From assembly GCA_018063065.1 (NCBI GenBank), contig JAGORB010000004.1, positions 1 to 36,242 of the forward strand: a stretch of 36,242 nt of DNA, read 5' to 3'. Below are positions 1 to 36,242 of this stretch, piece after piece. The position numbers and the translations under genes are program-made. The notes beneath the pieces were generated by a model, which ran no database searches, had not been told where the DNA came from, and worked only from the letters and a program-made list of their open reading frames with translations. The stretch is from Minisyncoccota bacterium (GTDB lineage Bacteria > Patescibacteriota > Minisyncoccia > Phycocordibacterales > XYD1-FULL-46-19). Positions within the stretch are counted from its first letter, which is position 1, and every line of letters starts with the position of its first letter.

Positions 1-1
1 C

Positions 2-1057
2 TTCAATGTTAAGCGCCCCGGTGATAAATCTGTTTCCTTAACTCAACCGGTGGGTAATGTAGTCTGGGAGGCCGGCGCGGCCAACCTAGTTAAGTGGAGT
101 ACTGACGGTACGGTCTTAACCGATAAAGTGGATATTGTGCTTATTAGTCCAACCAATGCTTATAGTAGTTTAGCCTTGGCTACCGCCAATGATGGCAGCG
201 AGAGCGTGACTCTATCTTCCGGTTTAACTCCCGGCACTTACACTCTCTTCTTGCGCTTAACCGGCACCTCCATTAACTCCCAATACGCTTATGTCACTAT
301 TGTGGCTGAAGGCGAGGAGGATACCCCATTTATCTCTTCTATCAGCCCTGCTACCGGTGCCACCAGTACCGAGGTTACAGTTAAGGGTAGCGGTTTTACT
401 AGCAGTAACACTCTTAAGTTCGGCACCTACACCATTGGTACCAACTTGGCTTCTAGCGATAACGGCACCGAGATCAACTTTGTGGTCCCGGCTACCATTA
501 CTACAACGGGTGGCATGCCCATAGTGGTTAGCAATGCCAATGGTACTTCTAATCCAGTCACTTTTGCCCTAGTTAACTCTTGGAGTGTAGGCAACGACGA
601 TGATGATGACGAGGATCCTGTTGAGACTAAGATCGAGGTTACCTCTCCAGATACTGGTAGTAAGTCTTGGATTTTAGGCACAACTCAAAATATTACCTGG
701 ACTTCTTCTCCTCAGACCGGTGCCGCTGCCAAGGTAAACATCCGTTTGATCAATCAAGATACCAATCAGATTAGCGATATTAATTTAGGCGCCACTAATA
801 ATGGCACCTATACTTGGACGGTAGGCAACTTAGCCAATGGTTCTAAGGCCGCAGTGGGTAAGTACAAGTTCCGCGTTTGTCCAGTGGGCTTGGGTGATTG
901 TGATCGCAGTGATTATGCCTTTAAGATTGTTAGTTCCACCACTACTACTGATCCTAATGCTAAGACCACCTTTAGTGGTACATCAGGCTTAGCCGCTACC
1001 GCCTCTGTACTTCAGAGCTTAATCAATCAGCTTAATAACCTCTTACAATCTCGCTAA
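2..1057 (+). CDS. Surface protein with IPT/TIG and Ser/Thr-rich (Kre9-like) domains, 5' partial
   Basis: The frame is open to the left edge, so the true start lies outside the window; the first GTG inside (50) is only an internal valine. Three beta-sandwich modules can be read: an N-terminal one with the GNVVWEAG...VKWS pattern, a central IPT/TIG fold (ISSISPATG...VTVKGSGF...VSNANGTSNPV), and a C-terminal one (ITWTSS...VNIRLIN...TWTVG...GKYKFRVC). An acidic run of Asp separates the second and third. The last module ends in a Cys-x(5)-Cys-Asp-Arg motif that recurs in the next gene. IPT/TIG domains are typical of exported adhesins, so an extracellular role is inferred. The C-terminal tail (LAATASVLQSLINQLNNLL) looks amphipathic. 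The next gene starts 5 bases after the stop, suggesting one transcript. Function beyond surface display is unknown. Confidence 0.8.
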   Translation, partial: FNVKRPGDKSVSLTQPVGNVVWEAGAANLVKWSTDGTVLTDKVDIVLISPTNAYSSLALATANDGSESVTLSSGLTPGTYTLFLRLTGTSINSQYAYVTIVAEGEEDTPFISSISPATGATSTEVTVKGSGFTSSNTLKFGTYTIGTNLASSDNGTEINFVVPATITTTGGMPIVVSNANGTSNPVTFALVNSWSVGNDDDDDEDPVETKIEVTSPDTGSKSWILGTTQNITWTSSPQTGAAAKVNIRLINQDTNQISDINLGATNNGTYTWTVGNLANGSKAAVGKYKFRVCPVGLGDCDRSDYAFKIVSSTTTTDPNAKTTFSGTSGLAATASVLQSLINQLNNLLQSR

Positions 1058-1062
1058 AATTT

Positions 1063-1866
1063 ATGCAAAAATATTTACTTAGTCTGGCAGTAATTTTGGG
1101 CCTCGTGCTTGTTCCTAGTTTAACCTTAGCGCAAACTACTGGCAGTCTCACTGGTAATCTTAAGACTGTTAAATTGTTAAATCCTAATGGTCGCGAGTTC
1201 TTGGCCCTGGATCAACCCTTTCGGATTAAATGGGAGAGTACTTTAAAGAGTCCTGCTAATGCCAAAGCTGAGATGGTGAAGATTCAGTGGGTAGAGATTA
1301 TTAATCAAAATGTGGGTACCATCAATATCTTGGATGCTAGTCGCGGTTATTATGACTGGACCCCTACCGCCGCCGTGGGCATTGTCCCTGGTCAGACCTA
1401 CACCATCCTCATCTCTAGCATGAGTAATCCTTGGGTTAATGATCAAAGTGACAACACTTTTACCATTAAGCCTTCTGTAACTCAGGTGCCAACCGTAAGA
1501 GTAATCTCGCCTAAACTTGGTGAGATCTGGGTGAAGTCTAATATCAAGAAGGTTACTTGGACTACCACCAATGTTCCGGCTACCGCTTTAATGAACATTC
1601 GTCTGGTTAATACCAAGAATCAGGTAGTAGATCTCTTGCGTCGTGTGCCTAATACCGGTACGGCTAATTGGGTAGTGGGCAAGACAGCCGACGGTGCTAA
1701 TCTGCCAGCTGGTAAATACCGAGTGAGAGTATGTGTAGCTGGTATCTTGGGTGGTTGTGACCGCGCTGACTCTGATACTATCTTAGAGATTAAAGATGGT
1801 GTTAGTGCCGGCCGTAATTTAGGAGCCATCGTGGCTGACGCCATGCGCTCACTCTTTGGCTTCTAA
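1063..1866 (+). CDS. Secreted protein with two Kre9-like beta-sandwich domains
   Basis: A classical signal peptide opens the protein (Lys3, a hydrophobic core, then LTLAQ, cleavage likely near residue 23). Two repeats of a Ser/Thr-rich beta-sandwich follow, roughly residues 35-135 and 145-245, each starting with a V-x-x-L/I-x-P-x-x-G-E pattern and a W-x-S/T strand. The second contains GKYRVRVC...GGCDRAD, almost the same as the C-terminal module of the preceding gene, so the two are paralogous in that part; the paired cysteines could form a disulfide outside the cell. No catalytic motif is visible. It follows the preceding gene by 5 bases and runs convergently into recG with only 10 bases between stops and no hairpin between them. 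A role in the cell envelope or attachment is inferred. Confidence 0.8.
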   Translation: MQKYLLSLAVILGLVLVPSLTLAQTTGSLTGNLKTVKLLNPNGREFLALDQPFRIKWESTLKSPANAKAEMVKIQWVEIINQNVGTINILDASRGYYDWTPTAAVGIVPGQTYTILISSMSNPWVNDQSDNTFTIKPSVTQVPTVRVISPKLGEIWVKSNIKKVTWTTTNVPATALMNIRLVNTKNQVVDLLRRVPNTGTANWVVGKTADGANLPAGKYRVRVCVAGILGGCDRADSDTILEIKDGVSAGRNLGAIVADAMRSLFGF

Positions 1867-1876
1867 ATACTAAATC

Positions 1877-4006
1877 TTATTCTAAATGAGTGGCTCTGGT
1901 CCTCTGGGCTAGGGCCACTTTTAGTTCCGGATGATTATGTAAATTGGGGTCGATGGTGAGAATTTGCTTGGCACTCTCGCGGGCGGCTTCTACCAACTTC
2001 AAGTTCCTAATCGCTTCCATACCTAAGTCGGAGATGCCCCATTGCTTGTCGCCCGATAAGGTACCGGCGCCGCGGAGAGATAAATCCAACTCGGCCAATT
2101 CAAAGCCGTTCTTAGCGGTGGCCAAGGCCTGCAATCTCTTCTGTGAGATCTCACTCTTAGACTCGGTGAATAAGTAACAATAAGCTTGATGCGACGAGCG
2201 GAAGACGCGCCCGCGCAACTGGTGTAATTGCGCGAGGCCAAAGCGCTCGGCCCCCTCAATAATAATACTGGTGGCATTGGGCACATTAACTCCCACCTCC
2301 ACCACTGAGGTGGCCACTAAGATGTGCGTCTCGCCGCGAGTAAAGGCCGCCATCTCCTCCTCCTTATCACTCGGCTTCATTTTAGAGTGTACTAGGCCCA
2401 CCATGTACTCGGGGAAGATCTTCTCGCCCAAGCGCTTTTGCTCGGCCTTGGCACTGCGGGCTTGGAGGGCCAATTCTTTATCCGGATCAGGCTCATCAAT
2501 CCGCGGACAGATCACATACGCTTGGCGGCCGGCCTTAAGTTCCTCCCTAATCAATTCATAAACTTTATTTCGCTCCGCTTCCGAGGGTGGCACAATCTTG
2601 GTGAGTACTGATTTGCGCCCGGCTGGCAGTTCATCGAGTAATGATAAGTCCAAGTCACCATAAATAGTTAGAGCTAAAGTGCGGGGGATGGGTGTGGCGG
2701 TCATCGAGAGTAAGTGCGGCACTTGGGTCGAGCCTTTCTTAACCAACTTGGAGCGCTGCATAATGCCAAAGCGGTGTTGCTCATCAATAATCGAGAGGGC
2801 CAAGTTCTTCCACTTTATATTCTTCTGAATTAAAGCATGTGTACCGATTAAGATGGGGATCTCGCCATTAGCCACCCACTTCAAGAGTTGGGGCCGGGAG
2901 ATATTGGTGGCGCCGCCCGGATTAACTTTGGACGGGAATTTATAACATCCCGTGCCGGTTATCAAGCCGATATTAACTCCTAAATTTTTAAAGTAACCGA
3001 TAAAGCTCTCAAAGTGTTGCTTGGCCAAGATCTCGGTGGGCGCCATGTAAGCACATTCAAAGCCGGCCCGCACGGTGGCAAAGGCGGCGCTGGCCGCCAC
3101 CGCCGTTTTACCCGAGCCGACGTCGCCCTCCAAGAGGCGGGTCATCGGCTCGCCGGTTGCCATATCCGCTAGCGCTTGCGTAATTGCTCGCCGTTGGGCG
3201 TTGGTGGGCGTGAAGGGGAAGCGGTTTAAAAATTGCCCCATCTCTTCAGTAGAGACCTTAATTTTAGCCGCGCCTTGAGCGTGATAAGCGGCCCGATCTT
3301 GCAGTCGTGCCAGCTGAATAAGCATAATCTCTTCAAACGAGAAGCGCTTGCGCGCCGCCTCGGCGTCCCTACTATTCTCCGGCTGATGAATCCAGACTAA
3401 AGCGGAACTTAATTTAGGTAAATTATATTTTTTAAGTAAATTGGCTGGCAGGGGATCAAGTAATTGCTCATGAACTTTTTCTTCTAATAAAGTTTTATTA
3501 TGGTAATAAAACCAACCGGAGGATAGACCGCGCGTCTCGGGGTAAACGGGGATTAACTCGCCTTCTTCCGGATCGTCAGGGTTAAAGATGGTGCCAGTGG
3601 GGGAGAAGTTTTTAAGCTCGGTTACAATCTCGGGATTAGCCAAGTATTGCTCGCCATTGCGCTCCGTCACCTTGCCGCGCAAGACCGCCGTCTCGCCGAC
3701 AATTAACTTTTTAGCCAGATAAGCTTGGTGGAACCAGATGGCTTTAATCCGTCCCTCGGCGCCTTCAATAACCGCCTCGGCCATGGGGATCTTCTTCTTC
3801 CACGCCTTCTTGGTGGCCGTTTTCAAGACCTTGCCGTAGATAACTACTTCCTCGCCGGTCTGGAGCCGGCCAATTTCTTTATACTCCCCAGCGCGCGCGT
3901 AGCGCGCCGGCAGATACAAGAGCAAGTCTTTAACAGTCTGGAGGTTGAGCTTCTTTAAGGCTTTAAGTTGGATCTCGTTTAAACGGAAGCGTTCAGTAAT
4001 TAGCAT
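1877..4006 (-). CDS. recG: ATP-dependent DNA helicase RecG
   Basis: RecG is a superfamily 2 translocase that remodels stalled forks and Holliday junctions. The N-terminal wedge/OB part covers about residues 1-200 (LPARYARAGEYKEI, GEEVVIYGKV). The motor follows: Walker A GDVGSGKTAVAA near residue 300, DEQH box IIDEQHRFGIMQR near 405, SMTATPIPRTLAL as motif III, and the C-terminal lobe with VGVNVPNA and LHQLRGRVFRSSH as motif VI. At 709 residues it is slightly shorter than well-studied bacterial RecG. In motif VI the usual RGRVGRG reads RGRVFRS, a visible substitution. The ATG at 4006 follows the ABC transporter stop by one base, so the two are probably translated from one message. Identification is very secure. 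Confidence 0.97.
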   Translation of the reverse strand: MLITERFRLNEIQLKALKKLNLQTVKDLLLYLPARYARAGEYKEIGRLQTGEEVVIYGKVLKTATKKAWKKKIPMAEAVIEGAEGRIKAIWFHQAYLAKKLIVGETAVLRGKVTERNGEQYLANPEIVTELKNFSPTGTIFNPDDPEEGELIPVYPETRGLSSGWFYYHNKTLLEEKVHEQLLDPLPANLLKKYNLPKLSSALVWIHQPENSRDAEAARKRFSFEEIMLIQLARLQDRAAYHAQGAAKIKVSTEEMGQFLNRFPFTPTNAQRRAITQALADMATGEPMTRLLEGDVGSGKTAVAASAAFATVRAGFECAYMAPTEILAKQHFESFIGYFKNLGVNIGLITGTGCYKFPSKVNPGGATNISRPQLLKWVANGEIPILIGTHALIQKNIKWKNLALSIIDEQHRFGIMQRSKLVKKGSTQVPHLLSMTATPIPRTLALTIYGDLDLSLLDELPAGRKSVLTKIVPPSEAERNKVYELIREELKAGRQAYVICPRIDEPDPDKELALQARSAKAEQKRLGEKIFPEYMVGLVHSKMKPSDKEEEMAAFTRGETHILVATSVVEVGVNVPNATSIIIEGAERFGLAQLHQLRGRVFRSSHQAYCYLFTESKSEISQKRLQALATAKNGFELAELDLSLRGAGTLSGDKQWGISDLGMEAIRNLKLVEAARESAKQILTIDPNLHNHPELKVALAQRTRATHLE

Positions 4007-4007
4007 T

Positions 4008-5744
4008 TTATTTGTGGCCTTGCTCGCGCCAGAGAGCGGCGTAGAGACCGGCCTGACTCAATAATGCCTCATGAGAGCCTTGTTCTACCAGCTCGCCGGC
4101 TTCTAACACATAAATAGTGTCGGCGTGCGAGATGGTGGAGAGACGATGGGCAATCATCACGGTGGTTAACTCCGGTCTCTGAGAGCTAATGTGCTTAATC
4201 GTGTCGGTAATCTCCTTCTCGGTTAAAGAGTCGAGGCTGGATGTGGCTTCATCAAAGATGATTAGATCCGGCTCGCGCAGTAGCGCTCGCGCGATCGCTA
4301 GGCGTTGACGCTCACCGCCGGAGAGCTTGATCCCGCCCTCGCCAATCCGAGTATTCAAGCCTTCATCACCGCGCTCAATAATCTTGTCTACCGCCGCCGC
4401 CTTGAGGGCGGCGTAGCACTCGGCGTCGGTGGCGTTGGGGCGGACAAAGCGCAAGTTCTCGCCAATCGTCCCGGCGAAGAGTTGCGTCTCTTGCGAGACA
4501 TAGCCAATGCGCCGACGGAAGGCGTCAATGTCTACCTCTTTATTAGAGAGATCATTCAATTTAATCTCGCCTTGATCGGGCTGATAGAGTCCGGCCAAGA
4601 GTTTAACCAAGGTAGATTTACCCGAGCCGGAGGGGCCGGCGAGCGCCACCGTCTCACCCTTATTAATGACAAAGTTAATATTTTTTAGAGAAGAATCGGT
4701 CTCGTTGTAGCTGAAGGAGACATTATTAAATTCAATTTTCTCTAACAGTCCAATCACTTTTGCATCAGTGGGTTTGGTTTCTGGCTCTTGTTTTAAGACA
4801 TCATCCAACTTCTCTAAGCTGGCGGAAGTTTCTTGATAACGAGTGGCCACCTCGCTTAATTGTTGTAAGGGGTTAAAAATAAAGAACAAATAAATATATA
4901 AACTAAAGAACTCACCAAAAGTAATTTCATTCTTGAAGATAAGCCACATCATCATAAAGAGTCCCGCGGCATAACAAGCGTTAACCAGGGTGCCTTGGAT
5001 GAAGGACAACACTCTAATCATTCTGATCTTGTCTAACTCCAAGTTTAAAATAGCTTCATTGGCCTGGTTGAGTCGGATGGCCTCTTGCTCTTCTAGTCCC
5101 AAGCTCTTAACCAGCTCCACATTGCGCAGGGTCTCGGTGGTGGTGCCAGCCAAGAGGCTGGTCTTAAGCACAATCTCCTTCTGCGTCTTCTTAATCCGGC
5201 GCGTGAGCCAATACAAGATTACCGCCATCACCGGGATAATGGCTAAGTACACCAAGCCGATTAAGGTGTGCACATAGAAGGCGTAGATAACAATAAAAAT
5301 AGTCCCGACCAAAGATACCAACACTAAGTTGGAGAAGAGAGCCAAGAGTTGTTGGGTGTCGAGGCGAGCCTTCTGCAACTTCTGCAATAATTCACCCGAG
5401 CTCTGATCCTCGAAGCTGCGATAGGGCAGCGAGAAGGCGTGATGAATGCTGTCTTGGTAGAGCTTGGCCCCCACTCGCTGGCTAATTAAGTTGGTGCAGT
5501 AATCTTGGAAGTTCTTGGCTACCCGCGAGATAAAGGCGACGCCAATGGAGGCGAGGAGCAACAGGCCCACGCCGGTGAAGAATTGGTTGCTGGTAAACTC
5601 GCTGGCCTTGGTGGCGTAATTATCCACAATCAGGCGGAAGATCTGCGGGTCGAGTAAAGAGAAGACTTGGTTGATAGTCCCCAAGCCCACCGTGGCCAAG
5701 ATGAGGAGGCGATGCTCCTTAAGATAAGACAATAAAAGCCTCAT
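4008..5744 (-). CDS. ABC exporter, fused membrane and ATPase domains
   Basis: This is a half-transporter of the ABC-B/MsbA type, 578 residues. The membrane domain covers about residues 1-310 with six hydrophobic segments. The ATPase domain has Walker A (GPSGSGKSTLVKLLAG, near 373), a Q-loop (YVSQETQLFAG), the signature LSGGERQRLAIARALL near 475, Walker B LIIFDEATSSLD and the H-loop IAHRLS. All catalytic residues look intact, so it should be an active homodimeric exporter, of lipid, peptide or drug; the substrate cannot be told. It has an extended -10 box 8 bases before the ATG and is followed after one base by recG. Such pairing with recG is positional only; no functional link is implied. Confidence 0.93.
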   Translation of the reverse strand: MRLLLSYLKEHRLLILATVGLGTINQVFSLLDPQIFRLIVDNYATKASEFTSNQFFTGVGLLLLASIGVAFISRVAKNFQDYCTNLISQRVGAKLYQDSIHHAFSLPYRSFEDQSSGELLQKLQKARLDTQQLLALFSNLVLVSLVGTIFIVIYAFYVHTLIGLVYLAIIPVMAVILYWLTRRIKKTQKEIVLKTSLLAGTTTETLRNVELVKSLGLEEQEAIRLNQANEAILNLELDKIRMIRVLSFIQGTLVNACYAAGLFMMMWLIFKNEITFGEFFSLYIYLFFIFNPLQQLSEVATRYQETSASLEKLDDVLKQEPETKPTDAKVIGLLEKIEFNNVSFSYNETDSSLKNINFVINKGETVALAGPSGSGKSTLVKLLAGLYQPDQGEIKLNDLSNKEVDIDAFRRRIGYVSQETQLFAGTIGENLRFVRPNATDAECYAALKAAAVDKIIERGDEGLNTRIGEGGIKLSGGERQRLAIARALLREPDLIIFDEATSSLDSLTEKEITDTIKHISSQRPELTTVMIAHRLSTISHADTIYVLEAGELVEQGSHEALLSQAGLYAALWREQGHK

Positions 5745-5752
5745 GCCGGAGT

Positions 5753-5758
5753 ATTATA
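5753..5758 (-). promoter_or_regulatory. Extended -10 promoter of the ABC exporter gene
   Basis: On the minus strand the sequence reads TGCTATAAT followed by 8 bases and the ATG at 5744. The TG two bases upstream of the hexamer fits an extended -10 element. Transcription would start at or within about two bases of the ATG, giving a leaderless or nearly leaderless mRNA. No good -35 is seen. Confidence 0.6.
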
Positions 5759-5789
5759 GCATGAAGCTTTTAAGGTAAAACGGCGACAA

Positions 5790-6224
5790 TTAGTGATAGT
5801 AGGAGCGAACTTGGAAGAGCAGGTAGAAGCCGATTAAGGCGCTTAAGACCAAGCTCAGTAAGTCGAAGTAGATAATATTGCCAATTAAGGAAACCAAGAG
5901 AGCGTAGAAGAGGAAGGTCCAACCCTTCATTTGGCGCTTGAAGAGGCTAGGGAGAGCAATTAATTGCAATACCGCTGCCGCCAAGGACAAGATTACTCCA
6001 ATCCAGCTGTAGCCCAAGAAGGAGGATCCAGGGTAATAGCCAGCCATCATGCCGGCGGTGCCGAGCAAGAAGGAGAAGGCCGAGAGTAGGCCAACCACGG
6101 CCATAATCAGACCAATGACAATGAGATAAGGACCAAACTTAACCAATAACTCCTTAATCTCGGCTGGTAAGGCCGGAGCCTTCTGGCCGAAGTAGGTATT
6201 TAACTGGGCAATGAGACTATTCAT
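5790..6224 (-). CDS. Small membrane protein, four predicted TM segments
   Basis: This 144-residue protein has a short amphipathic N-terminus (MNSLIAQLNTYFGQ) followed by four hydrophobic stretches at roughly 30-55, 70-92, 103-117 and 119-138. A basic loop FKRQMKGW lies between segments two and three. I do not recognise a named family, although short four-helix proteins of this kind are common in CPR genomes. It lies 45 bases upstream of the ABC exporter and 50 bases downstream of a DUF1761-type gene on the same strand, so it could be co-transcribed with either. Its role is unknown; membrane location is well supported. Confidence 0.7.
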   Translation of the reverse strand: MNSLIAQLNTYFGQKAPALPAEIKELLVKFGPYLIVIGLIMAVVGLLSAFSFLLGTAGMMAGYYPGSSFLGYSWIGVILSLAAAVLQLIALPSLFKRQMKGWTFLFYALLVSLIGNIIYFDLLSLVLSALIGFYLLFQVRSYYH

Positions 6225-6274
6225 AAAGTGCGTTACATTAACTTACTAATATATATCTATCTTACCACAAGCCC

Positions 6275-6685
6275 TTATTGCCACAAAACAATAATCGAGG
6301 CGGTTACGGAGAGAGCCACCAAGTATTGAGCGGCATTAAAGAGCCACAGCTTGTAACTCTTGCCCTCCCACAAGAATACGCCTGAGGTGGTGGTGAAGTA
6401 GAAGCCAAGCCAGATAAGAACCACCAATTCTAGAACGGCAGTGACATCCATGACCCCCAAGAGACCAATAACTTGAGCTAGGACCCAGTTGGTAATAAAC
6501 ATAGCAATAAAGCCCAGACCCATGGCTTGCCACGGGGTGAGAGGCATACTCTTCATACTCTCGGGAGTAAGGCCGGTAAGCCTCATCCAATATTTACCAA
6601 AGACTGGTCCATACCACAGGCCGCCAATCGCCATACCGGCAATAGTGGCTACCAACACGGCTACATAATTAACAGCAATAAACAT
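6275..6685 (-). CDS. DUF1761-family membrane protein
   Basis: The 136-residue protein carries the family pattern near the N-terminus: a first helix with a small-residue face, then LWYGPVFGKYWMRLTGLTPE, as in DUF1761 proteins. Four hydrophobic segments are visible (about 5-27, 52-75, 82-102, 113-135). No enzymatic function is established for the family. It starts 4 bases after the stop of the upstream anchored protein gene, so translation is likely coupled in one minus-strand message. Confidence 0.78.
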   Translation of the reverse strand: MFIAVNYVAVLVATIAGMAIGGLWYGPVFGKYWMRLTGLTPESMKSMPLTPWQAMGLGFIAMFITNWVLAQVIGLLGVMDVTAVLELVVLIWLGFYFTTTSGVFLWEGKSYKLWLFNAAQYLVALSVTASIIVLWQ

Positions 6686-6689
6686 AATA

Positions 6690-7211
6690 TTAATGGGTTA
6701 ATTCTAAGCTATTAATAATCTCACTTATTATAACATCTGGGTTGAAAGCGGCTTGATCGGCCTTACACTCGTCTTGCCGAGGCTCGTCATAATTAACACA
6801 TTGGGGCAGACGAGCGGTAAAGATAAGGCCAATGGGTTGGCGATTGATAACAGTGAGGTAAGCGTATTGATTATAAATACTGCCGGCGGCGCCCTCACTG
6901 ACAGTGGTAATGCAATACTCTTGACCCTCAATAGTTCTACTAACTGTTTGGCCGGCGCGGCCATAAATCATCCCGCCTTCCGTACAATTAAATCCTGTCC
7001 CCTCTAATAAATTAACCTGCGGTGGCCAATCTACTGGCGTGACATATTGTCGGCCAAAATCTTGAGGGTAACGGAAGGTGTAAACTCCCGCCTCATCGGT
7101 AAAGGTTAACCAATCAGCTGGTGTTGTATTTTGGTTAGGGCTAATAAAATAAAAAGTAACCGCTAAAACTATTATTATTCCTATTAACCAGATAATTTTA
7201 TTTGTTTTCAT
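6690..7211 (-). CDS. Membrane-anchored exported protein of unknown function
   Basis: The ATG at 7211 gives a short basic N-terminus (MKTNK) followed directly by a hydrophobic anchor of about 19 residues, ending in FISPNQNTTP, and an extracytoplasmic domain. A longer frame from 7232 would put seven polar residues in front and overlap the upstream gene more, so 7211 is preferred. The domain has the DWLTFTDEAGVYTFRYPQDF pattern seen in several small exported proteins of bacteria, and four cysteines (FNCTEG, EYCITT, PQCVNY, DECKAD) that could make two disulfides. The start overlaps the end of the PhnB-like gene by 14 bases, indicating translational coupling. No function is assigned. Confidence 0.75.
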   Translation of the reverse strand: MKTNKIIWLIGIIIVLAVTFYFISPNQNTTPADWLTFTDEAGVYTFRYPQDFGRQYVTPVDWPPQVNLLEGTGFNCTEGGMIYGRAGQTVSRTIEGQEYCITTVSEGAAGSIYNQYAYLTVINRQPIGLIFTARLPQCVNYDEPRQDECKADQAAFNPDVIISEIINSLELTH

Positions 7212-8070
7212 ACGCTCGCTCCAGTTCGGCAATGTTGAACTTCTTCATCTTTAGGAAGGCTTGGGTCACGCGGTTTGCCGCCTCTTTATCGCCGCTACTT
7301 AGCATGGCGTCCATCGCGGTGGGCGTAATCTGCCACGAGACGCCAAATTTATCTTTAAGCCAGCCGCATTGCTCGGCCTCTGGCACGGCCGATAATTTAT
7401 CCCAATAATAATCAATCTCTGCTTGATCCTCACACTTCACAATTAAAGACACCGCTTCATTGAAGGTAAAGCCGTGCTCAAAGCTACTCTCCATTATCAT
7501 AAATGGTTGACTCTCCAGCATGGAGAGCGAGTATTTAACTTTACCCTCCACATCGCCCTCACCCTTTTCATACCGGGAAATCATTTTGGTCTCGGCATTT
7601 TTAAAGACTGAAGTGTAAAATGCCAGCGCCTCTTCCACCTTGCCAAAGTTATCTCCGGTAAACATGAGAGAGGGGATAATCTTACCGCCCTCTTGCTCGG
7701 TGTTTATCTGCCACGAGAGGCCGTACTTATCGCTAACCCAAGCATAACCCTTACTCCACGGATATTCTTGAAAGGGCATTAAGTCTTTACCACCGGCCGA
7801 TAATTTATCGTACAAGGCCTTGGCCTCCTCCACCGTGGCGCAAGTAGCGGTGAGGGAAATTGATGGATTAAATTTAAAGTACGGTCCGGCGCTAATCGCC
7901 ATAAAGTCATAACCGTTTAAATTAAAGCTGACAATATCGCAGTCACCCGAGGGCGTGCCGGTAATAGTCTGTACGCTTTTAACTTTAGAATTAGGGAAGA
8001 GGGTAGCGTAAAAGGCCGTCGCTTCTTTAGCCTCTTTATCAAACCACAAGTGGGGGACAATCTTTTGCAT
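7198..8070 (-). CDS. Tandem PhnB-like VOC-fold protein
   Basis: Two copies of the PhnB / 3-dmu-9_3-mt type of the vicinal oxygen chelate fold lie in one 290-residue chain. The first (1-128) begins IVPHLWFDKEAKEATAFYATLFPNS and ends WVSDKYGLSWQI; the second (133-250) begins IIPSLMFTGDNFGKVEEALAFYTSVF and ends WLKDKFGVSWQI. The repeated K-D/Y-K-x-G-x-S-W-Q-I ending makes the duplication clear. A C-terminal helix (AANRVTQAFLKMKKFNIAEL) is typical of this family. Substrates of such proteins are largely unknown; the fold can bind metal for epimerase, dioxygenase or resistance roles. It lies 2 bases downstream of another VOC gene, forming a VOC operon. Confidence 0.9.
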   Translation of the reverse strand: MQKIVPHLWFDKEAKEATAFYATLFPNSKVKSVQTITGTPSGDCDIVSFNLNGYDFMAISAGPYFKFNPSISLTATCATVEEAKALYDKLSAGGKDLMPFQEYPWSKGYAWVSDKYGLSWQINTEQEGGKIIPSLMFTGDNFGKVEEALAFYTSVFKNAETKMISRYEKGEGDVEGKVKYSLSMLESQPFMIMESSFEHGFTFNEAVSLIVKCEDQAEIDYYWDKLSAVPEAEQCGWLKDKFGVSWQITPTAMDAMLSSGDKEAANRVTQAFLKMKKFNIAELERAYENK

Positions 8071-8072
8071 AT

Positions 8073-8468
8073 TTATTTATTGGTAGGTTGGAGCATGCCC
8101 ACGCGATTGCCCTCCGTGTCGGTAAAGGAGACGTAGCGGCCAATGCCGGGGATCTCCATGGGCTCCATATTAATTGTGCCGCCCGCCGACTTAACTTGGT
8201 TAATAGAATCTTCTAAATTCTCGGTAGAGATTACTACCGAGACCGCTGCCTCGGGGCTGGTACCTTGAGGGAAGAAGCCGCCGTTAATGGTGCCAGGCGT
8301 CTTTACCATCTGGTTGGCATCCGTCTCGGCGGTGTTAGCCAGAACATACTCGCCCATCTCGGGGCCAAGCTGATTCATCTGCCAGCCAAAGGCACTCTGG
8401 TAGAACTGGGCCACGCGGGCCTTGTCGTTGTAGGGCATCTCAAAGTGGACTACTGGGTATTTGCTCAT
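8073..8468 (-). CDS. VOC-family (glyoxalase/bleomycin-resistance-like) protein
   Basis: At 131 residues this is a single VOC module pair. Typical landmarks are PVVHFEMPYNDKARVAQFYQSAFGW at the N-terminus, the NGGFFP strand, and the ending PGIGRYVSFTDTEGNRVGMLQP. The metal-ligand positions expected in the family (an early His in VVHFEM and a late Glu in DTEGN) are present. It is the first gene of a minus-strand run of VOC, double VOC, anchored protein and DUF1761 genes with spacings of -14 to +4 bases. A detoxification or small-molecule binding role is suggested by the family only. Confidence 0.88.
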   Translation of the reverse strand: MSKYPVVHFEMPYNDKARVAQFYQSAFGWQMNQLGPEMGEYVLANTAETDANQMVKTPGTINGGFFPQGTSPEAAVSVVISTENLEDSINQVKSAGGTINMEPMEIPGIGRYVSFTDTEGNRVGMLQPTNK

Positions 8469-8504
8469 AGATATTTAGACGAATAAATTAGTTTTTAATT
8501 ACTA

Positions 8505-8510
8505 TATAAT
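8505..8510 (+). promoter_or_regulatory. -10 box of a leaderless gene
   Basis: TATAAT lies 7 bases before the ATG at 8518, so transcription should begin at about the start codon. There is no Shine-Dalgarno sequence between them. Confidence 0.6.
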
Positions 8511-8517
8511 ATAAAGG

Positions 8518-8958
8518 ATGCTGACCAAGAATCAAACTTATTTATTACTCGCCATTTTACTGGTTGTCTTAGGGGGACTATTTTACTTTTTTGATCTTCA
8601 ATCCTCGGTCCTAAATAATGGAGACGATACGGTGGCTGAATCATGGGGGAGTATTTTTGGCGCGGTACTTTTGGGACCAACTTGCCCAGTAGTCCAAGAT
8701 CCACCTGACCCAATTTGCGCCGATAAACCATACGCCACGTCACTTGTAGTTACTACCCCAGACGGTGCGCGAGTGATTAAACAATTTACTTCCGATGAAA
8801 GTGGTCGCTTCAATGTTGATTTGCCGGCTGGCGAGTATACTATCCGTTCAGCGGCAGCAGCCAACATTTTACCCTATTGTGCGAGTGTAGAATCAATAAT
8901 CGTTAAACCTAATGATTCCACTGAAGTGGCTGTCTCTTGCGACACAGGGATTAGATAG
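8518..8958 (+). CDS. Exported carboxypeptidase-regulatory-like domain protein
   Basis: Residues 8-26 form a hydrophobic anchor. After a short linker comes a single immunoglobulin-like module with the pattern LGPTCPVVQDPPDPICADKPYATSL, then VTTPDG...FTSDESGRFNVDLPAGEYTI and a C-terminal strand with two cysteines. The GPTCPV..PPDP.CADKPY motif marks a widespread family of small extracytoplasmic beta-sandwich proteins related to carboxypeptidase regulatory domains. It is probably structural or ligand binding, without catalytic residues. It is divergent from the VOC operon and is followed after about 100 bases by the copper operon, which has its own promoter. It ends in TAG, rare in this window. 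Confidence 0.78.
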   Translation: MLTKNQTYLLLAILLVVLGGLFYFFDLQSSVLNNGDDTVAESWGSIFGAVLLGPTCPVVQDPPDPICADKPYATSLVVTTPDGARVIKQFTSDESGRFNVDLPAGEYTIRSAAAANILPYCASVESIIVKPNDSTEVAVSCDTGIR

Positions 8959-9031
8959 TTAGTTAAACCAATTTTTCTGCATAGGCTTTAAAAAATCTCA
9001 ATTTATCTTAACTTTTTGCCGGGGCTTGCGC

Positions 9032-9050
9032 TATACCCCCAGGGGGTATA
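9032..9050 (+). promoter_or_regulatory. CsoR-type operator, perfect 19-base palindrome
   Basis: The sequence TATACCCCC-A-GGGGGTATA is a perfect inverted repeat with a single central base. G/C-tract palindromes of this kind are the known binding sites of CsoR-family repressors. It fills the spacer between the weak -35 and the -10 box of the csoR promoter and overlaps the -10, so repressor binding would block RNA polymerase. Regulation by Cu(I) is inferred from the adjoining genes. Confidence 0.85.
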
Positions 9051-9053
9051 TAC
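9048..9053 (+). promoter_or_regulatory. -10 box of the copper operon
   Basis: TATACT sits 7 bases before the ATG at 9061 and shares three bases with the operator. No Shine-Dalgarno sequence is present, so the first gene is probably translated from a leaderless message. Confidence 0.6.
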
Positions 9054-9060
9054 TGTAAGA

Positions 9061-9336
9061 ATGAAACATATGGAAGGAAAAAATAAGGGCAAAATTATTC
9101 GTCGTCTCAAGCTCATTGAGGGTCAAATTCGTGGTCTGCAAAAGATGATTGAGGGTGGCACTTACTGCATAGATGTCATCACACAGACTTCAGCCGTTAA
9201 ACAAGGTCTCTCTAATGTTGAAGATTTACTCCTTGAGAACCACCTTAGTGGATGTATTTTGAATCAGGTAAAGGCGGGGCAGGCAGACAAAGCGAAGCAG
9301 GAAATATTAAAAGTTTATAAGTTAAAGAGGAAATAA
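9061..9336 (+). CDS. csoR: Copper-sensing repressor CsoR
   Basis: This 91-residue all-helical repressor belongs to the CsoR/RcnR (DUF156) family: [20 protein letters not shown] is the typical first helix. The Cu(I) ligand triad is visible as Cys36 (TYCIDV), His61 and Cys65 (ENHLSGC), which is the CsoR set. The frame is open further upstream, but those codons lie inside the promoter and operator, so the ATG at 9061, 7 bases after the -10 box, is chosen. When copper binds, the protein should release the palindrome at 9032-9050 and let the operon be expressed. The copA ATG follows its stop by one base. Confidence 0.93.
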
Positions 9337-9337
9337 T

Positions 9338-11650
9338 ATGCACACACAAACATACAATGTAAAAGGAATGCATTGCGCCTCATGTTCTGCCGTTATTGAA
9401 AAGACTTTTAAGAAGGTGGAGGGCGTGCACTCGGCGGAGGTTAATTATGGTACGGAAAGAGCGAAGATCTCCTTTGACCCTTCTAAGACCAACCCACACG
9501 ATCTTTCTAAACACATTGAGCCTCTTGGATATGCACTGGATGTCCCCGCTACGGCTAAGGAGATGGGTATGTCTCCTAGTGAGCACGCGGCTCACATGGG
9601 TCTTAATCAATCTAAGAAAGAAAAATTGGCTGAAGTGGCTGAGATGAGGGTAAAAGTTCTTTCGGCCATCCCCCTCGCAATCTTTGCTGCTTTAATTATG
9701 GGCTGGGACATTCTTGTTGAGTATGGAATTGTTTCTGCAATGAGCTATACCCTTGAAGAGTTCTTCCATCATCTCCTTCCTATTTTTGCTACATATATTC
9801 TTTTTGTGGTTGGTAAGCCCTATCTTCTCGGTTTTTATAGATTCCTCCGCTATGGCAAGGCCAATATGGATACATTGATTGGCATCGGAACTACCGCCGC
9901 ATTTATATACAGCTTTGCCGTCACTGCTTTTGAGGATATTCTTCGTCCATTCATAAATGTTGATTACCAATACTACGACGTAACAATCGTGGTTATTACC
10001 TTTATTGCTCTCGGCAAGTATCTTGAAGCCCGGTCAAAAATTAAGACGGGTGACGCTATTGAAAAACTTCTTAATCTTCAGGCCAAAACGGCGTTGGTTA
10101 TCCGTGACGGCAAGGAAGTAGAGATTGCAGTAAATGATGTTAAGCACGGAGATCTTATCATCGTTAAGCCGGGCGCCAAGATCCCCGTGGATGGCTTCAT
10201 CACTGAGGGTGAATCGTTTATTGATGAGTCCATGGTTACCGGAGAGCCAATGCCCGCACAGAAGAAGGTCGGAGATGCAGTTGTGTCTGGTACCATAAAT
10301 ACTAGCGGATCATTCACATTTAAAGCTACAAAAGTTGGTTCTGAAACACTGCTCGCTCAGATTATAAAAATGGTCGAGGACGCGCAGGGTAGCAAGGCCC
10401 CTATACAAGCGCTTGCCGATAAAATCTCTGCCATCTTTGTGCCCATTGTTCTTATAATTGCCTTCTTTACGCTTGGTGCTTGGCTCATTGTTGGGTCACA
10501 GTATCTTGGATTCTCTCAAGCGCTGTCATTCGGCCTTGTTTCATTTGTAGGGATTCTGGTGATTGCTTGTCCATGCGCGCTCGGCCTCGCTACCCCCACG
10601 GCAATTATTGTGGGAGTGGGTAAGGGGGCTAAGGAGGGCATACTTATTAAAGATGCGGCCACGCTCGAGAAATTGCATAAAGTTACTACGGTGGTGGTAG
10701 ATAAGACCGGAACATTGACTCGCGGCAAACCAACACTGGTAGATATACAAAACTTGTCTGATTTGACCGATCAAGAACTTGTTTCAATTCTCGCTTCTTT
10801 AGAGAAGAAGTCAGAACACCCGATTGCTCATGCTGTTGTTAATTACGTCGAAGATCCTGTAAGGGCACAAGAGAAAAATATCTCGGTAACCGAGGTGACA
10901 AATTTTGAAGGCCTACAAGGTAAGGGGCTCAAGGGGACTATCAATGGCACAGAATATTTTGCCGGCAATGCCAAGCTTATTTGGGATCTCGGCCTTTCCT
11001 TCGATACGGCTAAACTTGATAAGTTTACCGCGCAAGGTAAAACGCCCGTTATCCTCGCTACTAAAGAAAAGGTCCTCGGTTTTGTGATGGTAGCCGATGA
11101 AATTAAAGCGGAGTCGGTAGAGGCGGTAAAAAATCTTCACGCTCTGGGCATTAAAGTGGTAATGCTTACGGGTGATGATGAGAGGGCGGCCAAGTATATG
11201 GCCTCACTCGTGGGGATTGATGATGTGGTGGCTCATGTATTGCCTCAAGATAAACTCGAGAAGATAAAAGAGCTTCAGTCCCAAGGTCGAGTGGTCGCTA
11301 TGGCTGGTGATGGGGTTAATGATGCCCCCGCCCTTGCCCAAGCCGATGTAGGTATTGCCATGGGTACCGGTACCGATGTAGCCATTGAGTCAGCCGGTAT
11401 TACATTGCTTGGAGGCGATATTTCAAAGCTTGTTAAGGCGATCAAGCTTTCAAAAATTACCATGCGGGGGATCAAACAAAATCTTTTTTGGGCCTTCATC
11501 TACAATGTCGTTGGCATTCCGCTGGCGGCGGGAGTTTTTTACCCCGTCTTTGGTTGGCTCCTCAATCCGGTCTTTGCCGGCTTTGCGATGGCGATGTCGA
11601 GTGTGTCGGTGGTCTCCAACTCATTACGAATTAAGAGCAAGAGATTATAA
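9338..11650 (+). CDS. copA: Cu(I)-exporting P1B-type ATPase CopA
   Basis: The 770-residue protein pumps Cu(I) out of the cytoplasm. An N-terminal HMA domain has GMHCASC (Cys13, Cys16). Eight membrane helices surround the actuator TGE loop (MVTGEPMP), the ion site CPC at 411-413 ([13 protein letters not shown]), phosphorylation Asp455 ([11 protein letters not shown]), the SEHPIAHAV motif and [20 protein letters not shown]. The last helices carry [11 protein letters not shown] and [13 protein letters not shown], the P1B-1 copper signature. A Shine-Dalgarno-like GAGG sits about 8 bases before the ATG. All key residues are intact. Placement directly after csoR supports copper rather than silver alone as the physiological substrate. 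Confidence 0.96.
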
Positions 11651-11652
11651 GT

Positions 11653-12660
11653 ATGAAGACGTATACCTTCCATGTTTTTGGCACCCACTGCGCGGCGTGT
11701 AAAATCTTTATTGAAGATGCTTTGAATGAGCAAAATTTTGTTAAAAATGCTCGAGTTAATTTACGGCGGGAGACTGTTGAGATTGAGACCGACAGTGATC
11801 AAGATCCTGAAGTGCTGGCTCAAACCCTAACAGAAAAAATACAAACGCATGGCTACAAGTTGTCGTTAGAAAAATCTAGTAAAGAAAAATATGGTGATAA
11901 TGTTATTTGGCAGGCCGTACCAATAGGGCTTGGTATCCTGGCTCTATTCTTCCTATTACAAAAGTCGGGAGTTCTTAATCTGGGGATTGGCGGACAAACC
12001 ACCCCTCTCACCAGCTTTATTATTGGCCTTATTGCCTCGGTCTCTAGTTGTCTGGCTATTGTCGGCGGCTTGGTTTTGTCACTCTCGGCCAAGATATCTC
12101 AAGACAATGTAAGTGATACAAAAACTTTTTTGCTATTCCATGCCGGGAGGTTGGTTAGCTTTGCAATCTTGGGAGGAGTTTTAGGATTAGTTGGTAGTGC
12201 TATTGGTATTAACTTTACCCTTACGGCCATCTTAGGACTCTTGGCCTCGGTGGTAATGCTAATGTTGGGACTTAATTTAGTGGGAGTTTTTACCAAGAAT
12301 AAAATTGCTTTGCCGGCCGGAATCTTTAACTTCTTTAGGAGGATTGAACATCAGACCTTTACCCCTCTCATCCTCGGCTTTGCCACCTTCTTCCTCCCGT
12401 GTGGCTTTACTCAATCAATGCAGGTCTCCGCGTTGGGTAGTGGATCTTTTGGCTCGGGGATGTTGATTATGCTCGCCTTTGCTTTAGGGACATTGCCGAT
12501 GCTCTTGCTCCTCTCCTTTGGTTCGGCCTCATTTGCCCACTCTAAATACGCGCCTCTATTCTTTAAGTCGGCCGGCGTGGTGGTAATTGGTTTAGGATTG
12601 TTCGCCTTGTTGGCCGGGTTGGCGGGACTCGGGATTATTGATCCATTGTTTAATATATAA
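11653..12660 (+). CDS. HMA domain fused to DsbD/UreH-like membrane protein
   Basis: Residues 1-75 form a heavy-metal-associated domain with FGTHCAAC (Cys13, Cys16). After a helix at about 88-107 comes a six-helix domain of the DsbD_2/UreH (TauE/SafE-annotated) type: ASVSSCLAIVGGLVLS, GRLVSFAILGGVLG, and FFLPCGFTQSMQVSALGSGS. The two membrane cysteines (in SSC and LPCG) match the CcdA/DsbD-like arrangement. The fusion suggests that the metal domain hands copper, or electrons for thiol chemistry, to the membrane part; copper handling is inferred from the operon. The start is 2 bases after the copA stop, so translation is coupled. Confidence 0.88.
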   Translation: MKTYTFHVFGTHCAACKIFIEDALNEQNFVKNARVNLRRETVEIETDSDQDPEVLAQTLTEKIQTHGYKLSLEKSSKEKYGDNVIWQAVPIGLGILALFFLLQKSGVLNLGIGGQTTPLTSFIIGLIASVSSCLAIVGGLVLSLSAKISQDNVSDTKTFLLFHAGRLVSFAILGGVLGLVGSAIGINFTLTAILGLLASVVMLMLGLNLVGVFTKNKIALPAGIFNFFRRIEHQTFTPLILGFATFFLPCGFTQSMQVSALGSGSFGSGMLIMLAFALGTLPMLLLLSFGSASFAHSKYAPLFFKSAGVVVIGLGLFALLAGLAGLGIIDPLFNI

Positions 12661-12668
12661 TTAACTTT

Positions 12669-13061
12669 ATGAATAAAGCCGTCTCTATTGTTATCGTCCT
12701 CGGATTTATTGCCGCCCTGGCTTTACTTGGTGGAATACAAAATGGTACCGACGCTGGACTAGGTCAAGCGGGCCAAAATGTGGAGATTAAAGACGGCATT
12801 CAGTACATAACAATTAACGCTGGTGGTGGCTATACTCCTAAAGTCTCCACTGCCAAGGCTGGCCTTCCGACCAAATTAGTTATTAAAACCAACGGCACTT
12901 ACGACTGCTCTTCCTCTTTAGTAATTAGATCACTGGGGTATCAAAAAATCTTACCGCAAACAGGCGAGGAGGTAATTGACGTGGGGGTGCCAGTAGCCGG
13001 TACACCCTTAAAAGGAACGTGCGGTATGGGTATGTATAGCTTCTTAATAAATTTTACCTAA
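12669..13061 (+). CDS. Membrane-anchored cupredoxin-like copper protein
   Basis: An N-terminal anchor (about 5-22) is followed by an EfeO/cupredoxin-type beta domain (45-130) starting ITINAGGGYTPKV and ending GTCGMGMYSFLINF. Likely copper ligands are Cys80 (YDCSSS), Cys118 and Met120 or Met122 in the C-terminal loop, which is the classic position for cupredoxin ligands. This family is often found fused or next to the HMA/DsbD-like protein, as here 8 bases upstream. A periplasm-like copper acceptor or chaperone role is inferred. Its end overlaps the end of the convergent DUF1905 gene by 8 bases. Confidence 0.85.
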   Translation: MNKAVSIVIVLGFIAALALLGGIQNGTDAGLGQAGQNVEIKDGIQYITINAGGGYTPKVSTAKAGLPTKLVIKTNGTYDCSSSLVIRSLGYQKILPQTGEEVIDVGVPVAGTPLKGTCGMGMYSFLINFT

Positions 13062-13347
13062 CCTCCAGGGTAAAGCCCACTTTGTCATTGGGGTAAATAC
13101 CTTCCTTCTTACGCACTGCCGCTTTAAGCGGGAGGAGGTAGGTGAGCGCCTTCTTGTCATAAAAGATGGAGGTCACCCACGATGTTTTACCCACCTTCAC
13201 CTCCACTGGGTACGAGCTCCAGCCGCGTCGTTTATCTTTATACTTTTTATCAATCTTCTCCGATAACTCAGGCGGCAAGTAGGCCATGTGCCAATTGGCC
13301 GTCTCACCCGGATACACCCACACCTCGGCCGTAAATTTGTAAGACAT
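13054..13347 (-). CDS. DUF1905-domain protein
   Basis: The 97-residue chain is a complete DUF1905 domain: YKFTAEVWVYPGETANWHMAYLP, then VEVKVGKTSWVTSIFYDKK, and LLPLKAAVRKKEGIYPNDKVGFTLEV. The family is a small beta-barrel of unknown activity, in many bacteria fused to an OmdA (YdeI/OmpD-associated) domain. Here an OmdA-like gene stands two genes upstream in the same operon, with an SMR-like gene between, as if the fusion were split. It starts 2 bases after the SMR-like stop. The function is unknown. Confidence 0.85.
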   Translation of the reverse strand: MSYKFTAEVWVYPGETANWHMAYLPPELSEKIDKKYKDKRRGWSSYPVEVKVGKTSWVTSIFYDKKALTYLLPLKAAVRKKEGIYPNDKVGFTLEVR

Positions 13348-13349
13348 GG

Positions 13350-13670
13350 TTAACTAATTTCTAAAATCACAATTGCTAAAACGCCGAGAGTAAGACCGCC
13401 AATTTGCCACCATGAGAGCGGCTCGCCAAAATAAAGCCAACTAATAATAGCTAAACTAATAACATTAATAAGTACAAATATAACCGAGGCAACGGCGATA
13501 TTTTTGTATTTAAAACTTAAGGCCAAAAAGTTGAGGCCTATTAACCAGATTGCTAGGCCGGTTGCGTAGACCCACCACTCGTTAGTAATGACCCACTTTT
13601 TCATCATAAAATCGCCGGCGGTTAAAATTAGTCCCCCGATAGTTAGTAGTATGATTGGCCAAATAGTCAT
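13350..13670 (-). CDS. Small four-TM transporter of the SMR/EamA (DMT) superfamily
   Basis: Length (106 residues) and four evenly spaced hydrophobic helices fit the small multidrug resistance fold. The second and third helices (WLIGLNFLALSFKYKNIAVASVIFVLINVISLAIISWLYF) and the GEPLSWWQIGGLTLGVLAIVIL ending match the DMT pattern. The membrane-embedded Glu of helix 1 that drives proton-coupled drug export in EmrE is not seen; an Asp (position 20, TAGDFMM) lies about one turn away. It may therefore carry a different substrate or be a half-size EamA protein. It starts 6 bases after the OmdA-like gene. Confidence 0.75.
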   Translation of the reverse strand: MTIWPIILLTIGGLILTAGDFMMKKWVITNEWWVYATGLAIWLIGLNFLALSFKYKNIAVASVIFVLINVISLAIISWLYFGEPLSWWQIGGLTLGVLAIVILEIS

Positions 13671-13676
13671 TTTGTT

Positions 13677-13898
13677 TTACCTATGCGGGCAGCCGGCCCA
13701 GCAACAGGGCCGGCGCATGCCGGAGCGCATTTTAGACAGGCCCTTGTTAACCCTAATCTCGCGGGTCTCGGCGCGCTTGCCCGAGGTCACCCAACAAATC
13801 CACTCATTGCGCGCCAAGGGCGTAATGTTATCCCACAAGGCCGCCACCTTTTTATCGGCTTTAATCGCTTTACCAAAATCGGCTGGCAGTTTATGCAT
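13677..13898 (-). CDS. OmdA-like (YdeI/OmpD-associated) small protein
   Basis: The 73 residues match the OmdA domain: MHKLPADFGKAIKADKKVAALWDNITPLARNEWICWVTSGKRAETREIRVNK. The short basic Cys-rich tail (RRPCCWAGCPHR) may bind a metal. Family members have been linked with bacteriocin protection in annotation only; the biochemical role is unknown. It heads a three-gene minus-strand operon with the SMR-like and DUF1905 genes. An extended -10 box (TGGTATAAT) 7 bases before the ATG supports the start. Confidence 0.8.
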   Translation of the reverse strand: MHKLPADFGKAIKADKKVAALWDNITPLARNEWICWVTSGKRAETREIRVNKGLSKMRSGMRRPCCWAGCPHR

Positions 13899-13905
13899 AT
13901 AAATA

Positions 13906-13911
13906 ATTATA
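13906..13911 (-). promoter_or_regulatory. Extended -10 promoter of the OmdA-like operon
   Basis: The minus strand reads TGGTATAAT, then 7 bases, then ATG at 13898. It lies just beyond the terminator of the upstream minus-strand gene, so the operon has its own start, and the message should be leaderless. Confidence 0.62.
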
Positions 13912-13919
13912 CCAAAAAC

Positions 13920-13944
13920 AAAAAGCCGCCTGGGGCGGCTTTTT
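13920..13944 (-). terminator. Rho-independent terminator after the MliC-META gene
   Basis: A perfect 11-base stem (AAAAAGCCGCC / GGCGGCTTTTT) with a 3-base loop and a T-tract on the minus strand. It lies 15 bases past the stop at 13960 and ahead of the next minus-strand promoter. The symmetry means it can also act in the other direction. Confidence 0.9.
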
Positions 13945-13959
13945 GGGTAGCTATAGTTT

Positions 13960-14643
13960 TTACTTCTTCTTAAATGTCATTGTGCCACCGCCACTAAACT
14001 TAAGAGTGAGAGTGGTGCCAGAGATGGCGTACGTCCGCACTTGGGGGAAGGGGGTGGTAAAGTCGGCCTCTTGTGAGCCCTCGCAGAACATCTTGGTGCT
14101 AGCTAGCGGGCCAAAGGTGATGGCGCCGGTGGCCGGTTGGCTGTAACTACCGCTAAAGCCGTTACAGTCGGTAGTACCCTCCACCTTACCGTCATTGGTA
14201 AAGGTAAGGCTAAAGGTATCAACCTTTTTAGGGGTGACCACGGTGCCACTAGACATGGCCGTCTTCTCCCAGCTCCAGGTGCCCAAGATAGGCACGCCGG
14301 CTGGGGTGTCGGTAACCAAGTGACCCTTGAAGGTCTCGGCCCCATTTACCGTAATGGTGGCCTCGCCCTGATTCTCCCAGAAGATTACGCTCTCATCCTC
14401 GTTGGCGTACTTGGCGCCCGAGGCGGCCACAACGCGAGGGAGGGTAGTAGCGCCACCCACATTTTGAGTAAAGGTAACCGTATCCTTGGATTGGTTGAAG
14501 ATAACCTCTACGGTGCTGGTGTTATTAGAGTAAGAGGCCACGGTGATCTCGTCGCCTTGGGGCTCCTCTTTATTCATATAAAACACGGCGCCAATAATAA
14601 TGATTAGGGCAATGACCCCAATGATAATGACCTTGTTGTTCAT
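13960..14643 (-). CDS. Anchored MliC-META two-domain protein (putative lysozyme inhibitor)
   Basis: A single N-terminal anchor (5-22) precedes two domains. Residues about 35-110 resemble MliC, the membrane-bound inhibitor of C-type lysozyme: VEVIFNQSKDTVTFTQ, the SGAKYANEDESVIFWENQGEATI core, and a final FKGHL strand. Residues about 118-225 form a META/HslJ domain: GTWSWEKT...LTFTNDGKVEGTTDCNGFSGSY...GPLASTKMFCEG...LTLKFSGGGTMTF. META proteins are heat-shock or envelope-associated. The usual MliC cysteines are missing at the start of this domain. An outward-facing role protecting the cell wall against host lysozyme is inferred. A second MliC protein lies at 29332. Confidence 0.85.
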   Translation of the reverse strand: MNNKVIIIGVIALIIIIGAVFYMNKEEPQGDEITVASYSNNTSTVEVIFNQSKDTVTFTQNVGGATTLPRVVAASGAKYANEDESVIFWENQGEATITVNGAETFKGHLVTDTPAGVPILGTWSWEKTAMSSGTVVTPKKVDTFSLTFTNDGKVEGTTDCNGFSGSYSQPATGAITFGPLASTKMFCEGSQEADFTTPFPQVRTYAISGTTLTLKFSGGGTMTFKKK

Positions 14644-14685
14644 AATTTAACTAGTTATTTAAGACTTATAATCTGGTATCTCTCC

Positions 14686-14744
14686 CTTATCTTACCTCTA
14701 TAGTAAGCAAACGGGACAGGGACGCTTATCTTACCGTTTGTTAC
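14686..14744. repeat. Short direct and inverted repeats in the 166-base spacer upstream of the NYN gene
   Basis: The 11-mer CTTATCTTACC occurs at 14686-14696 and again at 14725-14735. GTAAGCAAACGG at 14703 pairs with CCGTTTGTTAC at 14734 with one bulge, and TATCTC(T)CCC at 14677 could pair with GGGGAGATA at 14757. The spacer therefore contains paired elements, perhaps an operator or the 5' part of a transcript. No coding frame or known RNA is recognised in 14644-14767. Confidence 0.45.
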
Positions 14745-14767
14745 CAACTCAAGGCAGGGGAGATAGT

Positions 14768-14799
14768 TTGTAATACCCTAAAAATCGTGGTAAATTTAG
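14768..14799 (+). promoter_or_regulatory. Promoter-like 32-base repeat, copy A (upstream of NYN gene)
   Basis: TTGTAA, 17 bases, TAAATT: acceptable -35 and -10 boxes at the ideal distance, with the NYN ATG 13 bases after the -10. The whole 32 bases, spacer included, recur at 15419-15450 with 29 of 32 identical, which is more than promoter function requires and suggests duplication or a shared regulator site. Confidence 0.6.
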
Positions 14800-14809
14800 A
14801 TGTAATTTT

Positions 14810-15301
14810 ATGGATAAAGTAGAGAATAACTTCGCTTTTATCGATAGTCAGAATGTTTACCGCGGGACCAAAAGGGATTTAGGCTGGAAGATAGATTGGA
14901 AAAAGTTCCGTGTCTACTTGGCACATAAATATCGGGTTACCCAAGCCTACTTATTTATCGGCTTTATACCGGAACATAATGACATTTATGATGAATTACA
15001 AAAAGCCGGCTTCGTTTTAAAATTTAAACCAGTCTTACCTAATGGGGACGGTAGTATAAAAGGTAATGTGGATGCGGATATGGTCCTGCAGACAATGATT
15101 GATTACCCTAATTACGACAAAGCAGTGTTGGTAAGTAGCGATGGTGATTTTTATTCTCTCGCTCGGTATCTTTACGATAATCAAAAACTTCTAGCAGTAA
15201 TAAGTCCTCATCGGCATAAGTGCTCGTCATTATTGCGGAAATCTGCCAAAGAGAAGATGGCTTACATGGATTCTCTCCGAGATAAGATAGCTGCTAGTTA
15301 A
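14810..15301 (+). CDS. NYN/PIN-like (LabA-type) putative ribonuclease
   Basis: The 163-residue protein fits the NYN domain, a PIN-like nuclease fold. Acidic metal-binding residues are at Asp12 (FIDSQNVY), Asp88/Asp90 (GNVDADMVLQ) and Asp111/Asp113 (VSSDGDFYSLARYL), the family's usual set. The PHRHKCSSLLRKSA helix near the C-terminus resembles LabA-type proteins. NYN proteins cut RNA or act as toxin-like nucleases; the target here is unknown. The gene is alone on its transcript, flanked by two copies of the 32-base promoter-like repeat, and stands just upstream of a structured RNA candidate and tRNA-Ser. A link between the nuclease and these RNAs is a guess from position. Confidence 0.88.
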   Translation: MDKVENNFAFIDSQNVYRGTKRDLGWKIDWKKFRVYLAHKYRVTQAYLFIGFIPEHNDIYDELQKAGFVLKFKPVLPNGDGSIKGNVDADMVLQTMIDYPNYDKAVLVSSDGDFYSLARYLYDNQKLLAVISPHRHKCSSLLRKSAKEKMAYMDSLRDKIAAS

Positions 15302-15307
15302 AAGAAA

Positions 15308-15343
15308 AAGCACCGCGTAGGGACGCGCCCTTACGAAGTGCTT
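15308..15343. terminator. Imperfect hairpin after the NYN gene
   Basis: AAGCAC pairs with GTGCTT, and CGTA-GGG inside pairs with CCC-TACG across a small internal loop. The A-rich run is on the left, so the clear U-tract appears only on the minus strand; on the plus strand only CTTCTT follows. It may end NYN transcripts weakly or block minus-strand reading. Confidence 0.5.
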
Positions 15344-15418
15344 CTTCATAGGAATATTTTTAGTATAGCAAACGCTTGTTAAAAGTCAAGCCATGTATCC
15401 ACAATATTAAGGACTTAA

Positions 15419-15450
15419 TTGTAATACCCTAAAATTCGTGTTAAATTGAG
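15419..15450 (+). promoter_or_regulatory. Promoter-like 32-base repeat, copy B (upstream of structured RNA and tRNA-Ser)
   Basis: TTGTAA, 17 bases, TAAATT, 651 bases after copy A. Transcription would start near 15454 and run through the structured RNA candidate and the tRNA-Ser gene, which has no closer promoter that I can see. Confidence 0.6.
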
Positions 15451-15480
15451 CCTGTTTTAGGAGACGTGCCTTAGTAAATA

Positions 15481-15500
15481 ATGGAGACGTGGCTGAGTGG
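15481..15500 (+). repeat. Copy of the tRNA-Ser 5' end (20 bases)
   Basis: These 20 bases are identical to 15617-15636, which cover the acceptor strand and D-arm start of tRNA-Ser. A shorter copy (GGAGACGTG) lies at 15460-15468. The rest of the tRNA is not repeated here. Confidence 0.9.
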
Positions 15501-15609
15501 ATGAAATATGAACTGCTTCATATTTCATCCGGTCCCGAGAATACGGGAACAGCCTATGCCGCAAGGCAGGCTGTAGGAGGACGACTTGTCGACCGCCAGC
15601 CCGACTCCA
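15482..15609 (+). ncRNA. Structured RNA candidate closed by a tRNA-Ser-like strand
   Basis: The 5' strand (TGGAGACG, GGCTG, GTGG, from 15482) pairs with the 3' strand (CCGC, CAGCC, CGACTCCA, to 15609): 16 pairs, one A-A mismatch and two one-base bulges. Inside are three hairpins: a perfect 12 to 14 base stem around loop CTGC (15499-15530), TCCCG/CGGGA (15533-15548), and CAGCCT-GCC-GCAA-GGC-AGGCTG with a GNRA tetraloop (15550-15573). This makes a multibranched fold with no T-loop sequence, so it is not a normal tRNA. SRP RNA, tmRNA, RNase P and T-box signatures were looked for and not found. It could be a processed small RNA, a tRNA-derived decoy, or a folded DNA element. Confidence 0.5.
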
Positions 15610-15618
15610 GTGCAACAT

Positions 15619-15705
15619 GGAGACGTGGCTGAGTGGTCGAAAGCGCCTCACTGCTAACGAGGTAGGGTCTAAACACCCTCCAGGGTTCGAATCCCTGCGT
15701 CTCCG
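15619..15705 (+). tRNA. serX: tRNA-Ser (anticodon GCU)
   Basis: An 87-base class II tRNA: acceptor GGAGACG/CGTCTCC with discriminator G, D-arm GCTGAGTGG...AGC, anticodon loop CTGCTAA with GCT, a long variable arm (TAGGGT/ACCCT) and the T-arm CAGGGTTCGAATCCCTG. The 3' CCA is not encoded. The last pair of the anticodon stem is an A-C mismatch as written. It reads AGC/AGU codons. The restriction island begins about 90 bases downstream. Confidence 0.93.
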
Positions 15706-15761
15706 CAACGACATTTTAATACAATCTAATCAAATTAAAAGTTTAGCCTTTAATCTTTAAT

Positions 15762-15790
15762 TTGACAAGATGGTACTATAGGTATATACT
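15762..15790 (+). promoter_or_regulatory. Near-consensus promoter of the Fic/type I restriction operon
   Basis: TTGACA (15762-15767), 17 bases, TATACT (15785-15790), then 7 bases to the ATG at 15798. This is the best promoter in the window. It shows that codons upstream of 15798 are not translated and that the first gene is leaderless. Confidence 0.85.
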
Positions 15791-15797
15791 GCTTTTT

Positions 15798-16931
15798 ATG
15801 AGTAAATTTAAGGCGGGAACCTATAAACAATACCACGGCTACAAGAGCTTTCAGCCGTCTTTGGTCAATAAAGATTTTGAATGGAATGACAAGCGCATTG
15901 ACGTGCTTCTTGCTGATGCCATGAGATACCTCGGCGAGCTCAACGCTTTTTCAAAGTTGGTCCCCGACGTGGATTTTTTCATAAAAATGCATATCGCAAA
16001 AGAAGCTACCACCTCAAGCAAGATCGAGGGTACTCAGACTAAACTCGATGAGGCACTTCTCCCCGAACTTGAAATTGATCCAGAAAAAAGAAATGACTGG
16101 GAAGAAGTTCAAAACTATGTCAAAGCGATCAATTACTCAATAGCAGAACTTGAAAAGTTGCCGCTATCAATGCGACTTGCAAGAGATACGCACAAAGTAT
16201 TACTTTCAAGTGTTCGTGGATACACAAAATTGCCAGGAGAAGTTCGCCGAAGCCAAAACTGGATCGGTGGCGCAACTCTTAAAGATGCAGTATTCATTCC
16301 ACCTCATCATGACGAAGTTGGAGAGTTACTCAGCGATCTTGAAAGATTCTGGCACAACAAAGAGTTGGATGTTCCAGATCTTATAAAGATTGCCATCTCA
16401 CATTACCAGTTCGAAACCATCCACCCATTCCTTGATGGTAACGGACGTATCGGCCGACTCCTCATCACACTCCACTTGGTAAGCCTCGGTATTCTACAGA
16501 AACCAACTCTCTATATTTCAGATTTCTTTGAAAAGCATCGTCCGCAATACTACGATGGTCTTTCACGTGTTCGAGAGACGAACGATATTGAACATTGGCT
16601 GCGCTTCTTTCTTACAGGTGTACTTGAGACTGCGAAGAATTCTCGACAGACACTTGAGAAGATTATCGACCTTCGAAAGAAGTACGAAATGACAATCGAA
16701 AAAGGCATGGGTATCAAACGCCAAAAGCTTGGCAAGGAACTTTTGCGTTGTTTGTTCTCACATCCAGTTGTAACGATTCGAGACATCGAATCAATGCTCT
16801 CGGTGACATTCCCAACAGCGTCAGCAATAACGAAAGATTTCGTCAAACTTGGTTTGTTCTCAGAGAAAACTGGGCTCAAGAAGGATCGAATCTTCTACCT
16901 CACTGAATACATTAATCTCTTTAATAAATAA
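15798..16931 (+). CDS. Fic-family AMP-transferase with N-terminal inhibitory motif
   Basis: Fic enzymes transfer AMP (or other groups) to protein hydroxyls. The catalytic motif [13 protein letters not shown] begins at His209. The N-terminal inhibitory motif (S/T)xxxE(G/N) is visible as Ser73-SKI-Glu77-Gly78, so the enzyme should be self-inhibited (class II). The C-terminal third (about 300-377) looks like a winged helix ([31 protein letters not shown]), so it may also bind DNA. The 377-residue length fits the large Fic/DUF4172-like group. The start at 15798 follows from the promoter. It leads the restriction operon, with hsdM 8 bases downstream; Fic genes are often found in such loci, perhaps as regulators or backup toxins. 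Confidence 0.93.
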
Positions 16932-16939
16932 TCAACACC

Positions 16940-18922
16940 ATGGAAAATTTCAACCAAAAAACATCAATGATTTGGAATATCGCCGACATCTTGCGCGGCG
17001 GCTGGAAACAGCATGAATACCAGGACGTGATTCTGCCCTTGGTGGTTTTGAAGCGCCTCGATTCTATCCTTGCCGATACCAAAGCTTCGGTCCTTGAGAA
17101 GTACAATGAGTATAAAGGCAAAGTGAATGACCTTGACCCCATCCTCAAGAAGACTTCAGGTACAGCCTTCTACAATATCTCTGATTACGATTTCAGAACT
17201 ATTCTTGGAGAGCCAAAGCATCTCGCAAAAAACTTCAAACAATACATCAATGGGTACAGCAAGAATATCCAAGACATCTTTGAAAAGTTTGATTTCAGCA
17301 AACAGCTCGAGCGACTCGAAGGTGGCGATCTCTTGTTCTATGTGATCCAGGAATTGAACAAGGTGGATCTGCACCCTTCAAAGGTAGACAACTATCAGAT
17401 GGGTCACATCTTCGAAGAACTTCTCCGAAAGTTTTCTGAAATGTCCAACGAAACTGCCGGAGAGCACTACACGCCAAGAGATGTGATTGGGCTTATGACT
17501 GAGATGCTGTTCTCCCCTGACAAGAAGGACCTCAAGAAGCCTCACGTTATTAAAAAGATTTATGACCCCGCCTGCGGTACCGGTGGCATGCTTTCTGTTG
17601 CCAAGGACTACATTCTAGAAAACATAAATAAAGAAGCTGATATTTTCCTTTACGGCCAGGAACTCAACTCGGTTACATACGCTATGGCAAAGTCAGACAT
17701 GCTTATCAAGGGAGATGATCCTGACCTTATTCGAGGTGGCGAAAAAGATCATTCGAAAGCAAGTACGCTTGCCAACGATCAATTCTTTTCTGAAGTATTT
17801 GATTATGGGCTAAGCAATCCGCCCTATGGAGTTGATTGGAAGAAGGACAAAGATGCTGTTGAGCGTGAAGCATCTCGTGGATACGCTGGTAGATTTGGTG
17901 CAGGTACTCCTCGTATCTCAGATGGTCAGCTTTTGTTCTTGCAACACCTCATTTCAAAGATGAAGCCTGAAAAAGATGGTGGCTCACGTATAGCGATCGT
18001 TCACAACGGGTCCCCACTATTTACTGGCGATGCCGGTAGCGGAGAAAGTGAGATTCGAAGATGGATTCTTGAAAAGGATCTGCTCGAGACAATCGTCGCA
18101 TTGCCTGATCAGCTTTTCTATAACACAGGAATCAATACATACCTTTGGTTTGTCACCAACAGAAAATCAAAAGAAAGAAAAGGTAAGGTTCAGCTTATAG
18201 ATGCTCGAGCTCTCTTCAAGAAGACTCGCAAGAGCCTTGGTAGCAAACGACATGAGATTGACACTGAACACAAAAAACAAATCTTGGATTTGTACGAAAC
18301 ATTTGAGGAAAATGAACACTCAAAGATTTTCAAGACAACAGACTTTGCATACAGACAGATCACCATTGAGCGCCCTCTCCGCCTCAAGCTCGATTTCACC
18401 CCAGAGAAAATAAAGGAGATTACAGCAACTCTTGATCCAAGCGCTGTTAAAGCTGGCGTGAAGACACTCATAGAATCCTTCGAGAATCAGATATACATGA
18501 GCAAGAAGGTGTTCGAAGAAGCCTTTGATAAAAGGGTTGAGCAGTATGTATCCGGCAAGCTTACCGCCGCACTCTACAAGAAAATCCTTTCTACATTTAG
18601 TGAAAGCGATCCGGAAGCCGATGTTGTGCTTAATAAGAACGGCGATCCAGAGGCAGATACATCTTTGCGTGATTTTGAGAATGTTCCATATGAGATGGAT
18701 ATCAAGGAATATTTTGATAAAGAGGTAAAGCCATACGTGCCTGATGCTTGGATTAATGAATCGGTCCGAGATCACAAAGACGGCAAGGTTGGTATCGTGG
18801 GCTACGAGATTCCATTCACTCGCCACTTCTACAAGTACGAGGGCCCACGAAGTCTTGAGGAAATAGAGACTGACATAGAAAAGGTTGAGAATGAATTACT
18901 CACCCTCCTAAAGCAACTCTAA
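16940..18922 (+). CDS. hsdM: Type I restriction-modification methyltransferase subunit HsdM
   Basis: The modification subunit transfers a methyl group from S-adenosylmethionine to adenine. An HsdM N-terminal helical domain (1-150: IWNIADILRGGWKQHEYQDVILPLVVLKRL) precedes the methyltransferase fold with motif I DPACGTGGML near residue 209 and the catalytic motif NPPYG near 293. The AGEHYTPRDVIGLM stretch before motif I is typical. At 660 residues it is longer than many HsdM, with extra C-terminal helices that may contact HsdS. It is 4 bases from hsdS, without a Shine-Dalgarno sequence. All key residues are intact. Confidence 0.96.
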   Translation: MENFNQKTSMIWNIADILRGGWKQHEYQDVILPLVVLKRLDSILADTKASVLEKYNEYKGKVNDLDPILKKTSGTAFYNISDYDFRTILGEPKHLAKNFKQYINGYSKNIQDIFEKFDFSKQLERLEGGDLLFYVIQELNKVDLHPSKVDNYQMGHIFEELLRKFSEMSNETAGEHYTPRDVIGLMTEMLFSPDKKDLKKPHVIKKIYDPACGTGGMLSVAKDYILENINKEADIFLYGQELNSVTYAMAKSDMLIKGDDPDLIRGGEKDHSKASTLANDQFFSEVFDYGLSNPPYGVDWKKDKDAVEREASRGYAGRFGAGTPRISDGQLLFLQHLISKMKPEKDGGSRIAIVHNGSPLFTGDAGSGESEIRRWILEKDLLETIVALPDQLFYNTGINTYLWFVTNRKSKERKGKVQLIDARALFKKTRKSLGSKRHEIDTEHKKQILDLYETFEENEHSKIFKTTDFAYRQITIERPLRLKLDFTPEKIKEITATLDPSAVKAGVKTLIESFENQIYMSKKVFEEAFDKRVEQYVSGKLTAALYKKILSTFSESDPEADVVLNKNGDPEADTSLRDFENVPYEMDIKEYFDKEVKPYVPDAWINESVRDHKDGKVGIVGYEIPFTRHFYKYEGPRSLEEIETDIEKVENELLTLLKQL

Positions 18923-18926
18923 TTAT

Positions 18927-20222
18927 ATGCAAGCACTCAAACTTACAAAGAAATACGAGAAGTATCCTGAATATAAAGATTCAGGTGTTGAATGGTTGGG
19001 TAAGATTCCGTCTAGCTGGAACGCTCAGAAGATAGTATCCATTTTTGAGTTCTCTAATCAAAAAGTTACAGAAGAGACCCATGAACCGCTTTCTGTTACA
19101 TATGACGGGATCAAAAAGCAAATTGAAAATGCTGCCAAGGTGGCAGAAGGTAGTCTTCGCAAACTTGTTAAGATTGGTGATATCGCCATAAACGGCAGAT
19201 CAGATAGAAAGGGTGCGGTTGGGATGTCTGAGTATGAGGGCGGAGTATCCCTCGTATACAACGTATTGAGAAAGAGAGATAAAACTATTGATTCAAAATA
19301 TTTCCACTATCTATTCAGAAGCAAACTTTTTTCAGAAGAGTTTTATCGCTGGGGACGAGGTATTGTTGATGATCTTTGGACTACAAGAGAAAGTGAAATG
19401 AAGAAAATCTATGTGTCCCTACCAAACCCACAAGAACAGACAAAAATAGCAAAATACCTCGATGAGAAAACTTCTTACATCGATCAACTTATTTGTAAAA
19501 AACAAAAGCTAATTGAGCTTTTGCGTGAGAAACGTACTTCGGTAATCAATAATGCAGTAACAAAAGGTTTAAATCAAAAAGTTGAACTTGTTGAAAGCAG
19601 TATTATCTGGATTGGAAAAATGCCAAAAGGATGGAAGTTGGACAAAATTAAGAGAGTTGCTTTTATGAATAAAAGGACTTTGTCAGAAAGTACTAATCCA
19701 AATTTTTCTTTTAAGTATTTTGATATTGGGTCAGTTGACGAAGAAGAAATTTCTAATATTGAAAGTGAAATAACTTTTGGTAAAGCGCCTAGTCGAGCTA
19801 GGAGAATTGTTAGTGTTGGTGATTCAATAATTGCTACAGTTAGGACATATCTTAAGGCAATCGCGTATTTCGATAAATTGGATACCGACACAATCGCTTC
19901 CACTGGTTTTGCTGTGTTAACCCCTAAAAATGAATTGATTCCAAAATATCTTTTTTACTATTTGCAATCAGACAGATTCATTAATCAGGTAATCATTAAA
20001 TCAAAAGGTATTGGATATCCTGCAATTACACCTTTTGACCTTGGTTCTTTAGAAATAATCTATCCTGACAAAAATATTCAACAATCAATTATTATGAATC
20101 TCGATGAAAATATCGAAAAATTTAATTCGATCATTGAAAGAGCCGAAAGATCAATAAAACTTTTAAGTGAGTTTAAATACTCGTTGGTATCAAATGTGGT
20201 AACAGGAAAAATAAAAGTATAA
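18927..20222 (+). CDS. hsdS: Type I restriction specificity subunit HsdS
   Basis: HsdS chooses the bipartite target. Two target recognition domains are seen: the first opens YKDSGVEWLGKIPSSWNAQKI, the second IIWIGKMPKGWKLDKI. Between them lies the conserved coiled region NPQEQTKIAKYLDEKTSYIDQLICKKQKLIELLREKRTSVINNAVTKGL, and a second, more divergent one ends the protein (NIQQSIIMNLDENIEKFNSIIERAERSIKLL). From about base 19560 the DNA becomes visibly more AT-rich, at the start of the second recognition domain, as expected if that domain was exchanged. The 431-residue length is normal. Confidence 0.94.
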   Translation: MQALKLTKKYEKYPEYKDSGVEWLGKIPSSWNAQKIVSIFEFSNQKVTEETHEPLSVTYDGIKKQIENAAKVAEGSLRKLVKIGDIAINGRSDRKGAVGMSEYEGGVSLVYNVLRKRDKTIDSKYFHYLFRSKLFSEEFYRWGRGIVDDLWTTRESEMKKIYVSLPNPQEQTKIAKYLDEKTSYIDQLICKKQKLIELLREKRTSVINNAVTKGLNQKVELVESSIIWIGKMPKGWKLDKIKRVAFMNKRTLSESTNPNFSFKYFDIGSVDEEEISNIESEITFGKAPSRARRIVSVGDSIIATVRTYLKAIAYFDKLDTDTIASTGFAVLTPKNELIPKYLFYYLQSDRFINQVIIKSKGIGYPAITPFDLGSLEIIYPDKNIQQSIIMNLDENIEKFNSIIERAERSIKLLSEFKYSLVSNVVTGKIKV

Positions 20223-20226
20223 ATAT

Positions 20227-21567
20227 ATGGACCTAAAATTACTCTGGGAAAAAATAGAAAACAAGGTACATACAATTCCAGCCCTAATAGCTGGGGTTCT
20301 ATTACTCTTGGCGGTCCTTTTTCTTGGAGATAGTTTTTTCACCAAATACATTCCAATAAGTTATCTGCAATGGATCTATTTGGGTCTGCTTCTGGGTTGG
20401 ATTGGTTTCTGGTCTATAAATCGTTTTTGGATTCCCCGAAACGATAAAAAGCACACCGGATTGGTTATTTGTATTTACGCAGATACAGATGAAGCCGAAC
20501 AGATTTTGAAGAGAGATTTTATTGCATCAGTCCAAAAACAAATTGTTGAACAACAGATTGGAGAAATATTTAATATTATTGTAATCAAAAATCATCTTGC
20601 ACTGAAATATAACAATCTTAAAGCGATATATAAGCTACACAAAAAAACAAGAGGACATATCTATATTTTTGGTGAGACTAAAAAAAGAAATAATGGTGGA
20701 AAGGACCAGTATTTTCTTTCATTGGATGGAATGGTTTTGCATAGGCCCGTACCGCAACAGGTTAGCCAGGAACTATCAAAAGATTTCCTTGCTACTTTGC
20801 CAAAGGGTATTAATTTTAGCGATGAATTCGCATTTACAGGTTTTCAAGTATCTGCCGACATAGTTGTTAAGTCAGTAAAATATATTGTTGGCTTAGCTGC
20901 ATATATTTCTGGAAGTCCTCTATTATCAATCAGGTTACATACAGATCTTAAAAACCAGATAAATGCTAGTACCCAAAAGCTGCCTGGAGATAATATTATT
21001 TTGAGCAAGATTGATAACTTACTATCAAATGAGTATGCCATCATGGCTCTCTATTATTTTGTAAAGCAAGATAAAGATAATGCAAAGAAAAACCTTGATG
21101 AATCACTGAAGCTTAATCCTAATTGTTATCGGGCACTGATTGTGCAATCAATCATGGCTTTTAGTTGGGAGAATGATCCAAAGAAATCTCTTGCGATTAC
21201 GAAAAAGTGCCATGGTAATAATTCTCCAGAATGGAGATACAACGAAGCCTTTTTGCATTTTTGGATAGGAAATTATTCATCTGCATGGAAACAATGCGAA
21301 AAGATTAGAAAGCAGAGCTATTCAAACGATTTAGCAACTTCGCAGGAAGTGACTCAATTTAATGAAAACATATTAACCTCAGATACAAGTAGACCGGTCT
21401 TATATTTTTGGCTGGGATTCAATTATTATTTCAGGCAAGACAATTTACCGCTGGCTCTGCACAACTTTGAATTATTTGAACAGAAAGCAGATGCAACGAT
21501 GAATATGCTGAAACAAAAGTCCACACCATGGTTAGTAGATATAAAGAAAAAGATGCAACTAAATTAA
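20227..21567 (+). CDS. Membrane-anchored protein with TPR-like C-terminus, inserted in the restriction operon
   Basis: I do not recognise this family. Two hydrophobic helices (about 18-36 and 44-64) anchor it, probably with both ends in the cytoplasm. Residues about 75-240 form a compact domain with GLVICIYADTDEAEQILKRDF, then HIYIFGETKKR and DQYFLSLDGMVLHRPV. From about 255 on, helical repeats of TPR type appear (YYFVKQDKDNAKKNLDESLKLNPNCYRALI, LYFWLGFNYYFRQDNLPLALHNFELFEQKA). It sits 4 bases after hsdS and 4 bases before hsdR, so it is built into the operon. The DNA is clearly AT-richer than hsdM or hsdR. It could be an accessory defence effector that senses the restriction complex or a membrane signal; this is inference. 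Confidence 0.8.
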   Translation: MDLKLLWEKIENKVHTIPALIAGVLLLLAVLFLGDSFFTKYIPISYLQWIYLGLLLGWIGFWSINRFWIPRNDKKHTGLVICIYADTDEAEQILKRDFIASVQKQIVEQQIGEIFNIIVIKNHLALKYNNLKAIYKLHKKTRGHIYIFGETKKRNNGGKDQYFLSLDGMVLHRPVPQQVSQELSKDFLATLPKGINFSDEFAFTGFQVSADIVVKSVKYIVGLAAYISGSPLLSIRLHTDLKNQINASTQKLPGDNIILSKIDNLLSNEYAIMALYYFVKQDKDNAKKNLDESLKLNPNCYRALIVQSIMAFSWENDPKKSLAITKKCHGNNSPEWRYNEAFLHFWIGNYSSAWKQCEKIRKQSYSNDLATSQEVTQFNENILTSDTSRPVLYFWLGFNYYFRQDNLPLALHNFELFEQKADATMNMLKQKSTPWLVDIKKKMQLN

Positions 21568-21571
21568 ATAT

Positions 21572-24541
21572 ATGACAACAAAAACAAACACAAAAGAATC
21601 AGGATTTGAAGAATTCATTGAGCAAGAACTCAAGAGTCTTCACTCATACCGCACCCGATCAACTTCTTCATACAATAAAGAACTTTGTATGGATACAGAG
21701 CTGGTCCTTGAATTTATTCAAACTACCAAAAAAGATAACTGGGATAAGCTTGTCGAACAGTATGGTGACAATGTGGCCGAAAGGTTCTTGGCTAGACTGG
21801 ATGAAGAGCTTCTTTCTCGTGGTCTCCTCAGTGTTTTACGAGAAGGTGTAAAGGATCGGGGTGTCATCATTCAGCTTGCATACCTCAAACCTGAAAATGA
21901 TAAGAATCCGGAAACCCTTGCCGACTACGTAGGTAATATCTTGAGCGTAATGCGCCAGGTGAAATACAGTACTAAGAATGAGAACTCTATCGACACAGTG
22001 ATCTTTGTAAACGGTCTTCCTCTATTTACCGCTGAACTCAAGAACCAATTCACCGGTCAAAATGTCATCAACGCAATCTCACAATACCGAACAGATCGTG
22101 ACCAGAAAGAAAAGTTGCTTGGATTCAAGAGATGTCTCACACACTTTGCTGTCGACACTGAGCAAGCATATATGACTACTCGACTCTCAGGACTTACCAC
22201 CTACTTCCTACCATTCAATAAGGGTAATAACGGATCTTCTGGTAATCCTGAAGCACCAAGAGGAAAATATAAAACTCATTACCTCTGGGAAGAGATTTGG
22301 TCCAAGGATAGTATCTTTGATTTGATCGGTAATTTCATACAAGATGTAACCGAAGAAAAAGAAGATAAGAATGGTAAAAAGAGAAAGGAAGAGAAGATTA
22401 TATTTCCTAGATATCACCAGCTCGAGACAGTGAAGAGAATCGTCGAAGATACCAAAGTTCACGGCGCAGGTAAAAACTATTTAATCCAACACAGTGCTGG
22501 GTCTGGAAAGAGTAATACTATCGCTTGGACCGCACATAGATTAGCCGAACTTCATGACACTGAAGGAAAGAATGTGTTTGATGGTGTGATAGTTGTAACC
22601 GACCGGCGTGTTCTTGATAGACAACTTTCAGATACCATTAAAAGCTTTAGCCAGGTAACTGGTCTTGTTAAGCATGTCGAGAATGGTGGTAAAGAGCTCA
22701 AAGAGTCACTTGAATCTGGAGTAAAGATTATCACAACAACTTTGCAGAAGTTTCCGGTTATCGTGGATGCCGTAGAAAAGGTAGAAGGCAGAAAATTTGC
22801 AGTGATTATTGATGAGGCGCATTCATCTCAATCCGGTGAATCGGCGGCCGATTTGCGCCAGGTCCTCACACTCGATGAGGCGGAAAAAGAAAGCCAAGAA
22901 GAAGAAAAGTTATTCAAGACAATTGAAGATCAGATTGTTGAACGCATGAAAGCTAGAAAAGTAGCGTCTCCAAACCTGTCATTCTTTGCCTTTACAGCTA
23001 CTCCAAAACAAAAGACGCTTGAGCTCTTCGGTACTGAAGATGTGGTAACTGGTAAATTCGGTCCCTTCTCCCTTTATTCAATGAAGCAAGCTATTGAAGA
23101 GAAGTTTATTCTCGATGTGCTTAAAAACTATACGACATATGAAACTTACTTCGGACTCTTGAAGAAGGTTGAAGACGATCCGGAATTCGACAAAAAGAAA
23201 GCGCAGCGACTCATGGTTGGATACGTTGAACGGCATGAGCATGCTATTGATAAGAAGGTAGCCATCATGGTTGAACACTTTGAAGAAAAGGTAGCGTCGC
23301 TTATTAACGGCAAGGCAAAAGCTATGGTTGTAACCAAGTCTCGACTTCATGCCGTAAGGTACAAACTTGCATTCGATAAATATCTCAAAGAAAAAGGATA
23401 TGCTCACAAGGCATTGGTGGCTTTCTCTGGAACAGTGAAGGATATTGATACTAAGCTTGAGTATACAGAGGGCCAGATGAATAAGGTTCCTGAAAGTCAT
23501 ACAGCTGAGGAATTTAAAAATGATGACTATAAATTTTTGATCGTAGCCGAGAAGTTCCAAACAGGATTTGACCAGCCGCTCTTGTCGGTCATGTATGTGG
23601 ATAAGAAGCTTGGTGGTGTTAGTGCGGTCCAGACACTGTCTCGTCTCAACCGAACTACATATAACAAGGAAGAAACCTTCGTTCTTGATTTCGTAAATCA
23701 GACCGATGATATCAAGGATGCCTTCCAGCCTTACTACACAACTACGGTTCTCTCAGAAGAGACAGATCCAAACATTCTGCACGATCTCGAGCGAGATGTA
23801 CGTGGCTTTAAGTTCTTCACTGATTTTGAAGTGAATGGCTTCATTGATGAGCTGTATTCAAAGGCAACTCCAGACAAACTAAACTACATTATTGATGGCG
23901 TAGTTTCTCGAATCAACGAAGAAAACCTTACTGAAGAAGAAATGGAGAGTTTCAAGTCTACAGTGTTTGATTATCTCAAGAAGTACGCTTTCATTTCGCA
24001 GATCGTAACCTTCGAAGATCCTCAATTGGAGAAGTTGTTCATATTCTTGAAATATTTGATCAGAAAGCTTCCTAAGCGTGAAAACCCACTACCGTATGAG
24101 GTCCTTCAGGCAATAGACATGGAGACTTATAAAGTTGAAAGAAAAGTTGAAACACACTTAAAACTTGAGAATGCCGACGGAGTCATTGATCCTATGGGAG
24201 GTGGCGGCGAAAAGGGGATTGTGGAAGAAGAAAAGGATGCGCTTTCAAAAATTATAAAGGAAATTAATGAAAGATACGGTACCAACTTTAATAATTCTGA
24301 TCGAGTTATTCTAAATGACTTAAGTAAGAGGCTTTTGGAAAGTAGGGTACTTATTGGGTCAATAAAAAATAACAGCAAAGATGCAGCCAAATTAAAGTTT
24401 GATCAACTTTTTCAAGATGAACTTGTTGGAGTTCTTGATAATCATTTTAGTCTGTATCAAAAACTTGATCAAAGTCCTGAGCTAAAAAAATTTGTTCAGG
24501 AACGCGTATTTGAATTCGTGGTTAAAAAGATAAAAATTTAA
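21572..24541 (+). CDS. hsdR: Type I restriction endonuclease/translocase subunit HsdR
   Basis: HsdR pulls and cuts unmodified DNA. The N-terminal PD-(D/E)xK nuclease is marked by DTVIFVNGLPLFTAELKNQ near residue 150. The motor domains carry Walker A QHSAGSGKSNTIAW near 310, DEAH box VIIDEAHSSQSGESA near 413, FTATPKQKTLELFG, and VAEKFQTGFDQP with the LSRLNRT motif VI. A helical C-terminal part (about 850-989) binds the core enzyme in known homologues. It starts 4 bases after the TPR gene and ends the island. All key residues are intact, so the system looks functional: HsdM, HsdS and HsdR are all full length. Confidence 0.96.
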   Translation: MTTKTNTKESGFEEFIEQELKSLHSYRTRSTSSYNKELCMDTELVLEFIQTTKKDNWDKLVEQYGDNVAERFLARLDEELLSRGLLSVLREGVKDRGVIIQLAYLKPENDKNPETLADYVGNILSVMRQVKYSTKNENSIDTVIFVNGLPLFTAELKNQFTGQNVINAISQYRTDRDQKEKLLGFKRCLTHFAVDTEQAYMTTRLSGLTTYFLPFNKGNNGSSGNPEAPRGKYKTHYLWEEIWSKDSIFDLIGNFIQDVTEEKEDKNGKKRKEEKIIFPRYHQLETVKRIVEDTKVHGAGKNYLIQHSAGSGKSNTIAWTAHRLAELHDTEGKNVFDGVIVVTDRRVLDRQLSDTIKSFSQVTGLVKHVENGGKELKESLESGVKIITTTLQKFPVIVDAVEKVEGRKFAVIIDEAHSSQSGESAADLRQVLTLDEAEKESQEEEKLFKTIEDQIVERMKARKVASPNLSFFAFTATPKQKTLELFGTEDVVTGKFGPFSLYSMKQAIEEKFILDVLKNYTTYETYFGLLKKVEDDPEFDKKKAQRLMVGYVERHEHAIDKKVAIMVEHFEEKVASLINGKAKAMVVTKSRLHAVRYKLAFDKYLKEKGYAHKALVAFSGTVKDIDTKLEYTEGQMNKVPESHTAEEFKNDDYKFLIVAEKFQTGFDQPLLSVMYVDKKLGGVSAVQTLSRLNRTTYNKEETFVLDFVNQTDDIKDAFQPYYTTTVLSEETDPNILHDLERDVRGFKFFTDFEVNGFIDELYSKATPDKLNYIIDGVVSRINEENLTEEEMESFKSTVFDYLKKYAFISQIVTFEDPQLEKLFIFLKYLIRKLPKRENPLPYEVLQAIDMETYKVERKVETHLKLENADGVIDPMGGGGEKGIVEEEKDALSKIIKEINERYGTNFNNSDRVILNDLSKRLLESRVLIGSIKNNSKDAAKLKFDQLFQDELVGVLDNHFSLYQKLDQSPELKKFVQERVFEFVVKKIKI

Positions 24542-24563
24542 TTACCCAAAACATTAATCCTGC

Positions 24564-24569
24564 TATAAT
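24564..24569 (+). promoter_or_regulatory. Extended -10 promoter of the SppA-like gene
   Basis: TGCTATAAT, 6 bases, then the ATG at 24576. It gives a leaderless message and marks the return to host-style sequence after the restriction island, 22 bases past the hsdR stop. Confidence 0.62.
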
Positions 24570-24575
24570 CCTCTC

Positions 24576-25391
24576 ATGTCTCGTCTTAAAATATTTTTAA
24601 TAATTGTGGGGGTGGGGATTGTGCTGCTGGGGGCGGGGTGGTACTTGGGGTTGGGTGGGGAGATGAAGGACTTAAGTTGGGAGGACTTGGAGGAGGATGA
24701 GTGCAATGTGTTGGCACTTAATCTTAATGGCTACTTAACCACTTATACTCTGCCCTTGGCCGAGGGTGAGGAGGCGAGCGACTTAACCACCTCTACCAAC
24801 TTGGTGGACGGCATTTTAACCGCTAAGGATGACGATGAGATTAAGGCCGTAATTTTATCAATTGATTCTCCTGGCGGTGATGGGGTGGCGGGAGAGGAGG
24901 TGGCCAATGCGTTGAAGAATCTTAACAAGCCATCGGTGGCGGTGGTGCGAGGAGTGGGGGCCTCGGCGGCCTACTGGGCCGCCTCGGGCGCTGATAAAAT
25001 TTACGCCTCCAAGATCTCGGATGTGGGCAGTATTGGCGTAACCTCATCTTACTTAGACGAGACTATCAAGAATGCCAAGGAGGGTTACACTTACACCGAG
25101 ATCTCATCGGCTAAATATAAAAATGTGGGTGACCCCGGCCGGCCCTTAAGCGCCGAGGAGCGGGCCTTGTGGCAAGCCGATATTGATAAGGCGCATCAAG
25201 TGTTTGTAGAAGCGGTGGCGGCCAATAGGCAACTGGAGCTGGCGGCGGTGCAGAAGTTGGCCAACGGCCTTACTTACCTAGGCGAGGCGGCGCTGGCTCA
25301 TGGCCTGATTGATGAGATTGGCGATATGGCTAAGGCGACCAAATTTATAGAGGAGCAGATTGGCGCGCCCGCTCAAGTCTGTTGGTACTAA
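24576..25391 (+). CDS. sppA: SppA-like signal peptide peptidase (S49 family)
   Basis: A 271-residue membrane-anchored serine protease with a Ser-Lys dyad. The anchor is at about 7-26. IDSPGGDGVAGEEVANAL forms the oxyanion region, Ser130 is the nucleophile (GVGASAAYWAAS), and Lys182 (SAKYKNVGDPGRPL) the general base. The spacing of 52 residues between them equals that of Bacillus subtilis SppA (Ser147, Lys199, from established knowledge). It is the short, single-domain type that assembles into an octamer. It would cleave leftover signal peptides or envelope proteins. The promoter and the start are supported by the -10 box 6 bases upstream. Confidence 0.92.
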   Translation: MSRLKIFLIIVGVGIVLLGAGWYLGLGGEMKDLSWEDLEEDECNVLALNLNGYLTTYTLPLAEGEEASDLTTSTNLVDGILTAKDDDEIKAVILSIDSPGGDGVAGEEVANALKNLNKPSVAVVRGVGASAAYWAASGADKIYASKISDVGSIGVTSSYLDETIKNAKEGYTYTEISSAKYKNVGDPGRPLSAEERALWQADIDKAHQVFVEAVAANRQLELAAVQKLANGLTYLGEAALAHGLIDEIGDMAKATKFIEEQIGAPAQVCWY

Positions 25392-25398
25392 GATTTGG

Positions 25399-25404
25399 TA
25401 TAAT
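25399..25404 (+). promoter_or_regulatory. Extended -10 promoter upstream of the unusual start region
   Basis: TGGTATAAT, followed after 6 bases by an ATG at 25411 that opens only a nine-codon frame. The real downstream gene starts later, so this promoter gives either a short leader or a leader peptide. Confidence 0.55.
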
Positions 25405-25410
25405 TGAGGG

Positions 25411-25440
25411 ATGATTAAGGAGAATACATTGCTTATTTGA
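25411..25440 (+). other. Possible leaderless nine-codon leader peptide
   Basis: ATG at 25411, exactly at the leaderless distance from the -10 box, encodes MIKENTLLI and stops with TGA at 25438-25440. The stop overlaps a TTG (25437) of the next frame. It also contains AAGGAG, a good Shine-Dalgarno sequence for a start at about 25428. It may couple translation of the next gene, or be accidental. Confidence 0.35.
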
Positions 25441-25727
25441 AGGATAACCCAGAGAGGTTGTGGTTTAAGCGCAAGCTCTATGGTTGGGGCTGGGTGCCGG
25501 TGCAGTGGCAGGGGTGGGTCACGCTCATTATCTACATCGTACTTGTTTTAGGCCTGGTGTTAACGAGAGAGGAGGTCATCCCCGGTAATCCTGACTCTGG
25601 CAGCAACTTCCTCACCTTTGCTCTGCCGATTATTATTTCAACTGTTATTTTCTTTATTATTCTCTATAAAACAGGCGAGAGCCCCCGCTGGCAGTGGGGC
25701 ATCCCCGAGAAGTATAAGGATAAATAA
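25428..25727 (+). CDS. Small membrane protein with likely non-canonical start
   Basis: The product, about 99 residues, has a conserved N-terminus of the x-Y-x-KDNPERLWFKRKLYGWGW type, then two membrane segments (about 27-49 and 65-84). I recall similar short CPR proteins that begin M-x-Y-F-K-x-N-P, which would put the start at ATT (25428), 5 bases after the Shine-Dalgarno GGAG at 25419. No ATG or GTG is available: the nearest standard codon is TTG at 25437, three codons later, overlapping the leader-peptide stop. ATT initiation, TTG initiation or a sequence error are the options. Followed without a gap by the RhuM-Fic gene. Function unknown. Confidence 0.65.
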   Translation: MAYLKDNPERLWFKRKLYGWGWVPVQWQGWVTLIIYIVLVLGLVLTREEVIPGNPDSGSNFLTFALPIIISTVIFFIILYKTGESPRWQWGIPEKYKDK

Positions 25728-26690
25728 ATGAAGAAGGAGACGATTATTTATCAGTCCAAATCGGGCGCGATTGAGCTTAAGGGCGACGTCGGCAAGCAGA
25801 CCATTTGGGCGACTCAAGCGCAAATGGCGAAGGTTTTTGGTGTAAATGTTAGAACTGTTAACGAGCACTTAAGTAATATCTTCAAGACTAAAGAATTATC
25901 TAAGCCGGCAGTTATCCGGAAATTCCGGATAACTGCCGGCGACGGCAAAGTTTATGAGACCAACCATTATAGTCTAGACGCTATCATCTCTGTGGGCTAT
26001 AGAGTCAATTCTAAAATGGCGACCCGCTTCCGTCAGTGGGCTACTAAAACTTTAAGGAGTTATATTACCGAGGGTTATGTGATTAACAAGAAGCAGATCA
26101 AGTTTAACTACCGCCAGTTCTTGGGAGTGGTAGAGGATGTTAAGAAGTTGCTCCCGGCCGGGGTGTTGGTAAATGCTACTGACGCGGTGGAATTGGTATC
26201 TATCTTTGCCGATACTTGGCTCTCGCTTGAGGCTTATGATAAAGGCTCATTACCTAAAGGTAAATTAACCAAGAAGAAGGTTGAGCTCACAGCTGATCGA
26301 TTAGCGGGACGACTTAATGATCTGAAGATATCTCTAATTAAGAAGGGTGAGGCGGGAGATATCTTTGGCGTGGAGAAGAATCCTGGATCTGTCGCGGGGA
26401 TTGTGGGTAATGTGATGCAGTCGTTTAATAATCAAGATGTGTACTCCTCGGTGGAGGAGAAGGCGGCCCATCTACTCTATTTTATGGTGAAGAATCATCC
26501 CTTCACCGATGGCAATAAGCGCAGCGGTGCCTTTGCTTTTATCTGGTTTTTGCAGCAAGCTAAGATATTGGATATTGCCAAATTAACTCCTCCGGCCCTC
26601 ACGGCCTTAACGATAATGGTGGCGGAGAGTGATCCCAAACATAAAGATAAGATTATTAATTTGATTTTAAACTTAATCACCAAGAAATAA
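25728..26690 (+). CDS. RhuM-Fic/Doc fusion protein
   Basis: Residues 1-125 match the RhuM (virulence-associated) domain: IWATQAQMAKVFGVNVRTVNEHLSNIFKTKEL, then YETNHYSLDAIISVGYRVNSKMATRFRQWATKTLRSYI, a winged-helix-like DNA binding pattern. Residues about 200-320 form a Fic/Doc domain with HPFTDGNKRSGAFAF at His257, which is the Doc-type form (DGNKR), so phosphorylation or AMP transfer of a protein target is possible. Such fusions are widespread in bacteria and are viewed as toxin-like or regulatory proteins. No antitoxin gene is seen next to it. A perfect 37-base palindrome lies within its coding sequence at 25904-25940. It starts directly after the stop of the preceding gene. Confidence 0.88.
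   Translation: MKKETIIYQSKSGAIELKGDVGKQTIWATQAQMAKVFGVNVRTVNEHLSNIFKTKELSKPAVIRKFRITAGDGKVYETNHYSLDAIISVGYRVNSKMATRFRQWATKTLRSYITEGYVINKKQIKFNYRQFLGVVEDVKKLLPAGVLVNATDAVELVSIFADTWLSLEAYDKGSLPKGKLTKKKVELTADRLAGRLNDLKISLIKKGEAGDIFGVEKNPGSVAGIVGNVMQSFNNQDVYSSVEEKAAHLLYFMVKNHPFTDGNKRSGAFAFIWFLQQAKILDIAKLTPPALTALTIMVAESDPKHKDKIINLILNLITKK
25904..25940. repeat. Perfect 37-base palindrome inside rhuM-fic
   Basis: Two 18-base arms (25904-25921 and 25923-25940; GCCGGCAGTTATCCGGAA in the left arm) surround one central base with no mismatch. It encodes the KPAVIRKFRITAG part of the RhuM domain. It could be an operator for the protein's own N-terminal DNA-binding domain or form a strong mRNA hairpin early in translation. 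Confidence 0.95.
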
Positions 26691-26694
26691 TTTT

Positions 26695-27240
26695 ATGAAA
26701 CAAGTTGTTGTGGTACATGGGTCGCCGTATGAGGAGAAGTTTTATGATGCGGCAACACCGTCTTCGTCTAACTCTAGCTGGACGCCATGGCTGCAAAAGC
26801 AGGTGGCGCTTAAAGATGGCCTCTGCCAAGCCTTAGAATATCCGCGACCCTATGACCCGGTTTATGAAGATTGGTTGGAGGTGTTTAAGCAGCACGCTTT
26901 ATCTGCTGAAACTATTTTAGTGGGCCACAGTTGTGGCGGGGGATTTTTACTCCGATTTTTATCGGAGAATCCGGAGGTAAAGGTTAAGAAGGTAATCTTG
27001 GTAGCGCCGTGGCTGGACCCAGACGGGGAGTTAACCACCAACTTTTTTAAATTTGAACTTAACCCTGACTTGGCTAAGAATAATGAGGTGCACATTATGA
27101 TCTCCGATGACGACGATGACTACATTCTTAAATCAGTAGAGATTATTAAAGAGCAGGTGCCCGGCATAATCTGGCACGATTATGTGGGCAAGGGCCACTT
27201 TACCAATAAAGACTGCCCCGAACTTCTAGAATTGATATAA
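26695..27240 (+). CDS. RBBP9/YdeN-type alpha/beta serine hydrolase
   Basis: The 181-residue chain has the RBBP9/YdeN layout: VVVVHGSPYEE at the start, the nucleophile elbow GHSCGGGFLLRF (Ser about residue 79), an acidic site ISDDDDDYI and the closing catalytic His in GKGHFTNKD. A LVAPWLDPDG loop is typical. These enzymes are small serine hydrolases with poorly known substrates. It starts 4 bases after the RhuM-Fic stop and probably belongs to the same message; the DM13 gene that follows has its own -10 box inside the end of this gene. Confidence 0.88.
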   Translation: MKQVVVVHGSPYEEKFYDAATPSSSNSSWTPWLQKQVALKDGLCQALEYPRPYDPVYEDWLEVFKQHALSAETILVGHSCGGGFLLRFLSENPEVKVKKVILVAPWLDPDGELTTNFFKFELNPDLAKNNEVHIMISDDDDDYILKSVEIIKEQVPGIIWHDYVGKGHFTNKDCPELLELI

Positions 27241-27241
27241 T
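27236..27241 (+). promoter_or_regulatory. Extended -10 promoter of the DM13 gene
   Basis: TGATATAAT overlaps the stop codon of the hydrolase gene and lies 6 bases before the ATG at 27248. The following gene is thus probably leaderless when transcribed from here. Confidence 0.6.
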
Positions 27242-27247
27242 TAACCT

Positions 27248-27700
27248 ATGATTACTAAAAAAATTATTATCCTAATTGTTGTCATTATAGTTTTGGTGGC
27301 GGGGTATTATTTCATTTCACCTTTCTTTATTAACATCAAAATGGATGAGGCCTTGCCGGTGGGCGGGGGCCCAGCGTCTGACCTAGCCACCACTTCCGAG
27401 CGGGCTGAGGTGGTGGGCACGGCTGGTCATCCGGCCAGTGGTTACGCCTTAGTGGTAGAGGCCGAGGGTAAAAAGTACGTGCGGTACGAAGATTTTAAAA
27501 CCATCAACGGTCCGGATATTTATGTGTATTTGGCTAAAGACTTAGAGGCTAAAGAATTTGTAAGTTTAGGCAAGGTTAAAGCTACCGAGGGTAATGTAAA
27601 TTATGAGATCCCGGCGGGCGTAAATGTAAGTGAGTACCCATACGTGCTTACCTGGTGCAAGACCTTTGGGGTGCTATTTAATCACGCTAAGTTAATTTAA
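27248..27700 (+). CDS. Membrane-anchored DM13-domain protein
   Basis: An N-terminal anchor (5-25) carries a DM13 domain (about 50-150): GTAGHPASGYALVVEAEGKKYVRYEDFKTINGPDIYVYLAKD, then VNYEIPAGVNVSEYPYVLTWCKTFGVLFNHAKL. The WCKTFGVLFNHA ending with the conserved Cys is characteristic. DM13 domains are proposed to bind a redox cofactor or take part in electron transfer in animals; in bacteria their function is open. It faces the outside of the membrane. The mscL-like gene follows after 4 bases. Confidence 0.87.
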   Translation: MITKKIIILIVVIIVLVAGYYFISPFFINIKMDEALPVGGGPASDLATTSERAEVVGTAGHPASGYALVVEAEGKKYVRYEDFKTINGPDIYVYLAKDLEAKEFVSLGKVKATEGNVNYEIPAGVNVSEYPYVLTWCKTFGVLFNHAKLI

Positions 27701-27704
27701 TTTT

Positions 27705-28004
27705 ATGACTAAATTGGCGAGGGAGTTTGTGGATTTTTTAAAGGAGTACAAGATTATCTCCTTGGCGGTGGCCTTTGTAATGGGCGCGGCCAGCACCGCG
27801 CTAGTTAACTCGTTGGTGAAGGATATCTTCATGCCCATTATCTCACCGCTCTTCCACGCCGAGGGCTGGGAGGCGGCCACCCTTAACTTGGGCCCCGTGC
27901 ACTTGGCTTACGGCTCGTTCCTCGCCGAATTCTTAAACTTTGTCATCCTCGCGCTCATTATCTTTATCGTCGTGCGCAAGCTTATTAAACTAGAAGCTAA
28001 ATAA
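27705..28004 (+). CDS. mscL: MscL-family large mechanosensitive channel
   Basis: A short form of MscL, 99 residues. The pore helix reads AREFVDFLKEYKIISLAVAFVMGAASTALVNSLVKDIFMPIISPL, close to the family's F-x-x-F-x-x-x-G/K-N-V-x-D-L-A-V-G-V-I-I-G-x-A-F pattern. The second helix is YGSFLAEFLNFVILALIIFIVVRKLIK. The extracellular loop is short and the C-terminal bundle is nearly absent. It would act as a turgor release valve. It ends the plus-strand run that started at sppA. Confidence 0.88.
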   Translation: MTKLAREFVDFLKEYKIISLAVAFVMGAASTALVNSLVKDIFMPIISPLFHAEGWEAATLNLGPVHLAYGSFLAEFLNFVILALIIFIVVRKLIKLEAK

Positions 28005-28008
28005 AAAA

Positions 28009-28027
28009 GCGAGCCGGGGTGGCTCGC
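28009..28027. terminator. Hairpin after the mscL-like gene
   Basis: GCGAGCC, 5-base loop, GGCTCGC, just after a run of six A. The U-tract would be on the minus strand; on the plus strand no T run follows, so it may act as a minus-strand terminator or a transcript-end stabiliser. Confidence 0.5.
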
Positions 28028-28043
28028 GTGGTACAAGATGCAA

Positions 28044-28129
28044 GAGGATGAGATCCTCGATACGTAAATGGGGCGGTCGCGCCCGCAGCGGTTCGGGCGC
28101 GACCGGGGAAGATAGAGGGGGGGACCCTC
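28044..28129. other. Hairpin-rich GC island in the 258-base gene-free stretch
   Basis: Three more stem-loops follow: GAGGAT/ATCCTC (28044-28058), a perfect 11-base GGTCGCGCCCG/CGGGCGCGACC (28075-28104) and GAGGG/CCCTC (28115-28129). No coding frame is convincing. It may be a small structured RNA or an mRNA 3' end. The rest of 28130-28215 is AT-rich and featureless. Confidence 0.4.
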
Positions 28130-28215
28130 GTGATGGATTAAAAAGAACTAATACATTATCCATGGTAATTTAAATAGGATTATTGTCAATACTTTGGCAT
28201 TTAGGGTAAAGAAAA

Positions 28216-28244
28216 GGCGGTTCCGATTTTGAATCAGAACCGCC
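28216..28244 (-). terminator. Rho-independent terminator of the unrecognised gene at 28263
   Basis: A 13-base stem (GGCGGTTC-GATT with one G-U pair on the transcript) with a 3-base loop, followed on the minus strand by TTTTCTTT. It lies 19 bases past the stop. Confidence 0.88.
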
Positions 28245-28262
28245 CGTGGGTTTACTAGTAGA

Positions 28263-29219
28263 TTACGCGGCTTCCGCTTCCGCTTCTTTCTGGAGAACAA
28301 CCTCCGCTATTTGTTCAGGTTTCAAACGTGAGCCCCCGATGCGAGGTGATCCACCGATGGTGTCTCCACCGCCCCATTGGTCTGGATTATCGCTTAATCC
28401 TTCCAGATCGTTGAGGATTTTCATGGCGCCGATTAGATCCATCTTGATGTACGGAGACATCTTGCCGATCTTGTAATCATAGACGCCGTCGGGGCGTTTT
28501 TTGACCGCAAGGAAGGAACGAATGCCGTCGCTATACATCTTGGTGCGACATTGCGCTCCAATTTCCTCCATGATCACGAAGTTCCCGTACTGGTTGATGA
28601 TTTTGTAGCGCGTATCGAGCTCGACCGTCTTACCTTTGCCGGTAATGTAGTCCATGATTCGATGCTCTACGTCTTCAATCACCGCCCGGAATTCTTCGGC
28701 ACTTCGGCGACCTAACCCATTGTTCAAACGGATCAGGTGATACGGGTGGAAGATCCATCCAATTTCCGCGAGCGCCGCCCCTTCAATAGGGAAGGGATAA
28801 GCGCCGGCGGTGGCGTCCATCAGATCCTCGAGATGAACCAGGCGGTTAATCTGTGGGTTGATGGGATTGCGTGCCATCTCCGAATGTCGGAGAAGAAACC
28901 ACGACAAGCAGACATCCTCATCGCAATCGTTGGCGTAGACCGTGAAGTCTAGGTTTCCACGATCGTCGCGGAACATCTCCTCCAGCATTCCCATTCGGAT
29001 TGACATGAGAACCTGACCACAGGTAGCCCGGGTGGCGTACCGATTTACCAGCTCGTGATGGTTGAGAGACGCATAGTCTCGACCATCCTTGCTGATGTGT
29101 CGTGGTGGCCCAAAGACGAAGCCGTCTAGGGCGATTGAGCGCGGTGGGTAATTCTGAGTGAATTTCTTCCATTTCACCGGCGGGGTCTTAGGCTCCACTT
29201 TCAATGAAACGCGGGACAT
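28263..29219 (-). CDS. Unrecognised soluble protein of 318 residues with canonical expression signals
   Basis: I do not recognise the family. It is soluble and acidic, with conserved-looking polar clusters: SLNHHELVNRYATRATCGQV, FTVYANDCDEDVCLSWFLLRHSE, and LVHLEDLMDATAGAYPF. The HH and DCDED groups could bind metal as in a phosphohydrolase, but their order does not fit the DHH family. The Ala/Glu tail is low complexity. The ATG at 29219 is chosen because a perfect AGGAGG stands 5 bases upstream; the frame continues upstream through the leader. Promoter TTTACA-17-TATTAT, a leader hairpin, and a strong terminator make it a self-contained unit, unlike the leaderless neighbours. Transfer from another replicon is possible. 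Confidence 0.78.
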   Translation of the reverse strand: MSRVSLKVEPKTPPVKWKKFTQNYPPRSIALDGFVFGPPRHISKDGRDYASLNHHELVNRYATRATCGQVLMSIRMGMLEEMFRDDRGNLDFTVYANDCDEDVCLSWFLLRHSEMARNPINPQINRLVHLEDLMDATAGAYPFPIEGAALAEIGWIFHPYHLIRLNNGLGRRSAEEFRAVIEDVEHRIMDYITGKGKTVELDTRYKIINQYGNFVIMEEIGAQCRTKMYSDGIRSFLAVKKRPDGVYDYKIGKMSPYIKMDLIGAMKILNDLEGLSDNPDQWGGGDTIGGSPRIGGSRLKPEQIAEVVLQKEAEAEAA

Positions 29220-29224
29220 ACAGT

Positions 29225-29230
29225 CCTCCT
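29225..29230 (-). promoter_or_regulatory. Strong Shine-Dalgarno site
   Basis: AGGAGG, 5 bases from the ATG at 29219. It fixes the start of this gene and is exceptional in a window where most genes lack such a site. Confidence 0.85.
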
Positions 29231-29232
29231 CT

Positions 29233-29250
29233 GGTGCTGGTTGTAGCACC
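29233..29250 (-). promoter_or_regulatory. Leader hairpin
   Basis: GGTGCT and AGCACC form a 6-base stem with a 6-base loop just before the Shine-Dalgarno site. It may protect the 5' end of the message or modulate ribosome access. Confidence 0.5.
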
Positions 29251-29260
29251 TCCACTTGGT

Positions 29261-29289
29261 ATAATAGCACATATCATATCATTTGTAAA
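29261..29289 (-). promoter_or_regulatory. Promoter of the gene at 28263-29219
   Basis: Minus strand: TTTACA (29289-29284), 17 bases, TATTAT (29266-29261) with TG one base before, giving an mRNA leader of about 35 bases. Confidence 0.72.
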
Positions 29290-29319
29290 CTGTTATTTAA
29301 CCTCTGCCTGTCCGTCTGA

Positions 29320-29325
29320 TATAAT
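29320..29325 (+). promoter_or_regulatory. Extended -10 promoter of the MliC gene
   Basis: TGATATAAT, 6 bases, ATG at 29332: the leaderless arrangement again. Confidence 0.62.
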
Positions 29326-29331
29326 AACCTT

Positions 29332-29715
29332 ATGCAAACTAAAAATTGGGTAGCTATTATTATAACGATTGTGGTGGTGATCTCGCTGGGATACTTCATC
29401 TGGAGTGGCGAGGCCAACCGGGTGGATCAGCAAGACTTACCCACCATGGGCGAGAAGCTTACTTACACTTGTGCTGATGACAGCGCCTTTGAGGTGGCTT
29501 ATGGCACGGGCGCCAGCGATAACCTGGCGATGGTAATCTTGGAGGGCGATATGGTCTACACTTTAGAGAAGGTGACCTCCACCTCGAGCGTGAAGTATGC
29601 CAATGATAATGACGACTTCGTCTTTGAGTTGGTAGACGGCACGGCTACTATTACCCAGATGGGCGAGCCTACTTATCAGGGTTGTGGCGAGGGGAGTCAG
29701 TTGAGCCCATTCTAA
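29332..29715 (+). CDS. Anchored MliC-domain protein (putative lysozyme inhibitor)
   Basis: The N-terminal anchor (6-24) is followed by one MliC domain: LTYTCADDSAFEVAYG at the start with the conserved Cys, VYTLEKVTSTSSVKYANDNDDFVFELVDGTATI in the middle (the S-x-x-KYA core that contacts lysozyme) and YQGCGEG with the second Cys. A disulfide between the two is expected in the family. This one keeps the cysteines that the MliC-META protein at 13960 lacks. It would protect the peptidoglycan of the cell from lysozyme at the outer face. The cupin gene starts 2 bases after its stop. Confidence 0.86.
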   Translation: MQTKNWVAIIITIVVVISLGYFIWSGEANRVDQQDLPTMGEKLTYTCADDSAFEVAYGTGASDNLAMVILEGDMVYTLEKVTSTSSVKYANDNDDFVFELVDGTATITQMGEPTYQGCGEGSQLSPF

Positions 29716-29717
29716 AT

Positions 29718-30113
29718 ATGAAAGGATATAAAGCTAATATTGAGAAGTTAAGTCTGGAGAATGAGAACTTTAGGAAAGTAGTTTATACCAGTCATTATTG
29801 TCAGTTGGTCTTGATGAGCCTTAAACCCGGTGAGGATATTGGCGATGAGGTGCACGGAGTGGATCAATTCTTCCGCGTGGAGCACGGCACCGGCAAGCTG
29901 GTCTTGAATGGTAATGAGGAGCAAGCTCTGGAGGATGGCGACACGGTGGTGGTGCCGGCCTCAATGCGCCACAATATTATCAATACCGGCGCGGAAGCAC
30001 TTAAACTTTACACTCTCTACTTACCACCGCATCACAAGGATGGCACCATCCACGCGACTAAAGAGATTGCCATGGCCGCTGACGAGGAGTTTGACGGCGT
30101 TACTACCGAGTAG
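29718..30113 (+). CDS. Small cupin-domain protein
   Basis: A single-domain cupin of 131 residues. Cupin motif 1 is GDEVHGVDQFFRVEHGTGKLVLNG, with His, Gln and Glu positions for metal binding, and motif 2 is VVVPASMRHNIINTG with its His. The end PPHHKDGTIHATKEIAM is typical of a group of cupins annotated as mannose-6-phosphate isomerase-like or simply cupin_2. Substrate unknown; a non-haem metal enzyme or sugar isomerase activity is possible. The frame is open further upstream into the MliC gene, but the ATG at 29718, 2 bases after its stop, is the natural start. It ends with TAG. Confidence 0.87.
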   Translation: MKGYKANIEKLSLENENFRKVVYTSHYCQLVLMSLKPGEDIGDEVHGVDQFFRVEHGTGKLVLNGNEEQALEDGDTVVVPASMRHNIINTGAEALKLYTLYLPPHHKDGTIHATKEIAMAADEEFDGVTTE

Positions 30114-30122
30114 CTTATTATA

Positions 30123-30151
30123 TTGACTATATTTATATAACGTGTTAGGAT
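30123..30151 (+). promoter_or_regulatory. Promoter with -35 and -10 for the short helical protein
   Basis: TTGACT (30123-30128), 17 bases, TAGGAT (30146-30151). A start near 30158 leaves a leader of about 44 bases with AGGGG (30190-30194) 7 bases before the ATG at 30202. The upstream GTG at 30142 lies before the transcription start and cannot be used. Confidence 0.72.
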
Positions 30152-30201
30152 ACACACCAGTGTGTTTTAATTGTGTCTCAACAAATCGCAGGGGTAAAGT
30201 C

Positions 30202-30504
30202 ATGTTGAATCAGAGATGGATGAGGGGGTTGGATATAGAGGAGGTCAGAGATACTAACGGTATACTCAATCTCTATGGACGGAATTTGAGGCCACAAGTT
30301 GAACGGTTATTGAACTCAGCGGATGTACTGGAGATGCGTCTCCATGCTGAGGCCAACATGAAGCAGTATGCGGAAGAGTGGGGTAAAAGGCACGAGACAA
30401 GCCTGGAGGGAGTCGAGAGTTTTCTTGAGCGTCTTCACCTGCAATTGGTTCAGAGAAAGGCCCACTTGCAAACCCGCCACGATCTTTTAAAGGAAGCGAT
30501 GTAA
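30202..30504 (+). CDS. Short helical protein of unknown function
   Basis: 100 residues, without anchor or signal. After MLNQRWMRGLDIEEV the chain is almost entirely helical and charged (RPQVERLLNSADVLEMRLHAEANMKQYAEEWGKRHETSLEGVESFLERLHLQLVQRKAHLQTRHDLLKEA), consistent with a coiled coil. No family is recognised. It is a monocistronic unit with its own promoter, Shine-Dalgarno site and strong terminator, as is the unrecognised gene at 28263. A structural, RNA-binding or adaptor role is conceivable but not shown. Confidence 0.68.
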   Translation: MLNQRWMRGLDIEEVRDTNGILNLYGRNLRPQVERLLNSADVLEMRLHAEANMKQYAEEWGKRHETSLEGVESFLERLHLQLVQRKAHLQTRHDLLKEAM

Positions 30505-30530
30505 TTTTTCTCGGCGCAAGCTGGGTTGCA

Positions 30531-30567
30531 AAAACGCCGACGGACTGTAATGGTCCGTCGGCGTTTT
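30531..30567. terminator. Bidirectional terminator between convergent genes
   Basis: A perfect 15-base stem (AAAACGCCGACGGAC / GTCCGTCGGCGTTTT) with a 7-base loop and T-tracts in both directions. It ends both the helical protein gene and the YceI gene. Confidence 0.93.
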
Positions 30568-30575
30568 CTAATAGG

Positions 30576-31343
30576 CTATTTACCAGCTACAATTGAGAAG
30601 ATCAGTTTGAAGTCGTCCTCAATCACCTTATCGCCTAAATCTTTAAAGAATGACTCTGACCCATACTTCACATTAAATTTGGCGCGATTCACAATTGCCT
30701 CGCCGGTTAAGGTTAAGTTGCCATCATTCTGCCCTAGGGTAACGGGGATGCTAATCATGTTGGTAGTATCGCGGATAGTTAAGTCGCCCTCTAGAATATA
30801 TTTATTTTCTCCTGTTGGATCGGGCGTAGCGGTCTTAAGCTTGAAGGTGGCAGTAGGGTACTTGGCGACGCCAAAGAAGTCATCGCTCTTTAAATGAGTA
30901 ACCAATTTACTAGTATCACCGTTCACCTTGCTGGTGCTCTCCACTCCAATACTGGTCATATCAATCACAATTTGTCCGCCGGTAATCTGCCCACCCGTTA
31001 CATTAAGCTCACCGCTCTTCAGTTTAATATTGCCGCGATCTACATAACCTTCTACTAGCTTCTTCCGGCCCTCCCAGACAATGCTCGAGCTCGCGGTGCT
31101 GAAGTTGTAAGTGCCATTGTCTAGGGTAACGGCGGTGCTGGTGGCCGTCTCGTCTACCAAGGTCCGGCCGTCCGGCGTGAGGCATTGTGGTGGGTAACTC
31201 TCCATAATCGGGTAACCGGCCGCCGCACACTGGGCGAAGGTGGTAATATTAGCCGCTTGCCTAGCTTGCAGAGCCCCATAAGCCAAGTAACCGCCGGCGC
31301 CCAGGATGATAATAAGGACTAAAGTAATGATTATCTTTTTCAT
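30576..31343 (-). CDS. Anchored YceI-family lipid-binding protein
   Basis: Residues 1-28 hold a basic start and an anchor. A short Cys-containing spacer (AQCAAAGYPIMESYPPQCLTPDG) leads into a YceI lipocalin-like barrel (about 75-255): GTYNFSTASSSIVWEGRKKL, GQIVIDMTSIGVES, LVTHLKSDDFFGVAKYPTATFKL, DLTIRDTTNMISIPVTL and NRAKFNVKYGS. YceI proteins bind isoprenoid or polyisoprenoid lipids at the envelope. It ends in TAG at 30576. A TATACT box lies 9 bases before the ATG. It is divergent from the exported protein at 31406. Confidence 0.9.
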   Translation of the reverse strand: MKKIIITLVLIIILGAGGYLAYGALQARQAANITTFAQCAAAGYPIMESYPPQCLTPDGRTLVDETATSTAVTLDNGTYNFSTASSSIVWEGRKKLVEGYVDRGNIKLKSGELNVTGGQITGGQIVIDMTSIGVESTSKVNGDTSKLVTHLKSDDFFGVAKYPTATFKLKTATPDPTGENKYILEGDLTIRDTTNMISIPVTLGQNDGNLTLTGEAIVNRAKFNVKYGSESFFKDLGDKVIEDDFKLIFSIVAGK

Positions 31344-31352
31344 ATGCCTTGT

Positions 31353-31358
31353 AGTATA
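31353..31358 (-). promoter_or_regulatory. -10 box of the YceI gene
   Basis: TATACT, 9 bases before the ATG at 31343. The surrounding AGTATACT is a palindrome, so the same bases could serve the divergent direction. Confidence 0.5.
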
Positions 31359-31405
31359 CTAGACCGTGATTAAGAAGTTAAATCACTAATAATTACAACA
31401 ACTTT

Positions 31406-31948
31406 ATGTCTAAAATGTGGCTTGGTTCTATCGTCGCGATTATCTTAGTTTTGGGCGGGGGCTACTATTATTGGCAGAATACGCAGGGCGAGGTCACCTT
31501 CGACCCCAACAAGCCTTATGCCATCTCGGGTGAGGTGGGAGGCGGTACGAGCAATTCTTCTTCTCTAACCGATTTGATAGCGAGCAAGAAGGCCCAGAAG
31601 TGTACCGTTAAGCATGAGGTGGCCGGGATTGAGTCTAATGGTACCGTGTATGTAGCGGGTGGTAAGCTCCGCGGTGACTTCGTCTCCACTGGGGGCGCTA
31701 GTGCCAACACTCACGTGATTGTAGATGGCGATAATGTTTACACTTGGATTGATGGTATGGGTATGGGGGTAAAGGTGGCCACTGATTCTGCTGCCGGCGC
31801 CTCGGCCCAACAAGCGGTTAGTATGAATCAGAAGCTTAATTACGACTGTACTAATTGGAGTGTGGACGCGAGCGTCTTTACTCGCCCTTCTGGCATTACC
31901 TTCAGCGAGCCCGGCGCCATGATCCCCAAGCTCCCCGCTGGTTACTAA
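31406..31948 (+). CDS. Exported anchored protein of unknown function
   Basis: 180 residues with an N-terminal anchor (4-23) and an extracytoplasmic domain that starts after a Gly/Ser-rich linker. The pattern KKAQKCTVKHEVAGIESNGTVYVAGGKLRGDFVSTGG...HVIVDGDNVYTWIDGMGMGVKV reads like the half-barrel seen in LolA/DUF4412-type proteins that bind lipids, but this is only a resemblance. Two cysteines (KCTV and DCTNW) may be paired. It ends with a strong terminator and is followed by a convergent small membrane gene. Confidence 0.72.
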   Translation: MSKMWLGSIVAIILVLGGGYYYWQNTQGEVTFDPNKPYAISGEVGGGTSNSSSLTDLIASKKAQKCTVKHEVAGIESNGTVYVAGGKLRGDFVSTGGASANTHVIVDGDNVYTWIDGMGMGVKVATDSAAGASAQQAVSMNQKLNYDCTNWSVDASVFTRPSGITFSEPGAMIPKLPAGY

Positions 31949-31960
31949 AATAGGTTATTT

Positions 31961-31988
31961 AAAAAATCCCCCAGTTGGGGGATTTTTT
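31961..31988. terminator. Bidirectional terminator
   Basis: A perfect 12-base stem (AAAAAATCCCCC / GGGGGATTTTTT) with a 4-base loop, between convergent stops at 31948 and 31991. Confidence 0.93.
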
Positions 31989-31990
31989 GG

Positions 31991-32212
31991 TTATAACTTT
32001 TGGATTTCTTTGAGGTCGTGGTCGGGGAGATAGAGGATGAGGAGGCCCACAATAATTCCCACCACACCGGTGAGGGCGTGATCTCCGCGGAAGAAGACTA
32101 AGTCAATTCCGTCCAACACATACCAGATGCCCCGCCAGATTAAAACTAAGCCAATCACAATCCCTAAATTTTTAGCCAAGTAACGAGGGGTTAACTTCTC
32201 CGCGTGTTTCAT
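31991..32212 (-). CDS. Small two-TM membrane protein
   Basis: 73 residues. Two helices (about 14-34 and 46-63) separated by a polar loop with FFRGDH; the N-terminus is basic (MKHAEKLTPRYLAKNL) and the C-terminus short and charged. No named family is recognised. The start has a TATACT box 8 bases upstream, just downstream of comF on the same strand, so it can be transcribed independently of comF. Confidence 0.68.
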   Translation of the reverse strand: MKHAEKLTPRYLAKNLGIVIGLVLIWRGIWYVLDGIDLVFFRGDHALTGVVGIIVGLLILYLPDHDLKEIQKL

Positions 32213-32220
32213 TATTTTTT

Positions 32221-32226
32221 AGTATA
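32221..32226 (-). promoter_or_regulatory. -10 box of the small two-TM gene
   Basis: TATACT, 8 bases before the ATG at 32212, in the short gap after comF. A leaderless start is likely. Confidence 0.5.
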
Positions 32227-32232
32227 ACTTAT

Positions 32233-32871
32233 TTATTCGCCGTGGGCGAGGACTACGGCCAACACCTCGCTGGCGCCATTCTTAATTAATTCCTCGCGGG
32301 CGGTCATAATGGTGGCGCCGGTGGTGAGCACATCGTCAATTAATAAGATGCTGCGGTTTTTTATTTTCTCTGGTTCTACCACTTTAAAGGCGCCGATTAA
32401 ATTTTCTAGTCGCGCCGCGCGGGTCTTCATTGAGACTTGAGTGGGCGTGTCTTTAATCTTCAATAAAACATCAGGCATATAGATAAGATCATTCGGCAAC
32501 AATCGCACCAGCGCCTCCGAGAGGAGGGCGGCCTGGTTGTAGCCACGCTCTCGCGAGCGCCCAGGCGAGAGGGGCACCGGCATCACCAGCACTTTATGCG
32601 GCGAGAAGCTTCGCCACTCTGACACTTCTTCCAAGATTAATTGCCGCAAGAGGGGAGAGAGTTCCACCGCCAAGGATTTAAGCCCGCTATATTTAAACTT
32701 CCAAATTATTTTCCGCACTAATGGGTGCTCATAATTAAATAAAGCCAGCGCGCCGCGCTCCGCCGGCGCGCTGGGTAAACTGTCTAAACAACTTTCACAC
32801 AATAATTTCCCTCGTTGTTTACAACCCAAGCAATAAGGTGGGAAGAGGGTGTTTAAAAATAGCGTCCACAT
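32233..32871 (-). CDS. comF: ComF-family phosphoribosyltransferase-like competence protein
   Basis: ComF proteins assist natural transformation, probably in handling of single-stranded DNA. An N-terminal zinc-binding four-Cys motif is seen (CLGCKQRGKLLCESCLDSLP). The PRTase domain follows, with the PRPP loop ILLIDDVLTTGATIMTA near the C-terminus and a RSRERGYNQAALLSEAL stretch. About 212 residues is the usual length. The start is taken as ATG 32871, with a CATAAT box 7 bases upstream; a GTG at 32874 is a poor alternative. It diverges from the pilus operon, consistent with pilus-mediated DNA uptake. Confidence 0.93.
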   Translation of the reverse strand: MWTLFLNTLFPPYCLGCKQRGKLLCESCLDSLPSAPAERGALALFNYEHPLVRKIIWKFKYSGLKSLAVELSPLLRQLILEEVSEWRSFSPHKVLVMPVPLSPGRSRERGYNQAALLSEALVRLLPNDLIYMPDVLLKIKDTPTQVSMKTRAARLENLIGAFKVVEPEKIKNRSILLIDDVLTTGATIMTAREELIKNGASEVLAVVLAHGE

Positions 32872-32878
32872 CACTCTT

Positions 32879-32884
32879 ATTATG
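32879..32884 (-). promoter_or_regulatory. -10 box of comF
   Basis: CATAAT, 7 bases before the ATG at 32871. In the opposite direction TATACT (32886-32891) and TATATT (32896-32901) could drive pilM, so the 44-base region is a compact divergent promoter. Confidence 0.45.
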
Positions 32885-32915
32885 ATATACTATTTTATAT
32901 TCTCCATATTGCTTC

Positions 32916-34049
32916 ATGGCTTTCTCGCTTTCTACGCTCACTAATATTTTAGGTAAAAGTTCTTCTCGTATTTTTAATCAAGAGACGAGCGTCGTTGGTA
33001 TTGATATTGGTTTGTCGTCGGTCAAGATGGTGCAATTGCGCAAGGATCAAGGCCGCGGCATTCTAGAAACTTACGGTGAGTTATCGATTGGTCCCTATAT
33101 CGGTCTGTCTGTCGGTCAAGCTGGCACCGCCACCGCTGATCAGATTATCCAAGTAATTCTCGACTTGGCCAAGGAGGCCAATGTTACGGCGCAGACGGCG
33201 GTGCTCTCCATTCCCACGCGCTCCAGCCTTTTATCAGTCATTGAGATCCCGGCGGTGGAAAAGTTGAAGTTGGATGAGGTGGTACCGATTGAGGCCCGCA
33301 AATATATTCCCGTGCCGGTGGCGGAGGTGGACTTGGATTGGTGGTTGGTGCCCTCGCGCTTACCCGATGAAGATCCCGATCCGGTCACGGGCAAGGATAC
33401 CAAGAAGCCGCTTGAGGTCTTAATGGCGGCCGTGCATAAAGATGTGATCAAGCAATTCAACGCCATTGCCATCGGCAGTGGCTTTGCTAAGGCGGCCTTA
33501 GAGATTGAGACCTTCAGCGCTATCCGTTCGTCGGTGCGCGGCGATCTTTCTGCCACCGCTGTTCTAGACATTGGTGCCGCCAGCACCAAGATGACGATTG
33601 TCGACTTCGGCGTGATTAAGCGCTCGCATACTATTAATAAGGGCGCCCAAGATATTACTACCGCCCTGTCGCGCTCGATGAATGTTGACTTTGGCAAGGC
33701 GGAAGAGATTAAGCGCAAGGTGGGCTTGGTCGAGCGAGTGGGTGAGGACACCATTCTCCCCATTGTTAGCCCAATTGTGGAATACGTCTTTTCAGAAGTG
33801 AATAAGATCATGGTAAACTATGGACAGAGTCATGCGCGCTCGGTAGATAAAATTATTTTAATCGGTGGTGGCGCCATGCTCCAAGGATTGTTGCCGATTG
33901 CTAAAGAGCGGACCGGAGTAGAAGTTATTTTAGGCTCGCCGTTTAATCGCGTGGAGGCACCCACCTTCCTCTCGCCGGTCTTAACGGAGGTGGGCCCATC
34001 GTTTGCCGTGGCCACGGGCCTCGCTTTGCGCGGACTACAAACTATTTAA
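32916..34049 (+). CDS. pilM: Type IV pilus assembly ATPase-like protein PilM
   Basis: PilM is an actin-like cytoplasmic protein that binds the N-terminus of PilN and links the pilus motor to the envelope complex. The FtsA/actin fold is visible: phosphate-1 VVGIDIGLSSVKMVQL near residue 30, EIPAVEKLKLDEVVPIEARKYIPVPVAEVDLDW, phosphate-2 TAVLDIGAASTKMTIVDFG near 215, and the adenosine motif KIILIGGGAMLQGL near 313. At 377 residues the length is normal. It heads the operon and pilN starts 6 bases after its stop. Very secure. Confidence 0.95.
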   Translation: MAFSLSTLTNILGKSSSRIFNQETSVVGIDIGLSSVKMVQLRKDQGRGILETYGELSIGPYIGLSVGQAGTATADQIIQVILDLAKEANVTAQTAVLSIPTRSSLLSVIEIPAVEKLKLDEVVPIEARKYIPVPVAEVDLDWWLVPSRLPDEDPDPVTGKDTKKPLEVLMAAVHKDVIKQFNAIAIGSGFAKAALEIETFSAIRSSVRGDLSATAVLDIGAASTKMTIVDFGVIKRSHTINKGAQDITTALSRSMNVDFGKAEEIKRKVGLVERVGEDTILPIVSPIVEYVFSEVNKIMVNYGQSHARSVDKIILIGGGAMLQGLLPIAKERTGVEVILGSPFNRVEAPTFLSPVLTEVGPSFAVATGLALRGLQTI

Positions 34050-34055
34050 TATTTC

Positions 34056-34664
34056 ATGGAGGATCAATTTAAAAGTTCATTCATTCCCAAGCAGGCTCTG
34101 GTCCAGAGTCCGGTAGAGGCGCGCTCGTCGATCAGCCTGGTCTCGACGGTGTCTTTTTTGATTTTACTATTATCGCTGTTACTCGCCGGTGGCGCTTATG
34201 GTTATGAGAAGTTGTTAGACAATGAGATCAACCGCCCTTGCCCAGACCCTAATCAGGTCGAGACGCGCGGTTGCGGCTTGGAGGCCTCGCTTAATAAAGA
34301 GCGTCAGGCCCTGGATGAAGGTTTACTCACCGAGTTTAAGCGTCTGGCCACCAAGCTCAACTTGGCCAGCAGTTTAATTAGCAATCACGTTACTATCTTG
34401 CCGATGATTGATTTGTTATCGGAGTTAACGCTGGAGAATGTGCGTTACACCAACTTTGATTATAACAACGCTACCATCACCATTAGCGGTCTGGCCAAGA
34501 GTTATGACGATATTGCCGTGCAGTCCAATGTCTTTGATAAAGAGAAGATGATCAAGGGCTTCATTTTCTCCGATCTCAATTTAGACAATCAAGGCAATGT
34601 GGTCTTCAAGCTGGTAATGAATGTCGACCCGCGTTTATTAGACTTTAGCCTCGCGGCCAACTAA
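34056..34664 (+). CDS. pilN: Type IV pilus assembly protein PilN
   Basis: A single-helix inner-membrane protein (hydrophobic segment at about 28-48) with a short cytoplasmic N-terminus that would bind PilM and an outer helical/ferredoxin-like part. The coiled stretch ASLNKERQALDEGLLTEFKRLATKLNLA and the domain HVTILPMIDLLSELTLENVRYTNFDYNNATITISGLAKSYDDIAVQSNVF match the PilN/GspL pattern. An unusual loop with two Cys (RPCPDPNQVETRGCG) stands just outside the membrane. It lies between pilM and pilO. Confidence 0.88.
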   Translation: MEDQFKSSFIPKQALVQSPVEARSSISLVSTVSFLILLLSLLLAGGAYGYEKLLDNEINRPCPDPNQVETRGCGLEASLNKERQALDEGLLTEFKRLATKLNLASSLISNHVTILPMIDLLSELTLENVRYTNFDYNNATITISGLAKSYDDIAVQSNVFDKEKMIKGFIFSDLNLDNQGNVVFKLVMNVDPRLLDFSLAAN

Positions 34665-34668
34665 TAAT

Positions 34669-35235
34669 ATGAATCGCATTCTCTTACCACTCATTTATAT
34701 CGCTCTGGCCGTGGGTATCTTCTATGGTTTAACCACCGACCTCTTGGCTAAGGTGGGCGAGCGGCGCGCCGAGAAGGCCGAGTTGGTGGCGGCGCTGGAT
34801 CGCGCCGCCGAGCTGCGCCAAGTGGCCGAGCGCTTGCGCAATGAGTATTACAGCTTCACCGCCGAGGAGCGTGAGCGCTTGGCCAAGATGATCCCCGACA
34901 ATGTGGATAACGTCCGTCTGATTATTGATATCAACAACATTGCCTCGCGCTACAACATGGTAGTTAAGGATGCCAAGATCAAGACCAATGAGAAGGCTGA
35001 GGAGGGCCGACCCGACCCATCCGCCAAGTTGATTGAGAATCCCTCCGGCCAGATTGGCCAGGGGACAGTGACTATTGCCTTCACTGTCACCGGCTCTTAT
35101 GACGTCTTCCGTCAATTCTTGGGCGACTTGGCTTCCTCGTTGCGCTTGGTGGATATTAAGCGCTTATCCTTCAAGTCGGCCGAGTTGGATACTTATCAAT
35201 ACACCGTGGAGTTGACCACCTATTGGCTTAAATAA
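34669..35235 (+). CDS. pilO: Type IV pilus assembly protein PilO
   Basis: The 188-residue chain has an N-terminal membrane helix (5-20), a long coiled coil (VGERRAEKAELVAALDRAAELRQVAERLRNEYYSF) and a C-terminal ferredoxin-like domain (GTVTIAFTVTGSYDVFRQFLGDLASSLRLVDIKRLSF). This is the standard PilO layout, a partner of PilN in the alignment complex of the pilus. It is 4 bases from pilN and 5 bases from the next gene. Confidence 0.9.
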   Translation: MNRILLPLIYIALAVGIFYGLTTDLLAKVGERRAEKAELVAALDRAAELRQVAERLRNEYYSFTAEERERLAKMIPDNVDNVRLIIDINNIASRYNMVVKDAKIKTNEKAEEGRPDPSAKLIENPSGQIGQGTVTIAFTVTGSYDVFRQFLGDLASSLRLVDIKRLSFKSAELDTYQYTVELTTYWLK

Positions 35236-35240
35236 TTTTT

Positions 35241-35687
35241 ATGTCTAAACGCTTAATTAACATCTTAACTCTTCTGCTCATCCTAACTTTGGCTTACTTT
35301 GGCTATCAATACTTCGTGGCGGCGCCGGAAGTGGAGGAGGCGCCCGGTGTCACCGTTAATACCGGCGAGGGCAATACCAGTAGTGCCGAATTTTTAGACC
35401 TATTGTTAAGCGTTAAGAGTTTGTCTTTATCTAAGAGTTTATTTAATAACGTGGTCTTCCGGGATCGCTTGCAAGACTTTGGTCGGGAGTTGCCGGATCG
35501 TAATGTAGGCCGAGGTAACCCCTTCGCGCCCTTTGGCTTAGGAGGCACGGCCAGCAGCACGCGCCTTACCACTAGCACTCGCGCCACCACTACGGCCACC
35601 ACCACTGCTTCCACTCCTAAAGCGACCACTGCGCCTAAAGCCACTACTACCGCCACTTCTACCACTCCCGGCAACTTTAACTTCTAA
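35241..35687 (+). CDS. PilP-like pilus protein with Thr/Ala-rich tail
   Basis: 148 residues: an N-terminal membrane helix (6-21), a helical middle (SAEFLDLLLSVKSLSLSKSLFNNVVFRDRLQDF) and a motif NVGRGNPFAPFG at about 89-99, which resembles the R/K-x-x-PF motif of PilP. After it a low-complexity tail of Thr, Ala and Ser repeats (TTSTRATTTATTTASTPKATTAPK) of about 45 residues reaches the C-terminus; it may be glycosylated or a flexible tether. There is no beta-domain of full-size PilP, so this may be a CPR-specific shortened partner. Position between pilO and pilB supports a pilus role. Confidence 0.75.
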   Translation: MSKRLINILTLLLILTLAYFGYQYFVAAPEVEEAPGVTVNTGEGNTSSAEFLDLLLSVKSLSLSKSLFNNVVFRDRLQDFGRELPDRNVGRGNPFAPFGLGGTASSTRLTTSTRATTTATTTASTPKATTAPKATTTATSTTPGNFNF

Positions 35688-35692
35688 CGGCT

Positions 35693-36242
35693 ATGGCGGA
35701 TACTCCCCCAATCCCTACTAGAGATTTAAAGGGGCAAAATATCGCCCCTGAAGTCTTGGGTCTTATCCCCACCGATGCCGCCAGTCATTATCAGCTGGTG
35801 GCTTTGGGCGTAACGGATGGCGTGTTGGAGGTGGGGATGGTGGATCCGGAAGATATGGCCGCCCGCGATGCCTTGCAATTTATTGCTTCCAAATTAGGTT
35901 TGCCGTTTAAAGTCTTTGGTATTAGCCAAGCTGATTTTGAAGAGGCGTCCAAGGGTTATGCCGGTTTAACGGGCGAGGTTGATAAGGCTCTCGATGAATA
36001 TGAAGCCAATTTAGAAAGTGATAAACAGAAGGCGGAAGAGAAGGTCAAGATCAATCGCACCAGTCCGGGCAAGGGCCCCTCGATTATTGAAGAGGCGCCG
36101 GTGACCAAGATTGTCCAAGTGATCTTGGAGCATGCCACTTCTGGCGCCGCCTCCGATATCCACATTGAGCCAACACACGACAAGGTCCGTGTCCGCTTCC
36201 GCGTGGATGGCACTTTATTTTCTAGTATTTTCTTGCCCCTTT
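35693..36242 (+). CDS. pilB: Type IV pilus assembly ATPase PilB/GspE, 3' partial
   Basis: The frame runs off the right edge after 183 codons. The start ATG at 35693 is 5 bases past the preceding stop. The N-terminal MshEN/T2SSE_N domain (ISPE-like NIAPEVLGLIPTDAASHYQLVALGVTDGVLEVGMVDPEDMAARDALQFIASKLGLPFKVF) is followed by a charged linker with KALDEYEANLESDKQKAEEKV and then the start of the ATPase: EEAPVTKIVQVILEHATSGAASDIHIEPTHDKVRVRFRVDG. The SDIHIEP motif is diagnostic. Walker motifs lie outside the window. It would power pilus extension. Confidence 0.92.
   Translation, partial: MADTPPIPTRDLKGQNIAPEVLGLIPTDAASHYQLVALGVTDGVLEVGMVDPEDMAARDALQFIASKLGLPFKVFGISQADFEEASKGYAGLTGEVDKALDEYEANLESDKQKAEEKVKINRTSPGKGPSIIEEAPVTKIVQVILEHATSGAASDIHIEPTHDKVRVRFRVDGTLFSSIFLPL

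Follow-up and report, generated by a model that had tools for sequence, protein, structure and literature searches.

A palindrome-rich, probably mobile element of Parcubacteria inserted in a partial copy of tRNA-Ser(GCU)

Organization and fold of the locus

In the window (the whole stretch of 36,242 nucleotides that was analysed), an intact tRNA-Ser(GCU) gene is preceded by a direct copy of its own start, a hairpin-rich core and an inverted copy of its head, the last ending 9 nt before the intact gene. The genes around this locus (14810-18922) code for a NYN-domain protein, a Fic/DOC protein and a type I restriction methylase (HsdM-like). The parts of the locus are the following:

15481-15500, + strand: direct copy of the start of tRNA-Ser(GCU), nt -2 to 18 (ATGGAGACGTGGCTGAGTGG), its right end being the GG of the D-loop; from the sequence, with nt 1-18 exact in the table of head copies
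15499-15580, + strand: core of 82 bases, probably mobile, comprising H1, H2, H3 and AGGAGG, with its first GG common to core and tRNA copy; from the match to covariance model R1, homologues and covariation
15499-15530, + strand: hairpin H1, 14 Watson-Crick pairs, loop CTGC, motif AACTGCTT; from fold and covariation
15533-15548, + strand: hairpin H2, TCCCG...CGGGA; from fold and covariation
15549-15574, + strand: hairpin H3, with a GCAA tetraloop in the window and GAGCGAAGCGA at that place in most relatives; from fold, alignment and covariation
15575-15580, + strand: conserved right end AGGAGG, AGG(A/T)GG in relatives; from relatives
15588-15609, + strand: diverged inverted copy of the tRNA head, free of the insert, which closes the fold
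15619-15706, + strand: intact tRNA-Ser(GCU); from ARAGORN and Rfam

The original prediction described 15482-15609 as a self-closed multibranched RNA whose 5' strand repeats the beginning of tRNA-Ser(GCU), and this strand is indeed an exact copy of tRNA nt -2 to 18 (20 nt). The strand at 15588-15609 reads GTCGACCGCCAGCCCGACTCCA, the expected inverted head being CTTTCGACCACTCAGCCACGTCTCCA, and its inverted-copy score of 15 was equalled by none of 500 shuffles. RNA folding of 15482-15609 gave a minimum free energy (MFE) of -65.4 kcal/mol against -36.5 +/- 3.9 for shuffled sequences (z -7.4; 0 of 200 as low), and folding with DNA parameters was comparably strong (z -7.9). In the MFE structure the first bases pair with 15588-15609 and the predicted A-A mismatch is present, but the closing stem has 14 pairs where 16 were claimed; the enclosed hairpins are as well real, four rather than three in number, the fourth being weak. 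The perfect stem of 12 to 14 bases corresponds to H1 with its 14 pairs, and the GNRA-capped hairpin to H3. The view that the region is not a second tRNA agrees with ARAGORN and Rfam, which report one tRNA only, at 15619-15706, and find no cloverleaf with a T-arm in 15482-15609. Across the window and five homologous loci, tRNA was the only Rfam family over the gathering threshold, and no group I or group II intron catalytic core was matched.

Pairing of the 3' strand with the head of the true tRNA, likewise proposed, is possible on paper and is used by the global MFE structure of 15470-15712 (-116.4). The separately folded, modular state of the same region lies at -99.7, i.e. 16.7 kcal/mol above it. 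When the transcript stops at 15612 or 15630, the MFE structure is the self-closed form, and the alternative pairing is dominant by 15650. As suggested by these models, an effect on tRNA processing through misfolding is thermodynamically possible.

A family of dispersed copies

A search of relatives with the region and its tRNA revealed that several genera have similar DNA upstream of tRNA-Ser, and one genome upstream of tRNA-Thr. The better-preserved copies present the same order of parts: a tRNA head copy, H1 with the AACTGCTT loop, H2, H3, AGG(A/T)GG, a small fourth hairpin and a strand complementary to the head of the host tRNA. Using the covariance model R1, built from seven sequences, the conserved core (~82-92 nt) was found in 119 of the 397 genomes of the host's order, with up to nine copies per genome. 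Outside this order the core is rare in the phylum, as a sample drawn from the phylum contained it in 12 of 380 genomes, eight of them from the host's own order or genome. The exact H1 pattern was present in 17 stretches among 84,980 genomes, all from Parcubacteria (Adler-, Campbell-, Nomura-, Zambryski-, Kaiser-, Vogelbacteria and others) or, in two cases, labelled 'bacterium'; viral contigs gave 0 matches. An assembly artefact, considered on account of several copies at contig ends, is excluded as a general cause because copies occur in closed chromosomes; CP011215.1 carries several.

One genome (G018) holds five copies in tRNAs Ser, Thr, Lys, Val and Lys, with cores 85-99% and heads 57-81% identical. 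In another (G042) the tRNA-Leu(UAG) gene is free of the insert that two congeneric species carry there. The copies form a family spread in multiple copies, and the element has the attributes by which palindromic repeats are recognized, being short, hairpin-forming, dispersed, multi-copy and non-coding. It has no gene of its own and is previously unnamed, and no such elements in CPR tRNA genes were found in the open-access literature.

Conservation and covariation of the hairpins

A covariance check in relatives had been proposed, with absence of conservation or compensation to count against the fold; the structure proved conserved, with many compensatory changes. Among 77 distinct sequences, whose alignment was fitted to the model and hence leans towards it, all 39 modelled pairs showed two-sided changes (0 of 500 shuffles as high), and 91.9% of cells pair, compared with 70.1% for shuffled sequences and 40-54% for slid controls. 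A similar result came from the seven-sequence MAFFT set (91.0% vs 76.1% in shuffles).

The share of G-U among the pairs of H1-H3 is only ~1.7% (32 of ~1,850), a near absence such as a DNA palindrome would give. Furthermore, in the G018 copies the inner H1 stem is swapped whole (ACAGAA/TTCTGT, AGCAAA/TTTGCT, ACACAA/TTGTGT) while the remainder is nearly constant, which looks like correction of the palindrome by template switching. Hence the covariation need not imply selection on an RNA, since such correction could produce two-sided changes without structural selection.

Insertion sites

A tRNA gene lies within 330 bp of 53 of the 67 copies examined, and 52 of these copies share its orientation; the other 14 have no tRNA within that distance. 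The tRNA-near copies are located upstream (41) or downstream (11) of tRNAs for Ser, Thr, Lys, Val, Leu, Phe, Asn, Tyr, Glu, Gln, Ile and others. In the 40 upstream copies tabulated, the left side is mostly a tRNA copy that starts at nt 1 and stops exactly at the D-loop GG, so that the element sits in the D-loop; other left copies end in the anticodon loop of tRNA-Leu or at the D-loop TTA of tRNA-Glu. To the right of the core follow a few tRNA bases, then an inverted, uninterrupted part of the tRNA and finally the intact tRNA. The inverted copy was significant (p<0.05) in 28 of the 40 and went undetected in 12, including the Leu D-loop, Phe and some Ser and Tyr copies, which indicates that the step leaving an inverted copy is not universal. 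The closing stem was rejected as a conserved part, its pairing with the left copy being significant in only 30% of upstream cases.

A mirrored layout, in which an intact tRNA-Thr is followed by an inverted part and then by an interrupted 3' part, was found at three loci (L131, L110, L096). At L096 one tRNA-Thr half copy contains both the element, in its D-loop, and a GIY-YIG gene, in its T-loop. With regard to features of the MITE type, the direct copies measure ~20 bp upward and vary, and the inverted ends derive from the host tRNA.

Other small inserts were observed in similar surroundings. In copied heads of tRNA-Ser, inserts of 12-28 nt separate GTGGC from TGAG (L047, L049, L087, L184) and hold a short inverted GGCTGA copy, a small direct-plus-inverted pattern. 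A 20-bp palindrome like CCTGCCTGCCGGCAGGCAGG occurs in half-tRNA copies and elsewhere (L097, L098, L099, L179). Composite inserts 3' of tRNAs (L034, L038, L039, L041, L045) contain the 3' part of the tRNA, copied in inverted and in direct orientation, together with other hairpins, and some of them look like a different element.

Copies were also found outside tRNA genes. In G029 a copy interrupts the only detected 23S rRNA gene, in sense and in a short hairpin loop (L124:1033-1143), and a match in another genus of the same family (G111:C31:15644-15750) spans the place matching this insert. The 23S gene region of G029 contains as well a second repeat of ~80 bp that has many copies in that genome. 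Copies remote from tRNAs may have long outer stems (L127, L140). At one locus (L099:316-701) a copy lies ~340 bp downstream of a tmRNA gene, and beyond it is a fragment resembling the tmRNA 3' end.

Candidate helper proteins

Y1_Tnp was not detected in G018, G279, G053, G101, G128, G157, G166 and G247, nor was the RVT_1 reverse transcriptase in G018, G101, G029, G120 and other carriers. TnpB was undetected in G018, with its five similar copies, and in other carriers, and the same holds for small GIY-YIG proteins, apart from one weak GIY-YIG match in G018; one weak GIY-YIG match was found in G042 (8 copies) and none in G001. As carriers exist in which each of them is undetected, the Y1 transposase, GIY-YIG, reverse transcriptase and TnpB were rejected as universal helpers. 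Incomplete genomes or helpers supplied in trans are a possible account of these results. Since no transposase was identified in G018, it is only from the distribution of copies that we strongly infer mobility of the element.

Of 39 small GIY-YIG genes, 19 have a tRNA at a distance of 500 bp or less, ~8% being expected as estimated from an assumed 45 tRNAs per 700 kb. Several of the tRNA-adjacent genes are accompanied by partial copies of the adjacent tRNA; the core was absent from the GIY-YIG inserts inspected. Small GIY-YIG genes stand directly beside tRNAs at L153, L154, L156, L162, L168, L170, L171, L174, L179, L182, L184, L186 and L189; the adjoining tRNAs are those for Ser, His, Gln, Val, Ala, Pro, Asn, Leu and Gly, and at several of these loci the tRNA is partly copied, in direct or inverted orientation. 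The window's own genome has two GIY-YIG loci, adjoining tRNA-Ser(UGA) and tRNA-His.

Interpretation

We consider it likely that the locus in the window is a single copy of a mobile element of Parcubacteria, small, rich in palindromes and non-coding, that targets the loops of RNA genes. The original prediction had offered three guesses for the fold. A tRNA-mimicking small RNA and a tRNA processing switch both fail to explain why the same core stands at a dozen tRNA kinds, within 23S rRNA and at sites unrelated to tRNAs, with closing strands that vary with the host gene. The third, a folded DNA recombination site, came nearest, when read as the folded DNA of a mobile or recombination element.

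How the element would insert can be proposed tentatively, and we give single-strand insertion with template switching somewhat less than an even chance. The element would move as a folded single strand and join hairpin loops that are exposed in RNA genes. Template switching during replication or repair by the host would resolve the joining, and the intact gene would be left together with a partial direct copy and an inverted one. Survival would be limited to events that preserve a working tRNA. The self-closed fold of the window would thus consist of the hairpins of the insert plus a host-derived inverted copy. After insertion, the latter might keep the surplus tRNA head self-paired until transcription reaches the true tRNA; that the tRNA gains from the closed fold is speculative. 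A bolder version, in our view unlikely, supposes a transposase-free mobile nucleic acid that recognises loops in stable, folded RNAs, or else the single-stranded DNA corresponding to them, and inserts in sense, its integration rebuilding an intact tRNA and leaving direct and inverted half copies.

Mobility at the RNA level, whereby the element RNA would insert into exposed loops of tRNA or rRNA and a reverse transcriptase would copy the product back into DNA, would suit the co-orientation of 52 of the 53 tRNA-near copies, the insertions in D-, anticodon- and probably variable loops and the sense copy in a short 23S hairpin loop. Orientation would, however, be equally fixed by D-loop targeting of DNA, and the scarcity of G-U pairs in H1-H3 together with the lack of detected reverse transcriptases in G018, G101, G029, G120 and other carriers makes this route quite improbable. 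Equally low is the probability that the element is a non-autonomous satellite of the small GIY-YIG elements, which occupy the same tRNA genes. Their closeness to tRNAs (19 of 39 within 500 bp), the partial tRNA copies beside several of them and the shared tRNA-Thr half copy of L096 speak for such a link; against it stand the single weak matches in G018 and G042, with five and eight copies of the element, the lack of any in G001 and the coreless GIY-YIG inserts.

An RNA regulator in the tRNA leader, in which the inverted strand would switch between the copied and the true tRNA head and so control maturation, is very unlikely. The alternative pairing is the global MFE of 15470-15712, 16.7 kcal/mol below the modular state, and the intact tRNA begins only 9 nt further on, but such a switch sits badly with 12 of 40 upstream cases where no inverted copy was detected, with 11 copies downstream of tRNAs and with those in 23S and far from tRNAs. 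An old local tRNA pseudogene duplicate with chance hairpins would explain the tRNA-derived 5' strand; it is refuted by the homologues, in which the core is kept across genera and tRNA kinds with covariation, and its probability is practically negligible.

The mobile, loop-targeting element that we favour would be an example of a selfish hairpin that targets a tRNA gene without killing the host. Despite the tiny genomes of Parcubacteria, ~30% of the sampled genomes in the order carry it, mostly at essential RNA genes. It may account for odd tRNA leaders, for half tRNAs and for part of the short rRNA inserts that are unclassified, and offers a concrete system for studying how hairpin elements without a known transposase move.

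Comparison with known systems

Rickettsia palindromic elements (RPE) and similar repeats are non-coding, hairpin-forming, multi-copy sequences of ~100 bp, without a transposase of their own, which also occur inside genes. The present element is like them, by description, in size, hairpins, copy number and absence of its own transposase; RPE belong to another phylum, and the element usually targets a loop within a half copy of a tRNA and is accompanied by direct as well as inverted copies of that tRNA. REP/RAYT repeats are small and hairpin-forming, and Y1 transposases are presumed to move them in trans. The element is as well a small hairpin repeat, but Y1_Tnp was undetected in several of its carriers and the GTAG-hairpin arrangement was not recognised in it. 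Known group I introns are much longer than the element; those in bacterial tRNA genes are likewise structured inserts, whereas the element lies in half copies and not in the functional gene. Free-standing GIY-YIG homing endonuclease genes share the tRNA hot spots and the partial tRNA copies, but are protein-coding, unlike the gene-less element.

A survey of rRNA insertions in CPR bacteria described numerous short inserts, unclassified and located close to the tips of stem-loops, as well as GIY-YIG inserts that do not resemble introns; tRNA is absent from its main text (PMC11270868). The short non-intron inserts of CPR 23S, with the intervening sequences (IVS) cleaved by RNase III, are, like the element, short and ORF-less, and one element copy lies in 23S; the surveyed inserts are unclassified and rRNA-borne (PMC11270868), whereas the element has a defined fold and is found for the most part in tRNA genes. 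In its general behaviour it resembles other palindromic repeats, but it matches no Rfam family and is set apart by the targeting of tRNA loops with linked direct and inverted copies.
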